A stretch of DNA of 64,000 nt from Acidobacteriota bacterium (GTDB lineage: Bacteria; Acidobacteriota; Vicinamibacteria; Vicinamibacterales; SCN-69-37): the NCBI GenBank assembly GCA_020853395.1, contig JADYYY010000016.1, positions 124,001 through 188,000 on the forward strand, written 5' to 3'. The notes under the pieces were generated by a model. The model did no database searches and was not told the DNA's origin. It saw only the letters and a list, made by a program, of their open reading frames with translations. The first letter of the stretch is position 1; every line of letters begins with the position of its first letter. Below, piece by piece: positions 1 through 64,000 of this stretch. The position numbers were made by a program, and so were the translations under genes.

Positions 1-1148
1 CCGATGACGAGCGCGACCCCGACCTGTGGCATCTCCGGGTTGATGTCGTCCATCTCGACGAGCCGGTCGTAGGGAATGTCCGCCTCGGCGAGCAGCACGT
101 TCATGTGGCCCGGCATGCGCCCCGCGACCGGGTGCACGGCGAACCGCACGTCGACGCCGCGTTTCGTCAACTGATCGTAGAGGTCGCGCACCCGGTGCTG
201 GGCCTGGGCGACGGCCATCCCATAGCCGGGGACGATGACGACGCTCTCGGCGTTGGCGAGCAGCTCGGCTGCGTCGGTCGGCGTCGCGCTCTTGACGGTG
301 CGCTGCTCGGCCGCGCGCGCGGCCGCCTGGACGGTGCCGAACGCGCCGAACAGGACGTTCGTCACCGACCGGTTCATCGCCCGGCACATGATGATCGACA
401 GCACGAACCCGGAGGCGCCGTCGAGCGCGCCGGCCGCGATGAGCAGCTTGTTCTCGAGCACGAACCCCATCGCCACCGCCGCGAGCCCGGCGTACGAGTT
501 GAGGAACGAGATGACGGTCGGCATGTCGGCGCCGCCGATCGGCAGGATCAGCAGCACGCCGAAGACGAGCGCGAGCCCGATCACGATCGGGAACATCCAC
601 GCCTGCGTCGGATCGATCGTGAGCGCGACGGCGAGCACGGCGGCCGCGCCGAGCAGCAGGAAGCTGACGACGTTCTGCCCGCGGTAGGTGACCGGACGCG
701 TCGTGATCCACTCGGCGAGCTTGCCGGCCGCCATGAGCCCGCCGGTGCACGTCAGGCAGCCGAGGATGACCTCGCCGGCGACGACCGCCATGCGGAACTG
801 CGTGAGGTCGCCTTCGGCGAGCCACAGGTAGTACTTCGCCGTGCCGACGAGCGCCGCCGCCATGCCGCCGAACGCTTGCGACAGCCCCGTCCGCTCGGGC
901 ACGGCGGTGAGCGGCACGCGCGCGAGCGGGATGCCGAGCAGCGTCCCGGCGACGGCGCCGGCGGCGATCCACTTGTACGTGACGATCTCAGGGTTGAGCA
1001 GCGTGCCGCCGACCGCGAGCAGCATGCCGGCGACCGCGGCGGCGACGGCGCGACGCGCGGTCGCGGGCTGGCTCATCCATCGGAGCGCCAGGATGAAGAG
1101 CGCCGCCGCGATCAGGTAGAAGAAATCGGTGAGGCTGCCGAACGTCAC
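1..1148 (-). CDS. pntB: NAD(P) transhydrogenase subunit beta (3' end outside window)
   Basis: Membrane subunit that couples proton movement to hydride transfer from NADH to NADP+ and carries the NADP(H)-binding domain III. About 382 codons are present, so roughly 80 C-terminal residues lie beyond base 1. The N-terminal two thirds is a run of hydrophobic helices; then comes the NADP-binding stretch GYGMAVAQAQH and the conserved HPVAGRMPGHMNVLLAEA block. The start is taken as GTG at 1148 because its first bases overlap the stop of the upstream subunit gene (GTGA), the usual coupling in pnt operons. Family assignment is secure. Confidence 0.95.
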   Translation of the reverse strand, partial: MTFGSLTDFFYLIAAALFILALRWMSQPATARRAVAAAVAGMLLAVGGTLLNPEIVTYKWIAAGAVAGTLLGIPLARVPLTAVPERTGLSQAFGGMAAALVGTAKYYLWLAEGDLTQFRMAVVAGEVILGCLTCTGGLMAAGKLAEWITTRPVTYRGQNVVSFLLLGAAAVLAVALTIDPTQAWMFPIVIGLALVFGVLLILPIGGADMPTVISFLNSYAGLAAVAMGFVLENKLLIAAGALDGASGFVLSIIMCRAMNRSVTNVLFGAFGTVQAAARAAEQRTVKSATPTDAAELLANAESVVIVPGYGMAVAQAQHRVRDLYDQLTKRGVDVRFAVHPVAGRMPGHMNVLLAEADIPYDRLVEMDDINPEMPQVGVALVI

Positions 1149-1432
1149 GATCGGCCATCCTCGCGGCGCTTGAACATGCGAAGCATCCGGTCGGTGATCA
1201 AATAGCCGCTGACCAGGTTGGTCGTGGACGCGAACACGGCGATGGCACCGAGCCAGGTGCTCAGACCGTGCTCCTCTCCCGCCACGATCAACGCGCCGAC
1301 GACCGCGATGGACGAGATCGCGTTGGTGAGCGACATCAGCGGCGTGTGCAGCAGCCGCGACACCCTGCGGATGACGTCCATGCCCAGGAAGCCCGCGAGC
1401 ATGAAGACGAAGAAGGCCGTGACGAGATCCAT
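1145..1432 (-). CDS. pntAB: NAD(P) transhydrogenase subunit alpha 2 (membrane part)
   Basis: Short membrane subunit (95 aa) equal to the C-terminal membrane part of E. coli PntA, found as a separate gene in three-gene pnt operons. It has three or four hydrophobic helices and the typical segment LHTPLMSLTNAISSIAVVGA. It begins with ATG at 1432 and its TGA overlaps the GTG start of pntB. The soluble NAD-binding subunit gene (pntAA) is normally directly upstream; here the upstream DNA is a short divergent spacer and then an unrelated peptidase gene on the other strand. Confidence 0.93.
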   Translation of the reverse strand: MDLVTAFFVFMLAGFLGMDVIRRVSRLLHTPLMSLTNAISSIAVVGALIVAGEEHGLSTWLGAIAVFASTTNLVSGYLITDRMLRMFKRREDGRS

Positions 1433-1692
1433 AGCGACGGAGTTATATCAATCTCTCGAGCGTTTGGACATTTCCGGCGGCGCGCGCGACCCGTCTGCAC
1501 ATCGAACGACGTCCGCATGCAGCCCAGACGAGCGACACGAAGGAACGCGGTCTTGCGTTCGGCGGCGGGCGCGCTGAGTTGGACACCAGCCGGCGAAGTG
1601 CGATCATCCGGGCGACACGGGAGCAGCGACGGCGGCGGCCCGGACGCGCACCGTGCACCGCGCGCGCCGGACGGGCCGCAGGCACAGGACTC
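1433..1692. promoter_or_regulatory. Divergent spacer between pnt and peptidase genes
   Basis: This 260-nt spacer separates the minus-strand pnt genes from the plus-strand peptidase and must hold both promoters. An AT-rich patch, GTTATATCAAT near 1442-1452, is the only promoter-like stretch noticed and lies just upstream of pntAB. No pntAA remnant was recognised in any frame. Confidence 0.35.
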
Positions 1693-3837
1693 ATGAAGAG
1701 ACGACGGGTCGGATGGAGAACGGGCGCCGCCGCGATGCTCGCGGCGGTCGTGATGGCGGCGCCGGTGGCGTCCGGGCGCGTCGCGCAGGATCGTCTCCCC
1801 ACGCTGCCCGGCTACGACGCCTACGCCCGCATGCAGGAGGCGATGCGTGGCGGGGTGGTCGATCCCGGCGCGCAGGAGGTCGTCTGGGCGCCCGACGGCC
1901 GATCCGTGCGGTATCGCCGCGATGGCCGAGTGCGGCGGTTCGATCTCGAGACCGCGAGCGAGACCGACGACGCCGCGCCGTCGCCGGCGCTCGCCGCGAG
2001 CTCGACGGCCGATCCGTGTCCGCGCGTGCCCGTCGACCGCGGCCGGCAGCGCGCCTGCGCGGCCTCGCCAGATGGATCGATGAAGGCGTTCTACCGCGAT
2101 CGGAACCTGATCGTCAGCCGCGCCGACGGCTCCGGTGAAGTCGCGGTCACGACGGATGGGTCCGAGGCGAGCCGAGTGAAGTACGGCTCGGCGAGCTGGG
2201 TCTACGGTGAGGAGCTCGACCAGGTGACGGCGATCTGGTGGGCGCCGGACGGCCGGCGCGTCGCGTTCTACCGCATGGACGAGCGCCGCGTCCGCGACTA
2301 CTACGTGCTGCTCGACCAGACGGCGCTCCAGGACACGGTCGACGTCGAGGCGTACCCGAAAGCCGGCAGCCCGAATCCCGTCGCCGACGTGCTGGTGTAC
2401 GACCTGGCGTCGCGCCGGACGATCACGATGGACGTGCGGGAGGGCCGGCCGTTCGCCGACGACGTCCTGGGTCACTACGTGTTCGCCGTCGACTGGGCGC
2501 CCGACGGCAGCGAGGTGCGGATGCACCGCACGAATCGCCTGCAGAACACGCTCGAGCTCGTCGGCTGCGCGCCCGACACCGGCCGCTGCCGCGTCCTCGT
2601 GCGCGAGGAGTGGCCGAGCGGATGGGTCGAGCATCGGCCGACGTTCCGGCTCCTCGCCGACGGCCGCCGTTTCATCTGGGCCTCCCACCGCGACGGGCGG
2701 CGCCGTTACTACCTCTACGACGTCACCGGCCGGCTCTTGACGCCGCTCACGCGCGGCACGGGCACGGATGCCGGTGCGCTGCTCAAGGTCGACGAGGCCG
2801 CCGGCGTCATGTTCTACATGGCCAACGACGGCGACAACCGGCTCAAGGCGCAGCTCCATCGCGTGCGGCTCGACGGCAGCGACGATCGAAGGCTGACGGA
2901 TCCGGCGTTCCATCACCGCGTCACGATCTCGCCCGACAGCCGTCTGTTCGTCGACGTCGCGCAGACGCACGAGCGGCCGCCCGCGAGCCGGATCGTCTCG
3001 GCCGCCGACGGCGGCATCGTCGCGACGCTCGGCGTCGCGAGCCTCGAGAAGTTCGACGCCTTGAAGCTCGCGCGGCTGGAGCAGTTCACGTTCACGGCGG
3101 CCGACGGTGCGACGCCGCTGTACGGCACGATCGCGTTTCCGAGCACGTTCGATCCGTCGCGCCGGTACCCGGTGCTGCTCTCGGTGTACGGCGGGCCGGA
3201 GGACGCGAGCCTCACGCCGGGCGAGACCTTCGACGTGCCGCCGGTTCGGGCGGAGCTCGGGTTTCTCGTCGTGACGCTCGGCACGCGCGCGGCGCCCGGC
3301 CTCGGCCGGCGGACGCTCGACAGCCTGTATCGCAAGCTCGGCCAGACGGAGGTCGACGACATCGCCGCCGGCCTTCGCGCGATCGCGGCACGGCCGTACG
3401 TGGATCCGCAGCGCATCGGGATCCACGGCACGTCGTACGGCGGCTACGTCGCGCTCATGGCGCTCGTGCGGTACCCGGAACTCTTCGCGGCCGCGTCCGC
3501 CTCGTCGCCCGTCACCGACTGGCGCCTGTACGACTCGATCTACACGGAGCGCTACATGGGGCTGCCCGACGAGAACCGCGACGGCTACGACAAGGGGAGC
3601 GTGATGCGCTACGCTGGAAATCTGCGCGGTCGCCTGCTCCTCTATTTCGGCACCGCCGACAACAACGTGCATCCGAGCAACTCGCTGCAGCTCCTGGACG
3701 TGCTCGCCAGGATGGGCAAGAGCGTCGAGGTGCAGGTCGGCCCGGACCTCGGGCACAGCGGCGTGCCGATGACGCGCATGCTCGAGTTCTTCGTGGACCA
3801 TCTGATCGTTCGTCCCGACCGGCTCCGGGTGCCCTGA
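1693..3837 (+). CDS. Secreted S9 family prolyl peptidase (DPP-IV-like)
   Basis: Serine peptidase of family S9B, which removes dipeptides after proline from peptide N-termini, probably in the periplasm. The 714-residue protein opens with a signal peptide (basic MKRRR, then an Ala-rich core ending near residue 31). A beta-propeller region follows, then an alpha/beta-hydrolase domain. Catalytic residues visible are Ser581 in HGTSYGGY, Asp656 in GTADNNVH and His688 in LGHSG. ATG at 1693 is chosen because it gives a clean signal peptide; longer in-frame starts add Arg-rich sequence. The thioredoxin gene follows after one base, so the two are probably co-transcribed. Confidence 0.9.
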   Translation: MKRRRVGWRTGAAAMLAAVVMAAPVASGRVAQDRLPTLPGYDAYARMQEAMRGGVVDPGAQEVVWAPDGRSVRYRRDGRVRRFDLETASETDDAAPSPALAASSTADPCPRVPVDRGRQRACAASPDGSMKAFYRDRNLIVSRADGSGEVAVTTDGSEASRVKYGSASWVYGEELDQVTAIWWAPDGRRVAFYRMDERRVRDYYVLLDQTALQDTVDVEAYPKAGSPNPVADVLVYDLASRRTITMDVREGRPFADDVLGHYVFAVDWAPDGSEVRMHRTNRLQNTLELVGCAPDTGRCRVLVREEWPSGWVEHRPTFRLLADGRRFIWASHRDGRRRYYLYDVTGRLLTPLTRGTGTDAGALLKVDEAAGVMFYMANDGDNRLKAQLHRVRLDGSDDRRLTDPAFHHRVTISPDSRLFVDVAQTHERPPASRIVSAADGGIVATLGVASLEKFDALKLARLEQFTFTAADGATPLYGTIAFPSTFDPSRRYPVLLSVYGGPEDASLTPGETFDVPPVRAELGFLVVTLGTRAAPGLGRRTLDSLYRKLGQTEVDDIAAGLRAIAARPYVDPQRIGIHGTSYGGYVALMALVRYPELFAAASASSPVTDWRLYDSIYTERYMGLPDENRDGYDKGSVMRYAGNLRGRLLLYFGTADNNVHPSNSLQLLDVLARMGKSVEVQVGPDLGHSGVPMTRMLEFFVDHLIVRPDRLRVP

Positions 3838-3838
3838 C

Positions 3839-4693
3839 ATGCGACGAACCGTCCTGATCGTGTTGAGCGGCGTGGCCGTCGCGGGCCTGCTCGCGTTCGG
3901 CCTCACGAAGCGGCTCATCGACTCGGAAGCCGGCCGCGGCGGGCGCGCGCCGCTGACCGCGGGCGCCGGCGTGACGCTGCAGTGGTCCGACCGGCCCGTG
4001 GATTTGCCGGCGCTGCGCCTGACCGATCTCGACGGCCGGACGATCACGAACGACAGCCTGCGCGGCAAGGTGGTGCTGGTCAATTTCTGGGCGACCTGGT
4101 GCGGGCCCTGCCGAGAGGAGATCCCGATGCTCGTCGGGCTCCAGGAGTACTACCGCGACTGGGCGGTCGTGCTCGGCGTGTCGATCGACGAGCGGCCCGC
4201 CGACGAAGTCCGGGCGTTTGCCGCCAACCTGAAGGTCAACTATCCCATCGTCATGTCATCGCGCGCGCTCGAGGCCGCGTTCGGCGGCATCCCGGCGGTG
4301 CCGTCCACGTTCGTCGTGAACCCTGACGGCAAGATGGTGCAGCGTCACATCGGGGCGCTGCCGGCGGCCCGAACGGAGCACGAGATCCGGGCGCTCGCCG
4401 GGCTCTTCACCGAGGCCACCGTCGAGACGGTGCCGGACAGCGGCCAGGTGTTCCTCTCGAACGCCGCGTTCGCCACGACCAGTCCCGGAATCGACATGAC
4501 GGGGCTGCCGGCCGCCGAGAAGGAAGCGCTGCTGAAGACGCTCAACACCGATCGCTGCACGTGCGGCTGCGGCCTCACGGTCGCGCAATGCCGCATCAAC
4601 GATCCGAGCTGCGAGGTGAGCCTGCCGCTGGCGCAGCGGCTCCTCGAATCGGCCAGGCGCGGGGCCGGCGCCACTCAGCAAATCGGCCCCTGA
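3839..4693 (+). CDS. TlpA-type membrane-anchored thioredoxin with Cys-rich tail
   Basis: Thioredoxin-fold protein (284 aa) that likely acts as a thiol-disulfide reductant outside the cytoplasmic membrane. An N-terminal anchor (residues 4-22) precedes a TlpA/ResA-like domain with the active site WCGPC (Cys88, Cys91) and the cis-proline loop VPSTFV. The last 60 residues are not part of the usual fold: they hold five cysteines (240, 242, 244, 251, 258) in a CxCxC-x6-C-x6-C arrangement that could bind a metal or be the redox partner of the active site. It starts one base after the peptidase stop. The tail function is unknown. Confidence 0.88.
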   Translation: MRRTVLIVLSGVAVAGLLAFGLTKRLIDSEAGRGGRAPLTAGAGVTLQWSDRPVDLPALRLTDLDGRTITNDSLRGKVVLVNFWATWCGPCREEIPMLVGLQEYYRDWAVVLGVSIDERPADEVRAFAANLKVNYPIVMSSRALEAAFGGIPAVPSTFVVNPDGKMVQRHIGALPAARTEHEIRALAGLFTEATVETVPDSGQVFLSNAAFATTSPGIDMTGLPAAEKEALLKTLNTDRCTCGCGLTVAQCRINDPSCEVSLPLAQRLLESARRGAGATQQIGP

Positions 4694-4732
4694 TTGCCGG
4701 GTTGACCGCCCGGGGCGTCGTCAGTATCATTA

Positions 4733-4750
4733 AATCCGGATTATCGGATT
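4733..4750. promoter_or_regulatory. Candidate SahR operator
   Basis: An 18-bp perfect-armed palindrome, AATCCG-6 nt-CGGATT, ends one base before the sahR ATG. Nested in it is the fully symmetric AATCCGGATT (4733-4742). The position suggests autorepression by the adjacent ArsR-family regulator and control of ahcY. This is inferred from symmetry and place; the sequence was not compared with published SahR sites. Confidence 0.55.
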
Positions 4751-4751
4751 G

Positions 4752-5720
4752 ATGACGACGCCCGCGCTGCCGTTGCTCGATTCGTTCTCCGCGCTCGCCG
4801 ACGCGACGCGCTGCCGAATGCTCTGGTTGCTCGAGCAGCACGAGCTGACGGTCGGCGAGCTCTGCGCGGTGCTCCAATTGCCCCAATCCACGGTCAGCCG
4901 TCACCTCAAGACGCTCGCCGACGCCGGCTGGGTGACCTCGCGGCGCGACGGCACGAGCCGCTACTACGCGCTGGCGATCGCGGCGGCCTCCGGCCACGCC
5001 GAGCTGTGGGAGCTGACGCGGGCCCAGTTCGCCGGCCGGCCTGGCATCGAGCAGGATGCGCGGCGGCTGGCCGCGGTGCTGGCGCGGCGCGGCGAAGCGT
5101 CGCAGCGCTTCTTCGCCTCGTCGTCCGGCGAGTGGGATCGGCTGCGCGACGAGCTGTTCGGCCGCGCGACGACGGTGCACGCGCTCATGGCGCTGTTGCC
5201 GGCGGCCTGGACGGTTGGCGATCTCGGCTGCGGCACCGGCGCGATCGTGTCGCTCCTCGCGCCGCACGTCCGCACGGTGATCGGCGTCGACGCCTCGGAC
5301 GAGATGCTCGCCGCGGCGCGCCGCCGGACGGCGTCGTTTCCCAACGTCGACTTGCGGCGCGGATCGCTCGAAGCGTTGCCGATCGCCGCGGCGACGCTCG
5401 ACGCCGCCCTGATGGTGCTCGTGCTGCACCATCTGCCGTCGCCCGTGCCGGCGCTGGCTGAGGCGTTCCGCGCGCTCAAGCCGGGCGCGCGGCTGCTCGT
5501 CGTGGACATGGCGCCGCACGAGCGCGAGGAGTACCGCCAGCAGATGGGGCACGTCTGGCTGGGATTCTCGGAGGATCAGTTGCGGAGGTTCGCCGAACAG
5601 GCGGGCTTCCCGTCGCTTGCGATGTACCCGCTGCCGCCGGCCGACGAGGCCAAAGGCCCCGCGCTCTTCGCGGCGGTCGCAGAGAAACCTGAAGACGCGC
5701 GGGCCGACACCCGCGCCTGA
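4752..5720 (+). CDS. sahR: SahR-like ArsR family regulator fused to a SAM/SAH-binding methyltransferase domain
   Basis: Transcription factor of 322 residues. Residues 8-80 form an ArsR winged helix with the recognition segment QLPQSTVSRHLKTLADAGWV. Residues 140-300 form a class I methyltransferase fold with motif I DLGCGTGAIVSLL and the post-I acid in IGVDAS. SahR proteins have this architecture, sense S-adenosylhomocysteine, and control methionine and SAM recycling. The gene directly precedes ahcY by 12 nt, which supports that role. ATG at 4752 has no Shine-Dalgarno sequence; an in-frame TTG at 4749 is adjacent, so the mRNA may be leaderless. A catalytic rather than sensory methyltransferase domain cannot be excluded. 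Confidence 0.85.
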   Translation: MTTPALPLLDSFSALADATRCRMLWLLEQHELTVGELCAVLQLPQSTVSRHLKTLADAGWVTSRRDGTSRYYALAIAAASGHAELWELTRAQFAGRPGIEQDARRLAAVLARRGEASQRFFASSSGEWDRLRDELFGRATTVHALMALLPAAWTVGDLGCGTGAIVSLLAPHVRTVIGVDASDEMLAAARRRTASFPNVDLRRGSLEALPIAAATLDAALMVLVLHHLPSPVPALAEAFRALKPGARLLVVDMAPHEREEYRQQMGHVWLGFSEDQLRRFAEQAGFPSLAMYPLPPADEAKGPALFAAVAEKPEDARADTRA

Positions 5721-5732
5721 GAAGGAGAGTCA

Positions 5733-7232
<1,500 letters not shown>

Positions 7233-7292
7233 ACGGATGCGAGTGGACGTCGCGGCCGTCCGTCGGCAGGCGGGGCACTATGATAGCCGCCG

Positions 7293-7937
7293 ATGACGGC
7301 CGCCTTCGTCCACGTCGGCTACGCGTTGATGCTCGCCGCGCTCGTCGCGCGCGACATCCTGTGGCTGCGCGGGTTGCTCGCCTGCGCGCAGTCGCTCATC
7401 GGGTTCTACGCGTGGCGGATGGGCGTGCCGGCGATCGCGGCGTGGAACCTGCTCTTCGTCGGCGTCAACGCCACGTGGGTGGCGCGCATCCTCCACGAGC
7501 GCCGCGCCGTGTCGCTGCCGGCCGATCTGCGCGCGCTCTACGAACGCCACTTCGCGGCGCTCACGCCGCCTGAATTCCTGCGGTGGTGGCGGCAGGGCCG
7601 GCGCACGCGGCTGCGCGGCGTCCGGTTGGCGCGAGACGGCGAGGTGCCGGACGCGCTCTACTTCGTGATGGAGGGCGTGGTGCGGATCACGCGCCGCGGC
7701 GAGGCCGTCGCCGAGCTGCCCGCCGGCTACTTCGTGGCGGAGATGAGCCTCATCACCGGCCAGCCGGCGAACGCGGACGCCGACGCGGTCGGCGAGGTCG
7801 ACGTCGTGCAATGGCCGCTCGACGAACTGTCGAGCCTGCGCGCGCGCAACCCCGTGCTCTGGACGAAGATCCAGTCGGTCATCGGCCACGACCTCGTGAA
7901 CAAGATCAACCGGAAGGAGCCGGTCTCGGCCCTCTAG
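7293..7937 (+). CDS. Popeye-like membrane protein with cyclic-nucleotide-binding-like domain
   Basis: Protein of 214 residues. The first 65 residues hold about three hydrophobic helices. Residues 95-200 form a CRP-type jelly roll, recognisable from the hairpin DALYFVMEGVVRITRRG and the phosphate-cassette region FVAEMSLITGQPANADA. The Arg that normally binds cyclic nucleotide phosphate is replaced, as in Popeye (POPDC) proteins, whose layout of three helices and a variant cNMP domain this resembles. There is no DNA-binding helix-turn-helix. Ligand and function are unknown. It stands alone between ahcY and the DAHP synthase gene. Confidence 0.7.
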   Translation: MTAAFVHVGYALMLAALVARDILWLRGLLACAQSLIGFYAWRMGVPAIAAWNLLFVGVNATWVARILHERRAVSLPADLRALYERHFAALTPPEFLRWWRQGRRTRLRGVRLARDGEVPDALYFVMEGVVRITRRGEAVAELPAGYFVAEMSLITGQPANADADAVGEVDVVQWPLDELSSLRARNPVLWTKIQSVIGHDLVNKINRKEPVSAL

Positions 7938-8023
7938 CCCGGGATCAGGTCCGAACCGAGGACCAGGGACGCCCGGGACCAGGACCGTGGGCGCAGGGCG
8001 GCTAAGATAAAAGGTATATACCG

Positions 8024-9097
8024 ATGATCCACCGCACCGATGACCTCCGGATCCGGCAGCTCAAGCCGCTGATTCCTCCCGCGATTCTGCTGGAGGAGGT
8101 GCCGACGACAGAGGCAGTGTCGACGCTCGTGGCGCGCACGCGCCAGCAGATCGCCGACGTCCTTCATGGCCGCGACGATCGCCTGCTCGTCGTCGTGGGG
8201 CCCTGCTCGCTGCACGATCCGGCGGCCGGGCTCGAGTACGCGACGAGGCTCGCCGAGGTCAGCCACGCGCTCGGCGAAGACCTCTTGATCGTCATGCGCG
8301 TCTACTTCGAGAAGCCGCGCACGATCGTCGGATGGAAGGGGCTCATCAACGATCCACACCTCGACGGAAGCTTCGCGATCAACGAGGGGCTGCGGATCGC
8401 GCGCCGGTTCCTGCTGAGCGTCAACGCGCTCGGGCTCGCCGCCGCCACCGAGTTCCTGGATCCCATCACGCCGCAGTTCCTCGCGGACCTCGTGTCGTGG
8501 GGGTCGATCGGTGCACGCACGTCGGAGAGCCAGGTCCATCGCGAGCTGGCGTCCGGGCTGTCGATGCCGGTCGGGTTCAAGAACGCGACGGACGGATCCG
8601 TGCAGGTGGCGATCGACGCGGTGCGATCGGCGGCGCATCCGCACCAGTTCCTCTCCGTCACGAAGCAGGGCTTGGCGGCGATCGTCGCGACGAACGGCAA
8701 TCCCGACTGCCACATCATCCTGCGCGGCGGCACGAGCGGACCGAACTACTCGGAGGCGCACGTGCAGCACGTGGCCGAGGAGCTCGGCGCGGCCGGGTTG
8801 CCGCCGCGGCTCATGGTCGACTGCAGCCACGCGAACAGCGGCAAGGATCCTCGCCGGCAGCCGATCGTGCTGCGCGACCTGGCGGATCAGATCGGGCGCG
8901 GCAGCCGCGCGCTCTTTGGCGTCATGCTGGAGAGCTTTCTCGTCGGGGGGCGACAGGCCGTCGCTCCGGGCCAGCCGCTCGTCTACGGCCAGAGCATCAC
9001 GGACGGCTGTCTCGAATGGGAGGCCACCGCACCGCTCCTCACCGAGCTCGCGGTGGCCGTACGCGAACGGCGGCAGACCTCCGTCTCGGCGATCTGA
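8024..9097 (+). CDS. aroG: 3-deoxy-7-phosphoheptulonate synthase (class I, AroG type)
   Basis: First enzyme of the shikimate pathway; condenses phosphoenolpyruvate and erythrose 4-phosphate in the cytoplasm. The 357-residue length matches the E. coli AroF/G/H group. Signatures seen are VVVGPCSLHDP, the substrate-binding VYFEKPRTIVGWKG, IGARTSESQVHRE and the metal-binding DCSHANSGKDP. A weak ribosome site AAAAGG (about 8010-8014) sits 9 nt before the ATG. Which aromatic amino acid gives feedback control cannot be told from the sequence. The stop codon is followed by the octamer repeat array. Confidence 0.95.
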   Translation: MIHRTDDLRIRQLKPLIPPAILLEEVPTTEAVSTLVARTRQQIADVLHGRDDRLLVVVGPCSLHDPAAGLEYATRLAEVSHALGEDLLIVMRVYFEKPRTIVGWKGLINDPHLDGSFAINEGLRIARRFLLSVNALGLAAATEFLDPITPQFLADLVSWGSIGARTSESQVHRELASGLSMPVGFKNATDGSVQVAIDAVRSAAHPHQFLSVTKQGLAAIVATNGNPDCHIILRGGTSGPNYSEAHVQHVAEELGAAGLPPRLMVDCSHANSGKDPRRQPIVLRDLADQIGRGSRALFGVMLESFLVGGRQAVAPGQPLVYGQSITDGCLEWEATAPLLTELAVAVRERRQTSVSAI

Positions 9098-9103
9098 CCC
9101 AGC

Positions 9104-9386
9104 GCATCGGGGCATCGGGAGAGCGGCTCAGCGGGACATCGCATCGGATCATCGGATCATCGGGACATCGAGCATCGGCAGTCCCGATGGTTCGCCCCGA
9201 TGTCCCGACGATCCGATAGCCCGATGGTCCGATAACCCGATGATCCGATGGCCCGGCGAGCTGCTCGTCGAGTCATCGGTCACCGGCTCAGCGGGACGTC
9301 GCATCGAATCAACGGGCTATCGAGCCGGGGAGTTCCGATGGTCCGCCCCGATGTCCCGATAACCCGATGATCCGATGCCCCGATGA
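9104..9386. repeat. Octamer repeat array forming two long hairpins
   Basis: Degenerate 8-bp units fill the space between two converging genes. The left part of each module reads as ATCGGNNC units (for example ATCGGATC, ATCGGGAC); the right part reads as the reverse complement, CCGATGNN. Module 1 spans about 9104-9255 and module 2 about 9272-9386. The modules are diverged copies: CGGCTCAGCGGGAC recurs at 9124 and 9284, and CCGATAACCCGATGATCC also recurs. Each module can fold into a long imperfect stem. The array ends at the stop codon of the minus-strand gene, so it may act as a two-way terminator or mRNA 3' end stabiliser. Confidence 0.8.
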
Positions 9387-10517
9387 CTAGGCTCCTGCCT
9401 TGGTAATCGGCGTGACGAGGATCTTGCGGAAGGTCACGAGCGAGTGGTCGCCCTGGATCATGAGCGGGCCGGGCGCCAGTTCGTCGTTGTCGAGCGCGCC
9501 GCCGGTGAAGGCGGGCAGCTCGGCGTTGTTGTGGATCCGGACGTCGTTGAACCACACCGAGATCCGGTTGCCGACGACGATGGCCTCGAGCTTCTGCCAT
9601 TCGCCGGCGGGCTTGCCGGCGTAGAAGTCGGCGGCCTTCCATCCGTAGATGGCGCCGAGGCTCTGCCGGCCGGCGGTGGCGCCGCCGATCGCGCCGAGCG
9701 AAAGCTGCAGCTCGTAGCGGCCGCGGATGTAGAACCCGCTGTTCTGCCGTTCGTCGAGGTTCAGCTCGGCCTCGACCTTGAAGTCCTTGAACTTCTCCTT
9801 CGTGTAGATGTTGCAGGTCGGCTTCTCGCCAGGGCCCGGCACGGCGTTCTTCATCGTGCCGTTCGTGAACGTCCAGCGGTTCACGCACTCGGTCTGCCAG
9901 GTGTCGGGCGTGAACCCGGTCCAGGCCTCCTGCCCCGCACCCGGGCCGACGATCACGACCGGCTTGCCGTACGTGTGGATGCCGTTGGCGTTGGCGTACG
10001 GCCAGACCGGCTGGTGGGTGCCCACCCACTTGATCGTGCGCGGGGCCGGGGCAGGGGCCGGAGCCGCGGGTGCGGCGGCGGCGCGGCCGGCGGCCGGCGC
10101 GGCGCCGGCTTCACCGCCGCCAGCCCGTCCCCGGCCGGCGTTCGGATTCGGCGCGCACGGCGGTCCCGGCAGCTCGTGCTGCCCGACGAGCTTGCCGCCC
10201 TCGACCTTCGCGCGGTAGATCGGGCCGCACGGGCGCACGGGGCTGTCGAGCGTGCCCTCGCCGGCGCCCTTCTGCCAGACCAGCTCGCCATTCTGAACGC
10301 TGATCGAGGCGACCGGCGTCGCGTGCGCCGACCGATCGAGGAACATGCCGTGGAGCTTGCCGTCCTTCTCGGTGACCTCGAGCCAGTAGATCAGGTTGGT
10401 GTCGGGCGCGACGCCCCGGAGATTCCATCGTCCCAGGAACTGGGCCTGCGGCTGCTGCGCGAACACCGAGGCGGTGGCCGCGGCCAGCAGGCCGGCGATC
10501 ATCAACTTCACACGCAT
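9387..10517 (-). CDS. Secreted DUF1080 (3-keto-disaccharide hydrolase-like) protein
   Basis: Exported protein of 376 residues with a signal peptide (MRVKLMIAGLLAAATASVFA). A first beta-rich region (about 30-120) is joined by an Ala/Pro/Gly linker to a C-terminal concanavalin-like DUF1080 domain (about 180-370), with hallmarks such as NSGFYIRGRYELQL, GEWQKLEAIVVGNRISVWFNDV and LMIQGDHSLVTFRKILV. DUF1080 proteins are linked to 3-ketoglycoside and other glycan degradation. ATG 10517 is preferred over an upstream in-frame codon because GGAAGGAG precedes it. It lies downstream of a Gfo/Idh/MocA oxidoreductase, a common pairing in such catabolic loci. Confidence 0.85.
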   Translation of the reverse strand: MRVKLMIAGLLAAATASVFAQQPQAQFLGRWNLRGVAPDTNLIYWLEVTEKDGKLHGMFLDRSAHATPVASISVQNGELVWQKGAGEGTLDSPVRPCGPIYRAKVEGGKLVGQHELPGPPCAPNPNAGRGRAGGGEAGAAPAAGRAAAAPAAPAPAPAPRTIKWVGTHQPVWPYANANGIHTYGKPVVIVGPGAGQEAWTGFTPDTWQTECVNRWTFTNGTMKNAVPGPGEKPTCNIYTKEKFKDFKVEAELNLDERQNSGFYIRGRYELQLSLGAIGGATAGRQSLGAIYGWKAADFYAGKPAGEWQKLEAIVVGNRISVWFNDVRIHNNAELPAFTGGALDNDELAPGPLMIQGDHSLVTFRKILVTPITKAGA

Positions 10518-10600
10518 GACTGCACTCCTTCCGAACCTCACGAATCAGAACCTTCGTCCGCCCGCGACGACCTGCCTCGGGCGCGCGTCTCTCGAATGCG

Positions 10601-12202
<1,602 letters not shown>

Positions 12203-12372
12203 AGTCGCCTCCTTCGGACAGGCTGCGGCACGCCGCGGCGGGCCGGCACCGAGATACGGGAGTGGGGGAAACGCTCGCACGATTTGGCTTCATGGTCAAG
12301 CGAGCCGCGGCCCTGTGACCCTGAGGCCGGTTGCAGACCTCCGGCCGGGGACGGCACAATGGCCGAAGACCG
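12203..12372. promoter_or_regulatory. Divergent promoter region
   Basis: A 170-nt spacer between the minus-strand oxidoreductase and the plus-strand YeeE/YedE genes must carry both promoters. No clear operator or sigma-70 boxes could be picked by eye. Confidence 0.3.
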
Positions 12373-12879
12373 ATGACGCTCATCCTTCATGACTTGGCGC
12401 CCATGCACTGGGCGCTCGCAGGCGCGGGCATCGCCGCCGTGACGCTGGTCCTGCTCTGGGTCGGCAACCGCCGCCTGGGCATCTCGACCGGGTTCGAAGA
12501 CCTCTGCAGTCTGGCGCTGCCGCTGCCGTATTTCCGGCGTGGCTCGCTGCTCGGCGCGCGGCGCTGGCGGCTGCCGTTCCTCGCGGGCCTCGTGCTCGGC
12601 GGCGCGCTGTCGGCCCTCGTCGGCGGCGGTTGGGCGCCGACGTGGGATCTGGGCATGTTCGACCGGATCGTCCAATGGGGCCCCGCGGGCAAGCTCGCCT
12701 GGATGTTCGCCGGCGGCCTGCTCATCGGCTTCGGGACGCGGCTCGCCGGCGGCTGTACGAGCGGCCACGGCATCTTCGGCCTCTCGAACCTCGAAGCCCC
12801 GAGCCTCGTCTCGACGTTGGGTTTCATGGGCAGCGGCGCGGTGACGACGCACCTCGTCTATCGCGTGCTGTTCGGCTGA
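12373..12879 (+). CDS. Half-size YeeE/YedE (sulfur transport) permease, first component
   Basis: Integral membrane protein of 168 residues in the YeeE/YedE family, which takes up thiosulfate or related sulfur species. Four to five hydrophobic helices are visible, and the conserved cysteine motif is LAGGCTSGHGIFGLS. Full-length YeeE proteins are about twice this length; here the second half is encoded by the next gene 5 nt downstream, the two-component (PmpA/PmpB-type) arrangement. Substrate is inferred from the family only. Confidence 0.85.
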   Translation: MTLILHDLAPMHWALAGAGIAAVTLVLLWVGNRRLGISTGFEDLCSLALPLPYFRRGSLLGARRWRLPFLAGLVLGGALSALVGGGWAPTWDLGMFDRIVQWGPAGKLAWMFAGGLLIGFGTRLAGGCTSGHGIFGLSNLEAPSLVSTLGFMGSGAVTTHLVYRVLFG

Positions 12880-12884
12880 GCGCG

Positions 12885-13325
12885 ATGCTGTATCTCGTGC
12901 TCGGCACGGTCTTCGGGTTCATCCTCAGCCGATCGGGCGCGGCCGATTACGACTTCATCCAGGCGATGTTCTTGTTCCAGAGCACTCAGCTCTACGGGAT
13001 CATCGGCACGGCGGTGCTCGTCACGGCACCCGGCCTGTGGCTGCTGAAGCGGCGCGGCCGCACGATCGCGGGCCGCCCGCTCGCGATCGAGCGCAAGGCG
13101 TTCACGCGCGGCACCCTGGTCGGCGGTCTGCTCTTCGGCGTGGGCTGGTCGATGGCCGGCATGTGCCCGGGCCCGATGTTCGTCAACATCGGCGAGGGCA
13201 AGCTCTACGCGCTGGCCGCCCTGGCCGGCGCGCTCACCGGCGCCGGGTTGCTCGGTGCCGTCTACCCGCGCCTCCAGCGTCCGCTCACGCTGCCGCCGAT
13301 CACGGTCGGCACGGGAGAGGGATAG
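12885..13325 (+). CDS. Half-size YeeE/YedE permease, second component (DUF6691-like)
   Basis: Membrane protein of 146 residues with about four helices and the family cysteine motif GVGWSMAGMCPGPMFVNIG. It complements the preceding half-size permease: both cysteine motifs would face each other across the pore of the assembled transporter, as in YeeE. ATG 12885 follows the previous stop by 5 nt, indicating one operon. Confidence 0.83.
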   Translation: MLYLVLGTVFGFILSRSGAADYDFIQAMFLFQSTQLYGIIGTAVLVTAPGLWLLKRRGRTIAGRPLAIERKAFTRGTLVGGLLFGVGWSMAGMCPGPMFVNIGEGKLYALAALAGALTGAGLLGAVYPRLQRPLTLPPITVGTGEG

Positions 13326-13407
13326 GTCGGCGGGCGTGCGCGCTGCCGATCTTCATTCGGAGACTGCCGGCTGAGCCGATTCTCGGTGCGCCGATCGAGG
13401 ATGGGCG

Positions 13408-15192
13408 ATGCACGCTGAGTACGCGTCGCGGCTCGAGGAGCGGCGGCGAACGCTCGCCGCGCTCGAACGCGTGCACGCGCGCTTCAGCTACGTCAGACTC
13501 GGTCTCGCCGCGGCGGCGATCGCGACGATCGGCGTCGGCGGCTGGGGCGCGGCGGCCTGGCTGGCCCTGCCCATCGGCGCGTTGCTCGTCGTCGCCTTCC
13601 TGCACGCGCGGCTGCTGAACCGGCGCGACGCCGCTCGAGCCGCGATCGCGTTCTACGAGCGTGCGCTCGATCGGCTGGCGGGCCGATGGGCCGGCCGCGG
13701 CCGCAGCGGCGACCGCTTCAAGCCCGCCGATCATCTGTACGCCAGCGACCTCGACCTGTTCGGGCGCGGCAGCCTCTTCGATCTCGTCGCGACGGTGCGG
13801 ACGGACGAAGGCGAGGAGACGCTCGCGCGCTGGCTCCTGGCCCCGGCGCCGCCCGACGTCGTCCGCGCGCGCCAGGCCGCCGTGCGCGAGCTGTCGCCGC
13901 GCCTGGACCTGCGCGAAGCGGTGGCCGTCGTGGGGCAGGCCGTGCGCGACCAGGTCAAGGCGCGGCTCCTGCGCGCGTGGGCCTCGTCGCCCCGGCGGCT
14001 GCCGGGCGGGCCGATCCGCCTGCTGTTCCCGGTGCTCGCCGCGATCTCGATCGCGACGCTCGCGCTCTGGCTGGTCCGCACCGGCGGCGACCTGAGGGAT
14101 CCGCTCGCCTACGTCGTGCTCGCGGTGCTGGCGGCGCAGGGACTCGCCGCTCAGATCTTCCGCAACCGCGTGCACGACGTCGCGCACGCGGTGGACGAGC
14201 CGTCACACGAGCTCGACGCGTTCGCCAGCCTTCTCGAGATCCTCGAGCGGGAGCGGTTCCAGACCGACCACCTCCGGCGCTTGCAGGCCGACATCGTTGG
14301 CGACGACGTGGCGTCCGGCGAGATCCGCCGGCTGTCGCAGTACGTCGCCATGCTCGCGTCGCGCGAGAACGTGCTCTTCGCGCTGCCCGCGTCGCTCGTC
14401 CTCTGGACCACGCAGTGGGCGTGCGCCGTCGAGGCGTGGCGAGCGCGCCGCGGCCCGGCGCTCACGCGCTGGCTCGCGGCCGTCGGCGAGCTCGAGGCGC
14501 TGCTCGCGTTCGCGACGCTGGCGGCCGAACATCCGGACTACGCGTTTCCGGAGATCGCCGACGGGCCGCCGAGGCTGACGGCCGAGGCGATCGCCCACCC
14601 GGCGTTGCCGGAGCGCGCCGTGGCGAACGACGTGTCGCTCGGCGACGGCCCGGTGCGGCTGCTGATCGTCAGCGGCTCCAACATGTCGGGCAAGAGCACG
14701 CTCCTGCGCACGCTCGGCGTGAACGTCGTGCTCGCTCAGGCGGGCGCGCCCGTGCGCGCCGCGCGGCTCGTGCTGACGCCGCTCGACATCGGCGCCTCCA
14801 TCAGCATCCACGACTCGCTCCTCGACGGCCGGTCGAGGTTCTTCACCGAAATCCAGCGGCTCAAGCGCATCGCCGATCTCGCGGAAGGTCGCCGCGGGCA
14901 CGTGCTGTTCCTGCTCGACGAGATTCTCGGCGGCACGAACTCGCACGACCGGCGCGTGGGCGCCGAAGCGCTTCTCGCGGCGCTCGCGGCCTCCGGCGCC
15001 GTCGGTCTCGCAACGACGCACGACCTCGCGCTCGCCGAGATCGCCGAGCGGCTCGCGCCCGCCGCGGCCAACGTGCACTTCGAGGATCAGCTCCTCGACG
15101 GCACGCTCGCGTTCGACTACCGCATCCGCCCGGGGCTCGTGCGCACGAGCAACGCGCTGCGCTTGATGCGCGGCATCGGGTTCAAGGTCTGA
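13408..15192 (+). CDS. Membrane-associated MutS-like ATPase
   Basis: Protein of 594 residues with a C-terminal MutS-type ABC ATPase (about 420-594): Walker A SGSNMSGKSTLLRT, then the DSLLDGRSRFFTE signature region, Walker B LFLLDEILGGTNSHD, and the His-containing switch ATTHD. The N-terminal half lacks the mismatch-recognition domain I and instead has two hydrophobic hairpins (about 30-65 and 210-255) with helical linker regions between. This subfamily, often annotated as a DNA repair protein, is not known to repair mismatches; a membrane role is inferred. It follows the YeeE pair with an 82-nt gap. Confidence 0.8.
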   Translation: MHAEYASRLEERRRTLAALERVHARFSYVRLGLAAAAIATIGVGGWGAAAWLALPIGALLVVAFLHARLLNRRDAARAAIAFYERALDRLAGRWAGRGRSGDRFKPADHLYASDLDLFGRGSLFDLVATVRTDEGEETLARWLLAPAPPDVVRARQAAVRELSPRLDLREAVAVVGQAVRDQVKARLLRAWASSPRRLPGGPIRLLFPVLAAISIATLALWLVRTGGDLRDPLAYVVLAVLAAQGLAAQIFRNRVHDVAHAVDEPSHELDAFASLLEILERERFQTDHLRRLQADIVGDDVASGEIRRLSQYVAMLASRENVLFALPASLVLWTTQWACAVEAWRARRGPALTRWLAAVGELEALLAFATLAAEHPDYAFPEIADGPPRLTAEAIAHPALPERAVANDVSLGDGPVRLLIVSGSNMSGKSTLLRTLGVNVVLAQAGAPVRAARLVLTPLDIGASISIHDSLLDGRSRFFTEIQRLKRIADLAEGRRGHVLFLLDEILGGTNSHDRRVGAEALLAALAASGAVGLATTHDLALAEIAERLAPAAANVHFEDQLLDGTLAFDYRIRPGLVRTSNALRLMRGIGFKV

Positions 15193-15280
15193 TCGCGCGA
15201 TCGCCGCGATCGTGCTCTGTGCAATTGCGTGCAGGTCTGCTACGATGCGTGCGCTCGATTCGTACGGGAGGCCATCCGAG

Positions 15281-16153
15281 GTGTCCGATAAAGACCCGGG
15301 AAGTATCGGTTCCAGCTCCGCCCTGCAGGATCAATTCAAAGACGAAGCAGAGTTCGAACCGAAGCCGTCGAAGGCCGAGCGCGAAGGATTGCCGCCCGGC
15401 TATCGCATGCGGGCCGACGCCCATTACGTCGACAATCTGACGTCCCGCCGTGAGCGCGTGCTCGCCGACGCGTCGCGGGGCGACGCCGATCGCGCGGATG
15501 CCCGCGATCGCACCGACAGGCTGCTGGCCCAGCTCGCCGAGGATCTCGCGACCATCGACTCCGCCGTCGCGGCGCTCTCCGGCGACGCGTCGCGCCTCGC
15601 ACGGCGCGTCAACGTGGATCTCGCCAAGTCGCAGGTCTGGCGTGCGACGTGGGCGCTCCGAGCGAACGCGATCCTCGCCGGCACGGCGCGCACGCAGATC
15701 CGGCCGCGCCCGCTCGCGTTCCTGCTCGGTCAGGTGCGCGGCGGCTGGGCCGCCGAATGCCGCCTGCTCGGCGTGTCGCTCGAGGTGCAGGCTTCCGACT
15801 GGAACGCCGTCGTCTCGGTCGACGAGTCGAGCGTGATCGCCGGGCTGACGGGCGCGATCATCGCGACGATCGGCGTGCTCGGCCAGCCGGAAGGGGCCAC
15901 GCTGGTGCTGTCGGCGGCGGCGGCGGGCGGCGAGCTCCGCACCGTCGAGATCACGCAGGACGATGTGGTCGTTGCGCCGCAGGTCGCGCAGCGCTTCTTC
16001 GATGCGACGTGGGCGGAGCGGCCGGGCGGCTGGATCGCGGGGCTCGGCGCCGCGGCCGCGAAGGCGGTCGCGCAGCAGCACGGCGGCGACGCGCGGTTCG
16101 AGAGCGACGTCGACGCCGGCAGCACGATCACGCTCGGGTTCTCGCGCCGCTAG
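15281..16153 (+). CDS. Protein with degenerate histidine-kinase-type ATPase domain
   Basis: Cytosolic protein of 290 residues with no membrane segment. Residues 45-150 are charged and helical, like a dimerisation region but without a recognisable phospho-accepting His motif. Residues 170-290 resemble the HATPase fold, ending with AAAKAVAQQHGGDARFES and GSTITLGFSRR. The N box lacks its Asn (GAIIATIGVLG) and the DxGxG motif is absent, so ATP binding is doubtful. GTG 15281 is preferred because GGGAGG sits 9 nt upstream; ATG 15245 is an alternative. A TACGAT box at 15241 could be its -10 element. Function unknown. Confidence 0.65.
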   Translation: MSDKDPGSIGSSSALQDQFKDEAEFEPKPSKAEREGLPPGYRMRADAHYVDNLTSRRERVLADASRGDADRADARDRTDRLLAQLAEDLATIDSAVAALSGDASRLARRVNVDLAKSQVWRATWALRANAILAGTARTQIRPRPLAFLLGQVRGGWAAECRLLGVSLEVQASDWNAVVSVDESSVIAGLTGAIIATIGVLGQPEGATLVLSAAAAGGELRTVEITQDDVVVAPQVAQRFFDATWAERPGGWIAGLGAAAAKAVAQQHGGDARFESDVDAGSTITLGFSRR

Positions 16154-16180
16154 GCGCACGAGCTCCCGCGTACACCTTCC

Positions 16181-18580
16181 TCAAGAACGGGCCTCGGCTC
16201 CCTCTTCGTCGGTCCGCTGCGCGCGCAGCATCGTCGCGAGCGGAGCCGTCGTCGCCGCATAGAGCGCGGCGGCGATCCAGAAGTTCCCGTCGATCTCGAT
16301 CCACATCGAGATCGCGACGCCGGCGATCGACGCCAGCACGCCGAACGCACCGTTGATCCCCCACGCCCAGGCGGTGACCGAGGGCGTGCGGCTCAGCAGA
16401 CGCACGCCGATCGGAAAGCAGAGGCCGAGCAGCATCGAGAGCGGCGCGGTGAACGCCAGCACCCAGCCGGTGCGGGCGGCGAGACCGGCCGTGACGGTCC
16501 GCGCGAGCACGGACGGCAGCGCGAGCGCGGTGAGCAGCAGCACCGCTGCGACGGCGAGCGGCACGAGCCGGACGGCGCGGCCCGCGAGCGACAGGCGCTC
16601 GGACGCGAAGCTGCCGAGCCCGGTGAACAGCAGCATCGAGCAGAGCACGATCGCGAGCGTGTAGGTCGGGTGGCCGATGTACACCGCGAACCGCTGCAGC
16701 AGCCCGATCTGGATGAGCATGTACCCGAAGCCGATCGCGGCGAAGAAGGCCATCGACCAGGCGAAGCGCCCGCCGGGCATGGGCGGCCGCCCGGCTCGCG
16801 CGAGCGGCCACACGATGATGGTGAGCACGAGCGCGGTGGCGATGCCGAGCAGCGTCAGCAGCATCAGCGTGGCGCGCAGGTTGCCGCTGAGCGCGCCGCT
16901 CTGGCCGAGCGTCGACAGCGCGAGAATCGCGCGCGGCTTCAGCATGTTGAAGTAGTAGGGCCGGCGGTCGGTGGGAGGCGAGTAGTCGTAGAACGGATCG
17001 GCCGTCGCGCGGTCCAGCGCGTCGCGCGTCGTGCTCCGGCCGATCCGGCCGAGCAGGCCCGTGCCCTCGCGCCACGGCGCGAGCAGCACGGTGAACCCGC
17101 GCGGCGACACCACGGCGTCGAGCCGGCGCTCGTCGTCGCCGGTGAACGGCGCGGTCGAGATCATCAGCGTCGCGACCGAACCGCGCGACACGAGGAGCAG
17201 GTGATCGGCGGGCGCCGCGACGCCGCGATCGAGCAGCGCGGCCACGCCGAGCGCGGCCAGCCGGCTGGTCTCCGAGACGTTGTGAGGATCGAACCAGCGC
17301 GACACGCTCAGCACGCCGCCGGGCTCGAGCCGGTCGAGGAAGACGCGCCACGCATCGAGCGTGTAGAGGCCGTTCTCCGAGAGCGTGAAGGCGCCGGCGC
17401 CGGTCGCCGCCCACGTGTCCACGAGCGACATCTGGATCACGTCGAAGCGCCGATCGGTCCGCGTCAGGTACGCACGGCCATCGTCGTGCACGAGCGTGAC
17501 CTGCGGCTGGAGCGCGATCCGGGCGAAGTCCCGGTGGCTGCCGGTCAGCAGGTCGATCATGATCCGGTTGACGTCGATGCCCGTGATGCTGGGGTTCCGT
17601 CCCCACAACGCCGAGAGGATGTCGCGTCCGCCGCCGACGCCGATCACGGCCACGTCGCCGTGGCGCAGCGAGTAGGGCAGCGCGGTCACGTCGTAGCTCA
17701 CCCATTCGAGCGCGGCCGGATCGCCGTTCCACTGGGTGATCGGCGTGCCGGCCTCGCCGTCGATCGCGAGCCAGGCCGTGCGGTTCCTGAAGCGCTCGGC
17801 GCCGATGCCCGGACCCCACATGAACGCCGGCTCGTCGCCCGGGCGCTGCACGAGCACGTAGGAATGGCTGTTCCAGCGCGTCACGGCGTTGAGCGCGTTC
17901 GTGAGCCACAACTGCCGGTTCTTCGGATAGATCACCTGGAACAACTCGGTCCCGGTCGTGTTGACGATGGCCGTCGCGGTGATGGCGCCGCCGAGCACGA
18001 GCGCCGCGGTCCCTCGTCGTCCGGCGAATCGCGCGAAGCACCAGGCCGCCGCCGCGGCCGCCGATCCTGCGAGCAGGATGGCCGAGCTCACGTTCGTCCG
18101 CTCGAGCAGCGGCACGACGAGGGCGCACGCCGTCGCCGCGCCGACGAGGTCGACGGCGTACAGCCGCCCGATCGGGCCGCCGCACCGCGTGAGCGCGCTC
18201 GTCACGACGATGCCGGAGAGCACGAAGGGCACGGCGAGCGCGATCGTCGACCAGCCGACGGAGAGCAGCTCCATCGGCGTCACGCGTGTGAGCGGCAGGA
18301 ACGGCAACGACAGCGTCAACAGGTGCGACGCCGGAATCGCGCACGTGAGCACGAGCGCCGTTGTCGCGAGCGTCGTGCGCGCGCGCTCGCCGGCAAACGC
18401 GGGCCGGAGGAACACGAACACCGCGCCGGCGGCCATGCCGAGCATGGCCAGCGACACCGCGAAGAACGACAGGTGATACCAGGTGAGCACCGACAGCAGC
18501 CGCGCGTCGAGAATCTCGAGCAGCAGCGTTGAGAACGTCGCGAAGAACAGACCGGTGGCGAGCCAGCGGGTCGAGCGCAT
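16181..18580 (-). CDS. Multi-pass membrane spermidine-synthase-like protein
   Basis: Protein of 799 residues. The N-terminal third holds about seven membrane helices, the middle (about 330-580) a Rossmann methyltransferase/aminopropyltransferase domain with DVAVIGVGGGRDILSAL and GIDVNRIMIDLL, and the C-terminal third another six helices. Such proteins are called spermidine synthases by similarity, but the real product is mostly unproven. ATG 18580 is used; the much longer open frame upstream is only the antisense of the PIG-L gene. It follows the PIG-L deacetylase gene after 17 nt and is probably co-transcribed, which hints at a shared role in envelope or glycan chemistry. Confidence 0.8.
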   Translation of the reverse strand: MRSTRWLATGLFFATFSTLLLEILDARLLSVLTWYHLSFFAVSLAMLGMAAGAVFVFLRPAFAGERARTTLATTALVLTCAIPASHLLTLSLPFLPLTRVTPMELLSVGWSTIALAVPFVLSGIVVTSALTRCGGPIGRLYAVDLVGAATACALVVPLLERTNVSSAILLAGSAAAAAAWCFARFAGRRGTAALVLGGAITATAIVNTTGTELFQVIYPKNRQLWLTNALNAVTRWNSHSYVLVQRPGDEPAFMWGPGIGAERFRNRTAWLAIDGEAGTPITQWNGDPAALEWVSYDVTALPYSLRHGDVAVIGVGGGRDILSALWGRNPSITGIDVNRIMIDLLTGSHRDFARIALQPQVTLVHDDGRAYLTRTDRRFDVIQMSLVDTWAATGAGAFTLSENGLYTLDAWRVFLDRLEPGGVLSVSRWFDPHNVSETSRLAALGVAALLDRGVAAPADHLLLVSRGSVATLMISTAPFTGDDERRLDAVVSPRGFTVLLAPWREGTGLLGRIGRSTTRDALDRATADPFYDYSPPTDRRPYYFNMLKPRAILALSTLGQSGALSGNLRATLMLLTLLGIATALVLTIIVWPLARAGRPPMPGGRFAWSMAFFAAIGFGYMLIQIGLLQRFAVYIGHPTYTLAIVLCSMLLFTGLGSFASERLSLAGRAVRLVPLAVAAVLLLTALALPSVLARTVTAGLAARTGWVLAFTAPLSMLLGLCFPIGVRLLSRTPSVTAWAWGINGAFGVLASIAGVAISMWIEIDGNFWIAAALYAATTAPLATMLRAQRTDEEGAEARS

Positions 18581-18597
18581 GGACGGCGCCCGGCGGC

Positions 18598-21285
18598 TCA
18601 GCGTGCCGTCGCGGGCGGTGCGGCACCGCGCGACGGCTGAGACGCCGGCGCGGCGCCGAGGCTCAGCAGGTTGGCGAGCAGTTGGTACGCCCCCGGCACG
18701 CCGGCCGGCAGTTCCCGCCACAGCCCGAGCCCGACGTAGATCCACCGGCCCTTGCCGGCGCGCGCTTCGACCAGCGCGCCGCGCTTCGGGCCCGGGTTGT
18801 TCGAGAAGGGGTCCTCCATTTCGACCAGATCCGTGTACTCCGGTGCCTTCTCGCCGAGGAAGTACAGCCCGCGTTCCTGCACCCACCCGGCCCAGGCGTC
18901 GGGGCCGATGCGGTTGGGCGCGGTGAAGATCGGGTGCGCTGGCGCGAGCACGCGCACCGGCGCGTTCTCGTCGGTGACGCGATTCGACGACGTCTTGGCG
19001 GGATAGGGCCCGTACTGCGCGTCGTTGAACGCCTGGCGGTTGTAGTTGACGATCAGCACGCCGCCGTCGCGGACGTACTGCAGCAGGCGCTGGTTGTTGG
19101 CGACGAGCGCCGTCCGGTTCTCGTACGCGCGGACGCCGGTGACGATCACGCGAAAACGGGACAGGTCGCCGGCGGCGAGGTCGTCGTCGCCGAGCAGCGT
19201 CACCGGCACGCCGAGCTGCTCGATCGCCTGCGGGATCCGGTCGCCCGCGCCCATGACGTAGCCGACGGTCAGGCCGCGGGCGACGCGGACGTCGAGGACG
19301 TTCACGAGCGCCCGTGCCTCGCGGAAGAGCAGGCGCCGCCGGATGTGCGGGTACTCGATCGTCTGGTAGCCGATGCCGATCGGATCCGTGCCGGTCTCGA
19401 ACTGCGCGCGGATCGCCGTCTGACCCTGGCGCGCGGTCGCCGGCGGCGTCACGGTGAAGGCGACGGTGATCTCTTCGTCCGGCCGCGAGAGCGAGACCAC
19501 CTTCGGCGCGGGCGTGACGGTCCATCCCTGCGGCACGAGCAGGCGAGGCGTGCCGCTCACCGGCCCGGGTGAGTTGTTGCGCACCGTCACGCGCACGTCG
19601 CGGCGGCTGGCGGCGCCGACGGGCACGACGAGCAGGTCGGGCGCGAGCGTCACCGATACCGGCGGCGTCACGAGCAGCTCCGAGCGCTTCTCGCCGGCGA
19701 TCATGTCGTTGCCGTCGCGCGCCTCGATCGGCAGCGTCTTCTCGACGAGCCCGCCCCCGATCGTCAAGCCGAAATGGGCGGTGAACGGCGTCGGCGCGAA
19801 CGGCGCGCCGAACGGCACGTCCGGCCCGTAGACGTAGCGCGCGGCGCCAGGCTCGTGGGTGAACGGCACGTCCGCGTAGCGCGCGTTACCGGGGATGACG
19901 ACCGATTCGCTGCACACCTGCGCGTCGCCCGGCGCGAGGTCCTGCAGGCCGCACGGCGACGTCCGCGTGCCGCCCGCGTCGGCGCGCGTCAGCCGGACGG
20001 ACGCCGGCCCGCGGTTGGCGACGTGGAGCGTGACGCCGACCGGCTGTCCGCGCGTGACGATCAGATCGTCAGCGACGGCGTCGAGCCGGACGGCCGCGGC
20101 CGCAATCAGCGCGTCCTGGAACTGCCGCTCCTTCTGAGCGAGCCGGAAGTCGATCTCCCATCGGCGCGACTCGTCGATCGCCATCGCCTCGAGGGCGGCG
20201 CGGAGCGCGCGCACCTGCCGCAGGCCGGCGGCCAGCGGTGGGATGGCCGCCGTCGCGCCCGCGCTCTTGAACGTTGCGTGCGCCTCGTCGGCCGTCTTGG
20301 ACAGCGCGTCGAGCGCGGACTGCAGCGGTGCGGGCGGTACGGGCGCGGCGAACCGGACGAGACCGGTCAGCGACAGATCGAGCCCGTCGAGCATCGTTCG
20401 CTCTTCGCGCTGGAGCTGTCCGGGGATCGTGCAGTCCTGCAGGTGATAGCCGCGCCCGCCTCTGCCGCCGCCGGGCAGCGGCAGCAACTGCGGGAAGTCC
20501 TGGCAGCGGTGCATCGACCGCCCCTCGGCGCCGACTTCCTCGTAGGTGCGGCCGAGCGTCGGATCGTACGTCACGGTCTGGACCGGCGTCGTCGCCACCG
20601 CCGCGCCCCGCCCGGCGCCTCCGCCCCCGACCGTGTAGTAGAACTTCGCGGGCTGCCATGGCCGCAGCCCGCCGGCGATCTGGTCTGGATACCGCGCCGG
20701 ATCGGCCGCCGCGCGAAACGCCTCGGCGGCGATGCGCGTCGAGGCCTGGTGGTGCAGGCCGCCCGCCGTGCCGTCCCAGAGAAAGCCGGCCATGACGTCG
20801 GGCCGGATCGCGCGGATGTGGCGCACGTAGTCGCCGACGATCGCCTCGCGGCCCCATTTCTCGTAGGCCTCGTCGATGCTGAAGGAGAACCCGAAATCCA
20901 CGGCGCGGGTGAAGTACTGCTCCGCGCCGTCGAACCGGTGCGCGGCGAGCAGTTCCTCGCTGCGGAGCACGGCCAGCGCGTCGAAGATCTCGGGGCCGAT
21001 CTCGTTCTGGCCGCCGTCGCCCCGCGTCGCCGTGACGAGCACGGTGCGCAGGCCGAGCCCGTGCGCCATCAGCGCGAGCAGCGCGTTGTGCTCATCGTCC
21101 GGATGCGCCGTCGTCGCCATGAACGTGCCGGTCGTCCGGAGCTTGCGCAGGAGCAGCTCGAGCTGCACGTCGCCCGCCTGCCCGTCGATCGGGTGGAGGC
21201 GCAGTTGCGCGGGCAGGCCGGCACCGGTGAAGACGAGCGCCAACATCGCAGCGACGACGGGCAGCCAGCGGAAGCGTGCGAGCAT
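18598..21285 (-). CDS. Secreted multidomain PIG-L (LmbE-like) deacetylase
   Basis: Exported protein of 895 residues. After a signal peptide comes a PIG-L zinc deacetylase domain (about 45-290) with metal ligands in AHPDDEHN (His61, Asp64). A helical region follows, then Ig/NEW3-like domains (about 440-640; VTLAPDLLVVPVG, TVTPAPKVVSLSRPDEEI). A C-terminal class I amidotransferase-like fold (about 680-860) includes FRVIVTGVRAYENR and GGVLIVNYN. PIG-L enzymes remove N-acetyl groups from sugars; the substrate here is unknown. ATG 21285 opens the signal peptide. Confidence 0.82.
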   Translation of the reverse strand: MLARFRWLPVVAAMLALVFTGAGLPAQLRLHPIDGQAGDVQLELLLRKLRTTGTFMATTAHPDDEHNALLALMAHGLGLRTVLVTATRGDGGQNEIGPEIFDALAVLRSEELLAAHRFDGAEQYFTRAVDFGFSFSIDEAYEKWGREAIVGDYVRHIRAIRPDVMAGFLWDGTAGGLHHQASTRIAAEAFRAAADPARYPDQIAGGLRPWQPAKFYYTVGGGGAGRGAAVATTPVQTVTYDPTLGRTYEEVGAEGRSMHRCQDFPQLLPLPGGGRGGRGYHLQDCTIPGQLQREERTMLDGLDLSLTGLVRFAAPVPPAPLQSALDALSKTADEAHATFKSAGATAAIPPLAAGLRQVRALRAALEAMAIDESRRWEIDFRLAQKERQFQDALIAAAAVRLDAVADDLIVTRGQPVGVTLHVANRGPASVRLTRADAGGTRTSPCGLQDLAPGDAQVCSESVVIPGNARYADVPFTHEPGAARYVYGPDVPFGAPFAPTPFTAHFGLTIGGGLVEKTLPIEARDGNDMIAGEKRSELLVTPPVSVTLAPDLLVVPVGAASRRDVRVTVRNNSPGPVSGTPRLLVPQGWTVTPAPKVVSLSRPDEEITVAFTVTPPATARQGQTAIRAQFETGTDPIGIGYQTIEYPHIRRRLLFREARALVNVLDVRVARGLTVGYVMGAGDRIPQAIEQLGVPVTLLGDDDLAAGDLSRFRVIVTGVRAYENRTALVANNQRLLQYVRDGGVLIVNYNRQAFNDAQYGPYPAKTSSNRVTDENAPVRVLAPAHPIFTAPNRIGPDAWAGWVQERGLYFLGEKAPEYTDLVEMEDPFSNNPGPKRGALVEARAGKGRWIYVGLGLWRELPAGVPGAYQLLANLLSLGAAPASQPSRGAAPPATAR

Positions 21286-21366
21286 GCCGGGTAGAATACC
21301 CAGTTTTTCCCGAGCCGGCGCGCGGATGACGGTGGACGGCAGATCGGGTACAGTTTTTCCTGCGTC

Positions 21367-22962
<1,596 letters not shown>

Positions 22963-23034
22963 TCCGGTCGTGTCGGCCGGCGGCCGGCCGATGCCGGGCG
23001 CCTCGTTCTATCCTCTGGTGATCCTCTGATCGAG

Positions 23035-23511
23035 ATGGCCGCGAAGCAGAGTGCGGGGCTCCTGATGTTCCGGCGACGGTCCGGCCGGCTCGAGGTGCTG
23101 CTCGCGCACCCCGGCGGGCCGTTCTGGCAGGGGAAGCACGCAGGCGCGTGGACGATCCCGAAGGGCGGCATCCACGACGGCGAGCAGCCGTCCGACAGCG
23201 CGATTCGCGAGTTCCGCGAGGAAACGGGATTCGAGCCGCGCGGCCCGTACATTCCGCTGGGGCAGGTCGTCCAACGCAGCGGCAAGGTCGTGCACGCGTG
23301 GGCGTTCGAGGGCGATTGCGATCCCGCCCGTCTCGTGAGCATGCTCACGACCGCCGAGTGGCCGCCTCGATCCGGACGGCAGATCTCCATCCCCGAGATC
23401 GACCGGATCCAGTTCTTCTCGATCGACGAGGCCCGCGCGCTCATCAATCCGGCGCAGGCGGCGCTGCTCGACCGGCTCGTGCGCGCGCTCGAGCACGGCC
23501 ACGCGCGCTGA
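23035..23511 (+). CDS. Nudix hydrolase (ADP-ribose/dinucleotide type)
   Basis: Small cytosolic pyrophosphohydrolase, 158 aa. The Nudix box is complete: G-x5-E-x7-REFREETGF, running from GIHDGEQ to GFEPRG at about residues 45-67. The N-terminal KQSAGLLMFRR and LAHPGGPFW pattern resembles Nudix enzymes of the diadenosine polyphosphate/NTP type. Substrate cannot be set from sequence. It lies 72 nt after cimA and converges on the APC permease gene. Confidence 0.88.
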   Translation: MAAKQSAGLLMFRRRSGRLEVLLAHPGGPFWQGKHAGAWTIPKGGIHDGEQPSDSAIREFREETGFEPRGPYIPLGQVVQRSGKVVHAWAFEGDCDPARLVSMLTTAEWPPRSGRQISIPEIDRIQFFSIDEARALINPAQAALLDRLVRALEHGHAR

Positions 23512-23553
23512 CGTCGCGCACCGGTGACGTTCCGGTCCGAGGCTGGCCCGCGC

Positions 23554-25443
23554 TCAGCCGACGTGGATCCGCGGGCGCCGCATGGGATCGGGTTCGGCCT
23601 GGCGGAGCACCTCGCGACAGACCGGCGCGGTGTCGCCCTCGCCGAACGCGAGGAACCGCAGCACGTACGTGATCGGGTTGCCCTCGGTCCAGCCGAAGTA
23701 GGCGTGGGGGATGGCGTAGGTCCGGTCGCGCAGATCGAGGAGCAGGCCGGCGATCGCGTTCGGCACCGCGGGGCTCGTGCAGCGCAGGATCCTGAACTCG
23801 CCCACGCGCACGCCGCTGACGTGCAGCACCTCCGAGAACGCCGACGCGTCGCCCGGGCGGACCTCGAGGAACAGGACGACGTCGGTCGCCGGCAGGTGGT
23901 GCGTGTGGCGCGCGTTCTGGAACTTGCGCTGATAGGCCTCGCGCGTCCCGCCGTTCGGCCGCGACGCGATGATCCGCAGCGATCGGCGACCGGCGGCCTC
24001 GTGGATGAAGCCGAGCGCCACCTCGTCGTACTCGACGCCCTCGATCCTGAGCTCCATCGACCGCGCGACCCGCGAGACGAGCGACGACAGGATGATGCCG
24101 ACGATGAACGCGCCCGCGATCTTCGCGCCTTCGGGCTTCTCGATCACGTTCACGACGGTGGTGTAGACGAAGATGGCCGCGATCCCGAAGAACGCCCGCC
24201 GCCGCGCCGACTGCGCCAGCGTCACCGCGATGGCCGCCGACGTGATCAGCACGAGCACGCCGGTGGCGTAGGCGCCGCCCTGCTTGTTGACGTCCGCGTC
24301 GAACGCGATCGTGACGACGATGCAGATCGCCGTGATCACGAGCACGAGCGGCCGGGTGGCCCGCGCCCAGGCGGGGGCCATGCCGTACCGCGGCAGGTAC
24401 TGCGGCACGAGGTTGAGCAGGCCGGCGAGCGCCGAGGCCCCCGCGAACCAGAGCGTGCCGATGGTCGCGAGATCGTAGAGCGTGCCGAAGCCGTGCCCCA
24501 GATCGCGGTGCGCGAGGTAGGCGAGCGCGCGGCCGTCCGCTTCGCCGCCGTCCACCAGCGCTGCCGCCGGCACCTGCATCGTGACCGCGAGCGAGCTGCC
24601 GATGAGCAGCACGCTCATGATGCACGCGGCCGTCGTCAAGAGCTTGCGGGTGTTGGCGATGCGCGACTGCAGGCGCGCCTCGTCGGTGTCGCCGTCGCCG
24701 GCGACGAGCGGCATCACGGCCACGCCCGTCTCGAACCCGGAGAGCCCGAGCGCCAGCTTGGGGAACAGCAGCACCGACAGGCCGGCCCACATCCACGGCT
24801 CCGGCTGCTGCGCGTAGAGGTTCGATCGCCACGCCGCGATCAGCGACGGATGGCGGACGATCGCGATGACCTCCCAGCCGACGATGATGACGTTGACGAC
24901 CAGGTAGACGGCGACGAGCGCGACGGCCAGCCAGATCGCCTCGCGAAAGCCCTTCAGGAACACGCCGCCGAGCGCGGTGACGAGCAGCACCGTCATGACG
25001 ACCGGGTGGCGCATCCACGCAGGGGTGAACGGATTCTCGATGATGTGCGCCGTCGCGTCGGCGGCCGACAGCGTGATCGTGATGATGAAGCTCGTGGCCG
25101 CGAACCCCAGCAGGCAGAGCACCATCGCCTTGCCCCGCCACCGGGGCAGCCGATCCTCGAGCACCGAGAGGCTGCCCTGGCCGTTCGGGCTGAGCGCGGC
25201 GATCCGGCGGTACACCGGGAGGGCGCCGGCCAGCGTGAGCAGCACGAGCACGAGCGTCGCGAACGGCGACAGGAATCCGGCCGCGACGAACGCGATGCTC
25301 GGCTGATAGCCCAGCGTGGAGAAGTAGTCGACGCCGGTCAGGCAGACGACCTGCCACCAGGGCGCCGTGTGCGGCCGCTCGTGCGCCTCGCCGCGCTCGC
25401 TCGGGCCCGCCATGAGCCAGCGCCGCAGCCCGGTGCGTTGCAT
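23554..25443 (-). CDS. APC superfamily permease with C-terminal soluble domain
   Basis: Twelve-helix cation or amino-acid transporter, 629 aa. The APC signature is near the N-terminus ([17 protein letters not shown]) and a second unwound-helix motif is [14 protein letters not shown]. The last 190 residues are a soluble regulatory domain ([22 protein letters not shown] onwards). Length and layout recall KUP/KimA potassium transporters more than classic amino-acid permeases, but the transported ion is not proven. ATG 25443 is used; ATG 25413 and a TTG at 25467 are alternatives, and none has a strong ribosome site. Confidence 0.8.
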
Positions 25444-25520
25444 CCTAGCGGCAGCGACGGACGACAACGGCCCCTCCGGAGGGCGGCGCGAGACGAACGC
25501 GGCGACGGGCTGGCACGAGG

Positions 25521-26609
25521 TCAGTCAACGAACGACACGGCCGTGCCTTCGGCCAGCTCGGCCGCGCCGCCGACGATGACGCGGTCGCCGACCTCCAGGC
25601 CGGCCACGATTTCCGTGAGCGTGCTGGTCGAGAGGCCGGGACGCACATCGCGGCGATGGGCGCGGCGATCGTCGCCCGCGATCATCACGAACGGCGACAG
25701 GTCGTCGCGCAGCAGCGCGGACGTCGGGATCGCCAGCGCGTTCGTGCGCTGATCGAGCAGGATCTCGGCGCTGACCGGCGCGTCCAGTTGCAGGCCGGTG
25801 GTGTCGCTCAGCGCGAGCCGCACCTGGCCGGTGGGCGCCGTCGGATCCGTGATGGTCGACTTCTGCGCGACGGTCGCGGCGATGTCGGCCGCGCCGGCGA
25901 TCGGCCTGACCACGGCGGTCTGCCCGGGGATCACGCGCGCCATCTGCGCGATCGGCAGGTCGACCGCGACCTGGTAGCGCGCCGGGTCGATCACCTGGAG
26001 GACGGGATCGATCTCGGCACGCACGAACTCGCCCACCGCGCGGAAGACGCGCGTGACGGTGCCGGGGAAGCGCGCGCGCACGGTGGCGCGATCGGTCTCG
26101 ATCGTCGCGGCCCTGAGCTGGGTGACCGCCTGCGCGTGGACCGCATCGGCCGCGGTCTGCTCGATCCGCGCGGCCTCTAGCGTCGCGCGCGCCGCGATCC
26201 CGCGATCGACGAGGGTGGACAGCCGGGCGACCTCGGCCTTGGCGCGCTCGACGCGCGCGGCCGCATCCGCGACGGCGAGCTCGCGCGCCGCCAGCTCCTG
26301 CGCGAGCGACGGAATCTCGAAACGTACCAGCAGATCGCCCGTGGCGACCGCCTCGCCTTCGTGTTTCGGCAGCTCCGCGATCTGCGCGGCTTCGGGAGCG
26401 ACGATCGTCAGCTCGCCCGCGGGCGACGGCACGACGGTCCCCGAGGCCGTGAAGGCGTCGCGCAGCGTCTCGAGGCGCGCGGCCTGCACCGACACGCCGA
26501 CCGGGCCGGCGGCCGCCGCCGGTTCCGCGCCGCGCCGGCAGGCGCCTGCCGCGAGCGCGGCCAGCGATGCCGCGAGCGCCAGGATCCACGGACGAGACCG
26601 TACCCGCAC
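25521..26609 (-). CDS. HlyD/RND-type periplasmic adaptor lipoprotein
   Basis: Membrane-fusion protein of an efflux system, 362 aa, anchored as a lipoprotein (lipobox LAAGAC at about residues 19-24). It shows the biotinyl-lipoyl half-motifs ([21 protein letters not shown] and [16 protein letters not shown]) around a coiled-coil hairpin (about 105-170), then beta-barrel and membrane-proximal domains ending in [13 protein letters not shown]. Start is GTG 26609. Adaptors normally sit next to an RND or ABC pump and a TolC-like channel; neither is present here, so the partner must be encoded elsewhere. Confidence 0.85.
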
Positions 26610-26686
26610 GGCACAAGTCTAAAGGGTTTCGGCCGTCGGGTGTGGCCGGTCCGCCGCCCGCGCCCCGCATGGTAGATTCAGCACGC

Positions 26687-27340
26687 ATGTCGCTGCACGC
26701 CGTGGTCGTGACCGCCGCCGACCGCCCCGGGCTGCTGTTCCAGTTGACCAGGGTCTTCGCCGATCACGCCGCGAACATCACGTCGATCGACCTCCACACC
26801 ACCGACGACCGGCCGACGATCTACTTCGAGTTCACGGTGGACGACGGCACGAGCGGCCGCGTGCTCGCCGACCTTGCCGCCGTGCCGGGGGTGTCGGGCG
26901 TGGACGAGATGCCGGCCTTCGTCAAGATCTACGGCAAGCGCATCATCGTGATGGGCGGCGGCGCGCAGGTCGGCTTCGTGGCGATGGGCGCGATCGCGGA
27001 GGCCGATCGGCACAACATCCGCGGCGAGCGCATCTCGATCGACACGATCCCGCTCGTCGGCGAGAAGGAGCTGGCGGCAGCGGTGCGCGCCGTCGTCAGC
27101 CTGCCGCGCGTGAAGCTGCTGGTGCTGGCCGGCTCGCTCATGGGTGGCGACATCACCGAGGCGGTCGAAGAGGTGCGCCGGCAGGGGCTCCGCGTGATCT
27201 CGCTGAACATGGCCGGCAGCGTGCCCGACGCCGCGGACCTCGTCGTGAGCGATCCGGTGCAGGCCGGCGTCATGGCGGTCATGGCGGTGGCCGACACGGC
27301 GAAGTTCGATCTGATGCGGCAGTTGAAACGGCGGTACTGA
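26687..27340 (+). CDS. ACT domain protein (DUF5612-like)
   Basis: Cytosolic protein of 217 residues. Residues 1-80 form an ACT domain (LHAVVVTAADRPGLLFQL, then ANITSIDLHTTDDRPTIYFEF), which usually binds an amino acid. Residues 85-215 form a second alpha/beta domain with RIIVMGGGAQVGFVAMGAI and LLVLAGSLMGGDITEAV, resembling the domain paired with ACT in DUF5612 proteins. The role is unknown, possibly amino-acid sensing. ATG 26687 is preferred; ATG 26669 is also in frame. The pseudokinase gene begins 2 nt after its stop, so it may be the first gene of the signalling operon. Confidence 0.75.
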   Translation: MSLHAVVVTAADRPGLLFQLTRVFADHAANITSIDLHTTDDRPTIYFEFTVDDGTSGRVLADLAAVPGVSGVDEMPAFVKIYGKRIIVMGGGAQVGFVAMGAIAEADRHNIRGERISIDTIPLVGEKELAAAVRAVVSLPRVKLLVLAGSLMGGDITEAVEEVRRQGLRVISLNMAGSVPDAADLVVSDPVQAGVMAVMAVADTAKFDLMRQLKRRY

Positions 27341-27341
27341 G

Positions 27342-28394
27342 ATGGCCGACGCCGACGTCCCCGGTCGCCCGGACGGTCCCGCGTTCATCGGGCGGTATCG
27401 CATCCGCGCGCGTCTCGCGGCCGACGCCGTCGGCGAGACGTTCCACGGTTTCGATCCATTGATCGAACGCTCGGTCGTCATTCGCGTGTTCCACTGGCCG
27501 GCGCTGAACCCCGACGAGAGCCAGGCGCTGACGCTCCGGTTCTTCCAGGAGATGCAGCGCATCGGCGTGCTCATGCACCCGGGCATCGTCCCGCTCTTCG
27601 ACGCGGGCGACTGTTCGTCGGGCTTGTTCATGGCCAGCGAGTACGTCGACGGCTCCAGCCTCGCCGACGTGCTCGCGCAGGAGGGGCCGCGCGATCTCGA
27701 GCGTGCGATGACGATGCTCGGTCAGATCGCCGAGGCGATCGACTACGCGCACCGGCAGGGTGTGGCTCACCAGGATCTCAAGCCGACGAACGTTCGGCTG
27801 GGCGCGGACACGATGATCCGCATCGGCGGCTTCGGCGTGGCGCAGGTCGTGACGGCGATGCGCGGATCGGCCGGCCGGCCGCCGTCGCCGTACTGCGCGC
27901 CGGAGATCGCCGGCGGCACGCCGGGCGACGGCCGCGCCGACGTCTTCGCCGTCGGCGCGCTCGCGGTGGCGCTGCTCGGCGACGACGCGCGGCCCGGGCG
28001 TCCGGACGAGCCGCCGGTCGTGTCGGCCGGTCCGCTGCCGCACGTCCTGGCGGCGAGAGGCGCGTCGGCGGATGGCTGGGCGTCGTTCGGCGCGCGCGCG
28101 CTCGCGGCGCATCCCGCGGATCGCTTCGCCACGGCAGAGCAGTTGCTGCGCGAGCTCGCGGCGCTCGCCGGCTTCGACTACGCGCCCGCCGCTCCCGCCT
28201 GGGATCCGTTCGGTCCGCCCATCGCCAGGCCGGGCGATTCCGGCGCGCGCGAGAGCCCGGCGCATCCGGACGGCAGCTCGTCGGATTCGTCGGATTCGTC
28301 GGACTCGTCGGCCGCGACGGCCACGCACACGCCGGCGTCCGCGCCCGGCGCGCGTCCGTCTGGCGACGACGACCTGACCGTCACGAAGATGTGA
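27342..28394 (+). CDS. Ser/Thr pseudokinase
   Basis: Cytosolic Hanks-type kinase homologue, 350 aa, that has lost catalytic residues. The glycine loop reads LAADAVGETF instead of GxGxxG, the VAIK lysine is Arg48 (VVIRVF), and the DFG aspartate is Gly163 (GGFGVAQ). The catalytic-loop Asp is kept in HQDLKPTN (143-150), as is the APE motif (CAPEIAGG). The tail is Ser/Asp-rich (SSSDSSDSSDSS) and ends in DDLTVTKM, a plausible phosphorylation target. It sits just before a PP2C phosphatase and two active kinases, so it may be their scaffold, substrate or regulator. Confidence 0.85.
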   Translation: MADADVPGRPDGPAFIGRYRIRARLAADAVGETFHGFDPLIERSVVIRVFHWPALNPDESQALTLRFFQEMQRIGVLMHPGIVPLFDAGDCSSGLFMASEYVDGSSLADVLAQEGPRDLERAMTMLGQIAEAIDYAHRQGVAHQDLKPTNVRLGADTMIRIGGFGVAQVVTAMRGSAGRPPSPYCAPEIAGGTPGDGRADVFAVGALAVALLGDDARPGRPDEPPVVSAGPLPHVLAARGASADGWASFGARALAAHPADRFATAEQLLRELAALAGFDYAPAAPAWDPFGPPIARPGDSGARESPAHPDGSSSDSSDSSDSSAATATHTPASAPGARPSGDDDLTVTKM

Positions 28395-28510
28395 AGCGGT
28401 CTGCACATCTGCCGCGTTCTGGCCGCAACCCGCACGCCGAATTACGTTAGTATTCCGCTGGCAGCCGGCGCAGGTGTCGTGCCGGTCCTTCGAAGAAAGG
28501 TCCCCAGCCG
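28395..28510 (+). promoter_or_regulatory. Leader of the phosphatase/kinase operon
   Basis: A 116-nt gap precedes the PP2C gene, the largest in this cluster. It contains an AT-rich stretch ATTACGTTAGTATTCC near 28441-28456 in which TAGTAT could be a -10 box. AGAAAGG around 28494-28500 is the ribosome site for ATG 28511. A promoter here would allow phosphatase and kinases to be expressed apart from the pseudokinase. Confidence 0.4.
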
Positions 28511-29275
28511 ATGCTGACCGCCCATGGCGTTACCCACCCGGGACGCGTCCGGCCGACCAATGAGGATTCGCTGCTCGCGGACCCGGACCTCGGCCTGTAC
28601 CTCGTCGCCGACGGGATGGGTGGCCACAACGCCGGCGAAGTTGCGTCCCGGCTGGCGGTCGAGGCGATCCGCGGATTCCTGGTGCTCTCGCGCGAGGGCG
28701 AGGACTTCACCTGGCCGTACGGCCTCGACCCGCACCTGTCGTTCCAGGCCAATCGGCTCATGACGGCCGTCAAGCTCGCGAACCGGCGCGTGTTCAAGGC
28801 CGGCGAGAGCCGCGACGAGTACACCGGCCTCGGCACCACGATCGTCGCGGCGCTCTTCACCGGCCCGCTCGTCACCTTCACGGGCGTCGGCGACAGCCGG
28901 ATCTATCTTTTCTCCCAGGGCCGGTTCGAACAGATCACCGAAGACGACTCGTGGGTGGCCACCGTGCTCGGCCGCCAGCCGGGCGCCGACAGGGCGGCGC
29001 TCGCGTCGCATCCGATGCGCCACGTGCTCACGAACGTGCTCGGCGCGCGCGAGCCGCTCGAGATGGACGTCGCCGAACGCACGCTGGCGCCCGGCGATCG
29101 CCTGCTGCTCTGCAGCGACGGCCTGCACGGCGCGCTGAGCGACGGCGCGATGGCGGGCGTGCTCGCCAGCGAGCCGAGCGCGCGCGCCGCGGCCGACCGG
29201 CTGCTCGAGGACGCGCTCGCGACCGAGGCGCCCGACAACATCACCGCGCTCGTGATCGAGGTGGGCGCCGCATGA
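28511..29275 (+). CDS. PP2C family Ser/Thr protein phosphatase
   Basis: Cytosolic metal-dependent phosphatase of the Stp/PrpC type, 254 aa, that reverses Hanks kinase phosphorylation. Metal-binding motifs are RPTNEDS (Asp19), VADGMGGHNAGE (Asp34), the GVGDSR strand and the C-terminal EAPDNITALV. The LLLCSDGLHGAL segment is the typical fourth motif. Its TGA overlaps the ATG of the next kinase gene (ATGA), so the phosphatase and kinase are translationally coupled, as in other bacterial kinase/phosphatase pairs. Confidence 0.95.
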   Translation: MLTAHGVTHPGRVRPTNEDSLLADPDLGLYLVADGMGGHNAGEVASRLAVEAIRGFLVLSREGEDFTWPYGLDPHLSFQANRLMTAVKLANRRVFKAGESRDEYTGLGTTIVAALFTGPLVTFTGVGDSRIYLFSQGRFEQITEDDSWVATVLGRQPGADRAALASHPMRHVLTNVLGAREPLEMDVAERTLAPGDRLLLCSDGLHGALSDGAMAGVLASEPSARAAADRLLEDALATEAPDNITALVIEVGAA

Positions 29276-30369
29276 CGGAGTCGCGCCCGGCGACGCCCGC
29301 GCCCGGCGAGGCCGCGATGCCGGCCCGGGTCGGCCGGTACGAGCTCGTCGAGAAGATCGGCCGCGGCGGCATGGGCGTCGTCTACCGCGGCCGCGACTCG
29401 GTGCTCGGACGGCCGGTCGCGGTGAAGATGCTCGTGTCCGACGTCGACGTCTCGGAAGAGACGCGCGAGCGATTCTTCCGCGAGGCGCGATCCGCCGGCC
29501 AGCTCACGCACCGCAACATCATCACGATCTACGACTTCGGCGAGGAGGGCGGCCGCGCCTACATCGTGATGGAGCTCTTGCAGGGCGAGAGCCTGACGTC
29601 GCTGCTCGCCCGCACGCCGCTGATCGCGACCGAACAGCAGCTCGACATCATGGCGCGCGTCTCCGAGGGGCTCGCCTTCGCGCACGCGCGCGGCATCGTC
29701 CACCGCGACGTCAAGCCTGCGAATCTGTTCGTCACGGCCGATAACCAGATCAAGATCCTGGACTTCGGCGTGGCGCGGATCGCCTCGTCGAAGCTGACGC
29801 GCAGCGGCTTGATCGTCGGCACGCCCGACTACATGTCGCCCGAACAGGTCATGGGGCAGGTCGTCGACGAGCGCTCCGATGTCTTCTCGGCGGGCGCCGT
29901 CTTCTACCAGTTGCTCAGCGGCCGCAAGCCGTTCGCCGCCGACAAGCTGCCGCAGATCCTGCAGAACGTCATGAGCGTCGAGCCGCCGCCGCTCGGCGCC
30001 GACGTGCCGGCCGATCTGGCCGCGCTCGTGATGACGGCGCTCGAGAAGGATCCGGCCCGCCGGTACCAACGGATGATCGAGCTGCTCGCCGGCGTCACGC
30101 GATTCCGCCAGACGTGGGATCGGCAGACGCGGGATCTGGCGCTGGGCGCCGCGGAGCTGTACCAGGACACCGAGCGGCTCATCCGCGAGCGGGTGGCGCG
30201 CGGCGGGCCGGACGAGGACGTGGCGGCCGTGCCGTACCTGCGCGAGCTGCCGCTGTTTCAGGAACGGGGTTCGGACGTGCTGAAGGTCGTGCCGTTTCGC
30301 CGGGCCAGGATTCTCGAGATTCTCGGCGCGCTGCGCGAGCAGCACGCCCGGCTGGTGTCCGCGTCATGA
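29272..30369 (+). CDS. Cytosolic Hanks-type Ser/Thr protein kinase
   Basis: Active-looking kinase, 365 aa, with no membrane segment. Glycine loop IGRGGMGVVY, catalytic Lys52 in VAVKM, HRDVKPAN at 144-151, DFG at 164-166, activation segment GTPDYMSPEQ. After the kinase domain (about 22-285) comes an 80-residue helical tail with no known domain, ending ILEILGALREQHARL. It overlaps the phosphatase gene before it and the next kinase gene after it by four bases each. It is close in sequence to that next kinase, so the two probably arose by tandem duplication. Confidence 0.95.
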   Translation: MTESRPATPAPGEAAMPARVGRYELVEKIGRGGMGVVYRGRDSVLGRPVAVKMLVSDVDVSEETRERFFREARSAGQLTHRNIITIYDFGEEGGRAYIVMELLQGESLTSLLARTPLIATEQQLDIMARVSEGLAFAHARGIVHRDVKPANLFVTADNQIKILDFGVARIASSKLTRSGLIVGTPDYMSPEQVMGQVVDERSDVFSAGAVFYQLLSGRKPFAADKLPQILQNVMSVEPPPLGADVPADLAALVMTALEKDPARRYQRMIELLAGVTRFRQTWDRQTRDLALGAAELYQDTERLIRERVARGGPDEDVAAVPYLRELPLFQERGSDVLKVVPFRRARILEILGALREQHARLVSAS

Positions 30370-32195
30370 GCTCGACGCCGAGCAAGATCGGACGCTACGA
30401 GATCCTCGAGCTCGTCGGCCGTGGCGGCATGGGGGTGCTCTATCGCGCGCACGATCCCATGCTCGAGCGCGACGTCGCGCTGAAGATGATGCTCGTGGAC
30501 TTCACGAACGACCCGGCCGCTCGCGGCCGGTTCGAGCGCGAGGCCAAGGCCGTCGCCCGGCTCCAGCACCGCAACGTCGTCACCATCCATGAGCTGGGAG
30601 ACGCCGAGGGCGCGCCCTACATCGTGATGGAGTTCCTGAGCGGCAAGGATCTCGACGCGCTGCTCAGGAGCGACCAGCCGCTCTCGCTGGCCCAGAAGCT
30701 CGACATCGCCGCGCAGGTCTGCGACGGGCTCGCGTACGCGCACGAGCAGGGCATCGTGCACCGCGACATCAAGCCCGGCAACATCCGCGTGCTCGAGGAC
30801 GGCACGGTCAAGATCCTCGACTTCGGCATCGCCAAGTTCGCGGTGGGATCGGCGACGCAGACCGGGTCGATCCTCGGCACGCCGAGCTACATGTCGCCCG
30901 AGCAGATCATGGGGCAGCCGGTCGACGGCCGGGCCGACCTGTTCTCGGTGGGCGTGCTGCTCTACGAGCTCCTGAGCGGCCGCAAGCCGTTCGCCGGCGA
31001 CGCGCCGACGGCGGTGGTCTACCAGATCATGCACGTCGACCCGCCGGCGTTGAGCGAGCTCGTCCCGGACCTGCCGGACGCGCTCTACGCGATCGTCGAC
31101 CGCGCCCTCCAGAAGAACCCGAACGAGCGGTACAGCCGCGCGAGCGAGATGGCGGCCGATCTCCAGATGACGAAGATGATGCTGGACCTGCCGCTGAACC
31201 AGGCCGGCGCGTCATCGGCCGAGGGCACGGGCAAGCTCCACGCGACCGTCCTGCGCGAGCGCACGGCGACCGGCGCGCAGCAGCCGATCCTCAACGCGAA
31301 GATGCGGCCGTCGGCCGTCGAGGCGGCGGCGGACGCCGCGCCGAGGCAGCGCGCGGCCGAGTCGGGATCGAGGCCGCTCGTCATCGGCGCCGTCGCGGCC
31401 GTCGTGATCGCGGTCGCCGCGGGCGCCTACGTGATGAGCCGCGGCACGGCGGAGACGCCGCCGGCCGCCGGGCCGGCGCCGTCGGCGTCGCCGGCATCTT
31501 CTGCGCCGACCGAGCCCTCGGCGGCGAGCGGTCCCGCGCCAGCCGCGTCGCCGGCCGGCGCGGTGACCTCGGCGGCCGTGATGATCGCCTCGAAGCCCGC
31601 GGGGGCGAAGATCAGCGTGAACGGGCAGGACAGCGGCAAGCTGACGCCGGCCGCCGTCACCGTCAGCGCGGGCGACAAGCTGACGCTCGCGCTCGCCGGC
31701 TACGAGCCGAGCGCCGCCGCCGTGACCGACCGTGACGTGCGCGATGGCGCGATCACGTTCAACTTCAGCCGGAAGACCGGGCCCGTCACGCTCGTCGTCT
31801 CCGGGCCGTACGCCTTCGATCTCGTGCAGGGCGGCAAGGTCGTCTCCCAGGCCGCGACGCGGCACGAGCTGACCGTCCAGCCCGGCGCCGCCGTGACGGC
31901 GCGCAGCTCCGAGTACCTGCTGAGCTACGCCGTGCCGCTCGACTTCGGCCAGGGGCGCAACGAGCGGCAGATCCCGCCGCCCGGCACGCTCACGGTGTTC
32001 TCGGCCGTCGAGACCTGCTCGGTGATGATCAACGGGCGCGATGCCGGGTTCCCGCCGATCTCCCGGAAGCCCGTGGCGGCCGGTTCGTACACGGTGGGGC
32101 TAAAATGCCCCGACGGCAAGTCGGCCCCGCCCCAGAGAGTGTCGATCGCTCCGGGCGGCAGCGAGCGCGTCACCTTCGGGCCGCCTCAGCCGTAG
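30366..32195 (+). CDS. Membrane Ser/Thr protein kinase with extracytoplasmic PEGA-like region
   Basis: Receptor-like kinase of 609 residues. Cytosolic kinase domain 9-270: glycine loop VGRGGMGVLY, Lys40 in VALKM, HRDIKPGN from 132, DFG from 152, GTPSYMSPEQ. A juxtamembrane linker precedes one transmembrane helix (about 339-358, LVIGAVAAVVIAVAAGAYVM). The outer part starts with a Pro/Ala/Ser linker and continues into PEGA-like repeats (MIASKPAGAKISVNGQDSG and TVFSAVETCSVMINGRDAG). It may sense envelope state and signal inward. It starts inside the stop of the previous kinase gene. Confidence 0.94.
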   Translation: MSSTPSKIGRYEILELVGRGGMGVLYRAHDPMLERDVALKMMLVDFTNDPAARGRFEREAKAVARLQHRNVVTIHELGDAEGAPYIVMEFLSGKDLDALLRSDQPLSLAQKLDIAAQVCDGLAYAHEQGIVHRDIKPGNIRVLEDGTVKILDFGIAKFAVGSATQTGSILGTPSYMSPEQIMGQPVDGRADLFSVGVLLYELLSGRKPFAGDAPTAVVYQIMHVDPPALSELVPDLPDALYAIVDRALQKNPNERYSRASEMAADLQMTKMMLDLPLNQAGASSAEGTGKLHATVLRERTATGAQQPILNAKMRPSAVEAAADAAPRQRAAESGSRPLVIGAVAAVVIAVAAGAYVMSRGTAETPPAAGPAPSASPASSAPTEPSAASGPAPAASPAGAVTSAAVMIASKPAGAKISVNGQDSGKLTPAAVTVSAGDKLTLALAGYEPSAAAVTDRDVRDGAITFNFSRKTGPVTLVVSGPYAFDLVQGGKVVSQAATRHELTVQPGAAVTARSSEYLLSYAVPLDFGQGRNERQIPPPGTLTVFSAVETCSVMINGRDAGFPPISRKPVAAGSYTVGLKCPDGKSAPPQRVSIAPGGSERVTFGPPQP

Positions 32196-32206
32196 CCAGG
32201 ATCTCC

Positions 32207-33793
32207 ATGCCGACGACGTTCTCCGCGCTGCGACCCTGGAGCCTCGCGCTCTGCATCAGCGTCATCCTGCCGGTGGCCGCCGCGCCGGCGCGGGCAGGGC
32301 AGTCGGCGGGCGCCGACGACGAGGTGGCGCGCCGGCAGCTCGAGAGCGGCCGCGCGTTCGTGCGCCAGGGCAACTACGTCGAGGCGCTGAAGGACTTCAA
32401 GGCGGTCGCCGAGACGCACGGCACGAGCTCGGTCGCCGACAACGCGCTGCTCGAAATCGCGCGGTACTACCTCGACACGGCGGGCGACACCAAGGAAGCG
32501 ACCGCGGCCGTCGAGGCGATCCTCAAGACGTATCCGACCTCCGACTCCGCGCCGGAGGCCTACCTGATGGCCGGCCGCCTCGCGCTCGCGCGCGGCCACG
32601 CCGCGGCGGATCTCGACGCGGCGCTCGCCAACTTCGAACGCGTGATCCGGCTGTTCCCGGCCTCCGACGTCGTGCCGCGCTCTCTCGTGCTGGCCGCCGA
32701 GGCGCACTGGTTCGCCGGCCGGTACGAAACGGCGCTCGGCAACCTGATGCGCGTCGCGCTGGAGTACCCCGACAATCCGGCCGCCGCCGACGCGTATCTC
32801 TCGAGCGCGCGCGTGTTCCTGAGCCTGGGCGATCCGGTGTCCGCGCTCGAGCACCTCCAGCGCGTCCGCGACCAGTATCCGGAGTCGCCCGCGGCAGCCA
32901 CGGCGCTGTCGAGGATCTCGATTCTCCACCGGTTGTACGTGCGCCCGCCGCGGCGGCCGCCGTTCGTTCTCGCGGCCGAGCCCGTGGGACCGGCGCGAAT
33001 GCGTGACGTCAAGGCGCTGGCGATGACCGCGCGCGGCGCGCTCTACTGGGCGAACGACGATGTGGCCGGCGTCGTGCTGCCGGGCGACGCGCCGGCGTTC
33101 GGCACCGGGCTCAAGCCCCGCAATCTCGTCGTCGACATGACGGGTGCCGTGTGGGTGCTCGAGGCGGCGGCGCTGCGGCCTCTCGCCGGCCCATCGGTCC
33201 CGCTCGTCGTCACGCGCGGGACCGGCGCACAGGAGCCGTTGAAACGCGCCGACGCGGCCGTGCAGGTCGCGAACGGCGACTGGCTGGTCATGGACGAGAC
33301 CGAGCGCGGCATCCAGCAGTTCTCCCGAGCCGGCGCGTACATCGGGCCGTTCGCCCTCGCCAAGGTCTCGAAGCTGGTGATGAGCAGCCTCGACGAGATC
33401 ACCGCGCTGGACCGCGACGAGAAAGCCGTCCTCTTCTACGACGCCACCGGCCGGGTGACGAGCCGCGTGCCGCTCAAGGGGCCGGGATACGAGCTGTCGA
33501 ATCCGGTGGACTTCGCGTTCGACGCGCTCGGACATCTGTACGTCCTCGGCCGCGACGCGATCGCGGTCTTCTCGCCGTACGCGGCTCCGCCGGCCCCATC
33601 GGGCGCGGCGCCCGCGGCCTCGCCAGCCGGGCGAACCGCGGCGCCGGCCAGCCCATACCGGCTGCTCACGATCTTCTCGGAACCCGAGAACAGCCCGGCC
33701 GGCTTGCGGCGCGCGACGGCCTTCGCGCTCGACACGAGCGGCGCCGTGTACGTCTTCGACGAACGCGCCGCACGCGTGCTGGTGTACCGATGA
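32207..33793 (+). CDS. Secreted TPR protein with beta-propeller-like C-terminus
   Basis: Exported protein of 528 residues with a signal peptide ending near APARAGQSAG. Residues 40-245 are tetratricopeptide-type helical pairs (RQLESGRAFVRQGNYVEALKDF and later units, like the YbgF/outer-membrane assembly TPRs). Residues 260-528 contain repeated strands such as ALYWANDDVAGVVLP, DWLVMDETERGIQQF, HLYVLGRDAIAVF and AVYVFDERAARVLVY, which look like an NHL/6-bladed propeller. It lies 11 nt after the receptor kinase gene and overlaps the next gene, so it probably works outside the membrane with that kinase. Confidence 0.8.
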   Translation: MPTTFSALRPWSLALCISVILPVAAAPARAGQSAGADDEVARRQLESGRAFVRQGNYVEALKDFKAVAETHGTSSVADNALLEIARYYLDTAGDTKEATAAVEAILKTYPTSDSAPEAYLMAGRLALARGHAAADLDAALANFERVIRLFPASDVVPRSLVLAAEAHWFAGRYETALGNLMRVALEYPDNPAAADAYLSSARVFLSLGDPVSALEHLQRVRDQYPESPAAATALSRISILHRLYVRPPRRPPFVLAAEPVGPARMRDVKALAMTARGALYWANDDVAGVVLPGDAPAFGTGLKPRNLVVDMTGAVWVLEAAALRPLAGPSVPLVVTRGTGAQEPLKRADAAVQVANGDWLVMDETERGIQQFSRAGAYIGPFALAKVSKLVMSSLDEITALDRDEKAVLFYDATGRVTSRVPLKGPGYELSNPVDFAFDALGHLYVLGRDAIAVFSPYAAPPAPSGAAPAASPAGRTAAPASPYRLLTIFSEPENSPAGLRRATAFALDTSGAVYVFDERAARVLVYR

Positions 33794-35904
33794 TGATGAC
33801 CTCGCGATGGTGGCGCGGCCTCGCGCTCGTGGCGGCGACGTTCCTCACCGGGCCCGCTCGTCCGGCCGCGCAGGTGCCGCTGCCGGCGCCGGCCGCACCG
33901 CAGGCGCCGGCCGGCACGCTGGAGCTCCTGCTCGACCAGGGCCGGCGGCTCTTCGATGCATTCCAGTACGACCAGGCGCTGCCGCTGTTCGATCGGCTCA
34001 TCCTCGCGCTGTCGCCGGGAGGCCAGGCGTCGCGGCCCGATCTGCTCACCCAGGTGTTGGAGCTGCGCGCGCGCTCGCGCTTCGCGCTCGGCGACACGCA
34101 AGGCGCGGAGCAGGACTTCTCCGCGCTGCTCGCCCTCAACCCCGGATACAAGCTCGCCGCGGGCGTCTCGCCTCGCGTGGTCGCCTCGTTCGACTCGGTG
34201 CGCAAGCTCGTCGTCGGTCAGGTGCTGATGTCGCTGACGCCGGCGGGCGAGGTGCAGATCGACGGCCGCACCGTGGCGCTCGGACCCGACCAGGCGCCGG
34301 TCGACCTCGCCGCGGGTGACCACCAGGCCGCGGCGACGCGCCAGGGCTACGCGCCGCTGCAACAGCGGTTCTCCGTCGCGCCCGGCGAGTCGACGACGCT
34401 CGCGCTCGTGATGGAGCGCGTGTCGGCGACGTTGACGCTCTCGTCGATTCCCGACGGCGTCGAGGTGTGGCTCGACGGCACGTCGCGCGGCACGACCGCG
34501 CGGGGAGCCGCGGCGCCCGGGCCGTCCGCGCCGCTCGTCATCGGCGATCTGCCGACCGGCCCCCATCGGCTGCAGCTCCGCCGCGCCTGCTTCCAGGACG
34601 TCGAGCGCACGATCACGGTGGCGCGGCCCGAAGATCTGCAATTGGACGCTCTCCGCCTCACGCCGGCCGTCGCGTCGGTACGAGTGCAAGCGAGCGAGGC
34701 GGGCGCCGCCGTGTTCCTCGACGGCGTCGCCAAGGGCTCGGCGCCCGCGGAGATCAGCGACCTGTGCGCCGGCAGTCACGTGATAGAGGTGCGCGGCGCC
34801 GGCGGCCGGTACGTCGATCGGCGCGAATGGAAGACGGGCGACAGCGTCGCGTTGAACGCGGTGCTCGAGCCGGCCTTCGCGATCGTCGGCGCCCAGGCAG
34901 CGGCCGCCGATCTGCGCGACGAGGCCGAGCGAGCGCTCGCGGCCGCCACGAACGCGCTCGTGTACGCGCCGGCGGCGGCCGATCTCGAACGCGCGCTGGC
35001 CGGCGAGAACGTGCCGGCCAACTGGCTCGACCCGCTCGCGCCCGGAGGCAGCCGCACGTCGAAGGACGTCGTGCGCGATCTGTCGCGTCGCCTGAGCGCC
35101 AAGCTCGCCACACAGGGCGTCGCCGCCGTGGCGGCCGGCACCGATCGCTCGGAGCTGTCGGTGGCGATCCTCGCCGCCGGCAGCGCCGAACCCGATCTGC
35201 TCACGTTCCGGCCCGCCGATCCGGCATCGCGCGCGCGCGCGGTCGAGCGTCTCAGCGCGCCGCTGCCGCCGGTCGTCCGGCCGTCGATGGGGACGTCGGT
35301 CGTCGACGTCGACGGCGTGCCGGGTGCGGTGGTCGTTCGCGTCGGCGGCGCGGGCGGGGCGGCGGGACTGGCGGTCGGCGACGTGATCGTCGGGGCCGGC
35401 GGCGCACCGGTCGCGACGGTCCGCGATCTGCGCGGCCGGATCGCGGCGCTCCGGCCCGGCGCGCTCGATCTGCCGCTCGACGTGAGAGCGCCCGACGGCA
35501 CCGCGAGAACCGTCACCGGGGCCATCGCGCTCGTGCCCGATACGCTTCCGCTCCGCGACAGCCGGCTGCCGTACAACCGCGCGATCGTCGATCTGCAGCA
35601 GCTCGTGCGGTCGTCGTCGAACGCGCTCGAGAAGGCCGCGGCGCGCGTCAACCTGGCGATTGCGCAGCTACGGGTCGGCAACGTCGCCGAGGCCGAGACG
35701 GAACTGCGCGCCGCCGACCTGCCGGCCGGCCCGGGCGTGTCGGCCGGCACGGTCGCCTATCTGCTCGGGCTGTCCCTCGAAGCGGCTGGCCGCACGGCCG
35801 ACGCGCGTGCCGCGTTCACGAAGGCGGCCGACGCGACCGACGCGCGCCTGTCGGCCGATGGCCCGCTCGTCGGGCCGCTGGCGCGTCAGAAGCTCGGCCG
35901 CTGA
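33790..35904 (+). CDS. Secreted TPR-PEGA-PDZ protein
   Basis: Exported protein of 704 residues. A signal peptide (MTSRWWRGLALVAATFLTG) is followed by TPR-like repeats (about 40-130), two or three PEGA domains (about 155-380; SSIPDGVEVWLDGTSRG and QASEAGAAVFLDGVAKG), a middle helical region, a PDZ domain (about 520-590; VRVGGAGGAAGLAVGDVIVG) and C-terminal TPRs. PEGA and PDZ domains bind cell wall or protein partners. Translation can begin at ATG 33790, inside the previous stop (ATGA), or at ATG 33793 or 33796. It is the last gene of the signalling cluster. Confidence 0.8.
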   Translation: MMMTSRWWRGLALVAATFLTGPARPAAQVPLPAPAAPQAPAGTLELLLDQGRRLFDAFQYDQALPLFDRLILALSPGGQASRPDLLTQVLELRARSRFALGDTQGAEQDFSALLALNPGYKLAAGVSPRVVASFDSVRKLVVGQVLMSLTPAGEVQIDGRTVALGPDQAPVDLAAGDHQAAATRQGYAPLQQRFSVAPGESTTLALVMERVSATLTLSSIPDGVEVWLDGTSRGTTARGAAAPGPSAPLVIGDLPTGPHRLQLRRACFQDVERTITVARPEDLQLDALRLTPAVASVRVQASEAGAAVFLDGVAKGSAPAEISDLCAGSHVIEVRGAGGRYVDRREWKTGDSVALNAVLEPAFAIVGAQAAAADLRDEAERALAAATNALVYAPAAADLERALAGENVPANWLDPLAPGGSRTSKDVVRDLSRRLSAKLATQGVAAVAAGTDRSELSVAILAAGSAEPDLLTFRPADPASRARAVERLSAPLPPVVRPSMGTSVVDVDGVPGAVVVRVGGAGGAAGLAVGDVIVGAGGAPVATVRDLRGRIAALRPGALDLPLDVRAPDGTARTVTGAIALVPDTLPLRDSRLPYNRAIVDLQQLVRSSSNALEKAAARVNLAIAQLRVGNVAEAETELRAADLPAGPGVSAGTVAYLLGLSLEAAGRTADARAAFTKAADATDARLSADGPLVGPLARQKLGR

Positions 35905-35969
35905 GCGCGGCGCCAGTCGCGCCCGGCGCGGCGGCAGGGAAGCCGGTCATCGGCCACGACGTCGACGTC

Positions 35970-36833
35970 ATGCCCATTTCGCCGTTCGCCAGGCCCGGCA
36001 GAGTCCGGTTGCAGGTCGCCGATCTGGCGCGCTCCATCTCGTACTACCGCGACGTCATCGGGCTGCAGGTGCGATCGCAGGATGCGGGCCGCGCCGAGCT
36101 CGCGCCGAAGTCCGACGACGATCGGGTGCTCGTGGAGATCGAGGAACGCCGGGGCGCGACGCCGGTGCCGCGGCGCGCGAACTGGGGGCTGTATCACTTC
36201 GCGCTGCTCGTGCCCGATCGCGCGGCGCTCGGCCGGTTCGCGGCCCACGTCCTGCCCTCGGGGCGCGCGAGCGGCGCCGCCGATCACGCCGTGAGCGAAG
36301 CGATCTACCTGTCCGATCCCGACGGGCTCGGCATCGAGGTGTACGCCGACCGCCCGCGCGAGCGCTGGCGACGACAGGCCGATGGCGAGCTGCACATGGT
36401 GACGGCGCCGCTCGACGTCGAGTCGCTGATCGACGAGGCGGGCGGACGGCCGTGGACCGGCGCGCCGGCCGGCACCGTGATGGGGCACGTGCACCTGCAC
36501 GTCGGCGACATCGACCAGGCCTCGGCCTTCTATCACGACGCCATGGGCCTCGACCGCGTCGTCTGGTCGTATCCCGGCGCGTTGTTCCTGTCGGCCGGCG
36601 GCTATCACCACCACCTCGGCGTGAACACGTGGGGCGCCGCCCGGCCGGCCCGCGACGATCAGGCCAGGCTGCTGTCGTGGGATCTCGAGCTGCCCGATCG
36701 CGCCGCGGCCGCGCTCGTGGCGGACGGCCTGCGGGCTCATGGCCATCCGGTCGACCAGGACGAAGTCGGGTGGACGGCATCCGATCCGTGGGGCACGGCG
36801 GTGCGAATCCGGACAACGGGCACCCGCGGCTGA
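35970..36833 (+). CDS. VOC superfamily dioxygenase/glyoxalase-like protein (CatE-like)
   Basis: Cytosolic protein of 287 residues made of two VOC modules. The first (about 10-125) begins RVRLQVADLARSISYYRDVIGLQV and the second (about 160-285) begins MGHVHLHVGDIDQASAFYHDAMGLDRVVW. Likely metal ligands include the His in GHVHLHV and the Glu of GIEVYADRP. The layout matches COG2514, predicted ring-cleavage dioxygenases such as Bacillus CatE. Its final codons and stop lie inside copy A of a duplicated repeat, so the C-terminus may have been changed by that element. Confidence 0.82.
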   Translation: MPISPFARPGRVRLQVADLARSISYYRDVIGLQVRSQDAGRAELAPKSDDDRVLVEIEERRGATPVPRRANWGLYHFALLVPDRAALGRFAAHVLPSGRASGAADHAVSEAIYLSDPDGLGIEVYADRPRERWRRQADGELHMVTAPLDVESLIDEAGGRPWTGAPAGTVMGHVHLHVGDIDQASAFYHDAMGLDRVVWSYPGALFLSAGGYHHHLGVNTWGAARPARDDQARLLSWDLELPDRAAAALVADGLRAHGHPVDQDEVGWTASDPWGTAVRIRTTGTRG

Positions 36834-37009
36834 GGGCGCTCCGAGCTCCTGCGGCAGGGAGTCGGCCCCGGCGGTCAGCTTCACCGCGGCGCACCCGCGG
36901 CTGAGAGCGCTTCGAGCTCCTGCGGCGGGGGTGGCGCCGGACGGGTCCGCCCCGCGTGGCGCGCAGGCGACGCCTGTGATCACGCGCGTTGTGCGGGCAC
37001 CACGCGGGG
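36820..37009. repeat. Duplicated 40-bp element plus palindromes
   Basis: Two near-identical 40-bp copies start at 36820 and 36891 (71-bp period; core CCGAGCTCCTGCGGC versus TCGAGCTCCTGCGGC). They are followed by an inverted repeat with perfect 10-bp arms, CCCCGCGTGG at 36950-36959 and CCACGCGGGG at 37000-37009. Inside this loop are two smaller palindromes, CAGGCG-A-CGCCTG (36964-36976) and GTGATCAC (36976-36983). The structure looks like a REP/BIME-type or miniature mobile element. The VOC stop codon (36831-36833) lies in the first copy. Confidence 0.7.
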
Positions 37010-37112
37010 CTGTCCGGCGACAGGAGGACCCGCTCGCCGAGTTTTGAAACACACGCTGAGGCCGCGTGCTACGATGCCCAGTCCCCATCAGCTTGCGGAG
37101 GAGCCTTTCGTC

Positions 37113-38465
37113 ATGAAGCCTCTCTCTCGTCGCGTCGTCTGGGCCATCGTCGGCGTCGCCGCTGCCGGCATCTGGCTCGCCGGTTCGGTCGTCGCGCAGC
37201 AGCGCTCGGCCCCCGGCATGGTCAAAGCCGCCACGGCGTTTCTCGCGAGCCTCACGCCGGAACAGCGGCAGAAGGCCGCGTTTCCGATCGCATCGGACGG
37301 CTGCAAGTCCACGCCGCCCGGCGCGGATTGCGAATGGCTGCGCTGGCACTTCATCCCCGCCAGCATGTTCGAGCGCCATGGCGTGCCGCTCAAGGAGATG
37401 ACCGACGTGCAGCGGCAGCGCGCGCAGGATCTCTTGCACGCCAGCCTCAGCCAGGTGGGGTACACGACGGCGACGACGATCATGAGCCTCGAGCTCGTGT
37501 TGCGGGTGACGGAAGGCGCCGACGAGACGGGGCGTTCCGGCGGCCAGCCGATCGGCCAGTTCGCCGCGGCCGCGCCGGCGCCGACGCCCGGCGCGGCCTG
37601 CGGGCTCGGCGACCTCAGCGCGATTGCGCCGGCCGCGGCTCCTGCTCCAGCGGCCGGGCAGGCGCGTCGTGGCGGCGGTGGCCAGGGCGGTGGCCAGGGC
37701 GGCGGCGGTGGGCAAGGTGGCGGCCAGGGTGGCGGCGGCGCGCGAGGCGGTGGCGGCCGTGCTGGTGGAGGCGGCGGCGGAGGCGCGCCGATCATCCGCG
37801 ATCCCGACTTGTATTACTTCTCCGTGTTCGGCGATCCGTCGAGCAAGGGATCCTGGGGCTGGCGCGTCGAGGGACATCACGTCTCGCTGCGCTTCGGCGT
37901 CGACAACGGCAAGGTGTCGGTGTCGACGACGCCGCAGTTCCTCGGCGCGAACCCGGCCCGCGTGCCCGAGGGCGCGCCCAACGCGGGGCTTCGCGCGCTG
38001 GCCGCGCAGGAAGACACGGCCCGCGCGCTCGTGCAGTCGTTGAACCCGGCGCAGTGCTCCGCCGCGATCGTCGCGGCGACGCCGCGAGGCGACATCGCGA
38101 CCGGCACGACGCTGAACGTCGATCCGATCAATCCCAGGGGGCTGGCCGCGTCGCAGATGACCGCCTCGCAGCGCGAAATGCTCATGAAGGTGATCGAGAG
38201 CTACGCGAACGTGATGCCGGCCGACATCGCAGCCGACCGGCTCAACCGGATCAAGACGGCGGGCATCGAGAAGGTGACGTTCGCCTGGGCCGGCTCGAGC
38301 GAGCCGCGGCAGCGATACCACTATCAGGTGCAGGGCCCGACGTTCGTGATCGAGCACAACAACACGCAGAACAACGGCAACCACGTCCACTCCGTGTGGC
38401 GCGAGTTCAACGGCGACTTCGGCCGCGACGTGCTCGCCGAGCACATGGCCATGTACCCGCACTAG
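37113..38465 (+). CDS. Secreted DUF3500 protein with Gly-rich insertion
   Basis: Exported protein of 450 residues, signal peptide about 1-29 (MKPLSRRVVWAIVGVAAAG then SVVAQQ). Conserved DUF3500 stretches flank an insertion: RQKAAFPIASDG and WLRWHFIP before it, and YFSVFGDPSSKGSWGWRVEGHH and EHNNTQNNGNHVHSVWREF after it. The insertion (about residues 180-225) is almost all Gly/Gln/Arg/Ala, from near-repeats of GGCGGTGGCCAG at about 37665-37790, and is likely a flexible linker. Function of DUF3500 is unknown. ATG 37113 is favoured by GGAGGAG at 37097-37103; the octamer array follows the stop at once. Confidence 0.85.
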   Translation: MKPLSRRVVWAIVGVAAAGIWLAGSVVAQQRSAPGMVKAATAFLASLTPEQRQKAAFPIASDGCKSTPPGADCEWLRWHFIPASMFERHGVPLKEMTDVQRQRAQDLLHASLSQVGYTTATTIMSLELVLRVTEGADETGRSGGQPIGQFAAAAPAPTPGAACGLGDLSAIAPAAAPAPAAGQARRGGGGQGGGQGGGGGQGGGQGGGGARGGGGRAGGGGGGGAPIIRDPDLYYFSVFGDPSSKGSWGWRVEGHHVSLRFGVDNGKVSVSTTPQFLGANPARVPEGAPNAGLRALAAQEDTARALVQSLNPAQCSAAIVAATPRGDIATGTTLNVDPINPRGLAASQMTASQREMLMKVIESYANVMPADIAADRLNRIKTAGIEKVTFAWAGSSEPRQRYHYQVQGPTFVIEHNNTQNNGNHVHSVWREFNGDFGRDVLAEHMAMYPH

Positions 38466-38745
38466 CATCGGATCATCGGGACATCGGAATATCGGGACAT
38501 CGGATCGGGGGCATCGGGACATCGAGCATCGGGAGATCGGAACGCCGGGTCGGGCTATCGGGGCATCGAGCATCGAACATCGCGCGATGGTCCGATGAAC
38601 CGATGCGATGACCCGATACTCCGATGACCCGATGCGATAGCCGATGCCCCGATGTCCCGATAACCCGATGTCCCGATGCGATAGCCGATGTCCCGATGGT
38701 CCGATGTCCCGATGCGATAGCCCGATGACCCGATGACCCGATGAC
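38466..38745. repeat. Second octamer repeat array with hairpin potential
   Basis: The same 8-bp repeat type as at 9.1-9.4 kb. From 38466 to about 38585 units run as ATCGGNNC (ATCGGATC, ATCGGGAC, ATCGGAAT); from about 38586 to 38745 as CCGATGNN, interrupted three times by CCGATGCGATAG. The halves are reverse complements, so transcript or single-stranded DNA can form one long stem. The array starts at the base after the DUF3500 stop codon, and its last unit merges with the GACGGAGG ribosome site of the next gene. It lies between genes on the same strand, so it need not be only a terminator. Confidence 0.8.
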
Positions 38746-38757
38746 GGAGGTCCATCA

Positions 38758-39075
38758 ATGTTCGTGATCGTCGCGCAGTGGTATGCGAAGGAAGGCAAGG
38801 AGCGGGAGGTGGCCGCGTTGGCGAGCCAGATGATTCCGCACGCCCGGTCGGAGGCGGGTTGCCGGTACTTCACGGTCAACCAGCACGCGGAGGATCCGCG
38901 GCGGTTCGTGCTGTACGAGCAGTTCGTCGATCGCGCGGCGTTCGAGGCGCACACGCAGACGCCCGCGTTCAAGGAGCTGGTGGTCGGCCGCATCGTCCCG
39001 CTGCTCGAGACGCGCGTGCGCGACGTGTTCCACGCGATCGAGCCCGCCGGCGCCGGCGAGCCGCGCGTGCACTGA
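38758..39075 (+). CDS. ABM-type putative quinol monooxygenase
   Basis: Small dimeric alpha/beta-barrel protein, 105 aa, of the antibiotic biosynthesis monooxygenase (YgiN-like) family. The fold shows in FVIVAQWYAKEGKEREVAALA, EAGCRYFTVNQHAEDPRRFVLYEQFVD and HTQTPAFKELV. Such proteins oxidise quinols or act as cofactor-free oxygenases; the substrate is unknown. The ribosome site GGAGG (38746-38750) directly abuts the repeat array. The SMP-30 gene follows after 9 nt, so the two are likely co-transcribed. Confidence 0.85.
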   Translation: MFVIVAQWYAKEGKEREVAALASQMIPHARSEAGCRYFTVNQHAEDPRRFVLYEQFVDRAAFEAHTQTPAFKELVVGRIVPLLETRVRDVFHAIEPAGAGEPRVH

Positions 39076-39084
39076 GGGCCGGTC

Positions 39085-40302
39085 ATGAGCCCTCGCGTGA
39101 CCCGCAAGTCCAATCCCCGGCCGACGCGCCGCGACGCCATGCGGCTGATCGGCACCGCGGCGGGCGCGGCCGCCGCGGCCGGCCCGGCCGTCTTCGCCCA
39201 GAACCCCGGACCGCCCACCGTCGTGACGATGCCGCCGAGGGATTTCGCTCCGGGCGCGCCGCCCACGCTCTACTTCAACGATCCCGACGTGCTCTCGGCG
39301 GATCCGGCGTTCGATCGGCTCGTCCAGCCCAACGCGCCGATCCAGCGGCTGTGGACCGGCGGGTTGTGGCTCGAAGGGCCCGCCTGGAACAGCGTCGGCC
39401 GCTTCCTCGTGTTCAGCGACATCCCGAACAACCGGCAGCACCGCTGGCTCGAAGACGACGGCCACGTGTCGGTGTTCCGCGCGCCGGCGAACCACAGCAA
39501 CGGGAACACGTTCGACTTCGAGGGCCGGCAGCTCTCGTGCGAGCACCTCATGCGCCGCGTCGTGCGGTACGAGCACGACGGCACCATCACGGTGATCGCC
39601 GACGCCTTCGAGGGCAAACACCTCAGCTCGCCCAACGACGTCGTCGCGCATCCGGACGGGAGCTGCTGGTTCACCGATCCGCCGTACGGTGCGAGCCTCT
39701 ACGAGGGCCAGCCGGATCGCAGCGGCGGTCCCACCAACCCTGAAGGGCGCCTGCGGACGCGTGTCGGACAACCTGCCGAGGCTGGTGGCCTGCGCCGCGA
39801 GCTGCCGAACGCGATCTACCGCGTCGATCCGTCGGGCCGCGTGGACCGCGTGGCGACCGAGGACCTCGTGCCGGATCCGAACGGGCTCGCGTTCTCTCCG
39901 GACTTCAAGCGGCTCTACGTGGCGAGCACGGGCAAGGGGCCCGGCGACACGCACGCCGGCGGCAAGGGCGACCTGCACGTGTTCGACGTCACCGCGGACA
40001 ACCGGCTCGCGAATCACCGGCTCTTCTCCGACTGCATGGTCGACGGCGTGCGCTGCGCGCCCGACGGCGTGCGGTGCGACGTCGACGGCAACATCTGGTG
40101 CTCGAGCAACGCCGGCCGCGCCGTCGGCTACAACGGCGTCACGATCTGGTCACCGGCCGGCCGGCTCCTCGGCCGCATTCGCCTGCCCGAGGTCTGCGGG
40201 AACATCTGCTTCGGCGGTCCCAAGCGCAATCGCCTGTTCATGGTGGCGAGCCAGTCGCTCTACGCGATCTACGTCAACACGCAAGGCGCCGGGCCGGCAT
40301 GA
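39085..40302 (+). CDS. Tat-exported SMP-30/gluconolactonase-like protein
   Basis: Six-bladed propeller lactonase family, 405 aa. A Tat-like leader, PTRRDAMRLIGTAAGAAAAAG, suggests export in folded form. Metal-binding strands seen are LWLEGPAWNSVGRFLVFSDI (first Glu), HLSSPNDVVAHPDGSCWFTDPPYG (Asn/Asp), PDPNGLAFSPDFKRLYVA and PDGVRCDVDGNIWCSS. These enzymes open sugar lactones using a divalent metal; the physiological substrate is not visible. It probably works with nearby sugar-acid genes, though they are not in the same operon. Confidence 0.9.
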   Translation: MSPRVTRKSNPRPTRRDAMRLIGTAAGAAAAAGPAVFAQNPGPPTVVTMPPRDFAPGAPPTLYFNDPDVLSADPAFDRLVQPNAPIQRLWTGGLWLEGPAWNSVGRFLVFSDIPNNRQHRWLEDDGHVSVFRAPANHSNGNTFDFEGRQLSCEHLMRRVVRYEHDGTITVIADAFEGKHLSSPNDVVAHPDGSCWFTDPPYGASLYEGQPDRSGGPTNPEGRLRTRVGQPAEAGGLRRELPNAIYRVDPSGRVDRVATEDLVPDPNGLAFSPDFKRLYVASTGKGPGDTHAGGKGDLHVFDVTADNRLANHRLFSDCMVDGVRCAPDGVRCDVDGNIWCSSNAGRAVGYNGVTIWSPAGRLLGRIRLPEVCGNICFGGPKRNRLFMVASQSLYAIYVNTQGAGPA

Positions 40303-40516
40303 GGGCTTCGACGCGGGAGTCGTGAGTGCTGAGCGCTGTGCTCTTGGACGGCCGATGGCTGGAGCGGCACACGTGCGATGCCGGGTAGAGCCGCTGGCGC
40401 TCTGGGCACGCGATCGCTTCCTCCGGGGACCGGCACGTGATGTCCAGCGTGCGGTAATCCAGCACGGCCGCTACGGCTTCTAGCACGAGAACCTGGCCAA
40501 GCTCCTATCGTCGACC
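40303..40516. other. Intergenic, no gene recognised
   Basis: This 214-nt gap between the SMP-30 and mug genes holds no coding sequence with recognisable features on either strand. Promoter elements for mug must lie here, but none is clear by eye. Confidence 0.4.
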
Positions 40517-41074
40517 GTGCCTTCCTTCCCCCCGCTCCGCGACGCGGTTCGCCCTCCGGTCCGCGTGCTCTTCGTCGGCATCAATCCCGGGATTCGATCG
40601 GCGCTGACCGGGCATCACTTCGCGGGGTACTCGAACCGGTTCTGGAAGCTCCTGTTCGACTCGGGTCTCGTGCCCGAGCCGATCGGATATGCCGACGATC
40701 GCCGGCTGCCCGAGTGGGCCCTTGGCATCACGAACCTCATCGCGCGCGCGACGCCCGGCATCGACGCGCTGCGTCCGGACGAGTACGTCGAGGGCGTGCG
40801 GAAGCTGCGGCGGAAAGTACGGCGCTGGCGGCCCGAAGTCGTGGCGTTCGTCGGCGTCACCGTCTATCGCGCCGTGCGCGGCGGGTCCCGGATCACGCCG
40901 GTCGCGCTCGGCTTGCAAGCCGACACGTTCGAATCCGCGCGCGTCTTCGTGGTGCCCAACCCCAGCGGCCGGAACGCGAACTTCTCGTACGACGAGATGC
41001 TCGCCGCCTTTCGCGCGCTGGCGCGCGACGTCAGCCGTAAGCCTCGGCCTATCCCGACCATCCGCCGTCGATGA
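40517..41074 (+). CDS. mug: G/U mismatch-specific uracil-DNA glycosylase
   Basis: Base-excision repair enzyme of the Mug/TDG family, 185 aa. It removes uracil or thymine from G:U and G:T pairs and some alkylated bases. The active-site motif is VLFVGINPGIRSA (Asn as the catalytic water-binding residue), and the DNA-intercalating loop region is VVPNPSGRNANFSYDEML. Other conserved parts are FAGYSNRFWKLLFDSGL and LGITNLIARATPG. Start is GTG 40517. Its 3' end overlaps the convergent SDR gene by 26 bp. Confidence 0.92.
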   Translation: MPSFPPLRDAVRPPVRVLFVGINPGIRSALTGHHFAGYSNRFWKLLFDSGLVPEPIGYADDRRLPEWALGITNLIARATPGIDALRPDEYVEGVRKLRRKVRRWRPEVVAFVGVTVYRAVRGGSRITPVALGLQADTFESARVFVVPNPSGRNANFSYDEMLAAFRALARDVSRKPRPIPTIRRR

Positions 41075-41804
41075 CCTGGAGCGTGCCGGTGGTGAACGCG
41101 GACTCGTCGGAGGCGAGGTACACGGCGAGCGCGGCGATCTCCTCGGGGCGGCCGAGGCGTCCCATCGGCTGCCGAGCCTTGAAGGCGGCGAGCACGGCCT
41201 CCGCGCTCTCGTCGCTCGCCACGGCCTGCGCGGCGATCCGCTCGCGGAGCGACGGCGAGTCGACCGTGCCGGGGCAGATCGCATTGCAGCGGATGCCGGT
41301 CGTGACGTAGTCGGCCGCGATCGCGCGGGTGAGCCCGGCCACCGCGGCCTTCGTCGTGCAGTACACGAACCGGTTCGGGACGCCGCGGGTGACGCCGGCG
41401 ATCGACGCGATGTTGACGATCGATCCGCCGCCGCGCGCGAGCATGCCCGGCAGGAACGCGCGGATCACCCGGTACATCGACCGGACGTTCACGTCGACAG
41501 AGCGATCGAACGCCTCCTCGTCGCACTCGAGGATCGATCCGGCATGCACGTACCCGGCGCAGTTGACGAGCACCGTCACGCCGGTGAACCGCTCGGCCGC
41601 GTCGGCGATCGCCGCCTTGTCGGTCACGTCGAGCGCGAGCGTCGCACGGCGCGTCCGCGCGGCCAGATCATCCAGGGCCGCGCCGTTGACGTCCGTCGCG
41701 ACGACCGCGGCGCCCTCGCGCGCGAACGCTTCCGCAATCGCCCGCCCGATGCCCTGTCCAGCCGCCGTGATGAACGCCGTCTTGCCGGCGAGACGCCCGC
41801 TCAT
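41049..41804 (-). CDS. SDR family dehydrogenase (DHRS6/BDH2-like)
   Basis: NAD(P)-dependent short-chain dehydrogenase, 251 aa, cytosolic. The cofactor loop is TAAGQGIGRAIA, the Asp in VVATDVN favours NAD+, and the catalytic Ser and Tyr-x3-Lys lie in NIASIAGVTRG and YCTTKAA. Overall it strongly resembles DHRS6/BDH2-type enzymes (LNVRSMYRVIRAFLPGML-like blocks, NAICPGTVDSPSLRERI). Bacterial relatives oxidise sugar acids such as 2-keto-3-deoxy-L-fuconate. It reads downstream of an MFS transporter gene with a 53-nt gap, consistent with a small sugar-acid operon. Confidence 0.9.
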   Translation of the reverse strand: MSGRLAGKTAFITAAGQGIGRAIAEAFAREGAAVVATDVNGAALDDLAARTRRATLALDVTDKAAIADAAERFTGVTVLVNCAGYVHAGSILECDEEAFDRSVDVNVRSMYRVIRAFLPGMLARGGGSIVNIASIAGVTRGVPNRFVYCTTKAAVAGLTRAIAADYVTTGIRCNAICPGTVDSPSLRERIAAQAVASDESAEAVLAAFKARQPMGRLGRPEEIAALAVYLASDESAFTTGTLQVIDGGWSG

Positions 41805-41857
41805 GACTCAACGCCCACGGCTCGCGGCTACTCCGTTTCGGTCTGCTTCCGTCTTCT

Positions 41858-43141
41858 TCATCTTCCCCTCGGCACCGTGAAGATCGCGGCCGCGCCCACG
41901 ATCTGGACGGCCGCCACGACGTACAGGCCCGTCTCGGGGCTGTGGGTCACGTCGCGCAGCCAGCCGACGACGTACGGGCTCACGAAGCCGGCGAGGTTTC
42001 CGATGGAGTTGATGGCCGCGATGCCGGCCGCGGCGGCCGTGCCGGTCAGAAACGCCGTCGGCAGACCCCAGAAGAGCGGCGTCGAGCTGATCAGGCCCGC
42101 CGCCGCGATCGACAGGCACGTCACGGCGAGCCCGGTCCTGGCGCCGGCTTGCGCGGTGAGGCACAAGCCCACGGCGCCGAGCAGCAGCGGGATGGCGGCG
42201 TGCCAGCGACGCTCGCGCCGCCGGTCGGCGCTGCGGCCGAACAGCAGCATCGCGACCACCGCGACGGTGTAGGGGATCGCGGTGAGCAGCCCGATCTCGA
42301 ACGTGCCGCTGACGCCGGCCGCCTGCACGAGCGTCGGCATCCAGAACGTGAGGCCGTACTGTCCCATGACGGCGCAGAAGTAGATGAACGACATCAGCCA
42401 GATCCGCCGGTCGGCCAGCACCGCCCGCACCGACGGATGTTCGACGATGCCCGCGGCGTCGTCGGCGAGGCGCTGTTCGAGCAGCCGCTTCTCGTCCTCG
42501 GTGAGCCATCGCGCCGGCCGGATGCCGTTGTCGAGGTAGAACATGACGGCGACGCCGAGCACGAGCGCGGGGATCGCTTCGATGACGAACAGCCACTGCC
42601 AGCCGGCCCAGCCGCTCGTGCCGTGGAATGCGGCCATGATCCAGCCCGAGAGCGGCCCGCCGAAGATGCCCGACACCGGGATGGCTGTCATGAAGAGCGC
42701 GATCACGCGCGCGCGGCGGTCGCTGGGAAACCAGTAGGTCAGATACAGGATGATGCCCGGGTAGAAGCCGGCCTCCGCGATGCCCAGCAGGAAGCGGAGC
42801 GCGTAGAACGTGAGCGGCGTCTCGACGAACACGAACGCGGCCGACACCAGCCCCCACGAGATCATGATGCGGCCGATCCACAGACGGGCGCCGACGCGGT
42901 GGAGGACGACGTTGCTCGGCACCTCGAACAGGAAGTAGCCGATGAAGAACATGCCGGCGCCGAGGCCGTAGATCGTCTCGCTGAACTGCAGATCCTGCAG
43001 CATCTCGAGCTTGGCGAAGCCGACGTTCACGCGGTCGAGATACGCGACCACGTAGCAGACCATCAGGAAGGGGAGCAGCCGCCAGGTGACCTTGCGATAG
43101 ACGGCGTCTTCGAGCGGAGCAGACACGGCGGGCGACGTCAT
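41858..43141 (-). CDS. MFS transporter, anion:cation symporter family
   Basis: Twelve-helix inner-membrane importer, 427 aa. Features of the ACS family (hexuronate, tartrate or phthalate uptake) are YLDRVNVGFAKLEM in helix 1, GYFLFEVPSNVVLHRVGAR and LLGIAEAGFYPGIILYLTYWFP. The central loop around residues 210-240 is cytosolic. It is divergent from a hydroxypyruvate isomerase-type gene across 45 nt and precedes an SDR gene, so the likely cargo is a sugar acid. Confidence 0.9.
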   Translation of the reverse strand: MTSPAVSAPLEDAVYRKVTWRLLPFLMVCYVVAYLDRVNVGFAKLEMLQDLQFSETIYGLGAGMFFIGYFLFEVPSNVVLHRVGARLWIGRIMISWGLVSAAFVFVETPLTFYALRFLLGIAEAGFYPGIILYLTYWFPSDRRARVIALFMTAIPVSGIFGGPLSGWIMAAFHGTSGWAGWQWLFVIEAIPALVLGVAVMFYLDNGIRPARWLTEDEKRLLEQRLADDAAGIVEHPSVRAVLADRRIWLMSFIYFCAVMGQYGLTFWMPTLVQAAGVSGTFEIGLLTAIPYTVAVVAMLLFGRSADRRRERRWHAAIPLLLGAVGLCLTAQAGARTGLAVTCLSIAAAGLISSTPLFWGLPTAFLTGTAAAAGIAAINSIGNLAGFVSPYVVGWLRDVTHSPETGLYVVAAVQIVGAAAIFTVPRGR

Positions 43142-43186
43142 CGTCAGCGCGCCGACAGTCTACAGGCAAACGCTATGATCGTCGGG

Positions 43187-43969
43187 ATGCGGAAGTTCGC
43201 GGCGAACCTGGGATTCCTGTTCACCGAGCGGCCGTTCCTCGAGCGGTTCGGCGCGGCGGCGCGCGCCGGGTTCGCGGCGGTCGAGCTGCTCGTGCCGTTC
43301 GACACGCCGGCGGAGGCGATCGCGCGCGAGCTCGAGCGTCACCGTCTGGTGAACCTCGGCTTCAACATCGGCCCGGGCGATTGGGCCGCCGGCGAGCGTG
43401 GCATCGCGTCGTTGCCCGGGCGCGAAGAAGAATTCCGGCGAAGCGTCGCGCAGGCGCTCGCGTACGCCGAGACGCTCCGCACGCCGCAGTTCCATCCGCT
43501 CGCCGGCATCGTGCCGCCAGGAGGCGACCGCGCCCGCCATCGCGCCACCTACGTCGAGAACCTGCGATTCGCCGCGCGTGAAGCCGCGCGGCACGGCCGC
43601 ACGGTCGTGATCGAGACGCTCAACGCGCGCGACATGCCCGGCTACTTCCTGACCACGTGGGCGGACGCCGACGCGATCCGCGAGGCGGTCGGCGAGCCGA
43701 ACCTCAAGCTGCAGATGGACCTGTACCACACGCAGGTCGCCGAGGGGGATCTCACGACGAAGCTCCGGCGGTACGCCGGCGCGATCGTCCACGTCCAGGT
43801 CGCGGGCGTGCCGGATCGTCACGAGCCAGACGAGGGCGAGGTGGATTACCGGCACATCTTCCGGGTGCTCGACGAGGTCGGCTATTCCGGCTGGATCGGC
43901 TGCGAGTACCGTCCTCGCGGACGCACGGAGGATGGGCTGGGGTGGAGGGAGCGGCGCGAAGAATCGTGA
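43187..43969 (+). CDS. hyi: Hydroxypyruvate isomerase / 2-oxo-tetronate isomerase family
   Basis: TIM-barrel isomerase, 260 aa, the usual length for the family. It starts MRKFAANLGFLFTERPFLERF, typical of Hyi/OtnI. Predicted metal-binding glutamates are in VVIETLNARDMPGYF and in IGCEYRPRGRTEDGL; LKLQMDLYHTQVAEGD is a further hallmark. The enzyme interconverts hydroxypyruvate with tartronate semialdehyde, or the equivalent C4 acids. ATG 43187 is chosen because it matches family N-termini; ATG 43175 adds four residues. Divergent from the transporter gene, with which it shares a promoter region. Confidence 0.9.
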   Translation: MRKFAANLGFLFTERPFLERFGAAARAGFAAVELLVPFDTPAEAIARELERHRLVNLGFNIGPGDWAAGERGIASLPGREEEFRRSVAQALAYAETLRTPQFHPLAGIVPPGGDRARHRATYVENLRFAAREAARHGRTVVIETLNARDMPGYFLTTWADADAIREAVGEPNLKLQMDLYHTQVAEGDLTTKLRRYAGAIVHVQVAGVPDRHEPDEGEVDYRHIFRVLDEVGYSGWIGCEYRPRGRTEDGLGWRERREES

Positions 43970-44090
43970 AATCGTGCGTTCCGAGTTGAGTCGTGTCAGA
44001 CTATGCGCGGCCAGTCACAGCGCACAACTCATAGAGCACCACTCATCGCGCACAACTCATCACTCAGAACCGCTCGAGCGTTCCCTCTCC

Positions 44091-45731
44091 GTGCCGCCCC
44101 GTCCCATCGCCGATGTCGCCGCTTCCGCGGGCCTTCTGCCCGACGAGCTCGACGTGTGCGGCGCGCATCGCGGCAAAGTGCGGCTCTCGGTGCTGCGCCG
44201 GCTCGCCGATCGGCCCGACGGCAAGCTGGTGATCGTCACGGCGATCACGCCGACGAAGGCCGGTGAAGGCAAGACCACGACGAGCATCGCGCTCGCCGAA
44301 GGGCTCGGACGTATCGGCCGCCGCGTCATGCTCGCGCTCCGGCAGCCGTCGATGGGCCCGGTGTTCGGCACGAAGGGCGGCGGCACCGGCGGCGGCCGCG
44401 CGCAGCTCGTGCCGATGGAGGAGATCAACCTCCACCTCAACGGCGACTTCCACGCCGTCGCGGCGGCGCACAACCTGCTGGCCGCCGCGATCGACGCGTC
44501 GATCTACCACGGCAACCCGCTCCGCATCGATCCGAGCTCGGTCGTCTGGCCGCGCACGGTGGACATGAACGAGCGGCAGTTGCGGTACTTCGTCGGCGGG
44601 CTCGGCGGCAAGCCGCACGGGACGCCGCGTGAAGGGCAGTTCGTCATCACCGCGGCCTCCGAGGTCATGGCCGTGCTCGCGCTCGCCGTCGATCTCGCCG
44701 ACCTCCGGCGCCGGCTCGGCCGGATCGTCGTGGCCAGCGACGCGGCCGGCGCGCCGGTGACGGCCGAGGATCTGCGGGTGGCCGGCGCGATGACGGTCAT
44801 CATGAAGCAGGCGCTCCTGCCGAACCTCGTGCAGACGGGCGAGGGGCAGCCGGCGCTGGTGCACGCGGGCCCGTTCGGCAACATCGCGCACGGCGCCAGC
44901 TCCGTGCTCGCCGCTCGCGTCGCGTTGAAGCTCGCCGATCTCGTCGTCACGGAGGCCGGCTTCGCGAGCGATCTCGGCTTCCAGAAGTTCTGCGACATCG
45001 TGTGCCCGGCCGCCGGCGTCGCACCGAGCGCGGCCGTGCTCGTCACGACCGTGCGGGCCCTGAAGTCGCACGGCGGCGTCCCGTTCGAGTCGCTGGCGTT
45101 CGAGAATCCGGACGCCATCGCGCGCGGCGCCGAGAACCTTGCCGCGCACATCGACATCGTGCGGCAGTACGGGCTGCCGTGCGTCGTCGCCGTCAATCGC
45201 TTCCCGAGCGACACGGCCGGCGAGCTGGAGCTCGTTGGACGGCTCGCGCGCGAGGCGGGGGCCGACGTGGTCGTGGCGCACGACGGCTACGGACAGGGCG
45301 GCGCCGGCTCGACCGATCTCGCATCGGCCGTCGCGGCCGCGTGCGAGCAGCCGTCGCGCTTCGCGCCGCTGTCGCCGCCCGGCACGCCCGTCGAGGAACA
45401 GATCCGCGCCATCGCCACGCGGCTCTACGGCGCGAGCCGCATCGATCTCGAGACGTCGGCCACGCAGGATCTCGCCCGGCTCACGGCGCTCGGCCTCGGC
45501 GCGGCACCCGTGTGCATGGCCAAGACGCACCTGTCGCTCTCGCACGACCCGGCGTTGCGCAACCGGCCGAGGAACTTCGTGCTGCCGGTGCGCGGCCTCG
45601 TGCCCAGCGCCGGCGCCGGCTTCGTCGTGGCGCTGTGCGGCGAGATGCAGCGCATGCCCGGCCTCGGACGCACGCCGGCCTTCATGGGCATCGACATCGA
45701 CGCCGACGGACGGACCGTCGGGTTGACCTGA
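44091..45731 (+). CDS. fhs: Formate-tetrahydrofolate ligase
   Basis: Cytosolic ATP-dependent ligase making 10-formyl-tetrahydrofolate from formate, feeding purine synthesis and one-carbon metabolism. At 546 aa it is near the family norm of about 557. ATP-binding loop TPTKAGEGKTTTSIAL, followed by MGPVFGTKGGGTGGGRAQ, GDFHAVAAAHNLLAA, PFGNIAHGASSV and TEAGFASDLGFQKF. Start is taken as GTG 44091, where homology to known N-termini begins. The 10-formyl-THF consumer pathway is echoed by purL 1.3 kb downstream. Confidence 0.95.
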   Translation: MPPRPIADVAASAGLLPDELDVCGAHRGKVRLSVLRRLADRPDGKLVIVTAITPTKAGEGKTTTSIALAEGLGRIGRRVMLALRQPSMGPVFGTKGGGTGGGRAQLVPMEEINLHLNGDFHAVAAAHNLLAAAIDASIYHGNPLRIDPSSVVWPRTVDMNERQLRYFVGGLGGKPHGTPREGQFVITAASEVMAVLALAVDLADLRRRLGRIVVASDAAGAPVTAEDLRVAGAMTVIMKQALLPNLVQTGEGQPALVHAGPFGNIAHGASSVLAARVALKLADLVVTEAGFASDLGFQKFCDIVCPAAGVAPSAAVLVTTVRALKSHGGVPFESLAFENPDAIARGAENLAAHIDIVRQYGLPCVVAVNRFPSDTAGELELVGRLAREAGADVVVAHDGYGQGGAGSTDLASAVAAACEQPSRFAPLSPPGTPVEEQIRAIATRLYGASRIDLETSATQDLARLTALGLGAAPVCMAKTHLSLSHDPALRNRPRNFVLPVRGLVPSAGAGFVVALCGEMQRMPGLGRTPAFMGIDIDADGRTVGLT

Positions 45732-45831
45732 CCGATTCGTCAGCCGCCGCGGTCCCGATCTGCTATGGTGCGTCTGCCATGAGCGTCGATCGCGCCGTGG
45801 CGGCGCGAGTCGACGAGGCGACGAGGTCACG

Positions 45832-46158
45832 ATGCCCAAGTATCTGTGCGAGGCCGACTACTCTCAGCAGGGGACGAGCGGGCTGATCAAGGACGGCGGC
45901 TCGAAGCGACGCGCCGCGGTCGAAGCCGCCACGAAGTCGGTGGGCGGGACGTTGGAGGCCTTCTACTACGCCTTCGGCATCCGCGACGTCGTCATCATCG
46001 TCGACCTGCCCGACAACGTCACGGCGGCCGCGCTGTCGTTGGCGGTGGGCGCGACAGGGGCCGTGACGCTCAAGACGACGCCCCTCATCACGTGCGAAGA
46101 GATCGACGCGGCCGCGAAGAAAGCCGTGCGCTACCGCGCGCCGGGCGCAAAGAAATAG
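45832..46158 (+). CDS. GYD domain protein
   Basis: Small cytosolic alpha/beta protein, 108 aa, of the GYD family, related to ferredoxin-like stress or barrel proteins of unknown function. Recognisable parts are YLCEADYSQQGTSGLIKDGG at the start, GTLEAFYYAFGIRDVVIIVDLPD in the middle, and TGAVTLKTTPLIT. The gene stands 100 nt after fhs and 50 nt before the mini zinc-finger gene. Confidence 0.85.
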   Translation: MPKYLCEADYSQQGTSGLIKDGGSKRRAAVEAATKSVGGTLEAFYYAFGIRDVVIIVDLPDNVTAAALSLAVGATGAVTLKTTPLITCEEIDAAAKKAVRYRAPGAKK

Positions 46159-46208
46159 CACGCTGAGGCGCTTGACGGGGGGCCGGGGCGCGGCCATGCT
46201 GGAACGAT

Positions 46209-46391
46209 ATGCAGCGTGTGTACGTCTCGGCCGGCAAGACGCAGTGCCGGTTCTGCGGTGAGGACGTGGCCGTGAACCGGCTGTCGGTCCACATCGCCCA
46301 GAAGCACCCCCGGCCCGGCCCGGCCGATACCCGGCCTTCGCTCGTCCGCAAGCAGGGCACCCGTCGCAAGGCGGCCTCACCGCGCACGTGA
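46209..46391 (+). CDS. C2H2-like mini-protein
   Basis: A 60-residue protein with a single possible zinc finger: CRFCGEDVAVNRLSVHIAQKH, spaced C-x2-C-x12-H-x4-H. The rest is basic (KQGTRRKAAS), so nucleic acid binding is possible. Support for being real: a conserved-looking finger near the N-terminus and a GTGA overlap of its stop with the next gene start. No family name is offered. Confidence 0.6.
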   Translation: MQRVYVSAGKTQCRFCGEDVAVNRLSVHIAQKHPRPGPADTRPSLVRKQGTRRKAASPRT

Positions 46392-47083
46392 AGCCCTGGG
46401 AGGTGCTCGCCAGGGCACGCACCCCTCACGACACGGAGCTCACCCTCACGAGGCACGTGAGCGAGTTCGCGATTCTGGCCGACGGCCGCAGCCTGATGTC
46501 GAGCCGGACGCACTACTCGGAGGACGTCCTCGCACGGCTCGGATGCCGCCGCGCGAGCGCGATCGCCGCGCCCGTGGTCCTGATCGGCGGCCTCGGGATG
46601 GGGTTCACGTTGCGGGCGGCGCTCGACGCGCTGCCGGCCACCGCGTCGGTGATCGTGGCGGAGCTCGTTCCGGAGGTCCTGGCGTGGAATCGCGGGCCGC
46701 TCGCGTCGCTCGCCGAGCATCCGCTCGACGATCCGCGCGTGCGCGTCGAGCTCGACGACGTCGGCGCGGTGATGCGCGCGCGCCCACGGGCGTTCGACGT
46801 CGTCCTGCTCGACGTGGACAACGGGCCGGTGGCGTTCGCCGACACCGCCAACGCCCGGTTGTACGAAGAGGCGGGCATCGCGAACGCCCATCGATCGCTC
46901 CAGCCAGGCGGCGTCCTCGCGGTCTGGTCAGCCAACGACACGCGCGCATTCGCCCGGCGCCTCCGCGCGCGCGGCTTCGGCGTCGAGTCGCATCGGGTCG
47001 GCGCCGGCCCTGGGAACCGCGGGCAGAGGTACACGATCGTCGTGGCGACCGCGCCGCCGTCCGGCGTGGGGCCCGTACTATAA
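46388..47083 (+). CDS. Spermidine/spermine synthase-like protein
   Basis: Cytosolic Rossmann-fold protein, 231 aa, of the polyamine synthase superfamily. Motif I is [17 protein letters not shown], motif [16 protein letters not shown], and the acidic active-site strand is [15 protein letters not shown]. The last keeps an Asp but differs from the DSTDP of true spermidine synthases. It lacks the N-terminal beta-domain of full enzymes, so polyamine synthesis is doubtful and a methyltransferase-like role is possible. GTG 46388 overlaps the preceding stop; purL follows after 13 nt. Confidence 0.8.
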
Positions 47084-47096
47084 AATTCGATCGGCA

Positions 47097-50000
47097 ATGC
47101 TGATCCTTCCGGGCGCGGCAGCGCTGTCCCCCTTCCGCCTGCAACGCCTGCGTGGGACCGTGCGCGACGCCGCCGCGGGCGTCAGCGCCCTCGCGTCGCA
47201 GTACATCCACTTCGCGGATCTCGCGGGCGATCTCGACGCGCGCGAGCGCGGCGTGCTCGATCGCCTGCTCCAGTACGGGCCGCGCCGCGAGGCCGTGGAC
47301 GATGCCGGCGAGCTGTTTCTCGTCGTGCCTCGCCCGGGCACCGTGTCGCCCTGGTCGAGCAAGGCCACCGACATCGCCCACAACGCGGGGCTCTCGAAGA
47401 TCCGCCGCGTGGAACGCGGGATCGCGTACTACGTCACGGGCGACGCGGAGCTCGTCGCCGAAGCCCGCGCGCGCATCGCCGCCGGTCTGCACGACCGCAT
47501 GGTCGAGACCGTGTTCTTCCATCTCGACGAGGCCGCCCGGCTGTTCGAGCAGGGATCGCCGCGTCCGCTCGTCACGATCGATCTCGCCGCCGGCGGGCGC
47601 GACGCGCTCGTCCGGGCGAACCGCGAGCTCGGCCTGGCGCTCGCCGACGACGAGATCGACTATCTCTCCGCGGCGTTCGCGGCGCTCGGCCGGAATCCGA
47701 CCGACGTCGAGCTGATGATGTTCGCCCAGGCGAACAGCGAGCACTGCCGCCACAAGATCTTCAACGCCACGTGGGACGTGGACGGCGTCGAGCAGGCGCG
47801 CAGCCTGTTCGGCATGATCCGGCACACCTACGAGCGCGGCGACACGCGCGACGTGCTCAGCGCGTACTCCGACAACGCCGCGGTGATCCGCGGACACGAG
47901 GCGCGCCGGTTCTTTCCCGAGCCCGGCTCCGCGCAGTTCGGCTACCACGCCGAGCCCGTGCACATCATGATGAAGGTCGAGACGCACAACCACCCGACGG
48001 CCATCGCGCCGTATCCGGGCGCGTCGACCGGATCGGGCGGCGAGATTCGCGACGAGGGCGCCGTCGGGTGCGGCGCGCGGCCCAAGGCCGGGCTGGTCGG
48101 GTTCAGCGTCTCGAACCTCCGCGTGCCGGGGTACGAGCAGCCGTGGGAGGAAGATCACGGCAAGCCGGATCGCATCGTGTCGGCCATGCAGATCATGATC
48201 GACGGGCCGATCGGCGCGGCGGCGTTCAACAACGAGTTCGGCCGGCCGGCGATCTGCGGCTACTTCCGCACGCTCGAGCTGCGGCATCGCGGCCGCGTGC
48301 GCGGCTATCACAAGCCGATCATGGTGGCCGGCGGGCTGGGCAACATCCGCGAGGGCCATGTCCGCAAGCGCGACATGCCCGCCGGCTCGCTGCTCGTCGT
48401 GCTGGGCGGTCCGGCCATGCTGATCGGGCTCGGCGGCGGCGCGGCGTCGTCGATGAGCGCCGGCGCGAGCGACGCCGATCTGGACTTCGCGTCGGTGCAG
48501 CGCGACAACGCCGAGATGGAGCATCGCTGCCAGGAAGTGATCGATCGCTGCTGGCAGATGGGCGATCGCAACCCCATCCGGTTCATCCACGACGTCGGCG
48601 CCGGCGGCCTGTCGAACGCGCTGCCGGAGCTCGTCAAGGACGGCGGCCGCGGCGCCGCGATCGATCTGCGCCGGATCCCGACCGCCGACGCCTCGCTGTC
48701 GCCGCTCGAGATCTGGTGCAACGAGGCGCAGGAGCGCTACGTGCTCGCGATCGCTCCCGGCGATCTCGACGTCTTCCGTGACCTCTGCGCGCGCGAGCGC
48801 TGCCCGTTCGCCGTCGTCGGCGAGGCGCTCGCCGAGCCGCACCTGCACGTCGCCGATCCCGTGCTGGGCGGCGCGCCCGTCGACGTGCCGCTGTCCGTGC
48901 TGTTCGGCAAGCCGCCGCGCATGCACCGCACGGTCAACCGGCACGCCGCGCCGCGCGCGGCCGTGTCGTTCGGCGACGTGAGCCTCGTCGACGCGGCCGA
49001 CCGCGTGCTCCGGATGCCGGCGGTCGCCGGCAAGGGCTTCCTCGTCACGATCGGCGATCGCAGCGTCACCGGCCTGGTCAGCCGGGATCAGATGGTCGGC
49101 CCGTGGCAGGTGCCGGTCGCCGATGCCGGCGTCACGCTGACGGGCTACGACGGCTATGCCGGCGAGGCCATGGCGATGGGCGAGCGCGCGCCGCTCGCGC
49201 TCATCGACGCTCCGGCGTCGGGGCGCATGGCCGTCGCCGAGGCGATCACGAACATCGCCAGCGCGCCCATCGCGAAGCTCTTCGACGTGAAGCTCTCCGC
49301 CAACTGGATGGCCGCGGCCGGCCAGCCCGGCGAGGACCAGGCGCTCTTCGACACGGTCCGCGCGGTCGCGATGGATCTCTGCCCGGCGCTCGGCCTGATC
49401 ATTCCGGTCGGCAAGGACTCGATGTCCATGCAGACGCGATGGAGCGACGACGGCGCCGAGCGCTCGGTCACGGCGCCGCTCTCGCTCGTCGTTTCCGCGT
49501 TCGCGCCGGTCGTCGACGTGCGGCACGTCGTCACGCCGCAGCTTCGGCCCGACGAGGATGCCGTGCTGCTCCTCGTCGATCTCGGCGCGGGCCGCGCGCG
49601 GCTCGGCGGCTCGGCGCTCGCCCTCGCATGGAACCGGCTCGGCGGCGCGCCGCCGGACCTCGACGATCCGGCGCGGCTCGCCGCGTTCTTCGAGGTCGTC
49701 CAGAGCTGCCTGCAGGATCGGCTGCTCGTCGCCTATCACGATCGATCGGACGGCGGGCTCTTCGCCGCGCTCTCGGAGATGGCGTTCGCCGGGCACTGCG
49801 GGCTCGACGTCGACACGACGGCGCTCGGCCCCGATTCGCTCGCGGCGCTCTTCAACGAGGAGCTCGGCGCCGTGATCCAGGTGCGCGTGAGCGACCTGGC
49901 GGCCGTACGCCAGCGGTTCGCCGCGGCCGGGCTGGGCGCGATGACGCACGCGATCGGGCGCGCCGTGCCTGGCGACGTCGTGCGGTTCACCTACGAGGGT

Positions 50001-50978
50001 GCCGAGCGCTATCGCGCGTCGCGCGTCGATCTGCACCGTGCCTGGGCGGAGCTGAGCTACGCGATGCAGAGCCGCCGCGACAACCCCGACTGCGCGCGCG
50101 AGGAGTACGAGAGCCTTCTCGACGCGGACGATCCCGGGCTGTCGGCCGCGCTCACGTACTCGCCGGCCGACGACGTCGCGGCGCCGTACATCGCGACGGG
50201 CGCGCGGCCGCGCGTCGCGATCCTGCGCGAGCAGGGGGTGAACGGCCAGTACGAGATGGCGGCCGCCTTCGAGCGCGCGGGATTCGACGCGTTCGACGTC
50301 CACATGAGCGACGTGCTGACCGGGCGGGTGGACCTGGCGGCGTTCCACGGCCTCGCGGCGTGCGGCGGCTTCTCCTACGGCGACGTGCTGGGCGCCGGAG
50401 AGGGCTGGGCCAAGACGATCCTGTTCAACGCGCGCGCGCGCGATCAGTTCGCGGCGTTCTTCGCGCGCCCCGACACGTTCTCGGTCGGCATCTGCAACGG
50501 CTGCCAGATGATCTCCGCGCTCCACGAGATCGTGCCGGGCGCCGCGCACTGGCCGCGCTTCGTCCGCAACCTGTCCGAGCAGTACGAGGCGCGCGTCGCG
50601 CTCGTCCGGGTCGAGCGCAGCCCGTCCGTGCTCTTCGCCGGCATGCACGGCTCGCAGATCCCCATCGTCGTCGCGCACGGCGAGGGGCGGGCGGAGTTCG
50701 GCGACGCCGGCACGCTCGAGGCCCTCGAGGCGCGCGGTGGCGTCGCGCTACGCTGGGTCGACACCCGCGGCCAACCGACCCAGCGGTTTCCCTCGAACCC
50801 GAACGGATCGGCGAGCGCCATCGCGGCCGTGTGCTCGGACGACGGCCGCGTGACGATCACGATGCCGCACCCGGAGCGCGTCTTCCGGACCGTTCAGAAT
50901 TCCTGGGCGCCCGCCGGATGGGGAGAAGACGGCGCCTGGATGCGGATGTTCCGCAACGCGCGCGTCTGGCTCGGGTAG
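47097..50978 (+). CDS. purL: Phosphoribosylformylglycinamidine synthase, large single-chain form
   Basis: Fourth-step purine enzyme converting FGAR to FGAM with glutamine and ATP. The 1293-residue chain is the fused form (about 1300 aa), not the PurL/PurQ/PurS split form. N-terminal PurS-like region; synthetase domains with [44 protein letters not shown] and [15 protein letters not shown]-terminal glutaminase domain has [14 protein letters not shown] and the nucleophile Cys in [10 protein letters not shown], with catalytic His/Glu in MPHPERVFR. Ammonia from the glutaminase site is channelled internally. Co-directional with the small genes before it. Confidence 0.97.
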
Positions 50979-51063
50979 CGTCTCGTCACGCAGAGCTCGT
51001 CATTCAGCGCTCACGCCTTCCCGAGCTGAAGGTCCACGCGAAACCTCGGCGAGCCAGAGCCCG

Positions 51064-51555
51064 CTACTTCAACTGCGGCAGGAGCGTCTTCGCGAGGTTG
51101 ATGACGTTCGGCTGGATGGACGCGGCCGTGCGGCCCATCGGCACGTCCATCTGAATCGTCATGACGTGCGTGCCGGCGCGAACGTACAGCTCGGCCCATT
51201 CTCCCCGGTTGTCCCTGAAGTACGCAGCCTCACCCACGCCCGGCACCGGCACCCAGGTCTTGTTCCGCTGCTTCTCGAAGTAGGCCGCGGTGAACGGATC
51301 GACCTGCAGCGTGATCCCTCCGTACGTGCACTCCGATCCGTTCGCGCCGAGCGCGCTGCCGTTGGGCGGAACGCGCATCACCAGATCGAGCGCCTTCTTG
51401 TCGTACGCCGTGACTTGCGTGACGAGTTGGCTCGTGAGCAGCGAGCAGGCGCGATTGGCGGCCGCCGGCGCCGTGCTGCGGCCCGCCTGGCCCGCCGCGG
51501 TCTCTGAGGCCAGCCCGACCACCGCGGGCAACACGATCAGCGATCCAAGACGCAC
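51064..51555 (-). CDS. Secreted protein of unknown function
   Basis: A 163-residue exported protein: signal peptide MRLGSLIVLPAVVGLASETAAG from GTG 51555, then a single small domain with two cysteines (RACSLLT and SECTYGG) that may form a disulfide. Segments VPPNGSALGANGSECTYGG and GVGEAAYFRDNRGEWAELYVRAG recall DUF3558-like lipoprotein domains, but no lipobox Cys is present. GAGGA lies just upstream of the start. Function not recognised. Confidence 0.65.
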   Translation of the reverse strand: MRLGSLIVLPAVVGLASETAAGQAGRSTAPAAANRACSLLTSQLVTQVTAYDKKALDLVMRVPPNGSALGANGSECTYGGITLQVDPFTAAYFEKQRNKTWVPVPGVGEAAYFRDNRGEWAELYVRAGTHVMTIQMDVPMGRTAASIQPNVINLAKTLLPQLK

Positions 51556-51846
51556 GGGTCCTCCTGTTCGATGAGGCGAGCGAGCGCGTCGACGTCGCCC
51601 GCTCGATCGACCGTCGCGATTGTAGCTCGGCGGATCGCGATCCGCTTTCTGGCGTCACGATGAAGACCGGCCGCTGATGGACTTCACGCCTTCATCCACC
51701 GCATATCCGCCATTCCGGCACATCGCGGGCGAGCGACAGCGCCTTGCAGGATTGATCACGTTGCCGATCGCTCGGCAGGCTCTCAGTGGGAGGCCCGGCC
51801 CAGACCGATGCGTCGCTCAGCCCGGCACTGCCACAATGGTGAGCCG

Positions 51847-52761
51847 ATGTCCGCGCATGCGTCGACCTCGCATCGTCCGATCATGCCGGCCGAGGTGCTT
51901 CGGTTCCTTCGGCCCACCGCCGGCGACGTTGTCGTGGACTGCACGCTCGGCGGTGGGGGACATGCCGAGATCGTCCTGCCGTGCCTGCGGCCCGGCGGCC
52001 GGCTGATCGGGCTCGACGTCGACGGCGGCGAGCTGGCGCGCACCACGGACCGGCTCCGAGGTCTGGGCTTTGGCCCGGACGTGTTCACGCCGGTGCACGG
52101 CGATTTCCGCGGGCTGCCGAACGCGCTCGCTGGCGCCGGCGTGAGCGCGGTGCAGGGCGTGTTCGTGGACCTCGGCGTCTCGTCCATGCAGGCGGCGAGC
52201 CCGGCGCGCGGGTTCTCCTACAAGGTGCCGGGCCCGCTCGACATGCGCTTCGACCCGACGCGCGACGAGACGGCCGCCGACCTGCTCGCACGATCGACGG
52301 AGACCGATCTCGAGGCGATGCTCGCGGCTCACGCGGACGAACCGCATGCCGCGCTCATCGCCAGCCTGCTGAAGCGAGCGCCGCTCCCTACCACGCAGGC
52401 GCTCGAACGGCGTGTCCGGCTGGGACTTGCCGGCGCGCTGCCGGGGATCGGCAAGCCCGCGCTGAAGACGTCCGTCCGCCGCACGTTCCAGGCGCTGCGG
52501 ATCGCGGTCAACGACGAGCTCGCGGCGCTCGACGCGTTGCTCGCCTTCGTGCCGCACGTGCTCGCGCCAGGTGGCCGCCTCGTCGTGCTCACGTTCCACT
52601 CGGGCGAGGATCGCCGCGTGAAGCAGGCGTATCGCGCCGGCGCGCGCGCGGGTCTCTTCGCCGCGGTGTCCCGGACCGTGACGCGATCGTCGAAAGACGA
52701 AACGCGCGCCAATCGCCGCGCGTCGTCGGCCAAGCTGCGCTGGGCCATACGCGCGCGGTGA
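51847..52761 (+). CDS. rsmH: 16S rRNA (cytosine-1402-N4)-methyltransferase, orphan copy
   Basis: SAM-dependent methyltransferase, 304 aa. Signatures are HRPIMPAEVLRFL, the SAM loop DCTLGGGGHAEIVL, IGLDVDGG, FVDLGVSSMQAASPARGFSY, DMRFDP and LTFHSGEDRRVK. These match RsmH, which N4-methylates C1402 in the ribosomal P site. rsmH normally sits in the division and cell wall cluster behind mraZ; here neither mraZ, ftsL nor mur genes are adjacent, so this is a relocated or second copy. ATG 51847 chosen by homology; an in-frame ATG at 51808 adds a non-conserved extension. Confidence 0.9.
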   Translation: MSAHASTSHRPIMPAEVLRFLRPTAGDVVVDCTLGGGGHAEIVLPCLRPGGRLIGLDVDGGELARTTDRLRGLGFGPDVFTPVHGDFRGLPNALAGAGVSAVQGVFVDLGVSSMQAASPARGFSYKVPGPLDMRFDPTRDETAADLLARSTETDLEAMLAAHADEPHAALIASLLKRAPLPTTQALERRVRLGLAGALPGIGKPALKTSVRRTFQALRIAVNDELAALDALLAFVPHVLAPGGRLVVLTFHSGEDRRVKQAYRAGARAGLFAAVSRTVTRSSKDETRANRRASSAKLRWAIRAR

Positions 52762-53026
52762 CGGCCTGCGCCATGCCGGGCGTGGCCGGGGCGGCCGCTC
52801 GCCGTGGCCGTCGTGCGGCTGGCACCGCTGCTTCTCGAGCATCCGTGGGAGTGCGACGTGCACGAGCGCGGCGGCTGGTAACCAACGTTCCCGTCGAGTA
52901 AGACGCCGCGCCCCTGCGGCACCACATGCCAGCCATCCCGGCAGGTCGCCGTGCGGGCAACATCCCCAGCCTTCGCAGTTGATCTCCAACGACGACGATG
53001 GCATCGTCGTCGGAAGGATGGGCGTG
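52762..53026. other. Intergenic, no gene recognised
   Basis: A 265-nt spacer between rsmH and the Uma2 gene. No open frame with family features was seen. GGAAGGA at about 53011-53017 is the ribosome site for the Uma2 start. Confidence 0.4.
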
Positions 53027-53569
53027 ATGAAGGCACATGAAGCTGTCGTGAGCTATCTCGACGGTGCTGAGGATCGGCGGAAGCGCGAGCTGATCTGGGG
53101 CGTGGTTCGCGAGCCGCCGGCACCGTTCTGGCCACATCAGGAGGTCGTCACCCGCGCGACGGTGCTCCTTTACCAGCACGTGGCGCCGCGCGAGCTCGGG
53201 AAGGTCACCGGCGCGCCGCTCGACGTCGTGCTCGACGGCAGTCGCGGTCTCATCGTACAGCCCGACGTGGTGTTCCTGTCGACCGAGCGGCTGCGTCTCG
53301 TGCGCCATCAGGTGTGGGGCGCGCCCGATCTCGTGGTGGAAGTCGAATCGCGCGGCACGCGCCGGTACGACCGCGTCTCGAAGCGCCGATGGTACGGCGA
53401 GTACGGCGCCCGCGAATACTGGCTGATCGACGTGGAGCGCCGTGCCATCACGGTCGTGCGGTTCGGCGAGGACGGCGTCGAGACGTCGCGGACGTTCCGC
53501 GGCCGCGCGCGGATCCGATCGACGGTGTTGCCAGACTTCGCCGAACCGGCGGCGGCGTTCTTCGACTGA
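53027..53569 (+). CDS. Uma2 family (DUF820) nuclease-like protein
   Basis: Protein of 180 residues with a PD-(D/E)XK nuclease fold as in Uma2 proteins. Core motifs are LIVQPDVVFLS (acidic residue), PDLVVEVESRG (E-x-E) and the Lys in RVSKRRWYGEYGAREYWLIDV. Uma2 proteins are abundant in cyanobacteria and acidobacteria with no settled role; single-gene nucleases or relics of mobile DNA have been proposed. ATG 53027 is chosen for a GGAAGG ribosome site 9 nt upstream; ATG 53018 is the alternative. Confidence 0.85.
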   Translation: MKAHEAVVSYLDGAEDRRKRELIWGVVREPPAPFWPHQEVVTRATVLLYQHVAPRELGKVTGAPLDVVLDGSRGLIVQPDVVFLSTERLRLVRHQVWGAPDLVVEVESRGTRRYDRVSKRRWYGEYGAREYWLIDVERRAITVVRFGEDGVETSRTFRGRARIRSTVLPDFAEPAAAFFD

Positions 53570-53588
53570 CCGATCGTGCGCCGGTCAG
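53566..53588. terminator. Hairpin between converging genes
   Basis: Inverted repeat CTGACCG (53566-53572) and CGGTCAG (53582-53588) with a 9-nt loop. It includes the Uma2 stop codon and lies 22 nt from the end of the oppositely oriented zinc-ribbon gene. No T-run follows on either side, so function as a terminator is only likely. Confidence 0.5.
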
Positions 53589-53610
53589 CCTCGACCGCGA
53601 GACTGTTCCC

Positions 53611-54270
53611 CTAATCTCCGCCCGCGCCCTTGAAGTGATCGGCCTCGTCGGCGAACAGCACGTTGAAGGTGGTGAGCGAGCCGTAGCACCCGCTGACGTA
53701 ACTCTGCAGCCGGATCTTGACGTCGTCGGGCAGCTCGGACGCGTTCACCTGCTGTTCGAGCGTGCGCAGGCGATTTCTGAGCATGACGATCTTGTGGAAG
53801 AACGTCTCGATCGGAATCGTCTTCTCCTGCAATGCCGAGTTGCCTGGCCGGAGCACGAGCGTGCCGCCGCGCCATTTCTCGGCCGGCACGACGGCTGAGA
53901 TGCCGGCCTCTTCACGGATGACGCGTCGCAGGAGCAGTTCGAGATCGGCGGCAGTACCGGGAGGTGTCGTCATAGGGTCGGCGGTCCGTTCGCGATCGGC
54001 GACGATGGGGAAGGGCGCGCGGTCGGATGGACGACGCTCGCCGTAGAGCGGCGTGGCCGGCGGAGCAGTCGGGGCCGGGTTCGAGGCACCGATGCGGGGG
54101 CCACCACGGTAGTGATGGTCGCTCCCACAGTAGCCGCACGTCACCCGCAGCGGCCAGCCGTTCGCGTCCACCGCGACGATCGTGTGGATCCGGTCGGTCT
54201 TGCAGACGCGGCAGTGGTCTTCGATCGACTCCCCGGCACGGCGCCTGTCCGGCGCGGGCGGCGTGGACAT
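53611..54270 (-). CDS. Zinc-ribbon protein of unknown function
   Basis: Cytosolic protein of 219 residues. A four-cysteine ribbon near the N-terminus, CRVC (20-23) and CGYC (45-48), flanks a strand region TIVAVDANGWPLRVT. A Pro/Ala linker follows, then a helical C-terminal region with TAADLELLLRRVIREEAGISAV, WRGGTLVLRPGN and a coiled-coil-like stretch (FFHKIVMLRNRLRTLEQQVN). No family name recognised. ATG 54270 is the closest start to the ribbon; 54288 is possible. It is divergent from an ABC exporter across the 22-bp repeat region, which may control both. Confidence 0.6.
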   Translation of the reverse strand: MSTPPAPDRRRAGESIEDHCRVCKTDRIHTIVAVDANGWPLRVTCGYCGSDHHYRGGPRIGASNPAPTAPPATPLYGERRPSDRAPFPIVADRERTADPMTTPPGTAADLELLLRRVIREEAGISAVVPAEKWRGGTLVLRPGNSALQEKTIPIETFFHKIVMLRNRLRTLEQQVNASELPDDVKIRLQSYVSGCYGSLTTFNVLFADEADHFKGAGGD

Positions 54271-55009
54271 GGAGACCCATGATGCCATGCGACGGGTCAC
54301 GGGCGCCCGGCGCGCGATGTCCGCGCTGACATCCAGTCGATCCGGCCGCCTCATCGCTCCGAAGTACCGATGACCGTCACCGCCATCGCGCGGCCGTGCA
54401 TCGAGTTCGCTGGTAAGTCCTTTTGTAACAGACGGTTGCGGCGAAGCATCCACGTGTGATCGCCAGACGAGATGGGTGTCGGTGCCAGCCAAGTTGGGTG
54501 CGAGCGCCAAACAAGACGGGTGCGAGTGCCACACGAGATGGGTGTGACTGCCTGAGCCGATGGGTGGGCGTGGCGGCGACGTCGAGTGACGCCGACGTCG
54601 ATGTCGGGTGGGCATGCGATTCACGATGGGTGAGCGCTTCGGCGAAATGGGTGCGCACGCTCGCCAAGCCGGGTTGTACGTCGGGGGAACGTGGGTAGTG
54701 GTGCGGTTCGCGATTGGTGAGCCCCGCGCGTGAATGGCTGACATCGCCGGACCGGATGGGTGCGAGCACGAGCGTGGATGCCTTGGGCCGGGGGGAGTCG
54801 ATAGGTGTTCGCCGGCGCCAGGCGGGTAGCCGTCCGAACTCAACAGGCCGAGCGCGGCGTCGGTTCGTCGAAGGATCCCGAGGAAACCAAGCCGTACCGG
54901 CGGCGTCGCCCCGGTCTTGCGGAGCCGCCGCGGGTGTGAGGCTCGGAGCTGGCGGTCCGGGATCCGGGCATCCCGGCGACAACCGGTGTCTAAGTTCCCA
55001 ACCGACGTC
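54271..55009. other. Long divergent spacer without genes
   Basis: This 739-nt region between the zinc-ribbon gene and the ABC permease gene is the longest non-coding gap in the window. Its middle part is the 22-bp-period repeat array. Open frames here are Arg/Pro/His-rich shadows and the repeat period is not a multiple of three, so no gene is called. An AT-rich patch CCTTTTGTAACAGACG near 54419-54434 may be promoter DNA for the zinc-ribbon gene. Confidence 0.7.
54471..54828. repeat. Degenerate 22-bp-period tandem array (GATGGGTG core)
   Basis: About 17 units with core GATGGGTG begin at 54471, 54493, 54515, 54537, 54559, 54581, 54603, 54625, 54646, 54668, 54690, 54712, 54733, 54755, 54777, 54800 and 54821. 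Spacing is 22 bp, shifting by one base at a few units. The core is best kept in units 1-5, 8 and 14; the other 14 bases drift (units 1-3 share a GCC after position 12). A possible further half-unit lies at 54449. The spacing equals about two DNA turns, so cores lie on one face. It is neither coding nor CRISPR-like. Confidence 0.8.
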
Positions 55010-56746
55010 ATGACCTCGCCGCCCGGGCAGCTTCGCGCGCTGACTGAGGTGTTCTTCGCACGGTTCTTCGAAAGCGAGAACACGGCGAACCGTACGGACC
55101 CCACGCGGTCGTTCCTGTGGCTGGTCGGCATCGTCAGCGGTCCCGGCATCCTGTTCGCGTTCTATCGGCACTTCGAGTGGGAATGGGTCGCGCGGTCGCG
55201 GAACGAGCTCGCGCTCGATGCGATCGCGCGCGCTGACGTGACGTCCTATCTCGTCTGGACGTGCGCGGCGGTGGCGGTGGTCGCGGCCGGGCGCTGGCCG
55301 ACGCTGCTGCTCGACCAGCGCGACGCGCTGATTCTCGGCGCGCTGCCGGTGCGAAGGCCGACGATGCTTCTCGCCAAGCTCGTCGCGCTCGGCCGCTACA
55401 CCGCCCTCCTGGCGATCGGCATGCACGCGGGCGCCTCGCTCCTGTACGGCATGGGCCTCGGCCTCGTGCGCACGCCGACGGCCGCGACACGAACGTTCCT
55501 CGCGCACTTCGCCGCCAGTGCCGGTCTCACGGTGTTCGTCATGGCCGTCGTGGTCACGATTCAGGCCGCCGGCCTCCTCCTGGTCGGACCACGCCGGTTC
55601 GTGCGCGCGTCGACGACACTGCAGATGGCGTTCGTCGGTCTGGTGCTGCTCGTCTGTGTCGCCACGCCCGGCGCCGCCGAGTTGAATGCGCCGGGCTTCG
55701 CTGCCGCGCCGTCCGGTCAGGCCTGGCTGCCGACGCTGTGGTTTCTCGGCATCTTCGAGGTGGTCGCCGGCACGCCAGCCCACGCGCTGCACCGGCTCGC
55801 TGGTGTCGGTGCCGCCGCGCTCGCCGTCACGTGCGCCGTGGCTCTCGTGGCCTTCCCGCTCGCCGGTCACGTGGTGCTGCGGTCGATTGCGGCGTCGGCC
55901 GCGCCGTCGCTTCCGTTGCTCCGGCGGCTGACCGCACAGGTGCCGCGGCTCCTCGCCGGCGAGTCGCCGGTGCGCGCCGCCGTGCAGTTCGCGCTCGCCT
56001 CGCTCGGACGCGCGCCCGCCCCGCGCCTGGTACTCGCGCTCGCGTACGCGGTGGCGATCGCCGCGCTCGTGCCCGCGTTCGCGCACCTTCACGCCGGTGA
56101 CGCCGCGCCGCAGGGGATGTCCACCGTTCCAGAGCTCGCCTTCCCGTTCGTCGTCGCCTTCTTCACGCTGCTGGGTTTTCGGATCGCCATCAGCACGCCG
56201 GTCGAACTGCAGGGCCGCTGGCTGTTTCTTCACGTCGACTTCCCGCCGCTCGCGGGCCGAACGGCGGTCTGGCGTCTCCTGTTCGCGCTGGCCGTCGTGC
56301 CGTGCGTCCTATTGACCCTTGCCGTCGGCGCGTCGTTGTGGGGACCGGCGTGGGGCATCGCGCGCGCCGCCGTCGCCTTCACCGCCGGCATCTTCGCGCT
56401 CGAGATCTTTCTCTGGGGTTATGTCGGGATGCCGTGCTCGCGGCCGCCGGCGGCCGAGGGCTTCAGAAGCCGCTGGCTCGCGTTGCTGCTCGGCCTCGAG
56501 CTCTTCTGCTATGAATCGGCCGCCGCGCAGCTTCGCTGGCAGAACAGCCTTGGACCGATCGCGGCACAGGCCGCGCTCTTCGCCATCGGGGCGGTGGTGG
56601 CGCACGCCGGTGGGCGCTGGGCCGCGATCACCAACGCGGACGTCGACGATGATGACGCCGTCATCCGGCTGAATCTCGAGGTCGTCGGACGAGCCGTATC
56701 TTCGACCGCGAGACCGGCCGCGGCCAACGGCGCACGAGGCAGGTGA
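55010..56746 (+). CDS. ABC-2 type exporter permease
   Basis: Integral membrane protein, 578 aa, with about twelve hydrophobic helices spread over the whole chain (for example LVWTCAAVAVVAAGRWPTLL, LTVFVMAVVVTIQAAGLLLV and VAFTAGIFALEIFLWG). A cytosolic acidic patch NADVDDDDAVIRLNLE is near the C-terminus. It is the membrane half of an ABC exporter whose ATPase gene follows, overlapping or touching at the 3' end. ATG 55010 is chosen over upstream in-frame codons, which add Arg-rich non-membrane sequence. Substrate unknown. Confidence 0.82.
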   Translation: MTSPPGQLRALTEVFFARFFESENTANRTDPTRSFLWLVGIVSGPGILFAFYRHFEWEWVARSRNELALDAIARADVTSYLVWTCAAVAVVAAGRWPTLLLDQRDALILGALPVRRPTMLLAKLVALGRYTALLAIGMHAGASLLYGMGLGLVRTPTAATRTFLAHFAASAGLTVFVMAVVVTIQAAGLLLVGPRRFVRASTTLQMAFVGLVLLVCVATPGAAELNAPGFAAAPSGQAWLPTLWFLGIFEVVAGTPAHALHRLAGVGAAALAVTCAVALVAFPLAGHVVLRSIAASAAPSLPLLRRLTAQVPRLLAGESPVRAAVQFALASLGRAPAPRLVLALAYAVAIAALVPAFAHLHAGDAAPQGMSTVPELAFPFVVAFFTLLGFRIAISTPVELQGRWLFLHVDFPPLAGRTAVWRLLFALAVVPCVLLTLAVGASLWGPAWGIARAAVAFTAGIFALEIFLWGYVGMPCSRPPAAEGFRSRWLALLLGLELFCYESAAAQLRWQNSLGPIAAQAALFAIGAVVAHAGGRWAAITNADVDDDDAVIRLNLEVVGRAVSSTARPAAANGARGR

Positions 56747-56763
56747 ACCACGCAGGAGGACGC

Positions 56764-57531
56764 ATGCTCGAGGTTCGTGACGTCTCGAAACGCTACGGCG
56801 CCTTCACCGCGGTGCGGCACGTCAGCTTCGCCGTGAAGCCCGGCGAAGTCCTCGGCTACCTCGGGCCCAACGGGTCGGGCAAGTCCACGACCGTCCGCAT
56901 GCTCGTGGGGCTGATGCCGCCCACGAGCGGCGCTATTCTCCTCGATGGTGAGGACATCCATCGCGATCTCGTCGCATACAAGGCGCAGATCGGGTACGTG
57001 CCGGAGGAGGCACACGTCTACACGTATCTCACGGGGCCCGAGTACCTGCGACTGAGCGGCCGCCTGCGGGGCATTCCCGACGGCCTGCTCGACCGCAAGA
57101 TCGATCGTCTGCTGAACCTGTTCGAGCTCGATACCGACTACCACGCGCCGCTGTCGTCGTTCTCGAAAGGGATGCGGCAGAAAGTGTTGCTGTCCGCCGC
57201 GCTCCTTCACAACCCCCGGATCGTCGTCCTCGACGAGCCGGCGTCGGGGCTGGACGTGTCGACGGCGCTCGTGCTGCGCACGGTCGTACGCTCGCTGGCC
57301 GACGACGGCCGCATCATCTTCTACAGCTCGCACGAGCTCGACACCGTCGAGCGCATCAGCACGCGCGTGATGATCCTGCACGAGGGGACGGTCGTGGCCG
57401 ACGACTCGCCACAGCGGCTGCGCGAGCTGGCGCACGTGCCGTCGCTCGAAGACGTCTTCGCCAAGCTGACCGTGCGCCAGCAGCTCGACGAGATCGCCGG
57501 GGGCGTCATCGAGGCCGTGCGCCTGCGATAG
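56764..57531 (+). CDS. ABC transporter ATP-binding protein
   Basis: Cytosolic ATPase, 255 aa, for the preceding permease. Walker A GPNGSGKST, Q-loop IGYVPEEAHVYTYLT, signature LSSFSKGMRQKV (a variant of LSGGQ typical of ABC-2 exporters), Walker B RIVVLDEPASGLD, and the switch His in YSSHELDTVERI. ATG 56764 is favoured by GCAGGAGG immediately upstream; GTG 56743, which overlaps the permease stop, is less likely. Confidence 0.94.
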   Translation: MLEVRDVSKRYGAFTAVRHVSFAVKPGEVLGYLGPNGSGKSTTVRMLVGLMPPTSGAILLDGEDIHRDLVAYKAQIGYVPEEAHVYTYLTGPEYLRLSGRLRGIPDGLLDRKIDRLLNLFELDTDYHAPLSSFSKGMRQKVLLSAALLHNPRIVVLDEPASGLDVSTALVLRTVVRSLADDGRIIFYSSHELDTVERISTRVMILHEGTVVADDSPQRLRELAHVPSLEDVFAKLTVRQQLDEIAGGVIEAVRLR

Positions 57532-57589
57532 GACGGCAAGGCAGATCGAGCCTGATGCTCCCTCGCGGCGGCGCGTTGCCGCGTCTGCG

Positions 57590-57619
57590 ACCCTCGCGCT
57601 GGCCGACGCGCTCGAGGGT
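57590..57619. terminator. Hairpin between ABC and DUF3303 genes
   Basis: Inverted repeat ACCCTCG (57590-57596) and CGAGGGT (57613-57619), with an inner CGC/GCG pairing, in the 124-nt gap between converging genes. It is GC-rich without a T-run. A bidirectional terminator is likely by position. Confidence 0.45.
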
Positions 57620-57655
57620 GCGTTGCCGCCCCGCCGGCCACGGAGCGCTGGAACG

Positions 57656-57926
57656 CTAGCGCCCGCCGAGCAGGCTGCCGAGCTGCTCGTCGTCGATCAC
57701 CGGTGTGACCTCGAACTTCAGCAGATCCGACCAGCTCAGCGACCACTGGGCCAGGAGCGCCGGGTCCGCGGCCTCGGAGATCGTCCATCCGCGATTGCCG
57801 GCCACGTCGTGCCAGCGGGCCAGCAGCTTCACGCCAGGCGGAGGCGCGCCGTGCGACTGTTTGAACCGCGCGATTGCTGCGTCACGTTGACCGGGGTAGC
57901 ACCGTGTATTCCGTGATGAACCGCAT
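57656..57926 (-). pseudogene. Frameshifted DUF3303 family gene
   Basis: A small DUF3303 protein gene (about 90 aa if intact). From ATG 57926, with GAGGAGG just upstream, the frame reads MRFITEYTVLP and then meets a stop. A one-base shift at the C4 run (plus-strand GGGG, 57893-57896) restores GQRDAAIARFKQSHGAPPPGV, followed by LLARWHDVAGNRGWTISEA, WSLSWSDLLKFEVTPV and a TAG at 57656. Everything but the one base looks intact, so a recent mutation or a sequencing error in the homopolymer are equally possible. A paralogue begins at the right window edge. Confidence 0.75.
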
Positions 57927-58154
57927 CGGACCTCCTCGCGCTCAGGGCGAACGGCCATGGTACCGGCGAAAAGCTGTCGGCCGGGGGACGCATCCCAGCA
58001 CGGCATCTTCATGACGTCGGCGCTGGAACCGGCGCATGCGCGACCGCGTGGGGCCACGGGTTCCGCGATAATGGCAGCCACCGCGTCTTCCCGTGCGCCG
58101 CCGCCGTGGCGGGCGCCGGCCCGGCCGCGCCGAACCTGTACCTGACGAGAGGCC
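57927..58154. promoter_or_regulatory. Divergent spacer
   Basis: A 228-nt gap between the DUF3303 gene (minus) and DinB gene (plus). No other gene or clear operator is seen; ACGAGAGG at 58145-58152 is the DinB ribosome site. Confidence 0.35.
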
Positions 58155-58712
58155 ATGCGACCTGAGTTGGCGGCGATCGTCGGCGAGCTCGAAACCGCGC
58201 AGGCCAGGCTGGCGCGGCTGGCGGCTGCGACGCCCGGCGAGCGCTGGTCCGAGCGCCACGACCCGAACCGCTGGTCGATCGCCGAGTGCGTCGCGCACCT
58301 GAACCTCACGAGCCGCGCGTTCGAGCCGCTGATCGTCGCGGCGCTGCGGGATGCGCGATCGCTCGGCCGGCCCGCGCGGCGGCGCTACCGGCAGGACGCG
58401 GTGGGGTGGCTCGTCGGCAGGGTGGTGGGGCCGATGCCCGCCGCACTACGCCGGCTCGCTGCCGGCCGTGTGCGGGCCCCGGCGCCGTTCGTCCCGCAGG
58501 GCGCGCTGCCGCGCGGTGAGGTCCTGACCGAGTTCGAGACCCACCAGGCACGGCAGATCGCACTCACGGGCGAGGCCGAAGGGCTGCCGATCGACGAGGT
58601 GTGGATCCTCTCCCCGTTCGACGGCCGAGTCCGCTACACGCTCTTCTCGACGCTCGTCATCCTCGCGCGCCACCAGCATCGTCATCTTCAGCAGGCCGAG
58701 GAGGTGTGGTGA
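58155..58712 (+). CDS. DinB superfamily protein
   Basis: Four-helix-bundle DinB/YfiT-like protein, 185 aa, cytosolic. The family's metal-binding histidines are seen in ECVAHLNLTSRAFEP and near the C-terminus in LARHQHRHLQQAEEV; WSIAECVAHLN is the hallmark. Such proteins often act as metal-dependent thiol transferases (bacillithiol or mycothiol S-transferases); the thiol used here is unknown. The 3' end overlaps the convergent globin gene by 56 bp. Confidence 0.88.
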   Translation: MRPELAAIVGELETAQARLARLAAATPGERWSERHDPNRWSIAECVAHLNLTSRAFEPLIVAALRDARSLGRPARRRYRQDAVGWLVGRVVGPMPAALRRLAAGRVRAPAPFVPQGALPRGEVLTEFETHQARQIALTGEAEGLPIDEVWILSPFDGRVRYTLFSTLVILARHQHRHLQQAEEVW

Positions 58713-59094
58713 GCGCCATCGGGATGTGATGCTGCATGACGGCTGCGATGCGCGCCGCGCGCGCCTTTGCCGACTCGGCGCCCGGGCCCTCGAACAGCGC
58801 GTCCACGGTCGCGTCGAACAGCGCGAGCCATCGCGTGAACTCGCGCGGGCCGAGCGGCGTCATCCGCGCGAGCCCGACGTGCGCGCCCATCGGATCGCCG
58901 CGATAGGCCGCCGCCCCGAACAGCACGGTCTGCCAGAAGTCGTACATCTTCGGAAGGTGCGCGGCCCAATCCACGCGCGCGACGTCGTCGAAGATCGGCC
59001 CGAGGACCTCGTCGTCGCGTACGCGCAGATAGAAGGCGTCGACGAGCTGCTCGACGTCGCCGCGGGTGAGAAGGTCGTCCATCGTCTTCACCAT
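58657..59094 (-). CDS. Group III truncated hemoglobin
   Basis: Heme-binding 2/2 globin, 145 aa. Features of the group III type are DVEQLVDAFYLRVRDDEVLGPIF, HLPKMYDFWQTVLFGAAAYRGDPM, the proximal-His region GAHVGLARMTPLGPREFTRWLALF and the terminal AAVMQHHIPMAL. These globins bind oxygen, NO or peroxide; the role is usually in redox or NO stress. ATG 59094 or 59082 can both serve as start. The 3' end overlaps the DinB gene on the opposite strand. Confidence 0.9.
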   Translation of the reverse strand: MVKTMDDLLTRGDVEQLVDAFYLRVRDDEVLGPIFDDVARVDWAAHLPKMYDFWQTVLFGAAAYRGDPMGAHVGLARMTPLGPREFTRWLALFDATVDALFEGPGAESAKARAARIAAVMQHHIPMALTTPPRPAEDDDAGGARG

Positions 59095-59319
59095 ATCGCC
59101 TGAGCGAACGGGCCGCCAGCGGCTGGCCCGAGCGGCGCCGCGCGGCTTGCGTCGCGGGGCCGTCCGCGCGTATTCTGCGCCGACCGTGACAGGCCACCGC
59201 GATCGCCGCGCGTCTCGCTCGGCCGGCCGCCGTTCGATCCGGTCGCCATGTCGGCCAGTGCGCAGGGTGCCGTTCCGTCGCCGGCCGGACCGCGGGCCGG
59301 GACCGTTGGAGCGATCGTG

Positions 59320-59517
59320 TTGAATAGAAAATGGCATCAGGCGCACGTCATGCCCAAGAACGCGAGCATGTCGGCGCGCGTGCGGTGGCACGTCGGTCAC
59401 GCGCGGGCGTGCGGCTGCCGTGAGATGCCGAGCAGCATCGTCGAAGAGCTGCGGCGGCTCGGCCGGCCGGTGCCTCCGCGACGCTCGCCGGCGAGTCGAG
59501 CGAAAGCCGACGCCTGA
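59320..59517 (+). CDS. Small His/Cys-containing protein
   Basis: A 65-residue protein starting at TTG 59320 (or GTG 59317), with GGAG about 9 nt upstream. It reads NRKWHQAHVMPKNASMSARVR, then WHVGHARACGCREMPSSI, with evenly placed histidines and a CGC pair that could bind a metal. The pattern (K/R-W-H...HVMPKN...W-H..H...C-x-C) looks like a conserved short protein and not like random translation. Function unknown. Confidence 0.55.
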   Translation: MNRKWHQAHVMPKNASMSARVRWHVGHARACGCREMPSSIVEELRRLGRPVPPRRSPASRAKADA

Positions 59518-59572
59518 CGCGCGCGCCGCAGGGCATCCCGCGCGCCGCGTCAGCACTGCGAGGAGTCGATCC

Positions 59573-60100
59573 ATGTGGCTCGCGCTCGTCATCGTCCTCG
59601 TGGCTCCCATCGTGGTCGTCGCGGGCATCGCCGCGCTCAAGCCGAAGACGTTTCGCGTGGAACGGCGCGCGCGGATCGACGCCGCGCCCGAGCGCGTCTT
59701 CTCGTTCTTGAACGACTTCCATCAGTGGCCCGTGTGGTCGCCCTGGGAGAAGCTCGACCCGGCGATGCGGCGCACGCACCGCGGCAGAGAGCGCGGCGCC
59801 GGCGCCGTCTACGAGTGGGACGGCAACAAGAAGGCGGGCAGAGGCCGGATGGAGATCCTCGAGGCGGTGCCGCCCTCGAGGCTCGTGATCGGGCTCCACT
59901 TCCTGGCGCCCTTCGAGGCCCACAACACGACGGAGTTCGTCCTGACGCCGGCCGGCAGCGGCACCGACGTGACGTGGGCGATGTACGGTGTGAGCCCGTT
60001 CCTGATGAACGTGATGACGGTGTTCACGTCGATGGACAAGCTGGTCGGCAAGGACTTCGAGGCCGGCCTCGCGAACCTCGAGCGTGCCGCCGGAGCGTAG
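59573..60100 (+). CDS. Membrane-anchored SRPBCC (START-like) protein
   Basis: Protein of 175 residues with one N-terminal membrane helix (residues 2-22, LALVIVLVAPIVVVAGIAAL) and a polyketide cyclase/SRPBCC domain (about 28-170): VERRARIDAAPERVFSFLNDFHQWPVWSPWE, GAVYEWDGNKKAGRGRMEI, and SPFLMNVMTVFTSMDKLVGKDFEAGL. This fold binds a hydrophobic ligand in a deep cavity. GAGGAG precedes ATG 59573. Role unknown. Confidence 0.87.
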   Translation: MWLALVIVLVAPIVVVAGIAALKPKTFRVERRARIDAAPERVFSFLNDFHQWPVWSPWEKLDPAMRRTHRGRERGAGAVYEWDGNKKAGRGRMEILEAVPPSRLVIGLHFLAPFEAHNTTEFVLTPAGSGTDVTWAMYGVSPFLMNVMTVFTSMDKLVGKDFEAGLANLERAAGA

Positions 60101-60112
60101 GAGCCGATCCCC

Positions 60113-61525
60113 GTGCCGTCGATGACCATGACCATGACCAAGTCCCCCGTGCTCCGCTGGTCGGCCGCGCTGATCGTGTCGGCGGCTGTCGCGGCCTCCG
60201 CCACGCTGCGATCGGCGCCGCAGACGCCCGCGGCGCCAGACCGGACGGCGCACGTCGTGCTGATCACGCTCGACGGGTTCCCGGCCCTGGCGCTCGACGA
60301 TCCGACGAACGCCGTGCCAACGCTCAGGAAGCTCGCGGCGCGCGGTGCCATCGCGAAACGGCTCCGGCCGATCGATCCGACCGTCACGTGGCCGAACCAC
60401 ACCGCCATGGTGACGGGCGTGCACCCGGACAGGCATCGCGTGCTCTACAACGGCCTGCTCGTCAGGGAGCCCGGCATGCCACCGCGCACCGAGCCATGGC
60501 GCGACAAGGCCGACATGGTGAAGGCGCCGACCGTGTACGACGTGGCGCACGCCGCCGGGCTGACGACCGCCCAGGTCGACTGGGTCGCGCTGTGGAACGC
60601 GCCGACGATCACGTGGGAGTTCCGCGAGCGGCCGAGCCTGAACGAGTCGATCCCGCGCGAGATGGTACAGGCCGGCGCGCTCACCGCGGATGACGTCGCC
60701 CAGTTCGGCACGCGCAGCATCGTCTGGCGCGACGAGATCTGGACCCAGGCCGCCGAGCACATCCTCCGCACGCACCGGCCGAACCTCCTGCTGTTCCATC
60801 TGCTGACGCTCGACTCGACGCACCATCGCTACGGACCCGGCACGCTCGCGGCGCAAGCCGCCATGGCGCACCTCGACGATCAGGTCGCGCGCATCGTCAA
60901 GGCCGTGGACGAGAGCGGGCTGTCCGAGCGCACGACGTTCATCATCGCGTCGGACCACGGCTTCAAGCGCGTGAAGCGGCAGGTGCGGCCGAACGCGGCG
61001 CTCGCGCAGGCCGGGCTCATCGGCGCCGCCGACGGCAAGATCACGCGCGCCGACGCGTACGTCGTGCCGGAGGGCGGCACCGCGTTCGGCTTCGTGACGC
61101 GGCCGGATCCGGCTGGCGACGTCCTGAGGAAGGTTCGAGCCGCCCTCGCCGGCATCGAGGGCATCGAGCGCGTCGTCGAGCCGGCCGATTACCCGCGCTA
61201 CGGCCTGCCGTCGCCCGCTGCGAGCGATCAGATCGGCGAGCTCGTGCTGGTCGCGAAGGACGGGTACGCGTTCACCGGCGCGGTCGAGCTGCCGGTCGTC
61301 GTCGACGCGACCGAGGGGAGCCTCGGCGCGCACGGCTACGTGACGAGCGATCCGGACATCCAGGCGATCTTCATCGCGGCCGGCCGGGGCATCGCATCCG
61401 GCACGAGGCTCGAGACGGTCAACACGATCGACATCGCGCCGACGATCGCCCGGTTGCTCGGCCTGCCGTTCGGTCCGGTGGACGGCCGCGTGCTCACCGA
61501 CGTGCTGCGCGTTCCGGCCCCCTGA
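60113..61525 (+). CDS. Secreted alkaline-phosphatase-superfamily nucleotide pyrophosphatase/phosphodiesterase
   Basis: Exported metal-dependent phosphodiesterase (NPP type), 470 aa. After a signal peptide, the metal site shows in VVLITLDGFPALAL, the nucleophile Thr in TVTWPNHTAMVTGVHPDRH, and further ligands in LLTLDSTHHRYGP, ASDHGF and HGYVTSDPDIQAIFI. These enzymes split phosphodiester or pyrophosphate bonds in nucleotides or lipids. GTG 60113 is the first start; internal Met codons at residues 4-8 are also possible. It lies 12 nt after the SRPBCC gene, probably in one operon. Confidence 0.9.
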   Translation: MPSMTMTMTKSPVLRWSAALIVSAAVAASATLRSAPQTPAAPDRTAHVVLITLDGFPALALDDPTNAVPTLRKLAARGAIAKRLRPIDPTVTWPNHTAMVTGVHPDRHRVLYNGLLVREPGMPPRTEPWRDKADMVKAPTVYDVAHAAGLTTAQVDWVALWNAPTITWEFRERPSLNESIPREMVQAGALTADDVAQFGTRSIVWRDEIWTQAAEHILRTHRPNLLLFHLLTLDSTHHRYGPGTLAAQAAMAHLDDQVARIVKAVDESGLSERTTFIIASDHGFKRVKRQVRPNAALAQAGLIGAADGKITRADAYVVPEGGTAFGFVTRPDPAGDVLRKVRAALAGIEGIERVVEPADYPRYGLPSPAASDQIGELVLVAKDGYAFTGAVELPVVVDATEGSLGAHGYVTSDPDIQAIFIAAGRGIASGTRLETVNTIDIAPTIARLLGLPFGPVDGRVLTDVLRVPAP

Positions 61526-61560
61526 CGCGCGAGCCGCACGCGGCTGCGGCCAGGCCGAGC

Positions 61561-61574
61561 GCGCCTTCAGGCGC
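61561..61574. terminator. Short hairpin between converging genes
   Basis: Perfect inverted repeat GCGCCT-TC-AGGCGC in the 108-nt gap between two genes that face each other. No T-run follows. It is a candidate terminator by position only. Confidence 0.4.
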
Positions 61575-61633
61575 ACATCGCGACGACGCCGGATGCGGCG
61601 AGCGCGCCGGCACCCGCGGAGACGCCGCGGAAG

Positions 61634-62803
61634 TCAGAACATCATGATGCCGATGCCGCCGCGAATCGGCACGACGCGGCGTCCGACCTGGCTTTCGATC
61701 GTCAGAAAGGCGCGCGGCGTGACCGTGACCTTCAGTCCGAGGCGGCCGAACACGTGCGTGCGCGTGGTGGTGATCGTGTCGGTGGAGAAGCCGTCTATCG
61801 GCAGCTCGGCTGGCGATATCGTGACCCCCTGCGCGCGGTACCCGTCCCGATCGCGAGTGGTCAGCGGACCGGGCGCCGGCGGTCTCGCGGATCGTTCGTC
61901 GTACGAGGACTGCACGTTGACCGCCAGTCCAACGCCCACGTACGGCTGCCAGCGCCGGTCCGGCCACGGCGAGTACAACTGCGAGATCGACGGCCGCAGC
62001 AGACGGTAGTGATGCTCGTACCAGATCAGCGTGTGGCTGGTCGCCGTCTCGACGATCTGGCCGTCGAACGTATCGGTGCGGTCGTAGCAGAGGCACGCAA
62101 TCTCGAATTCGGTCGCCGTGCGCGGCGTCCATCGCCAGGCGACGGCGCCCTCGAGCGACGGCGCGTCCCTCGGGGCCGCGTAGCCCGGCGAGTTGAGCGG
62201 ATAGCGCCCGGGGCCGAGGTCGAGCCGGACACCGCCGAATGCGAACGTGACGTCCGCGCGAGGCCGCTGCCGCAGCACGGTGCCGGCCTGACGCGCGAAC
62301 ACGACGGGCGCACGCTGGTTTCGCCAATCGATGTAGGCGCCGATCAGCGAGAACGTCAGCACGTTGCTCACGAGCGCGCTGGCGCATCCGCTCGCGTCGT
62401 GGCATCCGCCGGCGAGCACCGCCGCGCCGAGCCCGGCGCCGACGGCACCGCCCTTCAGGAACCCGTCGCGCACCGGGTCGGCCTCGAAGCGGCGGACTTG
62501 CTGCACGTCGCCGGCGTCGATGCGCTCGTCGTGGCCTCGAACCGACAGCACGAGCCCGGTCGGCATCGCCGCGCGAAGACGGCCGCGCAGCCAGCGGTTC
62601 CGGACGTCGACGATGTCGACGCGGTCGCCAGTCCGAAGAACACCGGCGAGCTCGACGAAGTCGCGCACCGGGATCTCTGGAGCCGGCGGCGTATCGCTCT
62701 GTGCGCCAGCCGCCGCGGGAGCGGACTGCGCGCTGGTGCTCGCCGGCGTCAGGACGACGATGGCGAGAAGCAGTGCGATGGAGAGCAGTGCGGGCCGGCC
62801 CAT
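61634..62803 (-). CDS. Secreted, probably outer-membrane beta-rich protein
   Basis: Protein of 389 residues with a signal peptide (MGRPALLSIALLLAIVVLTPASTSAQ). Residues 45-115 resemble a small SH3-like domain (GDRVDIVDVRNRWLRGRL, VLSVRGHDERI). Next is a Gly/Ala-rich hydrophobic hairpin (GGAVGAGLGAAVLAGG). Residues 170-389 alternate in a strand pattern, for example WQPYVGVGLAVNVQSS, HVFGRLGLKVTVTPRAFLTIESQVG and a final RGGIGIMMF, consistent with an outer-membrane barrel. No specific family was recognised. Confidence 0.7.
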   Translation of the reverse strand: MGRPALLSIALLLAIVVLTPASTSAQSAPAAAGAQSDTPPAPEIPVRDFVELAGVLRTGDRVDIVDVRNRWLRGRLRAAMPTGLVLSVRGHDERIDAGDVQQVRRFEADPVRDGFLKGGAVGAGLGAAVLAGGCHDASGCASALVSNVLTFSLIGAYIDWRNQRAPVVFARQAGTVLRQRPRADVTFAFGGVRLDLGPGRYPLNSPGYAAPRDAPSLEGAVAWRWTPRTATEFEIACLCYDRTDTFDGQIVETATSHTLIWYEHHYRLLRPSISQLYSPWPDRRWQPYVGVGLAVNVQSSYDERSARPPAPGPLTTRDRDGYRAQGVTISPAELPIDGFSTDTITTTRTHVFGRLGLKVTVTPRAFLTIESQVGRRVVPIRGGIGIMMF

Positions 62804-63170
62804 CGGTATGTGAGCTCGTTCGGCAGACGCTGAATGTCCATCGTGCAAGCCCACGACCACCTCGTCCGGACCGAGGGCGCGCCCCCGTCGGCTCGTCGAA
62901 TCGTAGCTCACGAGAAGTTTCCGGAGGGCCCCGGCGTTGTCGCCCGAGCGCCCACCGCTGATGCGACGATGTCGACGAGGCGCGGCCAATGGGCGCCTCG
63001 CCAGTACGGCCGCCTGCAGTCCATGCATTGCCAGAAGTCGTCCTGACCGCCGCCTTCGCCGGCAATGGTGAAGCGTCGCGATGGCCGTCCGGCCGTATCG
63101 GTGCGGCGGGAAATGCGATAGGCTCGTGTCTCTGAGGTGCCGCCCGCACCTCGCCCAAGGAGGTCAGTTG
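62804..63170. other. Spacer with a gene remnant
   Basis: A 367-nt divergent spacer. Its middle holds a fragment of a Mut7-C-like protein on the minus strand (62908-63080). The right end carries the strong ribosome site AAGGAGG (63157-63163) of the peroxiredoxin gene. Nothing else was recognised. Confidence 0.5.
62908..63080 (-). pseudogene. Mut7-C RNase C-terminal fragment
   Basis: Minus-strand frame reading [20 protein letters not shown], then RRPYWRGAHWPRLVDIVASA, to a TGA at 62908. The C-x2-C and YWRGxHWxRL pattern is the zinc-ribbon end of Mut7-C (DUF82) proteins. The N-terminal PIN-like catalytic part is absent upstream, where the frame runs into the peroxiredoxin promoter. It is read as a truncated remnant; a very small stand-alone ribbon protein is the other option, but no good start codon was seen. 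Confidence 0.4.
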
Positions 63171-63773
63171 ATGCGAGCGTTTCTGGCGTTCGGACTGGTG
63201 GTGTGTCTCTCCGGCGCCGCCATCGCGCAGGCGCCACCCGCTGCGGCGCCACCGGTGCCGACCGTCGTCAAGGTCGGCGACATGGCACCGGACTTCACGC
63301 TGCAAGGCACCGACGGCAAGACCCACAAGCTGTCGGACTACCGCGGCAAACAGGCCGTCGTGCTCGCCTGGTTCCCGAAGGCGTTCACGGCAGGGTGCAC
63401 GATTGAGTGCAAGTCGCTGGCGGACAACGGCGACAAGATCCAGAAATACCAGGTCACCTACTTCATGGCGAGCGTCGATCCGCTGGAGGACAACATCAAG
63501 TTCGCCAAGGCGACGTCCGTCACGCTGGGGCAGGGCGCCAACGCCCGGGTCGTCGAGAAGAAGGAAGCGGACTTCCCGATGCTGAGCGACCCGACCAAAG
63601 TCACCGCGCGCGCCTACGGCGTCGTGGACGACACGCACCCGTCAGCGATGCGCTGGACGTTCTACATCGACAAGACCGGCCGCGTCGCCGCGATCGACAC
63701 GGCGGTGCGTCCGGCGACGTCGGCGGAAGACATGCTGGCGAAGCTGGCCGAGCTGAAGATCCCGCTGAAGTAA
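63171..63773 (+). CDS. Secreted peroxiredoxin (BCP/PrxQ-like)
   Basis: Exported thiol peroxidase, 200 aa, signal peptide [20 protein letters not shown]. The AhpC/TSA domain has [26 protein letters not shown] and the active site [14 protein letters not shown], in which the peroxidatic Cys and a second Cys five residues on match the BCP pattern. Other conserved parts are [13 protein letters not shown] and [24 protein letters not shown] precedes ATG 63171. It would reduce peroxides in the periplasm. Confidence 0.93.
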
Positions 63774-63792
63774 CCGCTGCAGCAGTCGTGGC

Positions 63793-63815
63793 CCCGGGGC
63801 TTCATCAGCCCCGGG
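63793..63815. terminator. GC-rich hairpin after the peroxiredoxin gene
   Basis: Inverted repeat CCCGGGGC, 7-nt loop TTCATCA, GCCCCGGG, 20 nt after the peroxiredoxin stop and facing a convergent gene. The following bases CGCCCTCTCTCC give only a weak pyrimidine tail. A terminator is likely. Confidence 0.6.
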
Positions 63816-63905
63816 CGCCCTCTCTCCAGGACAAGCGCACACCGATCCGGCGCGAAGCGGCCTCGCGCGCGTGCCCACCTGCGTCTCGTTCGGACGGTCT
63901 CGCCG

Positions 63906-64000
63906 CTAGCCGCCGAGCAGCTTCCCGAATTCCTGATCGTCGAGCACCGGCGTCGTCTCGAACGTCAGCAGGTCGGACCAGCCCATGACCCATTTCGCGA
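63906..64000 (-). CDS. DUF3303 family protein (5' end outside window)
   Basis: The last 31 codons of a minus-strand gene, ending in TAG at 63906-63908. The peptide reads AKWVMGWSDLLTFETTPV then LDDQEFGKLLGG, matching the end of the frameshifted DUF3303 gene at 57.7 kb (WSLSWSDLLKFEVTPVIDDE). The rest lies beyond the window. Confidence 0.8.
   Translation of the reverse strand, partial: AKWVMGWSDLLTFETTPVLDDQEFGKLLGG

Follow-up and report, generated by a model that had tools for sequence, protein, structure and literature searches.

What is a run of short repeats, set 22 bp apart in the gap between two divergent acidobacterial genes, there to do? The window, by which we mean the whole 64-kb stretch of DNA that was analysed, belongs to a genome of the SCN-69-37 family (G000), and carries at 54471..54828, on the plus strand, an array of 17 directional units with the core GATGGGTG. 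The units keep a 22-bp register with four single-base slips, the spacings being, in order, seven of 22 bp, one of 21, three of 22, one of 21, two of 22, one of 23 and one of 21. The array lies between a zinc-ribbon protein gene on the minus strand (53611..54288) and, on the plus strand, an ABC exporter membrane protein or permease (55010..56746, start approximate, no Pfam family) followed by its ABC ATPase (56743..57531), all of them neighbours outside the element. An earlier note on this DNA had described the divergent genes and about 17 units with single-base slips, and both descriptions hold: the array is real and far above shuffled sequence. The core word needs trimming, as exact GATGGGTG occurs in only 5 of the 17 cores and the real common core is GGGTG, the T of which is present in every unit.

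The periodicity is strong and specific. At lag 22 the autocorrelation is 0.46, lags 44 and 66 still give 0.43-0.44, and there is no signal at lag 11. The multi-lag score of 0.445 compares with a dinucleotide-shuffle mean of 0.329 (sd 0.0075, maximum 0.361, n=1000) and is the highest among the 380-bp stretches sampled across the window. This is also the sole phased GGGTG chain in the window when four of six slots must be filled at any period from 9 to 60, appearing at 22 and at its double, 44. The first eight units, taken in strict register without adjustment, already give a conserved block that none of 2000 permutations reaches. The word GATGGGTG by itself shows no enrichment in the window (at most one mismatch being allowed, it matches 56 times, against 52 expected), so the signal is the phasing and not the word. 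GC skew shows no switch at the array.

Is the array peculiar to this locus? A motif search of this and related genomes, of the kind that the earlier note had proposed, revealed that it is not. A profile built from the unit sequences alone found two more arrays in G000, one on contig C11 (L106 4503-4962; 20-21 units, slips of -2 and -1) and one on contig C19 (L142 4921-5206; 14 units, one slip of -1), and at least seven further arrays in two other genera of the family: in G003 (MAG ERR1654120_bin.28) on contigs C139, C392 and C524, and in G007 (Acidobacteria bacterium SCN 69-37) on C8, C9, C19 and the end of C2. The other 11 genomes of the family gave at best chance-level profile matches (two were looked at directly), and about 180 further relatives showed no array. 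Absence from most of the family indicates that the array is not essential. Some weak profile matches in other genomes, on inspection, resemble coding sequence or 8-bp repeats, and candidate matches at G000 C1 and C3 held no array on inspection. The exact fourfold pattern among 396 genomes of the phylum occurs only in G000 and in two homogeneous minisatellites, a BLAST search of the window array against plasmids and 40 relatives returned chance coding matches only, and the pattern of four GGGTG at 22 bp gave single scattered matches in viral contigs among the matches listed. No description of such arrays was found in literature searches. Each array has different genes beside it; an aminotransferase, a glycogen phosphorylase-like gene with SMP-30, a tRNA synthetase with a deaminase, and a STAS gene are among them. 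All three G000 arrays lie between divergent genes, while some of those in G003 sit at convergent 3' gene ends.

Comparison of ten arrays defines the unit (the G003, G007, C11 and C19 sequences were transcribed by hand for these computations). Over 136 units the consensus is roughly GGGTG-N3-G-Y-G-CGA-..C-GC-..-A-T, with the T of GGGTG kept in 95% of units and about 13-21 units per array. All ten arrays show a period of 22/44 only and nothing at 11, with a 44-bp higher order in the G003 and C11 arrays. A dyad was sought within the unit and none rose above column-permuted units; GGGTG-N3-GYG-CGA is, on this consensus, a directional site with no dyad.

In G003 and G007, the only two genomes of the collection where it was found, a head block precedes the array, its [GC]TT[AG]C standing exactly 39 bp ahead of the first GGGTG (read by eye). 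Across this shared head block lies a second, inverted array with a period of 42-43 bp (L108 about 4700-5000; L066 3890-4178; L064 2896-3113), which faces away from the 22-bp array and in G003 has the core TCCGGAAAGYG on the other strand. This left arm is not detectable at the three G000 arrays. The window may retain traces of such a layout: a possible degenerate unit 0 at 54449..54470 on the plus strand, ACGTG TGATCGCC... in the correct phase, and before it a possible head-block remnant (54425..54448, plus strand) with GTTGC at 54435, 39 bp ahead of the first GGGTG. A counterpart of this GTTGC was not seen at the other two G000 arrays, which makes the link to the head block tentative. The four slips, together with several cores that differ from GGGTG, suggest that the window copy, which is among the more degenerate, may be decaying.

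The earlier note had further claimed that core and spacing are kept while the linker drifts, and comparisons between copies bear this out in large part. In G003, L064 and L065 differ at 1 of 60 core positions against 61 of 204 linker positions (p=4e-7), and L064 and L066 at 8 of 60 against 89 of 204 (p=1e-5); the comparisons within this genome (p=4e-7 to 6e-5) are not mutually independent. In G007 the pair L108/L109 behaves alike (6/60 vs 51/204, p=0.012), while in L107/L111 the core fares no better than the linker (20/60 vs 76/204, p=0.65) and middle units lack the core, with the register still kept. At the level of substitutions, then, these alignments show conservation of core over linker in two of the three copy groups. 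Whole arrays diverge between copies (three separate pairs have identities of 78%, 64% and 63%), yet not one gap occurs in about 1.1 kb, with 259 substitutions, when the right arms of three copy pairs are aligned. Taking 0.02 or 0.05 indels per substitution as usual for neutral DNA, the chance of zero gaps is about 0.006 at the lower rate and 2e-6 at the higher, so gapless right arms would be unlikely at such rates. Changes between copies have no consistent 3-bp periodicity, and the unit length is no multiple of three.

What kind of element would keep its register so strictly while its spacers drift? The best reading, to which we would give about an even chance, is that the window array is one of three G000 copies of a dispersed, lineage-specific intergenic element that serves as a cooperative protein-binding array. 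Each copy lines up about 13-21 directional sites, GGGTG-N3-GYG-CGA..., one every 22 bp, and in the G003 and G007 genera the row faces outward from the head block with the inverted second array opposite. A putative sequence-specific protein would occupy every unit, and adjacent molecules, spaced by two helical turns, would touch each other; through such contacts the array could be coated cooperatively by an extended nucleoprotein filament. Binding at 22-bp intervals along one side of the DNA is established for BvgA (PMC7250471), and the 22-bp iterons of R6K and pPS10 (PMC4980987) are a further case of proteins that work on repeats of this length. The earlier note had placed the cores on one side of the helix, which is true only locally, as each 22-bp step rotates by about 34 degrees at 10.5 bp/turn, so that successive sites fall close to, but not precisely on, a single face, unless the bound DNA were unwound to 11 bp/turn. 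Since no copy shares its neighbouring genes with another, the role is likely to be exerted at the DNA level, as a multi-site anchor, a site for bridging or segregation or a general cis element, and not as an operator of the ABC exporter.

Could the arrays instead be the ends or remnants of a mobile element, a transposon or MITE with many transposase sites per end, whose copies were dispersed by transposition and then lost their genes? The dispersal at unrelated loci, the pair of inverted arms that G003 and G007 have about a common head block, and the divergence of copies as whole arrays all agree with this, and two copies adjoin insertion sequences: an IS21 istA (L065 4440-5297) and an IS5-like reading frame, recognised by eye, at a contig end (L110 3200-3502, no Pfam match to the fragment). 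The IS21 end, though, interrupts the head block of L065, which marks IS21 as a later insertion and not the carrier. The outer ends of aligned copies share no terminal sequence, and the neighbours tested at the three G000 arrays include no transposase family. The ends of Mu, Tn7 and Tn5053 each carry several 19-22-bp transposase sites in a row; the arrays described here differ from them in lacking a transposase and common termini, and their 13-21 sites far exceed known ends. A mobile origin is unlikely on this evidence.

An old minisatellite that has drifted neutrally appears more doubtful still. Relatives are poor in arrays, the window copy has slips, and other genomes of the order do hold 22-bp minisatellites. 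The earlier note had named as evidence against selection relatives that lack the array at this locus while carrying similar minisatellites elsewhere. The array is indeed missing at the zinc-ribbon gene of relatives, but gene order there differs, and the minisatellites of G017, G022 and G385 look different, having near-identical units; those of L067 (G017 C11:28622-28849) and L068 (G022 C97) are homogeneous 22-23-bp GGGTG repeats that contrast with the diverged phased arrays. The window itself contains other degenerate repeats, which would also suit a neutral origin. At 9104-9390 and 38466-38745 there are intergenic arrays of 8 bp (CATCGGGA..., then the inverted form CCGATGTC...), which could fold into long hairpins and in which TRF counts up to about 19% indels. 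Relatives have 8-bp arrays of a similar kind, with AATGGGTG or GATCGGGT (L011 1948-1998; L080 1220-1300), and a short 14-bp tandem array, TCATAGCGCACAAC, lies at window 44015-44060. What makes neutral drift unlikely is the bias of conservation towards the core combined with the lack of indels: none in the diverged right arms, and by TRF 2% in the window array, against 16-19% in the 8-bp arrays at 38591-38745.

The earlier note had preferred a local multi-site operator for the divergent zinc-ribbon and exporter genes, with the zinc-ribbon protein as an obvious candidate ligand. The divergent setting of the three G000 arrays is what such an operator would have, and 22-bp-phased operators exist (PMC7250471). 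The changing neighbours, convergent 3' ends included, speak against an operator of one operon, and, where a row of the BvgA kind abuts the -35 element of the promoter it regulates, a sigma-70-like promoter was not found in the gap (54200-55100), although promoters of the phylum may differ. The zinc-ribbon gene itself is conserved without the array. Its 225-aa product has an invariant CxxC...CxxC motif; identity across the order is 56-67%, yet the protein falls in no Pfam or NCBIfam family, and its AlphaFold model is poor (mean pLDDT 57). The gene was found in 19 of 40 relatives, of which G007 alone has arrays; the 22-bp repeat is absent upstream of the gene at 15 homologues, and neither the zinc-ribbon homologues nor the permease homologues showed an array at their loci. 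Conversely, no zinc-ribbon homologue was detected in G003 (87% complete), although that genome has three arrays. Within the order this is an unremarkable conserved protein. Its candidacy as the ligand is not supported, because many relatives have the gene without the array, G003 has arrays with no homologue detected, and the other arrays adjoin different genes. We regard the local operator as improbable.

Least probable among these alternatives is that the repeats work as RNA once transcribed, for instance by soaking up an RNA-binding protein as a sponge. In its favour are the directionality of the G-rich core and two arrays whose folding surpasses that of shuffles (L106, z -3.8; L064, z -2.1), but the window array (z 0.2 and 0.0) and the G007 arrays fold like shuffles, Rfam gives no match, and RNA function does not need an exact 22-bp DNA register. 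A CRISPR array was rejected, as the core is 5-8 bp and the spacers are partly conserved, where near-identical repeats with unrelated spacers would be expected.

If the arrays are coated by a protein as proposed, they might be the DNA half of an undescribed nucleoprotein system of a few acidobacterial genera, in which a dedicated putative protein coats 22-bp-phased arrays at several chromosomal sites and pairs or anchors them for chromosome organisation, segregation or the maintenance of a selfish element. This wider proposal is speculative, and we lean against it. A kept core with drifting spacers is already known in dispersed bacterial repeats. Here the retention of a rigid double-turn spacing through 22-37% divergence between copies turns the idea that a protein reads the arrays into a concrete, testable statement, and the presence of arrays in three genomes together with their absence in eleven relatives of the family provides a genetic filter for the binder.

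Several known systems share parts of this picture. The 22-bp iterons of the plasmids R6K and pPS10 (PMC4980987) are likewise directional repeats in a row, and the arrays fall within the 17-22 bp range of iterons, but they have no replication initiator nearby (a Rep_3 initiator was found in 0 of 15 genomes tested, with the positive control detected) and occur in several copies per genome beside ordinary chromosomal genes. BvgA sites have the same spacing of 22 bp, or two helical turns, and several weak ones follow each other along one face of the DNA (PMC7250471). The promoter described there takes up six BvgA dimers, each head-to-head (PMC7250471), whereas the units here are directional, without inverted half-sites, and do not belong to any one promoter. 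STAR elements of Staphylococcus aureus, with a 14-bp core, T(G/A/T)TGTTG(G/T)GGCCC(C/A), are intergenic direct repeats with a kept core, variable spacers and a start signature; their loci differ per species, their presence among species is uneven and their function is unknown (PMC3532100). The arrays share the dispersed intergenic loci and variable spacers, but their core, GGGTG or GATGGGTG, is not the STAR core. STAR spacers are at least 40 bp, with 1-7 motifs at the loci studied (PMC3532100), in contrast to the 5-8-bp core, rigid 22-bp period, 13-21 units and within-locus divergence of units seen here. By distribution the closest kind is the STAR-type dispersed repeat, and by geometry the 22-bp-phased BvgA sites or iterons. 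Our verdict is that the array belongs with the dispersed intergenic repeats of the STAR sort, with a rigid 22-bp phase as its framework.
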